NCBI RefSeq assembly: GCF_000003815.2
Contig: NC_049984.1
Span: 12,519,186 to 12,583,185 of the forward strand
Direction: 5' to 3'
Length of the DNA: 64,000 bases
Source of the DNA: Branchiostoma floridae
Taxonomy: Eukaryota; Chordata; Leptocardii; Amphioxiformes; Branchiostomatidae
The notes beneath the pieces were generated by a model. That model was not told where the DNA came from. It saw only the letters and a program-made list of their open reading frames with translations, and did no database searches. The translations under genes were made by a program, and so were the position numbers. Shown one piece after another: positions 1 through 64,000 of the stretch; within the stretch, counting starts at the first letter, position 1; every line of letters begins with the position of its first letter.

Positions 1-620
1 GTTATAAGCTGTTGGCATGGATTTATGAACTTTCCTCATTAATTATGCAAATTAGCTGCTGATTTGCATAATTAGTATTACATTATGTAAGTCATCACTC
101 ATTTTATCTACAAACCAAAAATCCTGATGATCCGTCACCACGTTCTCGAGTTATTCTCGTCCAAAGTTTGACAGGAATTCGGTGCCTGCGGTTTCCAAAA
201 AGCCGCTAGGGGGTCCAAACTCACAGCACTTGCTCTCTGTCCCAAGGGCTATCTACCACTTAAAAATCATGACCACAGCACAATATCATCAGGATTCATT
301 CAAGGGTTCTCGAGTTATGCTATTCACAAGAAAGCGGACACACACGTTTGGCCCGCTAACGCCCTGACGTAAAAAGGCTACGCCAACCATTTTCGAACAC
401 GACCTTCCTGTTTGCACCCGCTACTCAAATACCAAATATCATTGAAATCCATACACCGCTTCTCGAGTTATATGCTGTTGACCTACAAACAGGGACACAA
501 CATGAGACCTTAACCAAAAATATAACCTTCTCGTCGAAGGTAAAAAGACAATTGATGACAAAGTAGATATATGAACCAACCTCAAAAACACACAATGAAG
601 TTGAAAACACACAAGCAACA
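1..620. repeat. Degenerate tandem repeat block (~160-bp spacing) with a TAATTATGCAAAT hairpin
   Basis: The phrase TTCTCGAGTTAT recurs at about 144, 307 and 461, each time preceded by a GATCC/ATTC-like stretch and followed by an ACAGAC/CACAA-like stretch, which suggests about three diverged units spaced near 160 bp. At 40-74 an inverted repeat pairs TAATTATGCAAAT with ATTTGCATAATTA around a 9-base loop. A related ATGCAAATTAGCTCCTGATT sequence lies in a BBS2 intron near 22815-22842, so this is a dispersed family. No gene is seen here. Confidence 0.5.
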
Positions 621-2038
621 CAAATTAAACTTTAATCGTGACATCTACCTTAATTAGATTAACAGTTATTCTTACTCTAGGACAGGATTAGCAACGGAGC
701 CAAAAATCAGGAAATGTTGACATTGTTAGTACTATTGGTATAGAGGTAAGCTTGGTGCCTTTGTACTTGAAGAACAATAGAATTGAGCTGTTTGGTGCCA
801 TGCCTACATGTATGTTGAGTACCATCGTTTTTTTTTTTTTTGTTATCGCTGACTCATTCTTTTTGCTTACTAAAGAGAGATAGCACATCGTAACGTTTAG
901 GGCATGCCCTACCCATAGTTATACTGTGAAATTCTACACAAATAAGCAGAAGAAATTGGAGTCAAAATCTCGCTTCTATGACTTCATAGAAAACTTACCT
1001 TGACAAGGCAAGCTAATAAGAACGAGAAAGTGTTCACGTCGTATGGCTAAGGCGGTCCCACCCTCGTGCTTTTCCAGCCGGGATAAAGTAGACTACTGTT
1101 GTGATTGTGCATGATTAAACCAACTCAGTTTCCGGGGCTTTCTGCATTTTCCTTACTCGAGTTTGTGCTGGGTAGCTTGCACGTCGGAATCGGGCTGCGA
1201 GCATTGTCCTCGTCCAGCTGATTTGAGTTCAGGTAGGTCAGGTGAAACGCAGGGGTGATGGTTTAATTTGATTGGAGTCTACGATAAAATTATTGGAACA
1301 AACCATTCTTTTATGGGGACTTTAAACTTTAAGTTACTAATACAAGACTTTTTCGACGTTGAAAATTGTACATGAAATGTACTGACTGTTCTGATTCGCC
1401 TACTGCATGCAGTGAAACGTAGGTTCAATTATAGCATTACGATTAATGCTAATGATTTGCGGTTCGTCCAATCCATTGAAATGGAACAGCTCTTGGAAAT
1501 AGCAAAGAAAAACTGACAATTTTTGTGCTGTCGTGTGTCCTTGTTGTGCCCTGCTGCGTGTGCCATGGGATGTTTGTCTTATTAGATAGATTGGATTAGT
1601 TGCTGTATTGCCTTTCAAATATCCATGTAATGTATAAGATATTCGACGGTTTGTACATACTTAAAAATGAGATGTTGGGGCTGAGGCTTATGGAAACCGC
1701 GTGGAGGCGCTTTGACCTTGGTGAAAAGTACGTGAAGTGTCAAGTGTCTTATAGGTTGCAGAACAAGCCGGCCAGGTTACAGGATACGTACATTTGTAAC
1801 GTTACTGTAAGTTTTTCAGAAGTTGCATAAACCCATAAGGTTTAAACTGATTTTAAAAGTCGGAAGTGGTTGGAGATCATTGAAAGGTTGGGTGATGTGG
1901 GATGGGTTGTGAAATGGTTGTAAGTCAGCAGTGGTTGTGGCATGGTTAGGAGTCAAACATGGAGGCGACTACTAGTATTTTCCACTCTACCGTGTATAAC
2001 TCCAGACCTCAAAAATCTCTCTCAACCATAGTTGGTTT
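621..2038. other. Intergenic, no supported gene
   Basis: Only short open frames (under 80 codons) without recognisable motifs were found. The block contains an A/T-rich stretch with a poly-T run near 830. I see no RNA gene or clear mobile element here. Confidence 0.5.
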
Positions 2039-2122
2039 CATAATGAATAATTGCTTGGTGATAATTTTACTTCATTTGGTCATAATGAATAATTGCTTGG
2101 TGATAATTTTACTTCATTTGGT
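2039..2122. repeat. Two perfect tandem copies of a 42-bp unit
   Basis: Unit 2039-2080 begins CATAATGAATAATTGCTTGG and is repeated exactly at 2081-2122, immediately before the duplicated BBS2-3'-UTR-like block. A third copy breaks off after a few bases. Confidence 0.9.
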
Positions 2123-2137
2123 CATAAGATTGAAAGA

Positions 2138-2640
2138 AATGACCTGGAATAATGTCAATAACGGACATATAAGACTGATGGAATCTTGAGTCTTTTATTG
2201 TAACATATTTTTACCTCTTTTCCATTGTGTGATACTATATACATAGCAAACCTGCAGTACAATCTATTTAAATTTACTTCCATCTTCAGAAGAAAGGTAT
2301 ACACAATTCTATTGCATCATCTAGACAAATTACATCAACAGCAATAGATGACTTTAATTGTATATATACACTCAATTAAAACAATTAAAACATTGACAAT
2401 GCAGACATTGGACAACAAAAGACAGATTTCAAATCTAAAGCAACACAAAACAGAAGAAACTTATACAAAAGTACTCCTCAATACTCATCTTTATGACTAC
2501 TGCAATGTAGTAATCCAATGATTGTAATCACCAAGTTCACAGTCTTAACTGCACCTACACAGTTTGATACATTGTGGGTTATATGTCAAAGTTGAAGGCC
2601 CCTGAGAACAAAAACAATACATGTCTGGACATGCCTCAAG
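2138..2640 (-). repeat. Copy A of a ~500-bp duplication shared with the BBS2 3' UTR
   Basis: This stretch matches 20783-21275 in the same orientation with only scattered substitutions and small indels, for example at TGATGGAATCTTGAGTCTTT. It carries the same minus-strand AATAAA (2194-2199). It lies about 470 bases past the stop codon of the LRR receptor, on the strand that gene uses, so it may supply its polyadenylation signal. The homology extends about 55 bases past the AATAAA and there is no poly(A)/poly(T) junction, so a DNA-level duplication or a mobile repeat is likelier than a processed retrocopy. Confidence 0.85.
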
Positions 2641-3107
2641 CATGGTCTAGGCATGAACTGTTATCAAGTTTTAGGTTTGGGTTGTTTGCCGATGGCCGCA
2701 TGCCGTCGGTGTCTCCTTAACCTCGCATCCTCTGTGAACCGCTTCAGCGCCCTGCCTTACTACTATTCGCCATCAGGCCCGGTCACTTGCCAGTGTCTCC
2801 AACTGCTGACGACTGATACCAGCCAGGCCAAGGCGCCACTTAACTGTGTCCTTGAAATGGAGTCGCGATCGACCACGAGGTCTTGACCCCACCGTTCAGT
2901 TCAGAGTACAACAGGTGCCGCGGTGCCTTAAGATCTAGGTAGACAATATAACAAGGTTTCGCAAAACTCACAAGAGAGCGGACTGATGGTTTAAAGGGGA
3001 CTCTGGCTCTGACCGTGACATGTACTTGGGGCGCTCAAATATGTTATAGCCAGTACTATGTTTGGTAGTGTTGGGATAGAGCGCACTGGCCGTATCTGTC
3101 CCACTGT

Positions 3108-5984
3108 CTATTGGGGATCATTGGTGGGCCCGGGGATCTCCCATGGCCAGTAGGTGTCAGGTAGGGTGGCCATAGGAGGCACTGGGCGTGATCTGTCCAA
3201 CTGTTCACTGGTAGGGATCTCCCATGGCCAGTAGGTGTTAGGAAGTGTGCGGAGTGGGGACACAGCATTTTGTTCTGATGTCTCACACAAAAATGTTGGT
3301 ACCGATGAGAGGGACGCCCTCCGGTGATTTCTGCGACTACTCTCACCTCTGACCTCCCATGGCCAGTAGGTGTTGGGTAGGGTTGGAATTGGTGACACTG
3401 GACGTGATCTGTCAAACTGTCCATTGGCGGGGACCTGACATGGCCAGTAGGTGTTTGGCAGTGTACGGACGAATGACACCACACTCTGTGGTACCTCAGT
3501 TGAGTTGGAGAGTGCGGGGAGGGAACCTGACCGTTGCATGTTGCGCCCACAGTCCTCTACGACTTGCCATGACCAATAAGTGTTTGGCTGTGCACCAGTA
3601 ACCTGCGTCATGTCGTCGAGAACATTTCGATGAACTTGGTTCTCGTTTGAGTGAGACAAACACCCTCCTGTCGTTGGTGTCACGTCATAACGTGTAGAGG
3701 GCGCTTCTGTTACATTTCTTATATTCATGTATGGTCTCAAGGCTTGGTCTTCGCGCAAGGATACAAAAGCCATAATCCCCTTTGTTCGATGAGCCCTCTT
3801 GCTTTGGCCGTCTTCCTCTACATGCCCGTAGAACGTTACGCGATGGGAGTTGTCGACTGTACCTCCTCCATACACACCTACATGTCCGACAGTTAAAGGT
3901 TTGTGAGGTTGTAGATATGTCGTCACGCTGTCGTGGTGAGTGTTGTACCTCTCCCCCGCCAGGAGCGTCAAGTCAGTGGCAGCGGCGTAGAACTGCAACC
4001 GATCATCATCGTTCTCAGCGATGCCGCCATTTGTTGGCTCAATGGAACTTAATGAAGCAGGTAGTGATCTAGAAGGTACTGATCCTTTCCGGACATTTCT
4101 GGTTGGGTTGGCGAAAGAAGGAAGAGGAGTTGACCTGGCTACAGCAGTAATATTATCGTCTGGAATTTCCCAGTATGTGTGCGGGAGGGCAGAGAGAGGT
4201 CGTCGTGTAGCAGAGATGACCTCATCCGGAATCTCGCAGTAAATGGCTTCGATCATGCTTAGGGAACAAGGCAGCGATCTACGAGAGACTTTGCGGTCAC
4301 CGTGTGAAATGCGGGAAATGTCCGGGAGGGAAGCCGACCTTGCCCGCCCAGATACTGCACGTGGCCTGTTGACATGAATGTCTTGCCTTAAAGAGCATTT
4401 CTTTACCAGCAACCACACCAAGATTACCAAAAACAGTGCTCCTAACACTAACGAAACAAATAAGTGGCCCATGTTTTGGTCAGGAAAACTCAGGGTAGTA
4501 GTGGTCGGTTGAGATGTCGTCCATGACAACGAGGTCTGTTGCTGCCCTGTCTGATGTCCCGGCAACGTAATATGTTGTCCTGACAACGCAGTCTGCTGTC
4601 CTGGTGTTTGGGACGTCAAACCGTCATCTTGGTCTTTCCAGATTTCATTAGAATCTGAGTACGTTTTGTTGAACATGTGTACACCATGGAGGACCAACCG
4701 GCTGCTGCTATCTTTCATGAGTAGAACGCATGTGACATTTTGAGTGGCGCTATCTGGGTTGTCGCTTCCAGCGTTTTGATTTTGTGTCCAATCGAAGGCA
4801 ATTGCAAGAATTTCCTTCCCCGATTTTCCTTCCAGAAAGTACATCAGTCGGAGATTCAAGCCGCCCGCTAAGACCAACGCTGGGCCAACAGCACCCCACG
4901 CCTGGCTGCATCGAACTTCATCCTCAACATACGGGTCACTTTTGACCAAGAAAAGAAAAGGTGCATGAGCTTTTACCTCTTTACCGTAAATGTCCCACGC
5001 CCTGCAGGGGTTGTTGTGGTGCTCAATAACATTACTGCGAGCGGAAGCGAAAGACCAACTGAACATCTGGTTGTCGGGGACGTCTTTAAAACAGAAAATG
5101 CGATTGGATACCTTAATAGCAGACACGTCATAGGCCACTCCAAGAGCAAGAGACCACGCTATGTCGTGTACGATGGTATTGTTACTATCAAAAGCAATGT
5201 CTGGTCCTGCGCCGATAATGCCGAGGTCAATGACAGAATCTAGCCCCCGGAACGCGCCTCCGTCCAAACGCGATAGACCATTTCCACCTAGTTGCAGTTC
5301 GTACAGCTTGGTTAGGTATTGGAAGGTCCCCGCGGTAATCACCTTGATGCAGTTCGACTCCAAGATGAGCTCAAACAGGCTGGTTAACCCGAGAAACCAT
5401 CCCGGCTCCACAGTGCGCAGCAGGTTACCATTCAGATACAGATAGCTGAGGTGAGGTAGGTCTTGGAAACACCCGGGGTCCATTCGTACTATCAGATTCA
5501 TGGACAAGGTCAGCGAAAAAAGGTTAGTCAAGCCGGTGAACCAGCTCTGTTTGACATGGGTTAGTCTGTTATAGGATAGGTCTAACATGCCCATAGCCGT
5601 GAGACCAGCCAAGGCATTGTCTTCAATATCCGTGATCTCGCCTTTTTCTAGAGCCAGAACAATGATTCCCGAATGGTTTGTTATTGTTGTAGCCGACAAA
5701 ACTCCGAATGGATACCCCCTTATTTCCACTATTGTATCATTTACATCCAAACATGGTATTGACGGAAATGGCGCACGGTTGGATGTAGCAATACTTCCGT
5801 TTAGGTCATTGCAAATGATCCATGGTGTGTCATGGATCTTGTCCATTGACGTCACCCCTAGTTTGTTAGACGTCACGTTCTCGGGGACATTTTCCGTTTC
5901 TTCCCTACAATGAAAGAGGCAAAAGGCTTCTGAAGCTGCACAGGTGGACATTAAGGTCAAGAGGAACAACATGGCTGGCTTCAT
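3108..5984 (-). CDS. Single-exon leucine-rich-repeat transmembrane receptor with repeated LPxTYW cytoplasmic motifs (958 aa)
   Basis: One uninterrupted 958-codon frame. Residues 1-20 form a signal peptide (MKPAMLFLLT...). Residues about 105-260 hold roughly six LRRs of the LxxLxLxxN type (LDLSYN, LYLNGN, LQLGGN). A cysteine-containing extracellular region follows, then a Q/T-rich juxtamembrane stalk (455-500) and one hydrophobic segment at about 507-527 followed by basic residues. The intracellular tail of about 430 aa is unusual. It carries YCEIPD near 582, then six [LQ]P[HND]TYW motifs near 600, 799, 842, 869, 914 and 941, most continuing as PWE[IV], plus a YMNI motif near 752 that fits the pYxN type bound by Grb2-like SH2 domains. 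Several RSLP/RSGSLP serine motifs recur. I infer a cell-surface recognition receptor with a modular phosphotyrosine-type tail; ligand and pathway are unknown. The absence of introns contrasts with every host gene nearby and could reflect retroposition or a single-exon LRR family. I do not recognise a named orthologue. Confidence 0.9.
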   Translation of the reverse strand: MKPAMLFLLTLMSTCAASEAFCLFHCREETENVPENVTSNKLGVTSMDKIHDTPWIICNDLNGSIATSNRAPFPSIPCLDVNDTIVEIRGYPFGVLSATTITNHSGIIVLALEKGEITDIEDNALAGLTAMGMLDLSYNRLTHVKQSWFTGLTNLFSLTLSMNLIVRMDPGCFQDLPHLSYLYLNGNLLRTVEPGWFLGLTSLFELILESNCIKVITAGTFQYLTKLYELQLGGNGLSRLDGGAFRGLDSVIDLGIIGAGPDIAFDSNNTIVHDIAWSLALGVAYDVSAIKVSNRIFCFKDVPDNQMFSWSFASARSNVIEHHNNPCRAWDIYGKEVKAHAPFLFLVKSDPYVEDEVRCSQAWGAVGPALVLAGGLNLRLMYFLEGKSGKEILAIAFDWTQNQNAGSDNPDSATQNVTCVLLMKDSSSRLVLHGVHMFNKTYSDSNEIWKDQDDGLTSQTPGQQTALSGQHITLPGHQTGQQQTSLSWTTSQPTTTTLSFPDQNMGHLFVSLVLGALFLVILVWLLVKKCSLRQDIHVNRPRAVSGRARSASLPDISRISHGDRKVSRRSLPCSLSMIEAIYCEIPDEVISATRRPLSALPHTYWEIPDDNITAVARSTPLPSFANPTRNVRKGSVPSRSLPASLSSIEPTNGGIAENDDDRLQFYAAATDLTLLAGERYNTHHDSVTTYLQPHKPLTVGHVGVYGGGTVDNSHRVTFYGHVEEDGQSKRAHRTKGIMAFVSLREDQALRPYMNIRNVTEAPSTRYDVTPTTGGCLSHSNENQVHRNVLDDMTQVTGAQPNTYWSWQVVEDCGRNMQRSGSLPALSNSTEVPQSVVSFVRTLPNTYWPCQVPANGQFDRSRPVSPIPTLPNTYWPWEVRGESSRRNHRRASLSSVPTFLCETSEQNAVSPLRTLPNTYWPWEIPTSEQLDRSRPVPPMATLPDTYWPWEIPGPTNDPQ

Positions 5985-6047
5985 CTTCCAGTTATAACGT
6001 TTCTAGCAGAAAGTCAACAGAAAACGTGTATACGTCACAGCGCAAGA

Positions 6048-6053
6048 TTTATA
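6048..6053 (-). promoter_or_regulatory. Candidate TATA box of the LRR receptor gene
   Basis: On the minus strand the sequence reads CGTATAAATC, placing TATAAA 64-69 bases upstream of the start codon. A start site about 30 bases downstream would leave a 5' UTR of some 30-35 bases, consistent with an intronless gene. A TGACGTA site resembling a CRE half-site lies just downstream, at 6031-6037. This rests on motif and spacing only. Confidence 0.4.
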
Positions 6054-6512
6054 CGTTTTGATACCACTTGTTGACGATGGTAGTAAAGGAGACCAGCTAC
6101 ATCAAGGACGGGTGGCAATATCAACTTCCAACAACCCCTGACCAATTGCTGGCGTCACGCGTAAGTAATTTCCCGTCTCAAGATTAAGAGCAATTAAGTT
6201 AGATTCTAGTCGTTAAAGAGGACTGAGCGATTCAGTCAAAAATTCCAGTTAGTCAAATTTCTTTAGCTGAAGAAGAGATTCATTTTTCATAATCACGATG
6301 ATTATGATATTCTCCGCCCAGACGGTGTCATCTTTTCGATATTTGCGAGTCAGCAGGACCTGGTCGTCAGCATAATCTGCAAAAAGTGAATATGATTGTG
6401 TTACTGTGATACTTGAGAAAGGGTAATCCTTTAGCTGACATTCGTCGATGAAGTTTAGACATTCTGGTGGTACTCGCGAGATATGCAAGATAAGAATTAT
6501 CCATGCTACTGG

Positions 6513-6556
6513 GTAGGTTTGTAAACGGTCAGACGTTTCAAACAGCATTCGCTGTC
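6513..6556. repeat. Member of a dispersed AACGGTCAGACGTTTCA repeat family
   Basis: The core GTAAACGGTCAGACGTTTCA is shared, in either orientation, with 7759-7790, 49726-49770, 55080-55131 and 55191-55247. The copies lie in intergenic DNA and in adhesion-GPCR introns, which fits a short non-autonomous element. Confidence 0.6.
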
Positions 6557-6889
6557 TTACATTGAAGATTGACTGCAAGATTCTAGATGAATTGAATGTG
6601 ACATTGTATGCTATTAAGTCATTTAATTGCTGTTCTTGGATCCGTCTTATTGAAATTCTTTAACTATCCTACAATTATTTTAACCTCTTTATTTATCAAT
6701 TCGGAGGTTTTGTTAAATAGCTGCTAAACTCTAGATTCCGATTCAGTCACTTGTCTAGATTGCTTGACGATTGATTATCTAGACACTGATTGTCTAATCA
6801 TTGACGATTGATTGCAATTGTCTAGATTGTGAAACGACAAGAGGGGCGAGTAGAACAGAAAGATACATTCTATACAAATATACAAATAT

Positions 6890-7450
6890 CCTGACTCCCG
6901 GGAATCGAACCCGGGCCGTCAGATCACAAACCTAGAAGCGCAACCGTTTCGGCCAAAAGCCGGACAGGCATTTGGCATAGTTGGTTGGCGCTACTTGAAC
7001 TTCCACTGTTACAATATACTAGAGGCGAGTAGAACAGATTTTACGCAATGCTCGCTCCCGGGATTTGAAGCGCGACCTATCGCGCCGAACGCGGACAGCC
7101 AAGCTCCCAAAACCAAGCACCCAACCGATTCGGCCCAAAGCCTGACAGGCATTTGGCATGGTCGGTTGGCGGAGCTTGAACCTCACTGTTACACTACTCC
7201 CCCTTTTCTTTTCAAGATTCGTCCTCGAATCTAAGAGTTCGGCATCCTCTATCCTGTTACTCACACAGGGTCGGCATGGGAACCAGTGAAACACTAGAGG
7301 CGAGTAGAACAGTTTTACCCCAAGCTCGCTCCCGGGATTCGAACCCGCGACCTATCGCGCCGGACCAGGACAGCCAAGCTCCCCAAAACCAAGCACCAAT
7401 CGCCAAGCTCCCAAAACCAAGCACCCAACCAATTCGGCCAAAAGCCTGAC
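6890..7450 (-). repeat. Cluster of tRNA-derived SINE copies
   Basis: Three related segments (about 6840-7015, 7019-7200 and 7290-7450) share GGCGAGTAGAACAG, a T-arm-like block and GGCATTTGGCAT/GCTTGAAC tails. On the minus strand the first reads TGGCCGAAACGGTTG (A-box-like) and GGGTTCGATTCCCGGG (B box with a perfect 5-bp T stem), as in Pol III promoters of tRNA-derived SINEs. The copies are arranged head to tail. A related fragment ending CTTGAACCCCACTGTTACAT lies near 13337. The body does not fold as a complete tRNA and copies diverge, so a functional tRNA gene is unlikely. Confidence 0.65.
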
Positions 7451-10400
7451 ACTAATCATCTCAGGGCCTTTATTTCAATGGGATCTGCTCGTTCCATCTT
7501 TTTGATGGTAAGGGATGTCAGCTTGGCCTCGCTGGCCCAAGCTTTAAAGTCGAAACTTTCCGACATCGCCGCAAGCTGTTTACGTGGCCGCTCTGGTTAG
7601 AAACAGGGTCAGAAGCAAGGAGTGACCGCTTGCTAGCCGGCTCTCAGCCGGTCTGTTATAAATTAAAGCACTGTCCGTCCCTCTGCGTTTGAGGAACCGT
7701 TCGTTAATACTAAAACTACGACTAAAAGGCAAATAAAGTTTTCTCTTTATTTACGTCGACAACGGAAGCTATCTGAAACGTCTGACCATAAACAAATTTA
7801 TTCAGTTGCCTGTGGAACTGTAACTTGCGTACCTGGGACGTCTTTAGATAGACGAATAGTTGTTCCCTCGAAAAACAGTCAGAGTTCCTGTTTAGATTTG
7901 TATCGTTATGTGTCGCACATACCGAAATATCTCATCAAAATTACAATAGACAGAAATCACAATATCGATCAATCATTTAGATTCAATTTACATTCATTTA
8001 AAAAATTCAGAGGAAACAAGTAAACTAAAGTTTTAAGATCGTACAGTCACAAATAAAGCCAAGTAGACATATCTTTCTATTTGCGACGTTTACGATATAT
8101 GCTTTCAATTATCAGGAAACAGTATACATTTTTTGTATTCAGATATTCTTTCTACCTTGCGTTATCCGTGATTGTGCGCCTTTGAATAACTTGTTTGATA
8201 AATTGTTATCAGGAAACAGCAACCAGAAACGTATCGTGGCACAAAATAAGTCTAAGAGGAATACATTGCTCTGGAAAAAAACGCAGTAATTACTTTACAT
8301 CGTCGTTGAGTAGTCGCACAAGGTAAGGTATAGGGGAGTCCCTGTATCTGTTTGTTCTGCATTTAACCAGTCTGAGTTTGTTTGAGTTTCTCGTATTTCT
8401 CCCATGGTGCCGACTCTGTGAAAGCATATCTGGGCCCAGTTTCTTCGCGAATTTTCTGCACAAGTCCTCGCACCTATATATGTGTCAGCGTTTGAAGGCC
8501 GATGCCAGTGCAAATTCATAGGTCGTATGCTGCCCACCCAACACGGCACTAGAACATTGCCAACACTGCAATGTATTTTTGTACAAACAAATCCAAATGA
8601 AGCTTATTAAGCTTTCGGCTAGATAGTAGATTCGTGTAAACAGCAAACATAGTCTACGTTTTCAAATTTGGTAGAAAGGATAATGTACAGTCAATTCCGT
8701 GTCAGCACATGGGGAGAGGATTTTTAGATAATATTTGTAATGATTTTAACTATTTTTCATAAAATAATTGAGGCACAATTGTTCAAAATTGTTTAAATAA
8801 TTGAACTCGAGAGTTTGAACATATGGACTTGCTTTGTGTATTTTGTAAACATCAGTCTGAAAGTGAATGTTCAAAGATCTCACAATTTTCAAACACATGT
8901 GCTGATTCTTTCACTGTTAGAGATATAGTTCCAAATAGTTGAATCATCTACCAAGTGGTATATTTGGATTATTGCTCCATAAACGTAGATGTTAATCCCG
9001 CCCCATGTATATGCTACTGTATATACATAGATTTCACGGCTGGACACCAGTGACTCTGTTGTGGTGAGCCATCTTATAATACTTCCATGTACTTCGCAGG
9101 GATGTGTGAATTATTTTCATTCCAACCCACTATAACCCATGTACCCATTTACAAAATGTCACAAATAATTCTATCATGTTGGAGCATGTTAGAATGAATG
9201 GTGAAACTAATTCGCAATACGTATACTAAACATAAACCAAGTAGTTGATGTTAGATCATTCTCCTACAGCAGAGTACCGTCAGTCATTTATTCCTGACTG
9301 TACTCTGCTTTCCTTCCCTTTTGCCGGCGGTATTACCCGCCCTACTTATTACATATTAATGAGCTTGCCCTTATATGGGCAGTCAGCCGTTGGGGATCGG
9401 GCGTTGGCATGGTGAGCAAACAAAGTCATGGTAATACGTAACATGATTGGCTGATAGCTTCCCAGCGGCCTTTGCGAGACAGCTTCCGACAAAATGAAGC
9501 CCAAGGAAGGCCTGTTCTCTGATTGGTTGACAGCTTGTTTGTGGCGACAATCATAATACCCGTAGGTAGGGCCTGGGACAGCAGGGCCCCATAAGGTAGT
9601 GCCGTTGGGGACCGGGCGTTAGGAGGATGATGTTAGATATGTTTTAACGTTCTGTAAGACGGTAGAAAATATTAACGGAATCAATAGAAACTGTTACTTT
9701 AAGTATAGATTGTCACAAGGTTTAGGTTTAGACTGAAATATTTTAACGAAGGGATAACAAACACCCATGTAGTAATGTTGAATTATAGCTATATACTGAC
9801 CTGTTGCTCTTCATCGTAGGTCTTCTGAGTGATCCGAGTCCATCTACTTTTGTCGTTGTTTCCCCGTTAAGCCGACATCACACAGTTTGCGACGAATGTG
9901 TTGATCGCTTGAAGGCAATGAAGCTTCAAAACCACCAGAGAAAATCTGCCTAAAATCTACCCTGCTATTTTGGACTGAGCTTGGTTAGGGCCCTGCGAAC
10001 ATCGACCGATCCTGAAAAATTTGCGCAAAGACGGAGAGGACGACCTACTTATTGCGTTCGAAAATGTCCTTTTGAGCTATTTTCCTGCTGTTTGGCACTC
10101 GATTTACGGCTATCTTTGATTAGCTTGTAGAAAACCGGCCTCGAAACACCGTTTGAAGTGTTTCTATTCCAAGTCAGCCACGAAATATGCCCTGTTATTG
10201 CACGGCATCGCTTTTTAATTGTCACAGGCCGCAAAAAGTTAATTTCCTGACTCTCTGATTAGTCTGATGTAGGAAAACTCATTTTATGCGAGTGCGCGAG
10301 ACAATCAGCTAGTGTTGTAATGGCTGTTTTAAGATATATGTGGCCAGTTTGCTTTTTGGAAATTGTACTATTAACATGTTCTCTTGTGCTGATGCTGTGG

Positions 10401-10553
10401 TTTCACGACTTCTAGATTTGCACATATTGCAATCAGGATGTTAGCATATTAGTGATCGTTGCCCACTTGTCATATGGAGCGAAACTCTATCTTTTAGTTA
10501 ATAAAAAAAGAGCAAAAGCAGCACAAATGCCATACACCCAATAAAGATGGTTT
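7451..10553. other. Gene-poor AT-rich interval up to the transposon
   Basis: No open frame above about 85 codons has credible protein character. The interval contains a copy of the GTCTGA/CTGAAACG repeat (7759-7790), a small hairpin at 9268-9308, and a repeat bounded by two direct copies of GCCGTTGGGG..CGGGCGTT (9386-9405 and 9601-9620) enclosing two ATTGGYTGAYAGCTT motifs. Nothing else is supported. Confidence 0.5.
9268..9308. repeat. Small hairpin, 17-bp arms
   Basis: AGCAGAGTACCGTCAGT pairs with CCTGACTGTACTCTGCT across a short ATTTATT-like loop, with one mismatch near the centre. It may be a foldback fragment; no neighbouring gene explains it. Confidence 0.5.
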
Positions 10554-10562
10554 GGCCTGCTG
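10554..10562. repeat. Left target-site duplication (GGCCTGCTG)
   Basis: Nine bases immediately outside the left terminus, identical to 20424-20432 outside the right terminus. The 9-bp length matches Mutator-superfamily insertions. Confidence 0.9.
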
Positions 10563-11417
10563 GGGTCAGACTTTTTACCGGAAAACACAGGAAAACACAT
10601 TTAAACACCGGAAAACACCGGAAAACACATGAAGGAGTGAATAATCTACTGAAATACAGTATGTTTTGATGAGTAAACATGACAGGTCGCTATGTTTTGC
10701 CACAGAATAATCTACATATGGCCCTGGAATGAAGAAATCGTCAGAAAATGCATGAGACGACGGGCCGGACCGACGACACCCGGCGGCCATGTTTGTTTGT
10801 TTAGCGGGGTCAGATACTTTCACAACAAGACAGCTGATATCTACCGAATTTCAGTGCAAAAATCTGTTATATATTGGCATAAATATAATATATATGAATC
10901 TACTCGGATTGTGATAAGAATCTATTTTCTGTATTTCTTAATAAAGCTTGCTTCTTCTAGCCGTCAACGTTACATAATTTTGCACAAGCAGCACGTCCTG
11001 AGTCCGCCAAATTACAAATAAAGCGGTGTCCTACGTGCTTTCAAGAGTGTATATTCATTCCACAGACACACATTTCCCTAAGTGGTTTCTCACTAGATGT
11101 GGCAACTTTACCCAGTATATCGAAGAAAGAAAACTATTATATTGTCTGCTCAATTTCTCCGCGTAGTGTGTACGTTGGGTTCCTGCGTTGGGTCAACAAT
11201 GGCGGGTTTTCCTACCCAAGCTATACCGTGATGCTCTAGCGGCCCGACCCGACCCGGGCGGGATTTGAGCGCGAAGTTCTATTCGTGTTGAGGGGAGAGT
11301 GCTGATTCGCAAAATGATCGGGTCAGGTCCTAATATGCCGTGTCTGCATTTTTTTCGGCGTAATTGTGTAACTCCCTGTACATTTTGACGTTCTTGATGG
11401 ATGACAAGCATTATCTT
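10563..11417 (+). repeat. Left terminal inverted repeat of the MULE
   Basis: About 855 bp, inverted relative to 19229-20423. The outer 70 bases include a mini-array of GGAAAACACC-type units. A 109-codon open frame inside (10692-11021) also appears, partly frameshifted, in the right copy; the two copies are kept similar by the TIR relationship, so I do not call it a gene. Relative to the right TIR, the left copy has only about 25 bases between GGCGTAA and GACGTTCTTG where the right has about 360. Confidence 0.9.
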
Positions 11418-11535
11418 ATTTTAAAAACACATGCATATTGTTGTTTTAGGGAATTAAAGTCAAACCCAACCTGTCTAGAAATAGCCAACACTTAAGTATT
11501 GGAGTAGAATATTTTCATAACTGTCCATGTCACTG

Positions 11536-11635
11536 NNNNNNNNNNNNNNNNNNNNNNNNNNNNNNNNNNNNNNNNNNNNNNNNNNNNNNNNNNNNNNNNN
11601 NNNNNNNNNNNNNNNNNNNNNNNNNNNNNNNNNNN
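11536..11635. other. Assembly gap (100 N)
   Basis: Exactly 100 undetermined bases, a standard scaffold gap, just inside the left TIR of the transposon. Confidence 0.99.
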
Positions 11636-12541
11636 CCCATTGTTATATTTATCAATAATTTTTATTATTCCGAACGAACGACAAAGAACTACCATCATCA
11701 AATTACGAATCAGCTGCCACAAACTCCGTGTGGAAGAAGCCGAACAAATGTATTAGAATAGTTTTGAATAGAACCCATGTTTTAGATTAGTCGTACAAAC
11801 CGTGTATACTGTATTACGACCTTTCGTATTTATATGCCTGTATTTATCCCGATAGGGCATGAATGTGCAATAAAGGGTATTATCATCATTAATAAACGTT
11901 ACCCGTAATTCTGAATTCTAAGTGTTTCGAAAGCTACTAGCATGTAAGGCAGATGCCGTTACCGAGTAGGTAAAGTGAACTAAATGGAAACCCTAGTATA
12001 CATATATTCTTTGTACTTTGTTATCGCCCCTTTGTCATTGTATTGACTTTTGTGTATCTGTACTTGTATAGTAACTTTGTTCGAGTCATGTACAGTAGTT
12101 TCGTTGTGTCAATAAATTACGTCCATAACTACTAGAGTAACACACTGGGTCTTCCACTGGCTGATCCACGGAACATTAGGCACTGTTGAATACTTTTAGT
12201 ACTTTAAATAGTCTTAAAGCCCTTCCTTTATACACGCTATGGGTTGACTATATATTTATTGTGTTATAATGAACAGAGGATTAAAGCCTCTTCGCCTATT
12301 GTAAGCCATTAAACGCACGCGTGTAGTACAGGTCATAACGTAAACAATGTCCAACATGTCAATCAATTATAATGTTAATTAGGAGGCTTGGATGCAAATC
12401 AGGCGTTTTCACAGCGTATATAAATTCGAACCTCTCAAACCCTGGGTCATTCAGTGGACTTGATCTTCACTGTACGAACATCTCTAAACTCCCGACGAGT
12501 TTTAGTATCTTCAGTGTTCCCTCTTCGCGCCTATCAACGAC
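11636..12541. other. Transposon interior upstream of the transposase, including a non-LTR-like tail
   Basis: No open frame with protein character is seen. Around 11830-11890 the sequence GGGCATGAATGTGCAATAAA followed by GGGTATTATCATCATT resembles the 3' tail of a CR1/L2-type non-LTR element (short 3'-terminal tandem repeats after an AATAAA-like motif). The region just upstream of 12542 should contain the transposase promoter, but I cannot pick a core motif with confidence. Confidence 0.4.
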
Positions 12542-15500
12542 ATGGCAGAGTTTCCGTGCGGACAGTGCAATCAGGATGCGGACACGTCGCCATCGATCAA
12601 TTGCGATCAGTGCGATCAGTGGATTCACCGGTGGGTGTTTTTAAAGGCGCTTTTAATGATCGTTCATTTAATCGATTATATGTCTGTCGATGTCCGGATT
12701 TAACATAACAGTATCATGTTATAATATTAGCGCATTGTGAGTGAGGCAGATTTGCAATTTTGGTGGCATTCATAATTACTACAAATGTGTAGCTGCTCCG
12801 TCACATCCCCACTTAGCACGCGAGGATGTGTTGCGATTATTACATTTAATAGTATTGGAGCGTTCCTGTAATTTAGGACCAGGTAAAGTGAAAGTAAAGC
12901 ACAAGGAAGAAAGACGTAGAAAGTAAAGAGGCAATAACCCTGACCGATTCATCTGCTTTGAGACTATCTGCAATGTATCTGAAAGGTGTTTTTACATTCC
13001 ATGATCCAGTAAGTGCGTGCCAATGACACCGGCCATATGGGCGGAGTGGCAGACAGCTGATCTCAAGTTCTTGTGCCCCCGCTGTGTGAAGCCAACAACC
13101 CCTGGGGAAGGACCGTACGACATCAGGGCAGCTTTGAAAAGGTCGGTTGTAAAGAACAATTATTGACGACTAATCATGTTGTGCATTTTGGCACCATAGA
13201 ACATTTGCATCTAAGCACAACCTTGGCCTATCGATACTGTATTGGTACATCTGAAGATCTGACTACGTTCGGCGATTGATAGACCACATAACCTCACCAT
13301 GAAGTTCAATTTACACCGGGTTGAACAGGTAGAACGCTTGAACCCCACTGTTACATGTAGTTGTATATAATGGTTGTAATCTTGTTTCACATAAAAATAG
13401 TGGCTTAGGAAAACTTTAGGCCATGTTTACTCTATTACCTTTTGTATATGGATGGCATCCAAAGTTGTTCAACCGTACAAACCGTACACTTGCAAAAGGA
13501 GCAAACTATGGTGTATGCCATAGTTGCGAGCCGATACGGTTGCGGATATATACAACAAGACCGGGAGAGAACACGAGACCAAGTGATTTCAAAGTAATAT
13601 ACCGGGAAAGAAACAAAAATTAAAGTCTTCCTCTGCTAATTTACCGAGATAGCTTTGAGGTGGATCAGTTTTCGGTTTGCTGGTCTACACTTTTAGGGTC
13701 TTTTAGTTTCTTCTAGAATAGTCATTGCTTTTTCTGTAATGTACTACAAGTACTTTATGCCCGAACTACTTTGGGTCAAGTGGATCGCGGATTTATAAAT
13801 ACTACGTTCTGCGTAAGATGCCAGAGCGCAGAGGTGCAAGTACTGACGTTCAAAGTTTCCGGATATTTGGTTGTTTGAAAGACACTAGTCCTGCTCATTA
13901 CTTCAACCATGGCACATGGGGAAAGGCAAGTGTTCGGGGACCCCGCTGGGCTTGTACCGCCCCTTCACACTTCGCAGGTACTTCAGAATTGTCAGTGAAA
14001 TAAATTGATGAGGGGAGGGGGGTATCAGGGTAAACAAGTCTCTCATATGCAAATTTGGCGCTCGGCCGCCTGTAAAACGGTAATGTCTGCAAAAGGTCTG
14101 TGATAGCATTTACTAAGACTGTTGGCCAGGCCGCTGGCGGGACTGCGCTAGGTGATTTCGTCGGCGACTGAAGACGGTTGGCCCGCCGATGTCATTTATG
14201 GTCAGCGAGGAGTTTAGCCCGGGTGAAATTTCACTGGAGTGATATTTAGGTTAGCTCGATAGACAGGCATACATTTGGCCCCTGAATAACCTGGGCCGGT
14301 GGCACAAACCACTTCAAAAAAGTCAAGCATTCAACGAAAAGTATATCTGATTCAACGTTATAAAGCACTCTAGAGTTCGGTGACCTCATACCTCCCAGTG
14401 TGTCTAGCGTCCACCAGCTCCTATTGAAGTAAAACACTTGTTTTTAATATGAAGGATAAATATATCTAGTATGCACAGAATTAAAGTTTGACATTGAAAG
14501 ACAGGTGTCATCATACATTTCAGTTTACTTTCTTTAACTCTATGGCCACACCAACTTAATTTCTTGCTTCTCGGATTTGCTGACCCATTTTTTTTCCGAT
14601 TTTGATAAAAAATTAGTCCCAAGAAAAAAATACTCTTATGTCCCAAATAAACGTACCAGGACATTTATCTTTTTAAGCTGCAAAATCCACCCGGTACGTT
14701 CTTTGATTTATAATTTTGGACGGTAATGGCCATTAGGTTTATCATTTATTTTGAAAATTGGCGCTTTGATAACCAGGACCCTCGAAATATTGAGAGTTTT
14801 TTTCTGCCCATATTTCCGCACTATTTTTGTTCAAAATTCACTGTTATTTATGCGTATGTGGCAGATTTGGATCATTATAATGATGCCGTAAACGCGTGAA
14901 AATGATTTTATTTCGGGGTAATGATGGATACAGAATACCATTTGTATTTTCAGAGTGTTGATTTTTAAAAAAGATCGTAATATTTTCTCATTTTAGCGGT
15001 TAGAGTCCATTCCAAGTCACCATGAGGGTTTTTACTTAGGTTTATACTATAGTCGGATATTTTGAGCAATTGATATAACTACTCTAGCGTTGTATGGATA
15101 GGAATGCACGTCAATGTTACTTTAGTGTTATGCTAAATGTAACACTGAATTTACCGTTAAGCGTTACCGGGCCTCCTGAATTTACCGTTAAGCGTTACCG
15201 GGCCTCCTGAATTTACCGTTAAGCGTTACCGGGCCTCCTGAATTCACCGGGCCTCCTGAAAACATAGAGGATCCAATATTGTAATATGCAATAAACTTCA
15301 TTGTCATTGTCATTATTTAACAGTGCTTTCTGTATTTTTGGAAGTCTTCTAAAACCTCATATTGTGTCAATTAAAGGGTGGCAGAGGCAGCTGCAACAAC
15401 CAACATCAACCTCCGATCTGTGGTGAAACAGGAGCGCCTTCTGCTGAAGACATACAAGGTCACCCTGCCCCAACTGACAGAGAATCACGGAGCTGGGGAG

Positions 15501-17342
15501 GTGGACGAGACATCCGTTGGGATTCTACGCAACTTCCATCCCGCACTTCTGGAAGACTACAGGCCTATAGGGGTGCAAGGGGATGGAAACTGTCTTTATC
15601 GCGCAATCTCGCAGGGAATGTATGGTGTGCAACACCATCACCACCTAATCCGACTGCTGACCGCGCTAGAGATAGCCGAACACCCAGCCCACCATGATAT
15701 TCATCACCCCAACCACGTGGACCACATCAAAGACAGTCGACTTTTTCTGGCCGAGTACAACATTCTTCTGCCGGAAGCAGCCATTGAAGGAAAAGAGTCC
15801 TGTATGCAGCATATCTTTGCTGCTAGTGCTGCTTTGGGACTTTGCTTTGAAAGCTACTGCCCCCCCATGGTGCCATCGGAGTACATGTCACTGCCATACA
15901 CACGTAGAGTGTCAGGGCGAGGAGTCAGAACATCAAAAGGAGTAGCCTTCACATTGATGTGGACATCAACAAGTGTGGCCAACAGCTCAAGACACAGCAC
16001 AAGCCAGATGGCCACCCATTTGCACGGCAAGTCATCAGGGGTTACAACAAGGTAAGCCATATTTGCACGTCCTGAGGACCATTGACGTAGGACACCATAT
16101 TTCTTTAATTATAAATTTAATTGCACATTCATGTCATACTGGTTTAAAAGTACAGTACATGCATAAGTGCAAGAAGTAAATTAGTACATGGTGACAGGAC
16201 TAATCGAAAACATTTAAGGCACACCCAGGAGTATATTGTACAAGTACTCTAGATGCTGACCATATTTTGTGAAGTATATACCTGTTGTTTATTGGATTTT
16301 CCCCTGTTCACTCTTACAGGAAACAGTTGTCATCGTGTATTTTGATGAGCAAATACAGGATATGAAGAGATTCTGCTGTACGAGCATCCATGGGGAAAAC
16401 ACAGTCCTTGGAGTGGACAAGACATTCAATCTTGGACCATTCCATGTGACTGTGACAAATTTCAAACACTTGGCTGTAGTGCGTAGAGACACTGGGGAGC
16501 ACCCCATTTTCTTTGGCCCAATGTTTGTCCATGGGGGGTCCAAGACCGTAGACTATAGCGTATTCTTCGACCACATCCGTAGTGTGTTAGATAGCCCGCC
16601 ATCTATGCCAGTGGTGGGCAGCGACAACGAAAGGGCTCTTCGGACGGCCATAGGAAGAGCATGGCCGGGATGTCACCAGCTGTACTGCCATCGTCACATC
16701 CGCAAAAACTGTTCGGAGTATCTGCAACGCAAAGTTGGGATGAGTGATGCCGCAAGACAACCAGTTATCGATGCAATTTTTGGCAAGAACGGCATAACTG
16801 CAGCCACCAGCAGGGTAGTCTTCGAGGGGCGTCTTCAGCATGCAGAGGACCTCGCAGATGCAGGGAACTTTGGTCCATACTTCCGGGAACAAGTCAAGCC
16901 CCTACTACAGTCAAACTTCAACACCACCTCGCGTACAGACTTTCCAATAAAGACAAAATGGACAAACAACAATGCAGAATCCGCCAATCACATCCTAAAA
17001 GTCGCTGTGGGATGGAAACCGCAGTCTCTCCTTGGCCTGGTGCAGAAACTCTCTGAAGTAGTCAGAGGACAGTATCAGGAAGTTGAACGTGCAATCATTA
17101 ACACTGGCGAATACAAACTGACCGATGACTTCACTAGATTCAGAATTCACCGAGACACCTGGTGCACGCTGTCAGAGAAGGAGAGGGAGGCCCATCTGCG
17201 ACGGTTTGGTAAGGAGATGAAGAAGCCCAGGCGGCTTGTCATCAGCACAGATGGGAGAACAGGTGTGATGGTACCCTCCCACGGTGGAAAAAAGAAGGGA
17301 CAGGTCACCCGCAAAAGGGCAAACAGAACTAAAACGTTTTAA
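12542..17342 (+). CDS. MULE transposase gene: PHD finger - OTU domain - DDE transposase, four exons, one frame break
   Basis: Exons are 12542-12634, 13014-13141, 15377-16051 and 16320-17342, joined by in-phase introns (GTGTTT..TAAG, GTCGGT..AAAG, GTAAGC..ACAG). Exons 1-2 encode a PHD finger: CGQC, CDQC, WIHRWC (H-x2-C across the junction) and a final CPRC. Exon 3 encodes an OTU-type cysteine-protease start with GDGNCLYRAIS (catalytic D and C). Near 15905-15970 the reading frame shifts. The upstream frame runs on as TLMWTSTS, while the frame that joins exon 4 carries LHIDVDINKC; its upstream end meets a stop near 15905. The histidine-bearing C-terminal part of OTU is not visible, so that domain looks damaged. 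Exon 4 encodes the transposase core: VDKTFNLG (first D), GSDNERAL (second D), CHRH (C-x2-H) and NNNAESANH (E). The C terminus is basic and no SWIM finger is seen. Role: mobilisation of the enclosing element. The PHD finger could read histone tails at target chromatin; the OTU role is unknown. Confidence 0.8.
15146..15256. repeat. 31-bp tandem repeat, three full units plus a truncated one
   Basis: The unit begins TGAATTTACCGTTAAGCGTT and ends GGGCCTCC. Copies start at 15146, 15177 and 15208, and a shortened copy (TGAATTCACCGGGCCTCC) follows at 15239. Adjacent copies have no spacers. Confidence 0.9.
15270..15318 (+). repeat. Probable 3' tail of a non-LTR retrotransposon (TTCATTGTCATTG repeats)
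   Basis: TGCAATAAACTTCATTGTCA followed by further TTGTCA units resembles the short tandem tail that ends CR1-like elements. Only the tail is present, and no reverse transcriptase is seen. Confidence 0.4.
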
Positions 17343-17399
17343 ACATGTTGTTCCTATACAAATGTTTTCATCTTTTCATGTAATACATGTAGTAATAAT

Positions 17400-18875
17400 G
17401 GTGCTCTGTAACTGTTTTTTTTTTGTCTGTTGAAAACAGTTGTATTTTTGGGAATGGTACTCCCAGACTCCTTTACAGGGACCACTTGCTGTAAATTTAG
17501 TACCGTAACAAGTGGAAGTTGGACGGAAATTTTTTTTTTTTTTTTTNNNNNNNNNNNNNNNNNNNNNNNNNNNNNNNNNNNNNNNNNNNNNNNNNNNNNN
17601 NNNNNNNNNNNNNNNNNNNNNNNNNNNNNNNNNNNNNNNNNNNNNNTTTTTTGGGAGTGGTACTCCCAGACTCCTTTACAGGGACCACTTGCTGTAAATT
17701 TAGTACCGTAACAAGTGGAAGTTGGACGGAAAGTTTTTTTGTTTTTTTTTTTGTCTGTTGAAAACAGTTGTATTTTTTGGGAATGGTACTCCCAGACTCC
17801 TTTACAGGGACCACTTGCTGTAAATTTAGTACCGTAACAAGTGGAAGTTGGACGGAAAGTTTTTTTGGTTTTTTTTTTGTCTGTTGAAAACAGTTGTATT
17901 TTTGGGAATGGTACTCCCAGACTCCTTTACAGGGACCACTTGCTGTAAATTTAGTACCATAACAAGTGGAAGTTGGACGGAAAGTTTTTTTTTTTTTTTT
18001 GTCTGTTGAAAACAGTTGTATTTTTTGGGAATGAAACGTTTTAAACATGTTGTTCCTATACAAATGTTTTCATCTTTTCATGTAATACATGTAGTAATAA
18101 TGGTGCTCTGTAACTGTTTTTTTTTTGTCTGTTGAAAACAGTTGTATTTTTGGGAATGGTACTCCCAGACTCCTTTACAGGGACCACTTGCTGTAAATTT
18201 AGTACCGTAACAAGTGGAAGTTGGACGGAAATTTTTTTTTTTTTTTTGGTCTGTTGAAAACAGTTGTATTTTTGGGAATGGTACTCCCAGACTCCTTTAC
18301 AGGGACCACTTGCTGTAAATTTAGTACCGTAACAAGTGGAAGTTGGACGGAAAGTTGTTGTGTTTTTTTTGTCTGTTGAAAACAGTTGTATTTTTGGGAA
18401 TGGTACTCCCAGACTCCTTTACAGGGACCACTTGCTGTAAATTTAGTACCGTAACAAGTGGAAGTTGGACGGAAAGTTTTTTTGTTTTTTTTTGTCTGTT
18501 GAAAACAGTTGTATTTTTGGGAATGGTACTCCCTGACTCCTTTACAGGGACCACTTGCTGTAAATTTAGTACCGTAACCAGTGGAAGTTGGACGGAAAGT
18601 TGTTGTGTTTTTTTTGTCTGTTGAATAGTAATAATGGTACTTCCAGACTCCTGTACAGGGACCACTTGCTGTCTGTTGAAAACAGTTGTATTTTTGTAAA
18701 AGTAATAATGGTACTTCCATACTCCTGTACAGGGACCACTTACTGTCTGTTGAAAACAGTTGTATTTTTGTAAAAGTAATAATGGTACTTCCATACTCCT
18801 GTACAGGGACCACTTGCTTTGTCTGTTGAAAACAGTTGTATTTTTGTAATAGTAATTATGGTAATTCCAGACAGT
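17400..18875 (+). repeat. Satellite array inside the MULE (~120-bp and ~75-bp units)
   Basis: At least twelve units carry the palindromic core CTGTTGAAAACAG followed by TTGTATTTTTGGGAATGGTA. Starts are near 17425, 17754, 17879, 18000, 18127, 18240, 18370, 18495, 18617 (degenerate), 18672, 18745 and 18820. A higher-order duplication is visible at 18031-18120, which repeats 17331-17420, from the last codons of the transposase (ACGTTTTAAACATG) through the start of the array. The last units are shorter and carry GTACTTCCATACTCCTGTAC. A 100-N gap falls in the array, so copy number is not reliable. Confidence 0.92.
17547..17646. other. Assembly gap (100 N) inside the satellite array
   Basis: Exactly 100 undetermined bases flanked by poly-T on both sides. 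The repeats on either side suggest collapsed or missing units. Confidence 0.99.
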
Positions 18876-19228
18876 GGAAATTTGCCTTTAATCACCGGAG
18901 ATCTGGTTGTTCACTAATAAATGACATTTGAATAAAGACATTTGAATCTGTGTTGATTTTGAGTTTATTGTTATTGACAGTTTATACAGAAATACTGTCT
19001 TAACTTTATTGTTGTGACACATACTTCCTAATAATCTGGTTTGGACCATCGTAAATTTGGGATCATTGGAACTTATTTTGGGACCACTTTTTATGGGACA
19101 ATAGGGGAAAGCTGATTTCGAGACATACATAGTAACATACCTCCAAGAAATCCGTCCAGCCGTTCTTCAAAGGTACAATGTAATGAAATCCTTTTAACAA
19201 GGAAACAGCAACATGCATTTTTGTCAAA

Positions 19229-20423
19229 TAAGATAATGCTTGTCATCCATCAAGAACGTCAGCATAAATAGGAAATTGCACTCATGAGAAATATAAATAT
19301 AAATTTATTATTTTTTATGAATCCAAGTCAATTGCCCAAGGCACCCAACACATCGTCACACTCACGCCCCACAATCAGTTTTTTTTTCACGCACCGGTAA
19401 GTGCTTTCTTGTTTGACTTATTTGTCGGGCTATCTTTTTTTACATATTTCCCATTGAGATGCCAATTACCGGGGGCCCCAATCTGCATAATGCAACCAGC
19501 GTGGGTCCTTTGTTTACAATCGGATCAGTTTGTAAACACTCACTTCTTTAGGGATTTGCGGCCTTCCACGAGCACTGGCGATTATAGGTTCGCGATTTCC
19601 AGCATATAGGGACCAGGTTCTTACGCCGAAAAAAATGCAGACACGGCATATTAGGACCTGACCCGATCATTTTGCGAATCAGCACTCTCCCCTCAACACG
19701 AATAGAACTTCGCGCTCAAATCCCGCCCGGGTCGGGTCGGGCCGCTAGAGCATCACGGTATAGCTTGGGTAGGAAAACCCGCCATTGTTGACCCAACGCA
19801 GGAACCCAACGTACACACTACGCGGAGAAATTGAGCAGACAATATAATAGTTTTCTTTCTTCGATATACTGGGTATAATTGCCACATCTAGTGAGAAACC
19901 ACTTAGGGAAATGTGTGTCTGTGGAATGAATATACACTCTTGAAAGCACGTAGGACACCGCTTTATTTGTAATTTGGCGGACTCAGGACGTGCTGCTTGT
20001 GCAAAATTATGTAACGTTGACGGCTAGAAGAAGCAAGCTTTATTAAGAAATACAGAAAACAGATTCTTATCACAATCCGAGTAGATTCATATATATTATA
20101 TTTATGCCAATATATAACAGATTTTTGCACTGAAATTCGGTAGATATCAGCTGTCTTGTTGTGAAAGTATCTGACCCCGCTAAACAAACAAACATGGCCG
20201 CCGGGGATGGCGTCGGTCCGGCCCGTCGTCTCATGCATTTTCTGACGATTTCTTCATTCCAGGGCCATATGTAGATTATTCTGTGGCAAAACATAGCGAC
20301 CTGTCATGTTTACTCATCAAAACATACTGTATTTCAGTAGATTATACACTCCTTCATGTGTTTTCCGGTGTTTTCCGGTGTTTAAATGTGTTTTCCTGTG
20401 TTTTCCGGTAAAAAGACTGACCG
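19229..20423 (-). repeat. Right terminal inverted repeat of the MULE, with a ~360-bp extra segment
   Basis: Segments 19622-20423 and 19229-19260 together match the left TIR in inverted orientation. The intervening 19261-19621 is absent from the left TIR. It is AT-rich and I recognise no element in it, so it may be an insertion here or a deletion on the left. A poly-A/T-rich stretch near 19300 offers no clear target duplication. Confidence 0.88.
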
Positions 20424-20432
20424 GGCCTGCTG
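20424..20432. repeat. Right target-site duplication (GGCCTGCTG)
   Basis: Exact copy of the 9-mer at 10554-10562, abutting the right terminus of the transposon. Confidence 0.9.
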
Positions 20433-20782
20433 CATCCATCATTGCATGCATAAAATTTGCACATATGGCTAATATAATTAAACAAAACAATCTAGTTTTC
20501 ACAAATGTTCGTAGACAAATCAACTTATTAATATGCATTTGTTCCACTAGGACCAATTCATTTGCCCTAGTTACATATAATCAATTTCATTTGTCTACAT
20601 CGTTATTGGTATTGTTACTCTCTCTTCGCAGTGGGGTTGAATTGTGAGGAATACAGTTTGCGACCTGGTTTGCCTGGTAGAGGCTAGCAACTAGGCGCTG
20701 AATACAGGCTGCCATTACAGACCCTTGAGATTTAGCCCCGCCTGATAGGCAAGTGAATTTTAGAAAACTTGTCCAACCCTGG

Positions 20783-21275
20783 AATGACCTGGAATAATAT
20801 CAATACCAGACATATAAGACTGATGGAATCTTGAGTCTTTTATTGGAACATATTTTTACCTCTTTTCCATTGTGTGATACTATATACATAGCAAACCTGC
20901 AGTACAATCTATTTAAATTTACTTCCATCTTCAGAAGAAAGGTATACACAATTCTATTGCATCATCTTGACAAATAACAGCAACGGCAATAGATGACTTT
21001 AATTGTATATTACATACACTCAATTAAGACATTGACAATGCAGACATTGGACAGCAAAAGACAGATATCAAATCTAAAGCAACACAAAACAGAAGAAACT
21101 TATACAAATTTACTCCTCAATACTCATCTTTATGACTACTGCAATGTAGTAGTCCAATGATTGTAATCACCAAGTTCACAGTCTTAACTGCACATGCACA
21201 TTTTGATACATTGTGGGTTATATGTCAAAGTTGAAGGCCCCTGAGACATAATACATGTCTGGGCATACATCAAGC
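20783..21275 (-). repeat. Copy B of the ~500-bp duplication, within the BBS2 3' UTR
   Basis: Direct match to 2138-2640. It contains the minus-strand AATAAA (20839-20844) that probably ends the BBS2 transcript, about 590 bases past the stop codon. The two copies flank an interval of about 18 kb that includes the LRR receptor and the whole MULE. Confidence 0.85.
20839..20844 (-). terminator. Polyadenylation signal of BBS2
   Basis: AATAAA on the minus strand, 585-590 bases downstream of the BBS2 stop codon. It lies within the block shared with 2138-2640. Confidence 0.55.
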
Positions 21276-21428
21276 AAGTTTTGGGTTTCACCTTTGACAT
21301 GCAGATCAAACTAGCTTATAGTCAACATTTCATACATCTTTACATGGAATGTTTCTGCACAAACAAAGAACATATAAAACAGATTTAAGAGGACATACAT
21401 GTAAACCTTTATACAATTTGAAGTAAGA

Positions 21429-24400
21429 CTACGATGCTCCAACTTTCATAATCTTGAAGAGGGCATCAATGTTGTGAGTCTTGAAGGCTTCCCTGCATGC
21501 ATTCACCACAACTGTCTTGGGTCGTCCGACTGGAACGGGAAGAGAAGCTTGTGAATACAGATCTGTCATTCCTCATGCAAATATCAAAATAGGGTGGATA
21601 TTTTGATTGCTTATTCAATGACAAACAACTACACATTGGGCTGGATAACCAACATATGACCAATGGTGCTTGGGGTCTAATTCAAAGCATACTTTGTAGA
21701 TGCATGATTATTAACATTACAGTCAAAACCAGTTCAGGAGGTTAAACATCTTTTGTTCTACTCTGTGTAGCCTCACCCTTGACCTATACAATATACCTTG
21801 GGAAGGCTCTGCTAAACTGGGCTGAGAATTCCACTATTGTTGGTGTGGCATCTAACCACCTGTTAGCCAATCAGAAAATCACCTAGATGTTTTCTTTAGG
21901 TAAAGCTGATTCTTGATTGGCTGACAGTTGCTTAAAGGCCACGCCTACAACAATGGAACCTCAGCCCAGTTTAGCACCAGGGCATATTGCATATGCTGCA
22001 GGCATGTTCGGCATAGGATGAACATCTCAAGGATACCCATTTGCCATGCACACGCGTGCGCGCACACACGCACACATCACACACACACACACACACCTCT
22101 GAGCCTGCCTGCCCTCTGGATGGCCTGGTTGACCAGTTTGAGACATGACAGCAGCTCAGTGTGGTTGTTACAGCGGATCTTGTACCCGTTGACCAGGTCC
22201 CTGTTCAGGTCAAACAGCTCCATGTAGTACTTCCTCATGTTCTTCCTGAACACAGCAATAATTGTAACAGTTAATATTCTGCATCTGGAACCACACTATT
22301 GGTATGTCTGACATAATCAAGTTTTGTTTGCTTTCAAGTTCAACTGAGTACCACTTTATCAAAGAGGGAATGGTTTAAAAGGTGTGGGAAACAATTTCTC
22401 AGTGCAAAAATCTTAAGAAAAAACTAAAGATCCTATCATATAACTAGACATGTCCAAATTGTCTTACATTTGGTCTTTAAGGCCTGTGAAGTCTTTAACC
22501 ACGATTAAAGACTGCCAGAAACCAACCAATGGAACCTAAACTAGCATTAGGCTGATGCATCTAAGTATGTGACCAACTGACCAGTCAGCAAGAATCCTGG
22601 CATCCTCTGCCCTGACCACCATACTGCGGATCAGGTTGGAGTGGTCAGCCATCTCAGCAGTCAGCTTCTGTCTCACCGAGCTGAACTCATCCACCTGTTC
22701 AGGAAGACCACAAGGTTAATTCTGATAACTGTAAAGAAGCTACTCTGTCCTGTTGATATCTTGTTGATACTTTTAGCTCAAGAAGAGACTACTCAAAGAA
22801 GCTAGGATAATAGTGATGCAAATTAGCTCCTGATTTGCACAATAAACATTAAACTAAATATGCATGTATGGTTGATATAGTTATCTACATAGTTAACAAA
22901 ATTCATGACAATCTGTCAACACTTTCAAGTAAAAAACAAACAAAATAGGCCCCTACCATTAAAAAAAACTGTTGAGGGCTGAAACCTACGTCACTGCTTT
23001 AACATCACAGGAGCTTCAATGTACCATAGCTTGTACAGGACATGAGATATCAAAATTAAAAGTCCTACTGCAGTATTTTAGGAGACCACTTGAGTAGGGT
23101 TACAATATATTAATCTAATCATTTCTTCATTTTGCCACCACCTACCAAGATACAAGTACCAAAACTTTTTGTCCATGTTCACATACAGGCAAACACACTT
23201 CCTTGCAAAGGGAACAACTACAGCTACTACGCCTACCCTCCCAGCTTGGCCTACCTTGATGAGAATGTTCTTGAGCTCCTCCATGTAGCCGGGGAAGTCG
23301 GAGGTCACCTGCAGGTCCTCAATACCCAGAAACACTGCCAGTGACTGGATAACCTCACCTGCCAGGTCCATGTCATCTGTCTTGATGGTCACCTGTCAAG
23401 CACATGTCAAAGCATTTCATTAAGGGTTAATGATTGCTCAAGTATACAGTTGGTGTCATAAGGCACATGGTGTTGGTTCCTATAACCACCCAATCAACCA
23501 CTGAATAAACCATGATGGTACATCCTTCCGACAAAAATGGTCTATATGGAGTAATAATGACCAGTGGTTATCATGGCAAAATGGAGCCTTCTCATTGGTC
23601 AATGTCATATGGCTATGTCATAATAAAACATCTTTTAAAGACAACGACAAAACATAAATGTTAGCATAATTTCTGTACCCATGATTCAGATGTGATTACA
23701 CACCAAGTCCTGGCTGTATGAACTCAATGTTTTAACCAGCAACAGTTTTGACAGCCATCTTTGCAGCAATGTAAAAGTTTCCTCAAGTTATTGATCATAT
23801 AAGGGTCCTAGAGTGTATATGAAAGTGTGCCATTGGTCAGCACTACACTGATATCAGGTCCTGACCTGCCCATTGCTCTCCATGTGGATGACCAGAGCTC
23901 CCGTCCCTCGCAGACTGACCACCTGGAAGTGAAGCGGGGCTGCAGCTGGCCACTCATCGGTCAGCAAGAAGTTTTGATTAATCCACAGTACAACCTAAGC
24001 AATGAAAAAGGCAATAAAATACACAATGAAATACATAATTTCTCTTAATCTTAATGTGTAAGAACAGTATTTAAGACTAGCCATAGTACAAAACACCACT
24101 ATCATTTCTCTTAATGTCTGTTATCTATGTCATATACAGATAAAACCAAGGACAATGAGTTAGAATACTACACTACTTGGTATTTTAGACTAGTCAAAGT
24201 TCAATACACTGGATAAAGATTTAACTTTCTGTTAATATTATAGGTGAGACTCTTCCTGTTAGCAGGTAGAAAATTACTTCAACCTAGCTGTAGAATGCTC
24301 TATATATGATGTCTCACACAAGCTTGAAAGTACAACAAGAGGTGAGAAATACCCCCCTAACTAACCCTCTGCACTCTCTCCTGTACAGTGAAGGTGACGG

Positions 24401-27400
24401 TTCCCTGTGGCTCCTGAGGAAGCTTGGTGCAGGGGATGTACATGGAGAACCTGGGCAGCTGCCGGGTGATCTCAAACACATGGAACTGGGTACTGTAGGG
24501 TGACAAATATTTGGTTCATTATAAAGGTAACCTTTCAGATCTGCTACAGTCCAGCAGAGAATCTAGAAAAGACAGACGACAATGCCTACTGGGATAAAAG
24601 AGTACAAGATAGAAAAAATAATGAGCAACTTGATTCTTAAGCTGACACAGGGCAGAAATATAGCTTGCTGAAAGTCATTGAGTCTGATATCAGCTTTACA
24701 GAACGCAAAAAATATTTTGGGTATACATATTGACAAAAAATTAATGGATCTAGATATAAGCAGCCTCCTTTATATACACACTTTTACCATGATTGTTTCC
24801 CTAGAACCTGAAGACAGTATCAGTAGCATCTTGACTTTGCATCAGTCCCATAAGTTAACCTACCTGCCCTTCATGCCCACAAAAGCCTTGATGTGCAGGT
24901 CCACTGGAACATCTTTTGGAGGACTGATGGGGACCTTCAGCTCACTGGACAGGTTGTTTACATTGGGATGGCTGAAATAGAAGAACCAGAAATCATGAAT
25001 GAGTTTCCATTTCTTACTTTGTTGTGATCCTCTCTTTGCATTTTGACACTGGCATCAATAAGGTAACAGACATGCAAACATATATAGGCAGCAGGAAGTT
25101 GATGACAGGGAATGAGGTAACCTTTCATAACCTTATTTTGTAACATTCTGGGAGCTTTGACCTAAAATGAAGTCAGTGTCCCCATACAAGCAATTATGGA
25201 CTCCGGCCAAGCCAACCTTCCACCTTCCCATCCTGACTGTCTCCAGTCAAACCATTTCCCCCCTCAATGTCACATTCAGCCACTCTCCCATATTCCAATA
25301 ACTACAGACTGACATCAAAACATACACACCTCCATTTTCACAAAAGAACTACACGTAAATATACATGTATCTATTCTACATGGGCAGCATCTCCAACACT
25401 ATCAGTTTAACTGGTGGTGTTTGTCACTCTGTCAGTTTCACTACCGATGACATGACAGCTAATACAAATTGAAAAGCAAAGAAAAATGTCAAAGAAAGAC
25501 TATCTTACACCACATGGCTTTCCCCTTCAAAGATGCCCTCTGCAAATATGAGTGCCGTTCTCAGGATCGTTTCTGCACAAAAATAAGCCAAATGAATACT
25601 TACAATGAATGAACAATTCTTAATGATGATACATTCTTCATAACAATTCTTTAAAATTGAAGCATAACAAATTGAAAATATAGTAAATTTGTTGTGTATC
25701 ATTTTCTGTTCAGATGTGTCTATTAGGGTTTGATTTTGCGTAGAAAGACATGCTTCTAAAGCTGAAGATATAAATGACAGTTTCTTGACCTAGTCTGACG
25801 AACTACTGTCAGCAAAGATCTTGCTATACTATGCTGCAATACTAGTGGAAATTATTGACAGAAGCATCATATCTTACCATTAGTGGTGGCCACAAAAAGT
25901 TCCACATGAGGCTGTTGAAAATGAAAATCAAACATTGAAAATAATGAATTTGCTTAGAGTTGCTCCATACAACAAACCCTACAAACTGACAGAAGTAATT
26001 ATCATAAATTCCGTGCTCATATATATAAAACTTCACATGCAATTGTCATCATCAAAAATTTTCAATTCACAGGCAGGTAATGATATTGTAATTGAATTTT
26101 GTGACAAAATAAAGTTGGGACAACATTTTAAGCAGAAAGACAATCACAGATCATGTACAAAAAGAAGACATGTCAAAAGTAATAAATGGTTCAGAAGTCT
26201 AAAAATCGAGGGTGTTGGACTTCTCACCGGGTGTTTCTCATCTCCTGGGTCCACAGTCAGTGATGTCTGAAGCTGGGTGTTGGCCTGGACATAAAAAACA
26301 CTTTTATTTACATCTTCTGTGAGAGCAAGAAAATTACTTCAGACTCGTCAAAGTAAGATATTCCCCGCACAATGCAAACTTCATCAAATAGTCCAGGAGT
26401 TCTCTTGTTAAATTTGTGACAGTGACATTTTAAGTGGTGATCACTATAATTTCTGGCATCATTTTTACAATCATGGTGGGATGGAAGTACAATACTATAA
26501 TTTTTCCAATTGACACAAACCTTAAGAATCCTATACTACAGTGACCACCTGTTTACTGTAGGGCCAAGTATCTGCTGGTTAACATTATACATGTATTTCT
26601 AATAGAAACATCTGCTGGACTACATGTACATGTATAAGATTATGACTTACAGGGATGATGCCCATCTGTCCTGTATCCAGCCCTCCCAGCCCTGACGGCC
26701 GGTTGCTCTGTGCAGCCTGGATAACGATAATCAGGAAAAGTTAGTACTGGAACCTTTCGGTCAGACTATTGAATGCAATACACACAGGGAAGGGTGAAGT
26801 CTGCTGTCTCGTTACAATTCAAATTAAAGTTAAATCTACTGAAATACAGTATGCTTTAATGAGTTAACATCGTTGGTTACTACATTTTGGTATAAGAAAT
26901 CAGAAGAAAACACGGGTGATGGCGACTAGTCATGATGATCTTGACTATGTCGTCCCTATGCCAGTAACAATAGCTCCTAAAGTACGGCAAATGTCACAAA
27001 CTGAAGGAGGTAACACATATCAAAAGAAGCTGAATGTAGAAACTTGTCATACTCCAGTCAAACGTAGAGCAGGAAAGGAAACATATAGCTGCAGTGTAAG
27101 ATAGCAAGCCATGTAGGCATACTGTAAAAGGGGAAATGTTCATGGTTTCTGTAATGACCTTTTCAGTGCAACATTAGAACCACCATGAAATGATTTCTTC
27201 TGTCATTTGCCCTCCAACATCCTTGTTTCAGCTGTGAATTTCAAACCACCAAAAACACTCAATTTTCTCCCTAGGTTAATGCAAATTGAATTCATGCAAA
27301 CATTTCCCGTTTCACAGTAACGAAAGAGAAAGCAGTCCTACCGCTCTTCCTTTGTAGAAGAACTTGGTCAGCTGTAAGTCAAGAGAGAACCAGAGAGATA

Positions 27401-30400
27401 GAAAATGTGCATTTCAAGTCAGTGCAAAAGTCAAGCTTTAGTTCATAGTAGTTGAAGAAACAAGGTAATAATAAGGCAAACAGCCATGCAGTGTGGTGTC
27501 TACTATACATCTATGAGAAGTTCTGTTTTAACAAGACAACTCTGGTAAGGCAATGAAACCATTTGTCTGCTATTAAAGTTAAATCTAAGAAAATCATTAT
27601 GGAAACAAAGGAATAGGGATGTGTACAGAAACATAATATCTAGTACAGGTCCAGACCTGTACCTGTACCTGAAGAATTTGACAAAGTTACCTGTCACCTT
27701 TGGTGTTAGAAACATACATAAACAGTTTACAGATTATGATTTTGAAGAGAACACATATTTCAAGCGGATCAAAGCTGGTGATGTTTTCACAATTTGTATT
27801 TCAGGTAAAACTGTATCGTGAATGAAGATTACAAAACAATAAACCACATCAGTACTGTGACCACGACATGCATTGTCCTACCACATCTGGCTCTTGCTTT
27901 ACTGATAACCGCTGGGTGCACATGCAGAGTGCACATGCAGGGGGAGAAGAAGTAGTGAGGTATGTCCATTATCCTTGCAGTTTTGTACGAGGTCTCACAT
28001 TGCAACAGACACACATAACAAAAACTGACCTATGTTGACTTCTTTTATTTCTACTGTCATAAACTATTTGTTTTTTTGTCAGATTCAGTAGCATAAGAAG
28101 AAAGATCACAGGAAGGCAGAAGACTGCAAAGTAGAACAGATGCAGTTGCAAAGATTTGCCAGCAAAGAAATAAAACACCACAATGGCTCTCAGATAGCAA
28201 GGACTCAAAATGCTGGGTCCATTTGTACTTTTGTGCACCCAAAATTGGAGCTATGCACCTGATTTTTTACTGTGGGTGCACCTGGATATTTGTGTAGGGG
28301 TATGTATAGGTACAACCCAGACATTTAAGTGTAAGAAAAAAAACCTTTGTTGTTCAACATGTTTCAAAAGTTCAAACATTTTTGGGTTAGGTTCAACAAT
28401 GTAAGTTCAAAAATGCTTTACTGACTTACCCTGGCATTCTCTTCATAATTCTTCAACTCTAGCAGCAAGTTCTGTGGAAGAACATAAAAGAGTTAGGTGA
28501 CAAAGAAACTACATACTATTAGATAGGTCTATTTTGGAGAAGAACTTTCTGTATCTTTTGTCATAAACTTACTATGGTTTTGATATTTTTTGTGGTCGAT
28601 AGCTGTGATATCAGAAGTAAGTGCTGAAAACTTTCTTTACAAAATTACACTGAGGAGGTATATGACTATATTCAACCCTCTAAATGTACAAAAGTAGTAC
28701 AGACTTATTAACAAACTGGTCAAGGGGGTAAGATCACTGAGACATTGAGTGAAACCTGCTGACCTGTTTGCGCTGACTCAGCTCCCTGACAGCGTCCTGT
28801 TCCGTGTTTGTGTCCATCAAATTCCCCTTCATCTCCCTACTGGCCGGCAGGTATCCACGTACTGTAGGGTTGAGTGAGAAAAATGTCAACTGACAAGACA
28901 CACACCAAAAAACATCATCCAAACAATTCATCAACTCCTTCTTGAGTTATTCTCTTACATAGTATCCAACAAAATGAGCCAGTTTTTGCGAACCATTAAT
29001 GTTTACTTGTAACACTTCAGCCTCTCTCACCTTCTCCATCTACTGCACAGCAGATCAGTTCAGTCTTACCATCCATCCTATAGTCACCCTGCATGGAACA
29101 TAGGACAACATTACCGAGGTGGTAACTATAAGGTATAATCATGCATTACAGTTTGCGATGTGCTTTCAAGATGTCAAATTACAACTGTTATACAATGAAA
29201 ACACACAGCAGAAAACAACTCAGACATGCTCAGACCTGGAATAAATTTTCATCTGAAACATTTGCAAACAAGCTGCTAATTTTCCACAGTCTACACATCT
29301 ACCCTTTTACATATGCATCAACTGATGCTGAGTACACATTCTGTACACACCTCCACTATCCCTGCCAGGGAAACTGAGAAGTTGTCCTTGAAGATGACCT
29401 CCCCTGTTCTGTCACTACGTGCATCAATCTATAAAAAAAACAGATCACTAGCACATAAGTAAAACGACAACCATTTCTCACTGAACAGAATTTGACATCA
29501 AACAATACACATGAGCTGCTCCTAACAATGGCAAAGGGCTAGTCACCTTCCTTCTGAAAGATATTACTAGTAATATAAATACATTATCCTGAGTGTGCAG
29601 AGCCTCACCCTTAGCCTACACAGTATACTCTGGGAAGGCTCTACCATTCTCTGATCGGCTAACAGCTTACTAGACGCCACACCCACAAAGGTAGAAACCA
29701 CAGCACAGTTTAGTAGAGCCTCTCAAAGGTTATTTTATTGTATAGGTTATAGATGAGGCTCTGTGTAGGAAAATATACAATGTAGAAATGTTGCCAGGCT
29801 GCCATTACCTTAGCCATTTAGCCTCACTATCCACTCTTTTCGACACATCTTCTCCTACATGTACAAATAAAAGCACATACCTTCCCATTGGACCAGCCTG
29901 TGATGAGTTCAGGAACCCCGTCTGAATCCAGGTCAAACGCATGAATAGCAACAGCTTGGTTCTTGGACTGGGAAGACAAGAAATAAGGACCTACATCACG
30001 AAAATCACCAGACTGAGTACAAACTAAGAGGACAGTCTGAACTATGACATTATTAAATAATTCTGAACTTTTAGAACAGTCTTCTATGACCAAACCAAGT
30101 TTATCACAAGTAGTACTACACAGTACCCCTTTTTCTAGGGTGAACACAAAATATGAATAACTTGTTAATGTTGCACTGGGTAATGTGAAAGCTTTCTACA
30201 TTTCCTTACATTCCCAAACCTTTTGGCACCCTTCTAAACCTGATTCTAAACATGGGCTATACCTTTATGGATACTTACCTTTATGGATAGGCTTTAACTA
30301 CAACTCATCCATCAAATGACACAGTAATGAAAGTGTACCTTGATTCTCCAGTATCTGGCCGTACGGTCATAAACTCCCACAGTTCCATTGGCCAGGGCAT

Positions 30401-32545
30401 ACCCAAACCTGCTGTGCATCATGGGACATAGCAAAGTGATGGCCTGTAAAAGCACAAAAAAAGAGATTATAGCACTGAATGCTCTTTACATTAGAATGAA
30501 AGTACTGATATTGTCATTGGCACAGCTTTTAAGACATAGTCTGGATGCCAGCCTTTTCAGCTTGCTCGTCAGCTACAGGAAGCAACCCAGAGAATGAACT
30601 GAAGCTAAAATGCATGCAGGCCTTTTAAAACTCCTACTTCTGCATAATGCAGCTACAGGCCATCTAAAATCTATACTCCATATAATGGCTAAACGTATGC
30701 TGCAATGAATAACATTAGGAAGTATGTAGTGTGCAAAATTTCATATACAGTGTATAACCAGTGTGAATGAAAAAAAGGTTTTCAGACCTCTGTTTCTGTC
30801 ATTTCTGCGATGATTTCATCATCCTGGAAAACTCTGATGTCGTAGTCCTCTGAACCAACGATCAACTGAAACATAACAAAACATGTAAAGAATTAAGAAT
30901 TACATGTAGTCATACTTAAAACAAAAATTTCATTAGGTACGAACCAAAATTCATTGTCCCATCTCCCATTATTCTTCTTGTACCTTCTCTATCTACCAAT
31001 AGGCCGATCCTGACTGTCTGTCACAATTAGCAATTCAACCAAATTGTCAATAACAGAGTGGCTGCATTGTCTGACGATTATTTGCATTTTCATGTTTTCA
31101 TGTTGCATTTCTCAGTTTTGACAGAAGTGGGTGGAGCTATGGGATTGGTCTATATACTTGTGATTGCATAGTCTCTCTATGATCCTTCTTAGTTATTTAT
31201 TTGACCTAGAATTTCAAAAGTCAGATAGCAGAGGGTATTAAAAATGTAGAAACAATACAATGTACCTCCATCTTGCCATCATTGGTGAAATCACACAGAG
31301 CGAGTGAACACACGTTGTCACCAGTCACAGTCCAGAATGCATCATTCCCCTCCAGGTCAAAACCCTGGATGGCACAGTTGCCCCCGACTACAGCCAATGG
31401 CATCTCTACTGTTCCCAACGAGCCAACCACAACCGCATTCACTCCATCTGGTGTCTGGAAGACAGAATTATTATGAGTAAACATTTTATCTACTTATTTA
31501 TTTATTGAGACTTACCACATCTGTACCAGAATTAACTTAACAGGTAACGTTTACTTAGCTATCACCTTTTTCAAGATGTCAACCCGGAGACCAGCCTGTA
31601 AGGTTTGATCCACTCACATTGGGAAGACTTTTAAACACCTACCCATCATCATTAAGATCCATTCAAACTTTCTTAAGTGGTACGGTCTCCAAACACACAG
31701 ACAGACAAACACCTAAAACATAACATTCTTGGCAAAGGTACTAATAACAAAACAAACATGGCCAATGAGGGAAATATCAAGCAGCTGTCATGTTAAACTA
31801 GTAAAAGAGGCTCACATCTTTGTAGAACAGGTCGGAGTTGTTGATGACATCATATGCCAGCAGGTTGGTCTGAGTGCCGACCAGCAGACTGTCACAGTTG
31901 GACGTGGGGTCCAGCTTTCCTGCGCTGACCGCACTGACCGCCTGCTGGATGTTCAACAGGCTGATGTCCGAGTTCTCCCCTGACACGGACATACGTCCAC
32001 TGGCAATGCCACGGTTATGGGCATTGTGGATGAAGACCTGAAAAGTAGTTGCCATAATTAGCAAAATGACTGGTTAGCTTGCTATTACTAGTTATCATAG
32101 CCTGGTATCCAGCCATAATATAGCTCCCGAGTCTCTTCTCCCGAGTCTCTTCTCTCCTCTTCGTAGGAGAGAAGAGACTCGGGAGCTATATTATGGCTAG
32201 ATACCAGGCTATAGTTATCATGCACTTGGTTTACATACCGCAGGCCACGTTGGTCTGATTATATGGTTGACATTTGATCAGGTCCACTTATTTATTTATT
32301 GATACCAGTCAAGAAGTCCAATTTCGTAAATGGTACAATGTAGGTAACCGTTAACAGTACCCACCCATTGTGTTCATGTCTGTACATATCTAATATAAGC
32401 TTGTCTACTTAAACTCTTGACACTATACCTTCCCAGCTGTAGTTGCTGCAGTGAGACAGGGATGTTGGCCATCATAACACCCAATAGTCAACATGCGGGT
32501 GTTGATCTTGTGGTTGAGCTTCAGCGTGAAGATTGGCACAAGCAT
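21429..32545 (-). CDS. BBS2: Bardet-Biedl syndrome 2 protein, BBSome subunit (22 coding exons, 729 aa)
   Basis: Exons (5' to 3'): 32545-32429, 32037-31816, 31454-31266, 30865-30788, 30443-30339, 29967-29881, 29428-29351, 29088-29031, 28861-28764, 28471-28430, 27371-27342, 26716-26651, 26284-26228, 25911-25878, 25572-25509, 24971-24864, 24492-24366, 23994-23866, 23392-23255, 22694-22582, 22245-22097, 21529-21429. All have AG/GT borders and the sum is 2190 bases. The protein begins [15 protein letters not shown]. It carries BBS2 hallmarks: [42 protein letters not shown] (beta-propeller), [25 protein letters not shown], and a C-terminal helical part ending [10 protein letters not shown]. Human BBS2 is about 721 aa, so length fits. 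In the family it acts in the BBSome coat that moves membrane cargo into and out of cilia. A 5'-untranslated exon is possible, since an acceptor-like TTTTCAG sits 19 bases before the ATG. Exon 11 (30 bases, [10 protein letters not shown]) is the least certain. Confidence 0.95.
21811..21976. mobile_element. Foldback MITE in the last BBS2 intron
   Basis: Arms of about 65 bp (21811-21876 and 21913-21976) are inverted copies: GCTAAACTGGGCTGAG pairs with CTCAGCCCAGTTTAGC. A related element lies at about 29598-29768. No transposase is present, and the target duplication is not clear. Confidence 0.7.
22048..22096. repeat. (AC)n/(CG)-interrupted microsatellite abutting a BBS2 splice donor
   Basis: The dinucleotide run ends directly at the exon at 22097-22245, so on the minus strand the 5' splice site is the first GT of a (GT)n tract. 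Confidence 0.85.
26826..26915 (+). repeat. Relic of the MULE terminal repeat in a BBS2 intron
   Basis: TCTACTGAAATACAGTATG, then a TTTAATGAGTTAACAT stretch, matches 10648-10682 in the left TIR closely. The following 50 bases (GTTACTACATTTTGGTATAA..) match more weakly. No second arm was found nearby, so this is a solo fragment. Confidence 0.6.
29598..29768. mobile_element. Second member of the foldback MITE family in BBS2
   Basis: It shares GCCTCACCCTT, ACTCTGGGAAGGCTCT and CAGTTTAGTAGAGCC with the element near 21765-21976. Its outer ends (CAGAGCCTCACCCTTAGCCT against a reverse-complemented AGGTTATAGATGAGGCTCTG) also pair. Confidence 0.55.
31587..31640 (+). repeat. Dispersed AAGGTTTGATCCA repeat (copy 1)
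   Basis: CCAGCCTGTAAGGTTTGATC, CACTCACATTGGGAAGAC. Shares its core with 37879-38005 and 40624-40735. The GGTTTGATCC piece resembles a degenerate B box, so the family may be tRNA-derived. Confidence 0.45.
32098..32211. mobile_element. 114-bp foldback MITE with a 9-bp TSD, Mutator-type, in BBS2 intron 1
   Basis: The element begins TAGCCTGGTATC and ends GATACCAGGCTA, and arms of about 45 bp pair (CTCCCGAGTCTCTTCTC against GAGAAGAGACTCGGGAG). It is bounded by identical 9-mers TAGTTATCA at 32089-32097 and 32212-32220. A 9-bp TSD points to Mutator-superfamily mobilisation. Its termini differ from the large MULE in this window, so that element is not its direct parent. Confidence 0.88.
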
Positions 32546-33855
32546 GGTGGACGGTGTACAGATCTGAAAATCAAAATAATCACATTGCATTTGCATTTGG
32601 GCCTCTTGATCAGTGGGTGTGCCTTTTGTTTTGAAATTCCAAAAAAAAAATGTCACTCACTTACTAAGTAGTACAGTGAAAGCCAGTTAATTGCACAACT
32701 GATAACTGCACACTTCTGTTTATTGCACGGAATCCCAAAGTCCTGTAGTGATGCGGTCCAGCTGAATAACTTCGCTTTGTTGCACTATCCGGATAATTTG
32801 CACAAAATGTGCTGGCAAATTGTGAGTGACTGTCAGACTGAACGTTATGCTCTAGGAGAGGGCTTTGTTAAGTAATCTGACAGGTATAGAAGTACTGTAC
32901 CGTAACATGTTTATTAATAACTTTATCATGTGACTGTGCGAAAACCATCACTTTCGTTGATTCTCCACAGCCGAGCTGAGTGATAACAAACTTGTCCCCT
33001 CCCCCTCCCCATATCCTCTTCCAGCTTCTGCATAATTTTACGAATCCCCCCAAACCTTACCTATCAAACGTCAGCACAAAGACGTGGGAGGATCCCAATT
33101 GTCAAGACAAATAGCTCATCAGATCCAGCATTTGGCACAGAAACCTTCGAGATGATCTGAAATCACGTCTTGTTTCTTCCCTCCACAGGTATGCTGCCGC
33201 AAGGTATCATGGTTCAGGAACTGTGGTACAGGGCCTGCATGGGGGATACTAGCAACCCTTAGCGTAAATTTAAGACGACAGCATCTATATGTAGAATTGA
33301 ATTTCACAAAAATAACGAACCAACAATGCTTATCGTTGAATTGGGCGGGCTGGCAACGATTAGCGGTAAATTATAAATTAGAATAGCTCAATACGCCTCG
33401 CGGATAAAGACATGCAGACCCTCGCGGTCGTCTCACCTGTGGGAACAAGGCCCCACACCCGCCAGTGTACGTATGATAATAGTAAACGGGCTACCCATGA
33501 ATGACATAAAACTACTTTATAATCATACATAGATGCTATAAGTTTTTTTGTATTTGTACAAACGTGCTATACTGATCAAAAGTTACAACTTAGTGGTGGA
33601 ACAGTTAAAGCTAGTCGGAGCTTTGGGAAGGCGTACAGGGTCTTGAGTTATCAAACCGAGGCCTGATGACAAGCAGCTGACCTGAACGCCAGATTTGTTG
33701 ACAACTTTGGACTGTTGTGGTTTCTTTACACCAGATTTTGCCAAATGTGTAGAGTTGTAAGGTCGCCCGAAGAAATCTCAAGTAACCTAGTGCTTCTGTG
33801 GACTGGACTGGTGGTAAAAAAGGACTTCCAGACGCCTAATTGTTGAGAAGAGAGT
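32546..33855. promoter_or_regulatory. Shared 1.3-kb head-to-head promoter region of BBS2 and LRP12-like
   Basis: The two start codons lie 1310 bases apart on opposite strands. No open frame here has protein character. CG-containing segments cluster around 33380-33480 and 33850-33920. I looked for an RFX X-box, expected for ciliary genes, and found only half-site-like GGCAAC/AGCAAC motifs (33250, 33353) with no convincing partner. Transcription starts cannot be placed by eye. Confidence 0.45.
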
Positions 33856-35706
33856 ATGGAAAAGTCTGAGGGAGGGGGGCGCTTAGGCGGAACCGGGCGG
33901 AGACTTCCGGGTTGGAAGACATGGATTGTTCTTTTCTTCACAACAGGTAAGAAACATTCCAAGATTTCATGCCTACATTAAGATTCTATCCCATAAATAT
34001 GCTTCCCTTACATCAGACAGTGAGTTTAGACTAGCCTAAACCTACTGCATCGCTTGTCACGTGCTGCTTACTGTTAAAGTAGGACAAAGGGGGAAATAAA
34101 TTTTCGGCACACTGGTGACTTATGGGTTATGACTATATATATGAGGAGGTTATAGATGACTGCGGCATCAGGGCACAGATTGGTTTTCCACTTTGGGAAG
34201 CCATCTAAGAGCATCTGGCACAGAATGGCCAGGCAAATGAATATTTATGTTCATCAAACGTCAATACAGAACACTGGAAATGCAAACTCTGTCTTTGTTG
34301 CACCACTCAAGTAGGTGTGATAAATGCTTTTGTTTACAGGATGATGAGTCATTTATGGTATCATCATCTACCTAATGTTATTTTACAATAACATAGAATA
34401 AGATCATGATAGAATCTAATGATGTTACAGTAACATGGTAAGGTTTGACCCATTTAGTTACTCAAGAGCTAGTACCTTGCACACCAGTGTTTACATGTAG
34501 CCTAAGAGCTTAAAAAGTAAAAAGTAAAGCATGCAGTAATCCTGAATAGTGGTAGTTGCTACTGGTACCGTAATCGTAGTTGAAAAATAGCACCATGTTG
34601 TGTAAGTGTTAGTTTGTGTACAGTGTTACGTCTGTTCCTGTTCCGTAGACTGAACAAACATGACCTGTTTACATAAGTAGCAGTCTTGAGTCTCAAAACA
34701 GTCACTAGTACTAGTAGTAGGCCAAAGGATAGACATTAGTTACTTTTGGTGGGACTGTTTTAGCTAACATATTTTGCAGTAAGCCATACGTCTTACTTCC
34801 AAATATCACAAATTCGTTTCAAGTAATGCTTGTACAGTTAAGTAGCAACACTCCATAACAAGTTCATTTTACCACCTATGCTATGGTCTTCAATGACAAA
34901 ATTTTCATCGTTTTGTAGTGCTAAATTTTCATTTTTGTGGTAGGAATAACATTTTTATGGTAACAGAATTAGTCAAAAAGTTATATAAGTGTAAGTCAAC
35001 AAGCATACTACTAGTAGTACACTACAATACAGGTGCACTGATGTTCTGGTATTTAGACCTGTGGTGCCTTTATCATTATGATATCTAATGTCGTCAATAA
35101 CAATCAGTTCAATTACACGTTCTCTGTTGCTCCTCAGTCTTGCAGGTGTCGCATGTCTGTGGCGAGGACCGGGGCATCCTGGCATCCTCCGGAAGGGCTG
35201 GCGGGGAAGTCTGTACAGACGAGAAACGACACGGGCCCCGCGGTCGCATCCTCAGCCCAAACTATCCCCTCAGCTATCCTACCAACACTGAGTGCAACTG
35301 GTACATCAACGCAAACCCTGATGATGTCATTACCATCAGGTACACATAGACTGATGATGTCATCAGTTACTTTGGATATTGATCATACATGTTCAGATGT
35401 TGGAGTATGATTTCTAAATTAGTCTTGATATACACAAAGGAAAATGCAGACAAAAGTATTTTTAAGGCAGCTGCTTATCATAGTGAAATTTACATTAACG
35501 CTAGTTCACCTTTATCCACAGGGTAGCCTAAATCCGTTGTTTGTTTTCGAAAAACAACTTATCATTTACTTTTTAGGGACATCAAGTTGACAGAAAAACT
35601 GCAATATTTCTAAAATGTTTCATTCGACATCTTGATATGCCTAAATACCCTATTTTTAAAACCGAAGAATATAGGTTACCCCACAGATAAAGGTGAACTA
35701 GCATTA

Positions 35707-35763
<57 letters not shown>

Positions 35764-38700
35764 GGCCTCCTTCGGTCAATATTGACCATAGTAAAATCCT
35801 AATTGATGTCAGCCCTGCAGCGTCGACTGTGGCTAAACAGTCCTATACGAGAATGACAGTCTTTGCCACATAGGGCACATCTGTAAGCTGACTCAGGTCT
35901 GTTGCATAGCATTACCAAGGAGTCTGGAATAAACTTAATGTACCCTTTTTTCTAGCTTTGAAGACTTTGACCTTGAAGCAGCTGAGAATTGCGGCTATGA
36001 CAGCCTGGAGATCGGCCCGGTGGTGTCCGCAGGGGAGCAGTACGTGAAGTACTGCGGCACCTACGCTCCCGTCCCGCCACCGTTCCTATCTACACGAGAC
36101 CACGCCTACGTCAAGTTCTACAGTGATCCAAGCACTGTGGGGAGGGGGTTTGCACTAACATATATAACAGGTACTTTTCAATGACTCCATTCAAACTTGA
36201 GGCATGGCAATTCCTACTTTGAGATGCTCCAACTGCAGTTGTCAATTCACTAGCAATACGAGTAATGTTGGAGTATAAGCTGGTGCATAGAGCAGAGCCC
36301 ATACCCATTTCAATAGCTCTTGGGCCACACAACTTTGTACAATCACTACAGCAAGGGCTAGTAAACTTAAAGTATTTTGTATGATAATGTCAAGGATGGA
36401 GCTCACAACCTACTTAATACAATCTGAACACTCTACTGACTTGGCCATTGCAGCAGTATTTGAATAAGAAAAATGTAAATGTAGATGATGTATTTTCTGA
36501 ATCTTGTAAAACCTTAAAACATATGAAAGAAAAACATGACTGTTCTGCAGGTCCCCAGAATGCTGCAAGTTGCCAGCAGGATGAGTTCCACTGTGACAAT
36601 GGGAAGTGTGTGCTGAGCTCATGGACCTGTAATGGCATGGACGAGTGTGGGGACAACTCTGATGAAAGGGGCTGCACAGGTAATAAGTCACTAAATCAGG
36701 ACTGTGTATAGTTTTTGTCAGCAAATAAAAGTATAGTATAGTGCTTGTTCATATAAGTAAATTGTCTACAGATGTGTATGTCACTTGTTGTGGAATCATA
36801 AAAATGTGTTTCTCATCATAGCAGTTTTAGTTGCATTTTCTTACATACATGCTGTTCTCAATACATATAATTTTGCAGGGTAACCCTAAGTCAACCTTAT
36901 TGAAAAAACAATGTTATGGAGGCCCCTTCAATAATGTATTGAACTCCTGATCTTTGGAAATATGCATATTTCAAGAATTGCTGATACTGCATTAAAGTAG
37001 ATCTTTTTGAATACACTGTTGTTCATATAAAAAGCTACGGGCTAGTTTTGAAGTAAACAAAGACTGTAGAACTGTTTTGAATTTAAGACAGTTAACAATT
37101 TGACTCAGACTCGTGCATGCAATATTTGTCAAAAAAATGATGGATGTGAACTGTGAAGTATTAAAGACCAAACGTACATGTACAAAATGTGCCTTTATCT
37201 CTCTGCAGACATCCACCCTCCCACCCCTCCCCCCCACGTGTCCCCATGTGGTGCTGACCAGTACATGTGTGTGGCCATGAACACGGGCAGGGACGCCTGC
37301 TTCTGGGACTTCACACGCTGCGACGGGAAACAGGACTGTGAGGACGGGCAGGATGAGGCCAACTGTGGTACGTCATCCTTCAGGGCTCAAAATACTTTTT
37401 TTCTGCATACCTGCACTGTTGCAGGTATCATTGGAAATTACCTTCACCAGACAAATTTTACCTGTACCGCTCTGAATTTAGAAACGATGGATCATACTAA
37501 AATTGTTGAGGAACCGTTGCTATTTTTTTATACTTAATAGGTGGTATCAGTCAATGCAGCTAATAACAATCTGCATACACGTACCTCATAGGACATTTAT
37601 ACACAAAACCAAGTACATGGACCAGTGCAGGTTAGGTGCAGGTAGACACTAGAAATACCTGTACAGCTCCAATTTTACCTGCACTAACCTGCATATGCAG
37701 GTGGTATTTCGAGCCCTGTCCTTGCAATCTAGGGTCTTTTAAAAATTGAAGAAATTACAGTTATTTGTATATAATTGATTGTTGATCTATGGCAGTTTGA
37801 TTGTTTGTTCATTCATTTGATTGAGCCAGTAAACTACATGTTTACACACCAGTTTTGTATTTTAAGTTCAAGCTTCGTAAGGCCAGACTGTGAGGTTTGA
37901 TTAATTTACACTGGTGAAGACCCCTACTCTTTTAGAGAAGTGTGGTGGAATCTGTAACATGCTCAAGGTGTGGTTTTCCTCAAACATAGCACTTAAGGCT
38001 TTACATTTCTTGAGACAAGATGTCCCTATGCAACTTTTCATTGTCTATTTTTATCCACCAGGGGGCATTGTCCATTGTGGAGGAATCCTGAGCAATACAT
38101 CAGGGGCTTTCTCCTCTCCCAACTATCCCCGTGACTACCAGAACAACCTGAGCTGTGATTGGATCATCACCATTCCAAATATGGTACATGTTAAGATCTT
38201 CACATTTTAGTGTACATTTCAAAATCTTAAGACTTTTTAGTTTTAGCAACTAGTCCCATAACTCATTTTATAGCTGTTTTATGTTTACTTTTCTCAAATT
38301 GATTTTGCTACATTCATGTAGTTAACTTATCCTTATCATCATTTTTGTTGTATTTAACTGTTGATATTAGTTTGATATTTAGTCTTCTTTGTATTCCTTT
38401 TAATCATTTATTGCAAGACCATCATTTGAAGAGCCAGCCTTGGAGAAGTAGTACTTTCTGTTGTAGGCTATTTTTTTTAAAATCTGTATAAAAGCTGAAA
38501 AATAGCACTTTTTCTAGCAGGTACATTTCCACTGGGATGTAGAACAAATTGAAGGGATGAATATAGAAGTTTTTTTTTGAGCAAGTGATGGTCTGCATAT
38601 GTTCTCACTTGTAACACTAACAATAATGTCAATCACTGTCCATGTCACATGCATGTTTCCTATGTCTCTAAGTTTCCCATGTCCATGTACTTGCAATTAG

Positions 38701-41700
38701 CCATTAGACACAAAGTTGCAAATAAACTTTCTTTGTTATTCTTTTCTGTGTTCTTGTAGGTTGGTGTCATCATCCAGCTTCAGTTTGAAGACTTTGCTCT
38801 TGAGAACCGCCCGGCCACTGATTCTGTCACTGTGTATGATGGGGATAATGAAGATGAGGTATTTATTAGTATCTAAATCTGTTTAGAGACCTGGCAAAAT
38901 TCATTGTTTAAGAAGCAAAGAAAGGTGTTTCTTGTAATGCTACATGTACTTGGATACTAGAAGCATTTGATGTTGGTGTTTTGTGCTTAAGATTGGAAAG
39001 GCACACGCCTGCTTGCCTTTATTTGGACCGTCATTATTCAGTGGAGACTTTAGCTGTGTAATCTGTTTTCCTCTCAAAGTACTGATGCAAAATTGATGCT
39101 GTCATGAAGTGACATTGATGTATGGAAGATTAATTAATTGCCTTTACTGGAGGAATAATTGAGACATGTTACTTGCTGTAAACATGAGGTGAAATACAGA
39201 CAGTGTTAATAAGCCTTTCCCCATCCTACAGGATGAGCTAGGTGTGTACTATGGCAGTAACCCTTCCATTGGAGAGATTGAGTCATCAGGGCCCCATATG
39301 TTGGTCAGATTTCGCTCCGACAGCTCTGGAACTAACAGGGGCTTTCTGGCAAGTTACCGCATCAAAGGTAATACACATGAAACTCAGTAGGGGGCATTTG
39401 TGATACACTTTTGAAACATCTTTTGAATTTACATCACAGTTATTAGCACAGTAAGTTATGAAAAAAAAATTGCAAGAAGTTGAAGCCCAAGGAATCAATA
39501 CTACAAATGCTTTTTGTTTTATATTGGGGTAGGAGGGAAAGGGATGTTTTCACGGTGTGTGAAGTTGGCAAAACATGTAGTTCAGAAATTCAGTACAATT
39601 ACAAGACACATTTGTGGTGTTATGATTTCATGATAGGAGGTCACTGTAAAACAGGAAAATAAAATCACAGTGAACATGACATGATTTCCAGTTATTGTAC
39701 ATCATGTGACAGCCATACACTGATCATGTGATAATCACATGCCTTGCAGGTCCTTGTGTAGGATTGCGACATCCATGTGCGGACCACAGCACCTGTTACA
39801 GCTCCGAAGACAGGTGCGATGGCATCTGGACATGCCCGGATGGCACAGATGAGAAAGGCTGTGGTGAGTATTGTATTATTGTTCTCAGACTTCATTATCT
39901 ATAGTTGACAGTATGTCAATGTATAATGGGCTATGCATGTATTTCATGATGAATGGTCATTGCTATCCTAGCTAGTTAGTTAGTTAGTTACAAAGTAAAT
40001 ATGGTCTACCAATTGAGCATTGCAGGAAATAAGTATAATTCTTTGACTACTGTGTTTTGCTTGACTTGACTTTTTTTACTTGACACAACTTGACTTCTGA
40101 AAAATTTACATGTACATGTAGCTCATGAATGAACAGGTGTGTAGTAGGCGTAACCATTAACTTTGAATTAACCCACCATGTTACATATGTATATGTGTGT
40201 TTGGGACATCTCTAACAGTGCACTCCTCAGGTGTGCACAGTTAGGATGTGAAGGAGTACATCAAACTTGGGAACACTTCAGTGGACGTCATTTTAGACAC
40301 GTTCTCATGGTGGCAGATATATGTGGCCTGGTGGAATTATGTGAGAGTGATGTTTTCCCTATCCCCAGATGCCTGTGGGAGTGGAGAGGTCCCGTGTGGG
40401 GGTCCCTCCAAGCGCTGCTACCCTGAAGAACACCACTGTAACGGTGAACCCTTCTGTGATGGAGGCAGGGACGAAACCCACTGTGGTAAGTTGTGTCAAG
40501 AAATTTAAGATACATAACACTGTTTTATGGCCATCTTCTGTTCTGCAGATTATGTTTTTGTTTTGTTTTGCATTGACCTGTAGGCCTAAGACACCTGTTT
40601 TGTACAGTATGTACAATCTAAATGGGCCAGACTATAAGGTTTGATCCATCCACACTGAGAAGGACCACTATCTTTATGTTAAATGTGGTAGGCTCAAGGT
40701 GTGGCTCTTCTCAAATGTGGAAGCTCCAACTTTATGTCCCATTGGAGAGAACTTCCCTAGCAAGAGCTAGGTACTCATTTTTTCATCGGACTCGAGTTAG
40801 AAAATAGGTGTAAAAAGGGGTTGGAACACAGAAGTTAACAACCTAGGTCACTTTACCACCTCCAGATAGTAGATAATCAAAACTTTCAAAATGAAATCTC
40901 TATCTGTGGTGATTATCTGATAAATGCTCTTTTATTCTAATATAGATCAGCTTTGCGGGCAGAATTTTGAACAACTTGTAACTCCCTCAATCCCCTCAAC
41001 ATAAGAGAGATAAAGACTTTAATTTGAATTTTGAGACAATGCTGCATACTGATATCTCCTTTGGGCATGCACCCATGGCCATAATTTGCAGTCTAGACAG
41101 ATTTTGTCTTCCTCATTTAATACTTTGGATGACGTCAAACTGGATCTTGTTATACGTTTACAATCCTCATGGCTCCCTATTAGTGCTTGCTACATCTGCT
41201 GGCTTCATAGTTAGACGTTCTCCCTGCTGATATGCCCCATGATATATGGTGATTGTATGCATGGATGTTGAATTTCTCTGTAGGAAGGAATTCTTTGTCA
41301 TCAGTCTTGCTTATTGGAGGTGTGACAATTTACTGTAGATTCATTTAGTTTTGCAGTGGACTTATTTTGCAGAACGAGGGAAAAGGCGGTGTTTACATTG
41401 TAGATTTACATTTGAAACAATTCTATCGTACAATAGTCTTACAAGGGAGACATATTCGTGGTATGATACAAAATTTGCAATGGAAAGGTAAGTGTGAAAT
41501 GAAAACCACAGTGAAAGTTTCCAGATTTACAGTACTGAGCCTTTCTGTTTGTTCCCCCAGACTCCTGCAGCCCTGCAGAAGGAACATTCCATTGTCGGAA
41601 CAGGAGGTGCATCTATGAGAAGTGGGTGTGCGACTCTCAGGACGACTGTGGGGACGGATCGGACGAGGAAGGCTGCAAAGGTGGGACAGATTATTGTGTT

Positions 41701-43347
41701 AGACTTACATTTTGGAGTAGATTTTTAGCTGGATCTAAAGAGCAAATGGCCCAAAATGTAACTAGAATACACATTTATATTGAGGAAATGCCATCCTTAT
41801 TGGGTAGTGCACATGCAGCAGTCCCCTGTAATACTTTGCCAGGCCATTTTCTGAGGAATCATCAGAAGAGTGATGAAAAACTGGAAACTCATGGGTACTC
41901 CCATGGTATCTTAGCAGTCCACCGGAACAAATTCGTAGCTTTTGGGCAGGACCGTGACTACATCCCCTAAGGGCACCAGCACAAATGTGACCAAAGCATT
42001 AGCAGGCTGCAGGTTATTAATGTTAGCTACAAAAGAGACAAAAAATGTCTCAAATGTGAGAGCTTTGCGGATGCCTTTCTACAGTGTACGTGTCAGAGAA
42101 AGTGATCACAGCTGCTGTGATTGGTTCCATCGTGTGTGGCCTGCTGCTGGTCATCGCCCTCGGCTGTACCTGCAAGCTGTACGCTCTCCGGCTGCAGGAC
42201 GATCCACGCTACCAGTCCACGTGAGTAAATACCTTGAATGATGTGTTACATCTTTAATGATATTTGTACTAAAATTTATAGTTTGTCTTACTGCATAACA
42301 CTTCTTTTTATTTTCTTAATATTCAGTCAAAATGCCTTTCTACCTGTTCATGTACATCTTCTAAAGAATGCTATTGCTACTTGTATTACAACAAGTACTT
42401 TCTAACTGTTATCATAATGGACCTGTGTTCTCTCCAGCCGGTTTGACACACCGATGATGCGACTGCAGCACGAGCTGAATCGCCGGGAGGCACCGCCCTC
42501 CTATCACGTCGCCGTGGCATCACATGGACCCCGGCAGTTTCAAGAGGCCCACACGGCATTCACCCAGCACGTGCAGGCGGCCATGAACATGAGGCCAGGG
42601 CGGCGGCTGCAACAGATGAGGCAGTTTCTACGCCGTAGCCGTAGCAGCGAGTCAACAAGCACCGCCCAGGCCGTCATCACAGGAGAGAGTCAGGAGCGGA
42701 TAGCGCTCACAGTCACTCGATCCAGCGAGAGCATGCAGAGTACGGTGAGCGACCGGGTGGAGGTCACCCGACAGGCGGATGGGTCGCTCAGAATCCGGGC
42801 ATCCATCAGCTCAGCAGGGAACTCGTCTGATTCCGAAGACACCGACAATGAAACAAACAGAATCATCGGGGAAAGCGATCCCCCCATGGGTGCAGCCGCT
42901 GCTGTCCCAGAGTTCCAAGCGCCGCCCATCAGTAAGACTGGTTTCCTGCCCCCCTCCCCACCCGTGTTTCCGCCAGTGAGAAGCATTGCTGCTCTGCCAT
43001 CCACATCTCGACAGGAGGAAGACCAGCAGAGTCGTGGTAGCAGAAGCTCCAGTGACTCAGAACTGTTGGATCTAGGGGCCGATGTGGCCAACAGCAGTGC
43101 TACTGTTGTCATCCACTCCAGCAGCCAACCTTTCTCCCTAAGATCCGCAGGAGATGGAAGAAGCTTTCAAGTTCATGAAGCGCCAAATCTCAACAGCAAT
43201 GGAGGAGATAGAAGTGATGACGGTGACACCAGAAGCTCTCGTTCTCAATCCATGGAGTCCGTCAGTTCGGAGGAGTCGGTAGGATTTCACGCTGACAGTG
43301 GGCAGCTGCCACTTCTACAGCAGACAGGAGAGGAGAGCTCCTGTTAG
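33856..43347 (+). CDS. LRP12: LRP12/LRP3-type CUB-LDLa receptor (13 coding exons, 849 aa)
   Basis: Exons: 33856-33946, 35138-35339, 35956-36170, 36551-36679, 37209-37367, 38062-38183, 38760-38858, 39232-39367, 39750-39863, 40369-40485, 41561-41680, 42085-42220, 42438-43347; frame is continuous (2550 bases). Order: signal peptide ([10 protein letters not shown]), CUB1 (about 35-169), LDLa1 ([14 protein letters not shown].., with [12 protein letters not shown]), LDLa2, CUB2 (about 266-384), LDLa3-5 (the last with [12 protein letters not shown]), one membrane span near 510-533 ([16 protein letters not shown], then CTCKLYALR) and a 310-aa tail with RREAPPSY and DTDNE motifs. This order and the membrane/RREAPPSY segments match vertebrate LRP12 and its paralogue LRP3, so the gene may be pro-orthologous to both. 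The family is endocytic, and the tail binds adaptors. LDLa modules start and end in phase 1, allowing exon shuffling. Nothing is broken. Confidence 0.93.
35709..35762. repeat. (TA)n microsatellite in an LRP12-like intron
   Basis: A nearly pure TA run interrupted once by CA, between coding exons 2 and 3. Confidence 0.95.
37879..38005 (+). repeat. Dispersed AGGTTTGAT repeat (copy 2)
   Basis: GGCCAGACTGTGAGGTTTGA, then TTTACACTGGTGAAGACCCC and CATGCTCAAGGTGTGG. Same order of blocks as 40624-40735. Confidence 0.5.
40624..40735 (+). repeat. Dispersed AGGTTTGATCCA repeat (copy 3)
   Basis: GGCCAGACTATAAGGTTTGA, then CCACACTGAGAAGGACCACT and AGGCTCAAGGTGTGGCTCTT. All three recognised copies are in the plus orientation within introns. 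Confidence 0.5.
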
Positions 43348-44235
43348 CCTGCAGACAAAACCCTTCTGCACACAATTATCTATGCCAGTTACTTATGTAC
43401 TGAATGTGCTATTGAACTAGAAAATCTTCTGACAATTCCTAGCCACAAGATAGCTATAATCTTGTTGACGAAACCTGCACATAAAAATGAGTCTGAAGCA
43501 GTGCCAAGAAACCATGTCTTAGGAGAGATGGAAATCATATATGTATATATACAGATGTAAAGAATCATAAAGAGAAATATACTCAGAGAGAAACTCTAGG
43601 TAACTTGTGCACTGAAGCCATTACATGTCAAAGATGTGAAAGGGACTCAGGGGACTTCGAATGTAATAATCCATGACTCTATTCTATTTTTTTTCTGTTC
43701 AATGTTTTCCTTCAGTCAATGCTCTTGTAAGACATGTTTGCCCTAAGATTTTTATTTGTCCTGATAGCTTGTAATCTTACTGTTCAGGATTAGACAAGAA
43801 CATAGAAAATCTATGGGCCCCAAACAACTTTTGACTGGCCTGAAATTGGATGGACATTTGTGTCATTTTATGTATTTCTACTTGTGGCATGGCAATTCTT
43901 TTATTTTTCAGTAAAAACAGCACTTTATAAAGTTTTTAGTGTGATGTAGACAAATTTGTACATTTCGGGCAAAACATCTCTCAGTGAGGGTTTTGGCCAG
44001 AAGTAAGCAAACTTTATTAGAGACACTCTTCCTGTTCATCTTAAAAGCTACATTTCCATTTTTAGCCCTCTGAACTGTAATTTTCTGCACTGTAGTAAAT
44101 CTCCTTTTTTCATTGTCCAAGACCCTAAAGCAATTTAGATTGCCAAAAACAACTCTTTCCCAACTGCAGTGAACAACTTTAAGTTTAGGGTGTCCAAATA
44201 ATTGCATGGGAGGACATCCAAATGCACTTGTCCAA

Positions 44236-44281
44236 CCAAGGAGGTTATATCACCTGATATCAGGTGATATAACCTCCTTGG
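44236..44281. repeat. 46-bp perfect palindrome in the LRP12-like 3' UTR
   Basis: CCAAGGAGGTTATATCACCT, then GATATC at the centre, then the exact reverse complement. The 9-mer GTCCAACCA occurs at both edges (44230-44238 and 44281-44289), partly overlapping the palindrome. Confidence 0.95.
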
Positions 44282-44934
44282 TCCAACCATGGACTGTTCT
44301 TTTTTTTCTGCAATATACAATCTTTATTAATCTTTAAGTTTTTACTGAAGCAGGCCAGCCCTTGTGTTTGATAGGGGCCATCATTTTGTAACAATTTAGG
44401 TGACAGTGCAATAATTGTCATTTTTTAAACTGCTTTGGTAAAGGTTTGCTTGTATGATTTGTTTGAAATGCATATTACAGCCAAGATGCATTATACTTAT
44501 TGAGCTTCTATGTTATGAGTTTCCTGCCATATTAAGTCTCATTTATCCTGTTTTAGTCCATGTTGATGCCATATATTAAGGAAAATGAGCATTTTAACCA
44601 AGCCAAGATAAGGGAATTGTCGTTATTATCATGACTGATGTGTGAGTTGTAAATATGGATGTATCCCAATGTACAGAGAGATGTCAAATAACTGTATAAA
44701 CAGATTGTAAATTTGTTGTAACGTAATATAATATCTGATGAACTGATGCAATATTGAAAAGACAAACTGCATGGAATATCAAAAGGAAAAGTATAATTTT
44801 GTAAACAACCAGCATAGCAGAAGTCAGAATGTACAACATTATGAACAGTAACAAGGTACCAAAGCCAACACATGGAATGATTCAAAGATGTTTTGAGTTT
44901 TTCCTCTTTGTAATTGTTTTCTTGCTCTACAGAA

Positions 44935-44940
44935 AATAAA
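44935..44940 (+). terminator. Candidate polyadenylation signal of the LRP12-like gene
   Basis: AATAAA about 1.6 kb past the stop codon, followed by TATTCTTGACTGTTATTCGTG, a T/G-rich downstream element. Confidence 0.5.
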
Positions 44941-44945
44941 GTTAT

Positions 44946-46496
44946 CAAAATTGTATTCTTGACTGTTATTCGTGATTTTTCTTCTATTTTACAGGGAGCT
45001 TTTATGGGGAAACTTATCCAAGTTTATGCCTTTGGAATGGAGCGCACTTGAAGGAGGAAGACTGGCAAACGAAAAACGACAATAGGTCCCCCTAACACAG
45101 TTCTTCAACGTAACGTTACATGTAAACCTCAGTATGAATACATGCTAGCACGGTTATAAACGTTTGGAGAAAAGTATACAGGCCATACATTGCTCTGAAG
45201 GGAAGAACTGGTATTTCATCCCATTGGTTATACAGATGGCTCTGTCCCCGTGTTTTTAAGGAAATTGTGTCCTTAACAAATTGGACGATATTGGGTTACG
45301 CTACGTTACAGATTTTCAATGTAAACAACATTCCGTACCACCAAAAACACCATGTCTTATCCTCACAAAGCTTGCATTGGTAGCGATTGATTAAATGGTG
45401 ACGTAAGTATGTAAACCACAGAATGAAGTCAAATGTTTATCATCCAAAGCCCACCTAATGAATTCTGTGATAGATTACATAAATCCAACAAACAAAAATA
45501 AACGGGGTAGTTCTAGGCGCCATCTTAACCACCATTGAAGATTTTTTAAAGAAAGTGTGAAAGGACTTTAATGTAACTATCATGTGAATATTAAACTTCA
45601 CGGTTGTGAAAAGGACATTATGCTTGTTTAACGAATAGTTATAAGGAGAAAAGTATTACGGTTCCTTAACAACGCACCTGGTTATTTTGGAGACCTCGCC
45701 AAGCAAATGGGAGGGAGTACAAACAAAGGAAGAAAATTAATTACGAAATGGTGAGCCCAGAAGGGCGGAGATCGTAGTCGGGAAAGGTGCGCCGTAATTG
45801 TTCAAAGCTAAGGTACACAGGACGTTGCCGAGGCTGTCTGATGCTTCGATAAGTATTACAATCAATACAGTGTGTGGGCAAGGCAGGTTGCTGCGTTCCA
45901 TTTCGATGACCAGGAACGGGAGTTCCGTTTGTAGTGTGGGTGTGGGTGTGGGAGATGCTCACCTGAATGATTCGGACAATGTTGACAACCAGCTATGGTT
46001 TAAGCTGACGTTATTTTCTCGTTCAAAGAAAGGTACAGAGAAAAAGAAAGAGAAGAACAGAACAGTTCTTAAGTGGCGATCTTGCATGCTTGAATGATAA
46101 CGCTTAATGAATGAACCGTCCCTTGCGTTGCGTACGTTGACAAGGAATTGGTTATTAGCTCAAGTCACTTGTTGGCTTGTCTCTATATGTGCCGGCTACT
46201 GAAGTCAGGCGTTAGTTGGGAGTCGAGCGCTTGACGGGCACGTCTGCACGTAGCCATTCGGTACAACTGAGATTCCGTTGGTATTCAAAGGTTCAAGATC
46301 GAGTCGCGGGCAGCCGAAGGAATGCCGACCTTTGGACAAAGATCTTAAGATAAAAAGCGGCACTTTTCTTTGACCGAGAAAAGACTTGGAGACTGTGTTA
46401 TTCACTTTCTTGATTGTGTATAACGCTGGTGCCATAACAACGTTAACAAGGCCGAGTATACTACAGACAGGAAACATTCTGACCAGCGTCAACAAA
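44946..46496. other. Intergenic region and probable 5' UTR of the adhesion GPCR
   Basis: No protein-like frame. GC content rises after about 45740, as expected near a promoter, but I cannot identify the transcription start. The ATG at 46497 is the first in a frame that yields a signal peptide joined in phase to the next exon. Confidence 0.4.
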
Positions 46497-47507
46497 ATGA
46501 GAGACCATCTGAAGGTGCTAAGCTTGCTGTTGACCGTGGTTGTTGGTAAGTTCTTTCTTTTGATTATTTCCCTATCAGTTCTTAGACTAGTACATGTATA
46601 TGGTTTAATGGCTAATAGCTAGCGTACATGTAGTTGGGGTCTAATACCAATCCACACCTCACAGTGTTACTGAATGGTAGACTGGTCATACAAAAGGAAG
46701 TACTAGTACTGTTCTCTGTATACGTACTTCTAGTTTCGCGGTTTTCGTGTTCACATCTCCTCCGTGAATACGTGTTTTATCTTTCACCCTGTACATGCGT
46801 ACAGTAACACATTGGCGACTTTTCAATTGAAAGGTAAGGTTTCTTGAGATTGTCAAGAATATTCATGAAGGCTTGCTATAGTATAAGTCATAAAATGCAT
46901 AATGTTCAGTGAACAACTTCTTACGGTGTTACTCAATTAATACCAATAATAGATTGCACCGAGGTTTTTTTTTCGTTGAGCATGATAGATTTCATGGACC
47001 TGCAGTCAACCAACTTTCTGCTATGAGTAGAAGGTAGCTTCACGGGAGAGGCATATGACATCGTTAGAATAAGTGTGTTCTAGGGCATTAGCCTTTCGGA
47101 TGACACGGAAGTTACTATCTAAAAACGGTCTATTTGGCACAGGAATTCGTTGCACGGACGTTTGTTTACTAAATAAAAGTTCTGCAATGTCATTATCGCG
47201 CCTTTGCATGTAGATGAAAATTAAGGAATTGTACGATATTTACCTGGGGAGGCCTGTTGCAGAGAAGGACCGGTGACTTTTTTCAATGACCCTCCCAAAG
47301 TTCATTTATTTCAATGTCCCCTCCATATCCTTTGAATTCTTGAATTTTTCGCCTTTTCATTATGATCCTCGTTACACTTCTTTGTTTGTTAGATGAGATA
47401 GCTCGCTTTGTCTGAGTCACTTAAAACGCAGAAGCTGAAGTTCGATGATAAGATTACGTAGATTAATGAGACTAACAGCTATTACTCAATGTCCCATTCC
47501 ATGTCTA

Positions 47508-47538
<31 letters not shown>

Positions 47539-50500
47539 AAGATACTTTTGAATCAGCAATTTGGAAAATGTCGACAATTCACAATACGTGTTTAGATGTA
47601 CAGTTGTGGTGTTGAATGGCCAGGTGTTGAGCAGACACAAGATCGAGGGATCACGGGTTTTATTCCTAGCATTCCTGACTAGACGTGGAGCCCTTAGGAA
47701 AGGCACATGCACGTACGACTTTCCTCATTTTAACGTGGTATGAAATGGGTAGCTCAGTTCGGTTAGGCAGGTAAATGTGGTGGAAGCAGAGGGAAGGGTA
47801 CAGTATTCCAACATACGGTGCCCCAAACACGGTGGATAACAAAAAAGCAACGCACTGTCCCTCAAAAGCTATTGGACTACCTTTAAGTTTGCCATTTTAT
47901 CTTCACAGTTATGGTTACAGCAAGAGAATTTGACGGAAAGTCGTCCCTGTCGGTGCCACCGGGGGACTGCGAAGTGGTGGCCGTGTCAGAAGGCACACCT
48001 ATCGGCTCGGAGATTTACGTCTTCCGCCTGCCGTCCTTCGTCAGTAACGTCACCGTGGTGTCTCCCGGGGAGGGTGCGCTGGAGGACTGGGGCGTCAGGG
48101 TGGACTCAGACAGCGGACAGGTCAGGGCAGTCCATCATTCTAACGCTAGGAAAAAAGTATTCTGACACAACATGCCAATTATGAGAAGAGTTTTTAATGT
48201 ACATTTGTCAGTTAGGGATAAAGTGAAAATCAAGATGCTTATTAGAAGGAAACAAAACGAAAACCTACCTGTACAGTGAACAACTTTGGAACAATATCGA
48301 AGCTACAGTTTTCAACGGTAAGTATGAAAATGACGTGGAGTCATGGATCCTAGTAGTGGTGAAGAGTATAGCTGTACTGCTACCTTCTAGCACATCTGCC
48401 ACATGTGGTGCTAACGTACACCATAACATCTTACCTACGTATTATCGTAGAATTTGAGTCATCTCTTTATGTTGCATCGTTCCGTCTAGTGTTTGCTAGT
48501 CTCTATAACATTATCCTCTTCCTACTAGAGTCTGCACCCCCTGAGCGACCAAATATTTGACAGATTTTTCAACCAATTTCATTGACAAAGAACAACTTTT
48601 AGTTCTTCTCTGTATTTTGCTGTCGTCTAAGTCATACTTTAACATCTTGCATCATATTCCAATTATGAAATCAATAGTCATACAAATCCAATTTTGGTTA
48701 CTGTTCGGTTGTTGTCTAGTTGAAGGAGGGTCCAAGTGGAACGTTAAGATTGGGATAACGAGAGTCTGTGCGTGTACATCCTGTTTAAAAGTGTATAAAG
48801 AAAGGGCCGTTTAAGAACTACCTCCATGGTTGGTTGCAGGTGATTGCCATAGGCCGGCTGGACCGTGAGGTGAGAGACTGGATACAGATAGACGCATTCA
48901 TCACGGATTACTCAACTGTGGATGGTGAGAACAACTCTTTAAAAGCCGCAATTTGCAAGTCACAAAATCTGCTTTGTACAAAGTTAATGTATTCTATAAG
49001 CATACAGTATATGATGACCATATTCCAATGGGAGGGACCGAAAAATTACGTGAAAAAAATGACCCCATTAACAAAATAAACAAAATGAGCAGGCTTCTGA
49101 CTAGTCTGTGTAACACAAACTCTGCTGTCGGGAACTGTGACTGGCGCCGGCGGATGTTTGGCTGGCTGCTATAAGCGAGATTTAATCAGGCTAGCCTCTG
49201 ATAGTGATTGGCAAAGTTACGTAAAGGAAAATGGACTAAATAGTAAAAGCCACAATGACACTGAAATTCATTATTTTTTTATTCACTCACTCACTCAATC
49301 ATTCATTTATTTGACACTGATGTAAAGACAATCTTACAGAATATCGTCTGTAAAATATCACATTTTAAAGGCTGTTTAGAATTTTTCTGGAAGAGCGTAA
49401 GCTACCAAGCATAATGTATATGGGGCTGTTCTAAAGGTGTCACGTTGTGCTATACTGTATTCCAGCCGAACCCCAGTCCGTAAGCGTGTGCCTGAACATC
49501 ACGGACGAGAATGACTGTGCCCCCGAGTGGACCATGCAGCCGTACCCGTACCTGGCGGCGGTGTCGCCCGACGCTCCGCCCGGGACAACCGTCTACCAGC
49601 TGACGGCACACGACGCGGACCTGCACCCCAACAACGTCTTCTCTTATTACGAGTTTGCAGGTACGTGTTACAGAAAACTGTAAGTGTTACGTCTCCAACG
49701 AGATCTCTTTAGTGTCACTGTCGAAAGATAATGGATGTTATCTGAAATGTCTGACCGTTTCTAAAATCATATCTAGTTACTTGAGTAACCAATTTTGGGT
49801 GAAAGCGCTAACAAAGAGAGTAACGTGTTGTCAGGTTTGAGCGAGTCATTTGAAATATTCTATGGAGGTTTGAGGTCTTTGAACTCTTGATTTTTTGTAT
49901 TATCTATCAATAGGAAGGAGTCAGTACTTTCAGCTGGACGCCACCAACGGTACCATCACCACGCGGGGCCACCCGCTGGTGGCCGGTCAGGAGTACGACA
50001 TCACGGTCATGGCGCAGGACACGGCCGGGAACCAGAGCCCCAGGGTTACCGTGTCCATCCTCGCCGGCAGGCGGCCTCCGCAGTTCTACCAGGAGCAGTA
50101 CTCAGTGGACGTGTACGAGAACCAACCAGTGGGCACCATGTAAGATAGTAGATCCTATCTAAGGCTAACGTCGCAGTTCCACAAAGGGGCCCGGCCGGGC
50201 AGTTTGGGGAAGAAAAGGTACGATATAAAAGACAACAAAAACACAAAGCGGACCAAAAATAATTCAACAGCATGCAAGCCTTGTGCATATTTATTAGCAT
50301 AAACTTTAATTTTTCGTTTCCACAAACAGCCCGGCCGGGCCTTAGGTATGAAGTTTGATGTAGGCCTAATGCAAAGGGTACTTGGACAGGCCCTACAAAC
50401 CTTTGTTATGTGCCCGATCAAATAAAAGGCAGAAAGATAAGTATCACGGAAAGTTTATGATGCTTCACAACCAGATTACCCCAATAAAATGGGATAATGG

Positions 50501-53500
50501 GATGCCAAAGGACATGTGTCGCGACTAGGAAGAAAGAAGAGGAAATTGCATGGTAAAGAAACCAAAGCGCGATTGTACTGGCTATATAGATAAGACACTA
50601 CGGATACAGAAATTTATAATTATATATCATGATATCACTCACCTGTTGATTCATGTCAACATGTCAACAGTGACATTCCTGTCTTTTGCTACTCTCCAAG
50701 AGGTTCGGCTCCAGCTTTTTCCTTTATGTCCACCAGCCAAACGCGGTCACATAGAAAACGAAAAGAAATAGATAGCCCGATAAAACCGTCTAAAACACGT
50801 CAAAACCAATCGAAGTAGAACCTCTGCTTGAAGTGTAGCCTTTTGCAACTATGTCTCAGGCACATGGCAAGTAGAATAAGCCACAAATCATACTATAACA
50901 AAGAGCAAGCAAATGAGTGATACTAATTCCAAGCAGATGAAGCAGTCGGGTTTATTTTGTTTTGTCCACTCTTTTCCAGTCGGGTAACAGTACAGAATAA
51001 GGTAGAACACTTCCGAACTCTTAATCCCAGTCACCAAATATGCTCAAACAAGCTTACCCCTCTGCTGCATCTGATTGGAGATTAGCGTCTGTTAAAGTTA
51101 CCGTAGAGAAGCAGGGTCAGTTCAGAACGTAACCCTCTCTCTTAATCATTTTTTTTCTTACTCAGAGTCCTCACAGTCCAAGCCAAATCGTTTGCGGACT
51201 TGCCAATCACCTACAGCTTTCTGTCTATGGGTGTGGCTGATCCGGCCTTCTCCCTTAACGGCAGCACCGGAGCGATGAGTGTGGTCAGGCCTCTCAGCTA
51301 TGACACCATGCCCCACACCTCCTACCTTAACGTTTTAGCGACAGAACAGGGATTTGACGGAATGGCTAGTATTATGCAGGTTAGTCGGCTGATTGTTGAT
51401 TTCTTAGATCTTCTTACCTCCATGAAATGAGGTATTATTTTGCGCTTGTCTGTGTGTATGTCAATGCGTTTTGGGCACCCTGGTGGCTTTCCTTGCTACT
51501 GCAGTCAAAATCCATGGTACTGCAGCAGAAATTCCGGTTGTTGTGTCTTTTGTCCTGAACATGCTATGGTCTTGTTTTGAATGTGTCTATGCGTTTGGTT
51601 TTTCCACATTCATGTATGAAAAAAATACGGTCGACACTCAGGTGATTTTTATATTCGGCGAGCCCTGGCCGACCTTCAAATCGTTTGAATTGTGACGTAG
51701 GCTTGACAGTTGCTGTTCCGACTCAATAAAACATCAATAGAATCGTTATTAGTTCAGAAAGAATTACCCACAGTGACTCACTTGAAACGCCATCATCAAA
51801 AGAGAGCCATCAACCTTAACCAAACAGATTCCAAAACTTCATCAACATTTATATGGCCGATTACCGACCTTATTGGTGCAGTGTTTATAGGTTGCTACAG
51901 ACACGACACACTGTCCGTATATCAAAGTCGCTCTTTGCAAATCTAATTTGACGAGAGCTCATAAGAAATCAAACAACACATATATCAGACTCCTGTAGCA
52001 CAGCTGCCCGTTCCCACTGGCACAGTGGGGTAGATAGGAGAGAGAAAACATCGGTGTTATTGGAACAGTTTTGCCTGAGCTACTGTAAAACAATAAATAG
52101 AAGAATCGAGCGTCACGACTATTCACTACATCCACGCCATATTCACGCCATATACAATTGCTGCCGGCATACATTTAAGGCCACATGCAGCAACTAAATT
52201 TTATCGATGCCTTCCTCTTCAGACTCCAAATTCAATGATACTTTGGTACCTGTATGCATATGCTGGAGCGCGAGAAACAGGGTGACAGAAAAGAATATGC
52301 CTAAGTTTTCAAAATACACCATAGACCATAAACGTTACAACAGGCATTGAACCGACTATACATGGTGCCACAGCCAACAAGTCCTTTATTCCTGCATGCA
52401 AGAAGTGCACAAAGTGGCAACGTTGTGGTAGACTAGAGTCACGTAACTACACTCAAAACTACAACACAAATTTTCCCTCTTTAACTACCGAACTAATTTC
52501 ATTTCTTCAACTGCACACAATGCTACCAGACTTGTGTCACTGCTATACACCCCATATTCAAAAATCAGGCACTGATATCATCGACAGTTGTATAACCTTT
52601 ACTTCCTGTGGCCTAACTGCAGTGTTAGATCATTCAGTAACACGAGATCTTCACATCCGCTTGTATTGAAGCGTGTCCTTGTGACGTCAATAAATTTTAC
52701 GGCAAGTGGATGTGAACTTCCGTTAACAGCCATTGAGATGTACTTGAGCTTGTAATTTGTGTGGTTTCATTGCCAGACCTTTGGGATATGTATTGTGGAA
52801 TGTGTATTACAAGGAATGTTGGTATGGCTGCATCCCCATGGCCTCTATCTGAACCTAACCAGTAAGGTGAAAGCAGCTCTGACCAAAGACGTTACATAAC
52901 GTCCTTGTTCCGACGGATTGACCGAGATTTGAACTCATTGACCAGATGCTGTGTAGATTGTTGGCATACTGCACGCCATCTGAACTCCACAAAGCATACT
53001 ACAATATTGACCGACAATCTTTCCACTTGCTTTCCATAATCGTTAGGGTAGTGCAGTGCAAATAACAAACAAATATCCATTGCCCCTAATGGTCCTTTGA
53101 TAATGCCACGTAAGTAATCCCGTAATGTCGTCACTGTTAAAGCAATCCAGCGAGCACATTAGCTCCAATTAGGGTAGCTGCCGTATGATACCGGATGCGT
53201 AGGTAGGATCCTTTCTGATTTTAATGTTAACTGAATTTGCAATGTACTTGTGAGTCTGCAAACAACTCTTTGGCTCAGCTGCCTCGTACCAAGCATCAGA
53301 TGGTACGTTACAGTTGGTGTCAGAAGTGGGATTTCACAGTTAAGTAGATAAAGGTGATATCTCACTGCACTTGCGTCACTGCGGGGTTATAAAGATACTC
53401 AACGAATTTCAGAGACAAAGAACGAATATTCTTACTTTGTGTGTATTTTCCTGTCTTCTAAGTCATACTTTTACGTATTACGCAATATCTAAATTGTAAA

Positions 53501-56500
53501 AATATCGGAGAAAATAACAAAACAATGAGGCAGTGAACGATCCCCACGGTGAAGCAAGCTTGACACAAGTGCGCAGTGAGATACCACCTTACGCCTACAC
53601 GTTCTTTTCGTCTACCGTGTTTCGATCAGTGAGTTGATGAGCTCTTTATACAAATGCTATGTAAGTAGAAATATAAAACATTTTTTTCAACTTAACAGGT
53701 GACCATAAATCTGAAAGAGGTAGATGAGACGACAGTACCTTCGTCCACTACTTTACCCACCACTACTGTTCCTCCGCCCACTACTGTGACTTCTGATGTC
53801 GCTTCAACGCTGGTCAACACCACTGCCAGCCAAGCCGAAACAACAGCGGTGGCTACAACTGGCGTGCTTCGGACCACGACGCCACCACTAGCAACATTAG
53901 TGACGGATGCGCTCACCACGCCAGACCAAGGCTCTGGAGGGGTTAACGTTACTTCAATAACGAACTCTTCCTCAACCACCCCTAAAATGCCCGCAAACAG
54001 AACCGACGATCCAACAGTACCTAACTTAACGCTACTTCAAACAACCCCAGAACACAACGTCTCCAAAACAACAGTGACCTCTGCCATCACCAGTAACTCC
54101 TCACACACAGCACTGACACCAACTGCCACACCACTTTCGTCAACGACAAACGCTGCCACAAGTATACATACAACCTCCATGTTAGCTAATCTGTCCAAAT
54201 CAAGCATTCCTTCAACTGACAAGCCCCAGTCAACAAAACCCCCTCCTGTGGTCTGCCCTCTTGACGTTACTGCGATCCACGGAGACAACGTGAGTTTTCA
54301 ATGGGTGGCAGACGGACAGGGGGAAACTGTGCATCTAACCCTAACGTGGCCTGAAACCGCACTTGGAAGAGATGCTTACTCCGTAGAGACATGTCCCTCA
54401 GGGTCAGAGAATGGTGAGTACGGTGATACATGTCTTCACACAAAAATGAACAACATAAACCCTTTGGGACATTATTGCATAATAAGATAAACTGCAAGAA
54501 TTTTAGTTCCGTGGCAACAGAGATTTTTTTCGGTCTGTCTGTTTGTTTGTTTGTTTGTTTGTTTGTTTGTTTGTTTGTTTGTCTTGGTGTGTGTCCGCAT
54601 TTTATTTGCGTGGCAGGTTGAGATGGCCCGTGTTCAAGAAGGACATGTGTGCGAGTGGGGCATACACTAAGGCATGGTTTCACTCGTACGATTGATTCCG
54701 GTCTCAATGATTACTCAGTTAAAGCATTTATTCCTCTGTATTCTTCTCCACCATGTCTATACTCACAGTCTACGCGTGTTTAATTGCAGAACCTTACTGA
54801 TTAGTTTGAAGTCTCTGTATTTTATTTTCAATATAACACGGTATGGAGACCTGGTGAGATGTTTCGTCTTTTTTTCAGCTGGTCATCACCGAGGCCGAAG
54901 GCGATGTCGACGGGACGGTACGTGGGGACGCGCGGTTCCTATCAGCTGTCATATCGGGCTACAGGAGCTGGCACAGGTACGTCACTCTTGCTGGTCAACG
55001 TTTTGCGATCCTTGATACTCAACACACTCAAAAGCTATTCAAGCAACAGGATACGTTTTGAAAACGGCCAGATGTGGAAACGGTCAGACGTTTCAGACAG
55101 CACCCATTGGCTTTTGTCAGTGACTGAACGTATCTGAAGCCTAACAGGTACAAATGTATTAAACACCAACTATTGTTGGACTTCAGACCCTGTTCAGTCA
55201 CAGCTTACAGAAGACAGGGGATGCTGTCTGAAACGTCTGGCCGTTTACAAAACTTGTCCAGCAGCTGTTTGAGTCACTTATGTATGGAATAACTCATTAT
55301 CTATAAGTCTATCCTTCATTGACGTGAGTGCCTTGATGTTTCAACAGAGGCCTGTGACAAATTTGAACGCAGAGGTGGTGGCTAGTACAGTTCAAATCTT
55401 CACAATGACCCCGAACGAACTTCACATCCATGATGTCATCCACACGACGGAGTTGTTGGAGGGAATCGTACTTGCGAACGACACAGTTTCTGAGGAGGTT
55501 TGTAGAGAACACGTGTAGCCACATATGCTTTATTGGCCCCCTATGCTATGTTACCCTTCAAACAAGTTACATACAATTACCCTTAAAACAAGTAACATTC
55601 TTTTTTCTAGCTGATCAGTATTTTTCAGCAAATAATCTGCATGTTCGATACGTCCACTTCAGACTAAGGTGATCGGTTAGGTGGAAACACGCCACACGCG
55701 AAATATTCTGTTTCCCTTTGATGAACCTTTCTGTTGTTGAAAGTTGCTTTTATCGTTTTATTACTCATTTTCCAAACTACAAATGTTAGCATGGCATCGG
55801 TACTTAAACAACCGTACGTTGAACTGTACATGTGCTGTGTAGGTTGGGCAGTCCGTACTAACCAGTATCAGTCAGCTGATGAACGTCGACACGGACACCC
55901 TGCTGGAAGGTCAAGAGAGCAATAACGTCACGAACAGGTAAGTGAGGGCGGGCCTTGTGACGTTATTTCAATTGCTGCTAAAACACACCTCAGACTCAAT
56001 TCTACACTGTTATTCAGAAGAAAAGTCCGCGAAGGATATGAATCTGATTCTGCCATCCGCTACGGATGTTCATCAATAATACATCTAGGATCACTAAATG
56101 AAGTGTAATTCCGCACCAATATGCTTTATTTGTTCTCCTGTTCCTCAAAGCATCCTGAACACGCTGGAGACCCTATCCAGTCAAGTGGCCCCAGCAGATC
56201 CAGACCAGCCCTTGACTATGGTGGAGTCCAACCTGTGCATGCAGGTACATTCTTGGCAACCTCTTGTAGATACCTCAGTTGGCAATGTCGTACATTGCTC
56301 AATTCACCGAAAGATTTGATCATCATGACGATGCGTTCTGAGAATTTGACATTCTCCTCCTCGAGCATACGACAATAATCAGTGCGTCGCTTGAATGCTT
56401 TCTCCTGGAAATATCGACGTCGATTTTCCGATTTAGCTGCCAGCTGGTTAGAGGCCACATCCACAGTAGATTGTATAGGCCGCGGTCAAGGCGAATGATC

Positions 56501-59500
56501 ATAGTGAATAGATGACTAGTGGGGGGAACTTAACAATGGGATGCATTCAGCATCATCAATCCTGCCAGTTTTTTCATTATGAACAACTGTGTTGTCCACA
56601 GGTTTTAGACATCAACTTGACCCAGACGTTTCCTGGACACGGATTTTTGGCCCTCACAGCTGCGCAGGAAGGGTCCTTCACGGAGGCGTCTATAGAGGGC
56701 GTGGTTGATGTGGACAACATTCAGATAGGAGAGGTGGAAGCAGCCATTCACGTCCATCCTGATCTCGTGGATTATCTCAACAATTTACCGGACCGACCTG
56801 ACAGTGAGTCGTGCATAAGAAACGATGTTAGGTCTCAAGTGTTGTTATCATCGTTAACTGGATGCTGTAATCGGTTCGTGTGTTTGTTTAATTGTCTTGG
56901 TGTGAGTCTGCAGTTATGTGGATGTTGCAGAGTGTTGGGCTTAGGTCACATTTCCAAACCGGGGACCCGCCAGGATGTTTTAAGAAACGAAGAATTAAAA
57001 TGTATACCAAGTAATATACACAAATCATGCCCATGAATCTTATTTTGACATTTTGTGTATTTTGATGTCTTTAACATAATTCTTCTAGCTCCTGAAAGCT
57101 GCCCGGCCTGGCGCTGTTTGGAAATGTGACCCAAGCCTCAGGTGGAATTTATGAAATAGAGTACCTGCAGTATTGGACTCGTTTTGTATTTCATGTCGCT
57201 GGAACTTGAACATGCAAAACATATTAACTTTGTTGCACAGGTGACATTGTGAGGCTGACCTTCAAGATCTTCCAGAACAGCAGGCTGTTCCAAACGAGAG
57301 CAGACCACATCGAAGACAGCAAAGGATACCGGCGTGCAGTGAACAGCCGGGTTGTGGCCAGCAGCGTAGTTGGCCTGTCTGTCCGAGACTTGTCTATTCC
57401 CATAAAGACCAGCTTCAAACCCATCGTGGTGAGATTTATTCCTATAGTTTTCCCATGTTTATTTATTATGAAATTCCATTTACAGTACATGTACATCACA
57501 AGAGTCATGTTTCACAGCGAATATGCTGTGTTATACAACAGCTACGGAAACTAGGCCTTTCTATTACTTTGGTTAAATTTTCATTGGAATCAGACAAGCT
57601 GTTTTCTAAACTTTTAACTCCTTAGTATTGGGCATTGATACAATGATTCGTCGTACTATCGTGGTACGAGTGCAAACTGGTGGTCAATTGTTGGGAAAGT
57701 CGCACCAGTGTCGTATGCAAAAAGCTTCAGCCTGAGGCTGAACTATCCTTTTATTGAAAGGGCTGTACTTTCTAAAGGGCTTAGCGCTTGTCGATGGTTC
57801 TATCACAGCCTTAAAAAAAACTATGACATCAGAACTGTGCGATGACCATCAACAATTGTGACCGCGCAGACTTCAATACTAGTTAATTTTCATACTGCCT
57901 ATTGTCACGTCCTTGCTTCAGACGGACCGACATACGAACAACACGGAGTGTGTTTTCTGGGACTTTGGCTTGTCGCACGGCAAGGGCGGCTGGTCTACCG
58001 AGGGATGCTGGCAGAACAAGACGGAGCAAGGGAGAGTCGTCTGCTACTGTGATCATCTCACCAACTTTGCTGTCCTCATGGTATGTTCTACTCATTTATA
58101 TCATAGTGCCTCTATAACTGCCCAACGTATTGTCTGTGAAAACGGAGGTATTGTAATCAGTGCGTTTATTTGTCTTGTTGTGTTGTGGGTCCGTAATTAT
58201 GTCAATATTGCAGATTGGTAACATGTAAGGCAAACGTGGTGTAATAGGATACTTGGAAAATTAGAAGCATGGTTTGGCTCTTTCTTATCTTACAGAACTG
58301 ACGTATATACATGTGTTTCAAAATGGCAATGACTATAATCCTACGCACATCATTGATTATTTTTAGGCCCACGTGTAACAATCAACACTTTGAACTCAAA
58401 CAAACAAAATGTTCTCACCCGGCAAAACACTACTTGATATTTTACCATTACAGGACATCTACGGTCAGGCCAACCCGCTGTCAGCCGCTGACGTGTTTGC
58501 TCTTGACATCATCAGTAAGATTGGCTGTAGTCTCTCCATAGCTGGGCTGAGTTTTACCCTGTTGACTGCAGCGGTCTTCAGGTAGATATGCTCCCTCTAC
58601 TATCTGCGAGTTATAGCTGTCGACGTACATTTTTTACCTCCAGAAAGTTTCTGTGTGTATCTGTAACTCAAGATCGTTTTGATTGGATTTTTATCCACAG
58701 CGAGACGTATCAAAGATTGAGAAGGGACTGATATGTCTGTATTATGAATAGTGTCTTTACCACGCCCCCCCAGGCGCTTCCGAAGCTCCACACCCCAGAT
58801 CATCCTGATCCAGCTCTCTGTGGCACTCCTGGGCGTCCTCATCACCTTCCTGGCCGGTATCGAGAGCGTGGATCCCGCCGCAGGGTGCATCGCAGTGGCC
58901 GCCTGTCTGCACTACTTTCTCCTGGCCGGGATGATGTGGATGGCGGTCGAAGCCTTCTCCATGTACATGGCCTTCGTCAAGGTCATGTCCACGCACATCT
59001 CAAGATATGTCCTCAAGGTGTCACTTATTGCATGGGGTGAGAGAACTTGACAATACTTTCCCTGATTCCTCAACTGTTTCTGTCGTGTCAAGTGGACAGG
59101 TATAGATAACGTTTCTCTGTAAAAACCGAAGGAACTATAATGAATTGAATAATGTATTTGTCTTGGTATACGTCCGCAGTTGACGTCTGAATATGGAGAT
59201 AACAGCGGCATCATGTTAGATGGAATTGATGTAGAAGGATACTTGAAAATTCAAAGTATGGTTAATTAGCTTGGGCCCAACTGTGCTGTATGTGAAAGGA
59301 TGACTCATGGCTACATCCGCACAGGTAATAACTGTTAGTTCATCAGGAGTACCAACTTAGAGCTTGTCACCACAATGTTCAGTCAACTGTTATAATTTCA
59401 TATAGAGCAGTGAAGGCGCTGTGTTTAGGCTTGTTTTATTCAAGGGAGTTGCAGCTCAAACCAGGTCAAAGCATTTTTTTTCAAATGTGTATCTTCCTAA

Positions 59501-61117
59501 TTCACTGTTCCTTCCACAGGTGCACCCCTGATCATTGTGGTGGTGACCCTGGCTGTGGACGTGAACCATTACCTTGGAGGGGACAAATAGTGAGTATTTC
59601 TTAACACTGCGCTATCATTTGCATCGTCTCCTCTTGTGAACCTGACTACTTAATGCATTGTTTAAGATCTTGTGTTTTAACACCTGCATGTTGCCTCCCA
59701 TGCCAGCTGCTGGATGGCGCTAACGCCTTTGTACTACGCGTTCATGCTGCCGGCCGGTCTGATCATCCTCTTCAACCTGGTGGTCTTCATACTCATCGTA
59801 AAAGAACTCTACTTCAAAAGGTACGGTTACAGCAAACGCATGATAGCGTTGAAATCACTGTATTGTAACTTGGTACATGTACGTAAATTTTGTCAGACAT
59901 TGGACCGATCGATCCTATAGGATCCTATAGCTCTGTCCACAAAATTTGAGCAACATGTAACAACTCTTTCTAAATATTGAGCAACATGTAACAATTCTTA
60001 TACCACATATTTTCATGCTATCATTGGTTCAACAGCTTCTTGTGATGGTTGGTCGCATCTGGACTGTTTTCAAACTGTGACACAAATTTATAATTATCTG
60101 TTCACAGAACGAAGTCGGCCATTACCCTACGGAAGTCCAAGAAGGCCACCGGGCCCCCACCACCGAGACACAAGGAGACTCTCCAACGTTTCCGCGTGGC
60201 GATTACCATCTTCGTGGTGCTCGGTCTCACCTGGGCCTTCGGCTTCCTGGCAATCTCCGGCGCCAGGACAGTCTTTGCTTACCTGTTCTGCATCTTCAAC
60301 TCTCTGCAGGTGAAAACATTTGCGATCGGTTTATGATATTCAACTCTCCTCAGAACTTCCCCAAGGTATGTTGTATATGCTGCAGATGAGGCTTTTCGTA
60401 TTAAGAATGAGAAGCCTTCAGTGGTATCTTCTAACCACTTTGCTCGCCCTTCCAGGGTTTCTTGATCTTCATCTTCTTCTGCGTGCGTCAGAAGGAGGTG
60501 CGAGACCGCTGGTTCTTTTTGTGCGCCACTTGCTTCAACCGCCAGTACAGCTTCAGCGAGGTCATGAACAGTCGCTCTACAGACTCCAACAGCAACCTCC
60601 GCACTCCGGGCAGCACACCAGGTAAGGGAGGGGATACAGATGGAACATTATCATTGTCTACATATTCTTATTAGTGAGATCGATCCTGACTGTCCATCAC
60701 AATCATCAATTCAAGTAGTTATAGCATGGCAATCAGCGGTTTGATCAATGAGATAGTGTCTACATGCCTGTCAAATATTTGCATTATGTTGTACGATTTC
60801 TATTTTGCATATCTAAGTTTTCTTAGAGGTAGGTGAATAAAATGAAGCCTGGCTTCTTGACAATGCTAGCTATGCAGTGGAGAGAGAGAGGTGTATGCTT
60901 TGTTGTCAGCTCTGTTGTTTTCTGTTCTACAGCATTTGGCAGAAAGGTTACCACCAATGGAGTCAAGGCCCCCTATTCCCAGCAGAACGGCACCGTGCAA
61001 AATGGTAACCAACACACCTACACCTTCAGAAACAAGGGGTACAAGGCTGACACCATCTCTACCAGCAGCAAGTCTACTACTGATGGGGCAGAGGACATGC
61101 AGCCTGACACAGTGTGA
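46497..61117 (+). CDS. Adhesion GPCR with cadherin repeats, mucin stalk, HormR and GAIN/GPS domains (21 coding exons, 1269 aa)
   Basis: Exons: 46497-46545, 47909-48120, 48840-48924, 49466-49660, 49914-50139, 51166-51379, 53699-54413, 54879-54976, 55348-55497, 55843-55937, 56151-56244, 56602-56803, 57241-57428, 57922-58080, 58454-58581, 58774-59036, 59520-59589, 59707-59820, 60108-60309, 60456-60621, 60933-61117; all borders AG/GT and in phase (3810 bases). Signal peptide (LKVLSLLLTVVV), about three cadherin-like repeats (ITDENDCAP near 125; AHDAD; ITVMAQDTAGN; VDVYENQPVG), a Ser/Thr-rich mucin segment (about 336-510, exon 7), a hormone-receptor domain (CPLDV..CPSG..CRRDGTWG..C), a GAIN domain, a GPS (CVFWDF, then GCW, then CYCDHLTNFAVLM; cleavage expected between L and T), seven membrane spans (about 905-1165) and a 100-aa tail ending DTV. 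It should self-cleave and signal through its tethered TNFAVLM agonist. The 7TM resembles ADGRG-type receptors (FCIFNSLQGFLIFIF), but I cannot assign a named orthologue. Confidence 0.92.
47511..47538. repeat. (TCTG)n microsatellite
   Basis: About seven TCTG units in intron 1 of the adhesion GPCR. Confidence 0.9.
50184..50344. mobile_element. MITE with GGCCCGGCCGGGC-type termini in an adhesion-GPCR intron
   Basis: The left end reads AAGGGGCCCGGCCGGGCAGT and the right end, reverse-complemented, AAGGCCCGGCCGGGCTGTTT. Inverted similarity extends about 25 bases on each side of an A/T-rich centre. No coding capacity. Confidence 0.65.
51380..53698 (+). other. Intron 6 of the adhesion GPCR (2.3 kb)
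   Basis: No coding exon with protein-like character or flanking splice sites was recognised between the third cadherin-like repeat and the mucin exon. The intron may separate an older cadherin module from a separately acquired stalk. Confidence 0.5.
54534..54584. repeat. (GTTT)n microsatellite
   Basis: TCTGTCTG followed by about ten GTTT units and then GTCTTGGTGTG, in the intron after the mucin exon. The flanking TTGTCTTGGTGTG phrase recurs at 56891, 58167 and 59158. Confidence 0.9.
55080..55247. repeat. Foldback pair of the AACGGTCAGACGTTTCA repeat
   Basis: CGGTCAGACGTTTCAGACAG near 55081 pairs with CTGTCTGAAACGTCTGGCCG near 55225, and AGTGACTGAAC (55120) pairs with GTTCAGTCAC (55192). It lies in the intron between adhesion-GPCR exons 8 and 9. 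Confidence 0.65.
56937..57137. mobile_element. MITE with GGCTTRGGTCACATTTCC termini
   Basis: The left terminus GGCTTAGGTCACATTTCCAA and the right terminus (GTTTGGAAATGTGACCCAAG on the plus strand) are inverted copies over about 22 bases, and CCGCCAGG/CCTGGCG continue the pairing. Length is about 200 bp, in an adhesion-GPCR intron. Confidence 0.7.
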
Positions 61118-62605
61118 AGGACAGTTACTGTTCAAAAGTTTACAAGATAACATATAAGTAAGGATTGTATTGTGGTGTCTGTGCAGGCAGCCTGGTGCTG
61201 CTATATATATATTGTAGTAGTTTTAGGGGGAAATGAAAATTATAAGGCCAAAGGCCAAGGAAAACTGATGTTGTGTATGGTGCTAAAAAAAGGTTGGTAC
61301 ATTGGGCTTTCTATTCTAGACTTCCCATGTAAACCTGAAATGCATCAGGACACTGGTATTTTCTACATACTACATACTAGTATAATATTCTAACTAAACA
61401 CTGTTAGATAAAATATTCTATGCAGGTCAACGGAAGGGGAACCCAGATCACTTTTTCTATTGCAAGAGAAATGAAGGGAACATATTCTAATATTATTCTG
61501 TGCCATTTTCATCCGATGACTCAGATGTCAGATCAAAAATTTTATGTCCCTTGCCGGAGGTCAACACAAAGAAGACTAGGGCCAGCAGGTTTTTGCTAGG
61601 GGCGGTCGGAAACACAATATTACAAAATGGTGACTAAGATCAACAAACAAATCATCATCTTAGATGATGCATTTATTTCTGTATATAGGTTACCTCATAC
61701 CTCTAATAGCAATATCTTTACCACCTGACAGAATTTTGACAATGATAAGCCTATTGTTGCCTGTTTGCTTGACGTCTATTATGTATATTACACAATTCCC
61801 CTTCACATGTATAGTTATATATGTACTCTAGGATACAGTTTCATCTGTTTGATATATGCAATAATCAATACTGAGGTAAACTGCTTTAACAAATTACATC
61901 TGATATTAAGACACTAATCAATGAGCATTTAACTTTGAAATAATAACATAATAATAATTCATAAGACACAAGATTAGTGAGGTATAATCACTATGATTAT
62001 GTATAACACATTGTTTTGATTTGACTTGATTTATCTGGCTGTACACATTGTTCAGCAGTGTTGTGACAAATGTTGTGTTGTGGTATTAAGCTTATCACTA
62101 AGTTATGAAAGTATTAATTGATTGTGTATCATTGCACACCAATTATTCCCTGTAGGTAAGGTTATATTTTTAACCTATTCAAGTACTGCATTTACAGTAA
62201 TTACAGACACACCTTCAAAAGATGTGCTGCAATTAGGGGGCATTCACATTTAAGCATGTTATTACTGTCATTATCAAAATAGTGTCTCTGGATTAAAATA
62301 ATTTTATCTGTAAAATCACAATTGTTCTCATATATGTGCACTTTTTGTGGAGCAAATGCAGACCTCTAAGCCTACAAGTGCTCTTTGAAGCCTTGCTTAT
62401 TACACATAGCTGAACATGGTACCCCGACCACTAGCCAACTAAGGTCAGTGGTAGTTCAGGTACAGTCTGACCAGTTTTATGCCATGCCTACCGGGAGTAT
62501 ACATTTTTTAGTGTTGAACATGCACCAGACATGCGCAGAACATCTCTCAACCAGTCAATGACTTACAAGTACTCCTGAGCGAGCCCCAAATACAACCCTA
62601 TAACA
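61118..62605. other. Convergent intergenic region between the adhesion GPCR and OPLAH
   Basis: The two genes end tail to tail with stop codons 1.5 kb apart. The block is A/T rich, should contain both 3' UTRs, and has no credible open frame. I see no canonical AATAAA close to either stop codon, so the 3' ends are unresolved. Confidence 0.45.
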
Positions 62606-63684
62606 CTATGCTGACTCCTGAGTGAGTTTGTAGGCATACACACTGCCCCTCTGCTGGTAGTGGTGACTGGCCACCTCGTCTCTCTTGCGACGTTTGGCCA
62701 CGGGTTCCCTGGGGTCCCTCAGGGTGGGGTCACCGTAACCCCCTCCCCCTGGGGACTGCAGCTGGAAACAGTCCTGGATCAGGAAAAACAGTGACTATGA
62801 AACAACTGGATAATATTATTCTCTATTCTTTAAATTTAGTGGGGTCATGTGGTATAACTGTAGGGTGTTTGGCCCAGAACCCAGAGGTCCCGGGTTAACA
62901 TCCTGCTGCATACAAATGTATCCTGTGCCCATGGAAAATAGCTGCAGTAATTTCAAAATAATTTGCAAATCTTTAAAAGTCTTGGCATGACCCTTAAGAA
63001 ATGTTTAAGAAAACACTTTAAACAGAGATGATAGAAACATTAGATTCAAATCCTCTTGCAATGACACTCACCCCAGGGTGTAAGTTGACGCTTGATTTGC
63101 CTCCCAGGTTGACAACTCTACCATCGTGATAGATGACCAGGTTCATCCCCCTGGCTCCTGGCTCTCCTCCTAGTATCCAGGTATACCGATATCAGAACAA
63201 GAACATGGCAAAGAACAAATCACATCCTACTCATTTCTACCTGTATAAATGTATTAGAAAGTGTACATAGGAATATACAGCAGTTTCTTTTCGAAAACAC
63301 AGACTCAGGCACCAGGACGTTGTGCTATTTGAGATTTATTTTCTTTCATTACTTTACATTTTGCTTGAATTTGTTTGTTTTGCTCCCATTTTACTTTATT
63401 TTGCTCTATTTCTTTCCCATTTTCTATTTCATTTTGCTCCATTTTGTTCTCATTTTGTTCCATTTTGTATTTTCTGTGCACCCCCAGAAACCAAGAATGT
63501 CCCCTATGAGATACACCACTTACCGTTAAGACCATATGGCTGGAAGGCTCTTCTCTCACTCAGGATGGTGAACATGACTGGCCTCCTGAAGAGGAGTTCC
63601 CTCAGCACACCATCCCCTCCACAGTACTGACCCTTCCCCCCTGTCCCATGGTTCAGGTGGAACCTTCTCAATACCACTGGGTAC
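62606..63684 (-). CDS. OPLAH: 5-oxoprolinase, last three exons (gene continues beyond the right edge)
   Basis: Exons 63684-63524, 63169-63072 and 62773-62606 are in phase and have AG/GT borders. They encode [62 protein letters not shown], then [10 protein letters not shown] and a C terminus [13 protein letters not shown]. These match the C-terminal (HyuB-like) part of eukaryotic 5-oxoprolinase, including the PGGGGYGDP glycine loop. The enzyme opens 5-oxo-L-proline to glutamate with ATP in the cytosolic gamma-glutamyl (glutathione) cycle. Only about 140 of the roughly 1,290 residues usual for the family lie here; the upstream exons fall outside the window. Residues between the glycine loop and the C terminus (KRRKRDE) are more basic than I would expect, but the frame is intact. 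Confidence 0.93.
62860..62935 (+). repeat. tRNA-derived SINE fragment (copy 1) in an OPLAH intron
   Basis: GTAGGGTGTTTGGCCCAGAA, then GGTCCCGGGTTAACATCC, resembling an A box and a T-arm/B box. Related to 63748-63815. Confidence 0.5.
63355..63482. repeat. Degenerate CATTTTGCTCC tandem repeat in an OPLAH intron
   Basis: Units such as CATTTTACTTT, ATTTTGCTC, CATTTTGCTC, CATTTTGTTC repeat at intervals of about 10-21 bases. The matching minus-strand frame ([12 protein letters not shown]-like) is repeat translation, not a gene. Confidence 0.75.
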
Positions 63685-63747
63685 CTTCGGGGGGACAACA
63701 TACATTTAACATGAAACTAGTGGCATCATGTTAGTGTATATAAAGGG

Positions 63748-63815
63748 TTAGGGTGTTTGGTCCAGGATCCAGAGGTCCTGGGTTTGAATCTCCTGACATA
63801 CCACAAATGTTGTGT
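63748..63815 (+). repeat. tRNA-derived SINE fragment (copy 2) near the right edge
   Basis: TTAGGGTGTTTGGTCCAGGA and GAGGTCCTGGGTTTGAATCT. The B-box-like GGTTTGAATCTC matches the Pol III consensus well, and order and spacing match the copy at 62860. Confidence 0.55.
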
Positions 63816-64000
63816 CCTGGGAAAAGACACATACACACAAATTTCCACACTTCACTCAAAATGAGTAGCTATCTTTGATTAGGATAGGAGTCATATAGGA
63901 CATTAAAATTTAAATACAGGTCCCATGTTTGAGGAGAGCCACACCTCAAGCACGTAAAATGAACCTATCACACTTATCAAAAAGAGTAAGGGACCATTCC

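Follow-up and report, generated by a model that had tools for sequence, protein, structure and literature searches.

The 64-kb window, that is, the whole stretch of DNA analysed here, carries an element that we read, with a probability of roughly 0.9, as an internally deleted DNA transposon of the Mutator superfamily that is non-autonomous and resembles Rehavkus elements in its build. It represents a known type, the Mutator-type element, in variant form rather than a novel class of system. The evidence comes from its ends and those of its other copies, from the domains of its transposase gene, and from comparison with a longer sister copy (the C11 sister, 13.4 kb).

Element ends, copies and age

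The inverted arms and the flanking 9-bp duplication outline an element at positions 10563–20423. Flank comparison gives the target-site duplication GGCCTGCTG at 10554–10562 on the left and at 20424–20432 on the right, an exact match, as an earlier note on this DNA had stated. The terminal inverted repeats (TIRs), located by inverted-repeat search and alignment, lie immediately inside, the left one of ~801 bp at 10563–11363 (forward strand, with the end GGGTCAGAC) and the right one at 19621–20423 (reverse strand, with the end CGGTCAGTC when read inwards). The arm pairs 10564–10781/20205–20422 and 10779–11363/19621–20205 are 98% and 99% identical, respectively, and the aligned TIRs differ by 7 substitutions and one 2-bp gap over ~801 bp, confirming the length of ~0.8 kb first proposed. 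The left TIR continues inwards in a diverged extension (11366–11427, forward strand), which shares 84% identity with that of the right TIR (19220–19281, reverse strand); on the right side the extension is offset by ~340 bp. With a 14-base seed and a 60-bp minimum, the two arm pairs and this 62-bp inner extension are the sole inverted repeats of the 64-kb window. Near the termini are 10-bp tandem repeats, with 5.4 copies at 10580–10633 (forward strand) and 5.2 copies at 20358–20409 (reverse strand), which are possible, putative binding sites for the transposase.

Towards the right end, a minisatellite with a ~122-bp unit (17424–18625, forward strand) and another with a 74-bp unit (18624–18872, forward strand) together span 17424–18872 and separate the gene from the 3′ TIR. 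The element contains two assembly gaps, each a run of 100 N, at 11536–11635, where the C11 sister has ~0.82 kb, and at 17547–17646, inside the ~122-bp minisatellite, and thus its true length is not 9,861 bp. A search of 10401–20700 against Rfam gave no match at the gathering score.

The element ends are found in the genome in at least 41 matches (40 of 153 candidates scored), and 21 copies have both ends, so the expectation that other copies exist proved right. All 21 are flanked by a duplication, of 9 bp in 17 copies, 8 bp in two and 10 bp in two, in agreement with the 8–10 bp, usually 9 bp, that had been given for Mutator elements; this count leaves out L062, L064, L065 and L066 (fetched, one end found) and 6 further unfetched ends of the 41. 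Among mismatched flank pairs, used as a control, none of 420 reached 4 bp and the longest match was 3 bp, and chance is therefore excluded as the source of the duplications. The family ranges from an element of ~13 kb through deleted copies to MITE-like copies that keep both ends, the smallest being 0.28 kb. Long inverted arms can also form by routes other than transposition, and a chance or segmental inverted duplication could account for the arms seen here; however, the duplications at every copy with both ends, the common termini and the transposase exons in the interior make such an origin extremely improbable.

Homology between the window copy and the C11 sister begins at 10563 and halts at 20423, so that it stops at the ends originally proposed and does not run past them. 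The flanks give no second view of the site. The sole other match to the left flank among those scored is 69% identical and ends 159 bp short of the insertion point, while the 39 other matches to the right flank (40 of 816 candidates scored) all start at least 264 bp into it. Because no further copy of the immediate flanks occurs among the matches scored, neither a paralogous empty site nor an orthologous locus was seen there.

Insertion does not render the two TIRs of a cut-and-paste element identical. Three of the seven TIR differences are common to the C11 sister and hence older than either insertion, and dating by TIR divergence was rejected for this reason. The youth that the earlier note had read from these differences nevertheless stands on another measure, in that the window and C11 insertions diverge by ~0.19%, by which the insertion is judged to be recent.

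Domains of the transposase gene

The gene begins with two exons, their splice sites inferred, that encode the halves of a PHD finger. Exon 1 (12542–12630, forward strand), which is identical in the C11 sister, carries the first half and alone falls below the PF00628 cut-off; exon 2 (13010–13141, forward strand) carries the second half. When the two are joined at the inferred splice sites, the match to PF00628 reaches E 4e-7 and 30.3 bits (cut-off 24). Exon 3 (15377–16051, forward strand), which the deletion described below has fused with the final part of a later exon, contains an OTU domain with a GDGNC motif, the C-terminal part of which is gone (PF02338, E 3e-5, 25 bits, cut-off 23.3). A search of solved structures with this exon returned OTUD1 (4bop) at E 1e-4 and, weakly, OTUD7B.

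The last exon (16320–17342, forward strand) encodes a MULE DDE transposase domain (PF10551, E 3e-8, 34.4 bits, cut-off 27.6); it is open in the window copy and identical to that of the C11 sister. Its catalytic residues are encoded at 16416 (D), 16623 (D) and 16977 (E), with a CxxH motif at 16686, giving the spacing D68D117E, and aligned relatives retain the DDE residues and the CxxH wherever coverage reaches. In arthropod MULE clades the D1–D2 distance is 60–76 and the D2–E distance usually 120–135 (PMC13359780); the value of 68 lies inside the first range and that of 117 just under the second. The MULE domain with its DDE triad supports placement in the Mutator superfamily, where the element had been put from the outset. 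An AlphaFold model of the DDE exon, built on a 7-row alignment, was poor (pLDDT 58, pTM 0.44), and two kinases returned by the solved-structure search with this exon, at E ~0.9, were taken as chance.

The internal deletion

Compared with the C11 sister, the window copy has a 9-bp filler at 15995–16003 (forward strand) in place of 3,265 bp. The end of the OTU domain is lost together with the middle exons, and under the inferred splice model the DDE exon no longer shares a reading frame with exon 3. Since the sister gene is itself interrupted by a 433-bp insertion with an 8-bp duplication, lying within these 3,265 bp, the actual deletion may amount to ~2.8 kb. No intact transposase gene was found, the window copy being deleted and frame-broken and the C11 sister carrying the 433-bp insertion.

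More distant relatives in the same genome indicate what the missing part looked like. A relative on C17, with 42% identity over the DDE exon, has the OTU domain, middle region and DDE domain in one frame of 970 codons, with a PHD-half exon upstream, and another on C8 (40% over the DDE exon) has the same three parts in one frame of 995 codons. Their MULE matches are under the Pfam cut-off (22.3 bits for C17 and 23.4 bits for C8, against 27.6), as is the OTU match in the C8 relative. Their continuous frames show that the middle region is ancestral and was lost in the window copy. The combination of OTU and DDE thus occurs in three families of the genome at ~40% identity, and the PHD half in two of the three.

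These results bear on the description of the element as complete, which did not survive the comparison. A complete autonomous MULE would hold everything needed for movement between its TIRs, and the intact ends, TIRs and duplication, together with the open DDE exon, fit that description; against it stand the deletion with its filler, the loss of the OTU end and middle exons, and the broken frame, leaving it very improbable.

On this reading, the parent of the deleted, non-autonomous element was ~13 kb long and encoded one spliced protein, in which a PHD finger and an OTU cysteine-protease domain were followed by a middle region and a DDE transposase of the MULE type; the minisatellite lay downstream of the gene, ahead of the 3′ TIR. 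Its transposase would bind the long TIRs and excise the element by a cut-and-paste route, and reinsertion with a stagger of ~9 bp, followed by host repair, would create the 9-bp duplication. Either before or after landing, the window copy lost its ~3 kb and gained the filler, most likely through gap repair that was aborted following excision or through end joining. It would now rely on mobilisation in trans by a transposase from elsewhere.

Relation to known MULEs

In PMC6446971, a 2019 survey, Rehavkus is described as having a 9-bp duplication, TIRs of 26–400 bp, a PHD finger and a minisatellite ahead of the 3′ TIR. The window element shares the 9-bp duplication, long TIRs, PHD finger, minisatellite position and a MULE-like DDE domain, but its TIR of ~800 bp exceeds the reported range, its OTU domain is absent from that description, and its probable host lies outside the arthropods and annelids, to which this survey limits Rehavkus. 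The kinship rests on anatomy as published. Given the length of its TIR, we describe the element as Rehavkus-like without assigning it to Rehavkus.

The same features could instead belong to a MULE from a different clade, such as the OTU-bearing MuDR-6_HM type, that acquired a PHD finger and minisatellite independently and is not kin to Rehavkus. In Table 1 of PMC6446971 an OTU ('Ovarian Tumour') domain accompanies the MULE transposase of MuDR-6_HM from Cnidaria but is not listed with Rehavkus. In addition, the domain matched in Pfam is the general MULE one, and the TIR exceeds the lengths published for Rehavkus. However, the same table lists neither TIR nor zinc finger for MuDR-6_HM, and the PHD finger, minisatellite ahead of the 3′ TIR and 9-bp duplication together form the combination described for Rehavkus. 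We regard an origin in another clade as a substantial but lesser prospect, and retain the Rehavkus-like reading.

Other elements resemble this one in part. Muta1 of Aedes aegypti is likewise an animal MULE with a DDE transposase and 8- or 9-bp duplications without apparent sequence preference (PMC5225508); the likeness is one of description, and Muta1, in contrast, was shown to be active in yeast. Drosophila FB4 (TIRs ~700 bp; PMC8277862) and Tetris (TIRs up to 1,735 bp, with internal tandem repeats; PMC4079207) are also non-autonomous with 8–10-bp duplications, but FB4 is moved by an unknown transposase and none is reported as found for Tetris. The claim that the TIRs are very long for an animal MULE therefore needs tempering: they are long, since most arthropod MULE TIRs measure 20–95 bp, but FB4, Tetris and an arthropod maximum of 1,193 bp (PMC13359780) match them.

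In the open-licence literature we found no paper combining a PHD finger, OTU and Mutator transposase, none on an invertebrate MULE with an ovarian tumor domain, and only the 2019 survey on a lancelet MULE transposase. Repbase holds 265 lancelet entries (PMC4455052) and the lancelet is among the animals with the most reported TE superfamilies, 39 (PMC4438587), so Repbase may already contain this family.

We tentatively propose, at somewhat below even odds, a Rehavkus-like lineage with PHD, OTU and MULE in one protein that has moved very recently in a probable lancelet, outside the arthropods and annelids. Ubiquitin-type tags may be the target of its OTU domain, which would thereby protect the transposase or alter host silencing. 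If the host is a lancelet, the element would provide, for an animal in which the 2019 survey found no MULE transposase, exons of such a transposase along with the element ends, TIRs and duplications. One gene unites two traits that this survey lists apart, the PHD finger with the minisatellite, and the OTU domain (PMC6446971).

Ends, copies and target duplications

From the alignment with its sister, a 13.4-kb copy on contig C11 (L039 and L040; 13,405 bp), it is clear that the Mutator-type transposon in the window (contig C6, 12.52–12.58 Mb, in a genome of 513 Mb and 431 contigs) extends from 10563 to 20423, where homology between the two copies starts and stops. Homology running past these ends, which the earlier note considered as evidence against its reading, is absent in this comparison, the match being confined to that interval. 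The element, which contains two assembly gaps (runs of 100 N), is bounded by near-identical inverted arms of about 0.8 kb, as had been described, with 7 substitutions and one 2-bp gap in ~801 aligned bp. No inverted repeats of ≥60 bp were found in the window other than these arms and their diverged 62-bp inner extension. Both outer edges carry GGCCTGCTG, confirming the exact 9-bp target duplication proposed earlier. Elsewhere in the window, an open frame of 964 codons contains leucine-rich repeats (3111–6002, minus strand; LRR_8, E 8e-59), a tRNA-Thr (tgt) gene is predicted at 6889–6964 (minus strand), and another open frame includes an LDL-receptor class A domain (41539–41967, plus strand).

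The terminal 200 bp of the window copy has at least 41 matches in the genome (the best 40 of 153 candidates were scored). The stretches around 35 of the 41 were examined, and both ends were located for 21 copies, namely the window copy, the 13.4-kb C11 copy, seven of 2.5–6.3 kb and twelve of 0.28–0.91 kb. The earlier note had suggested scoring the flanks of other copies for duplications, and a direct repeat indeed flanks all 21 (9 bp in 17, 8 bp in two and 10 bp in two); L062, L064, L065 and L066, with a single end seen in each, were omitted from this count. As a control, each left flank was compared with right flanks taken from different copies (420 pairs); the longest match was 3 bp. No common motif was discerned by eye among the 21 target sequences. 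At one locus, L061 (C15:7319000-7321500), three recognisable ends lie inside 0.9 kb, which suggests one insertion nested in another, or a rearranged one.

The seven copies of 2.5–6.3 kb keep both ends and are largely pieces of the 13.4-kb element. In every two-ended copy (21/21) the first base differs between the two ends, so that the plus strand reads G..G or C..C. Relative to this asymmetry, the interior is oriented one way in the window and C11 copies and the opposite way in the seven intermediate copies, as if it had been flipped once through recombination between the TIRs.

An internally deleted gene

Four exons are readable in the window copy, with splice sites predicted from the sequence and from relatives. 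Exons 1 and 2, joined by a predicted splice, give a PHD finger (PF00628, E 4e-7), and exon 3 matches the OTU domain (PF02338, E 3e-5; score 25 bits, cut-off 23.3). The last exon carries the transposase domain of MULEs (PF10551, E 3e-8), with the residues D, D, CxxH and E spaced as D68D117E. The window copy has the OTU motif GDGNC; the His motif (NHF or DHF) is present in the C11 sister and in relatives on C17 and C8, and falls within a stretch that the window copy has lost. We take both motifs to be OTU active-site residues.

Contrary to the earlier claim, the element is not complete. Compared with the C11 sister, it lacks 3,265 bp, including the OTU domain end and the middle exons, and carries a 9-bp filler (15995–16003) instead. 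Splicing exon 3 directly to the last exon gives an early stop past the joint and leaves the DDE domain out of frame. Since the C17 and C8 relatives keep the middle region, the C11 sister represents the older state there and the window copy the deleted one. The C11 sister also contains a 433-bp MITE-like insertion (inverted ends TAGGGCTGGGTA, 8-bp duplication GTCTCATG) in the middle coding region, in a stretch that is a single uninterrupted frame in the relatives. Judging from its sequence, the sister gene is also not intact, unless this insertion is spliced out. If the insertion postdates the parting of the copies, the window copy has really lost ~2.8 kb.

Identical OTU and DDE exons were found in two genome places only, the window and the C11 sister. 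The remaining DDE-exon matches reach at most 91% identity (the 91% match being a 54-residue piece), and many others carry stops. The C17 (L041) and C8 (L042) relatives, with DDE exons 42% and 40% identical to that of the window copy, each hold the OTU, middle and DDE regions in one frame (970 and 995 codons, respectively), and an exon matching the PHD half lies upstream of the C17 frame. Their Pfam MULE matches, and the C8 OTU match, fall below cut-off; their tie to the window element comes from alignment with its exons. Degenerate DDE-exon matches, most of them with stops and none above 78% identity, are numerous at one end of C9 (0.33–1.71 Mb), as though older relatives had accumulated in that region.

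Age and mobilisation

The earlier note dated the insertion by the few TIR differences. However, those at TIR positions 1, 8 and 78 recur likewise in the C11 sister and are therefore older; a cut-and-paste element brings its own TIRs, and insertion does not reset them. Private to the window copy are four substitutions and the 2-bp gap. Its youth stands on other grounds: the 8,618 columns of four long aligned blocks, excluding most of the minisatellite, contain 16 substitutions between window and sister and 39 columns with gaps. This low divergence of ~0.19% indicates that both insertions are young, and gene conversion between copies could push it lower still.

The Muta1 DDE transposase is described as cutting and reinserting its element in yeast with 8- or 9-bp duplications (PMC5225508). 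By analogy, the transposase of a source element would bind the long TIRs, excise the element and reinsert it at a ~9-bp stagger, and deleted copies may be mobilised in trans. The filler at the deletion joint is compatible with aborted gap repair or end joining; its 9 bases do not occur on either strand of the C11 sister stretch.

Relation to Rehavkus

The earlier note called the TIRs very long for an animal MULE; they are long, yet not without parallel in animals. Reported lengths reach 1,193 bp in arthropod MULEs (mostly 20–95 bp; PMC13359780), ~700 bp in FB4 (PMC8277862) and, in Tetris, as much as 1,735 bp (PMC4079207). A 2019 survey of Mutator elements (PMC6446971) mentions that MULEs had previously been reported from Branchiostoma floridae and states that it found no transposase there itself. 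Repbase holds 265 lancelet entries (PMC4455052), and the family may already be on record among them. In the survey's description, Rehavkus elements, from arthropods and annelids, have a 9-bp duplication, TIRs of 26–400 bp, a PHD finger and a minisatellite before the 3′ TIR, and are placed as an outgroup to or a member of MULEs; Repbase later put them inside MuDR (PMC4455052). The window element shares the PHD finger, the minisatellite and the 9-bp duplication, but its TIR exceeds that range and it has an OTU domain, as listed in the survey for the cnidarian MuDR-6_HM. Because of the over-long TIR and the OTU domain, the element, set against the published description, is Rehavkus-like rather than filed as Rehavkus.
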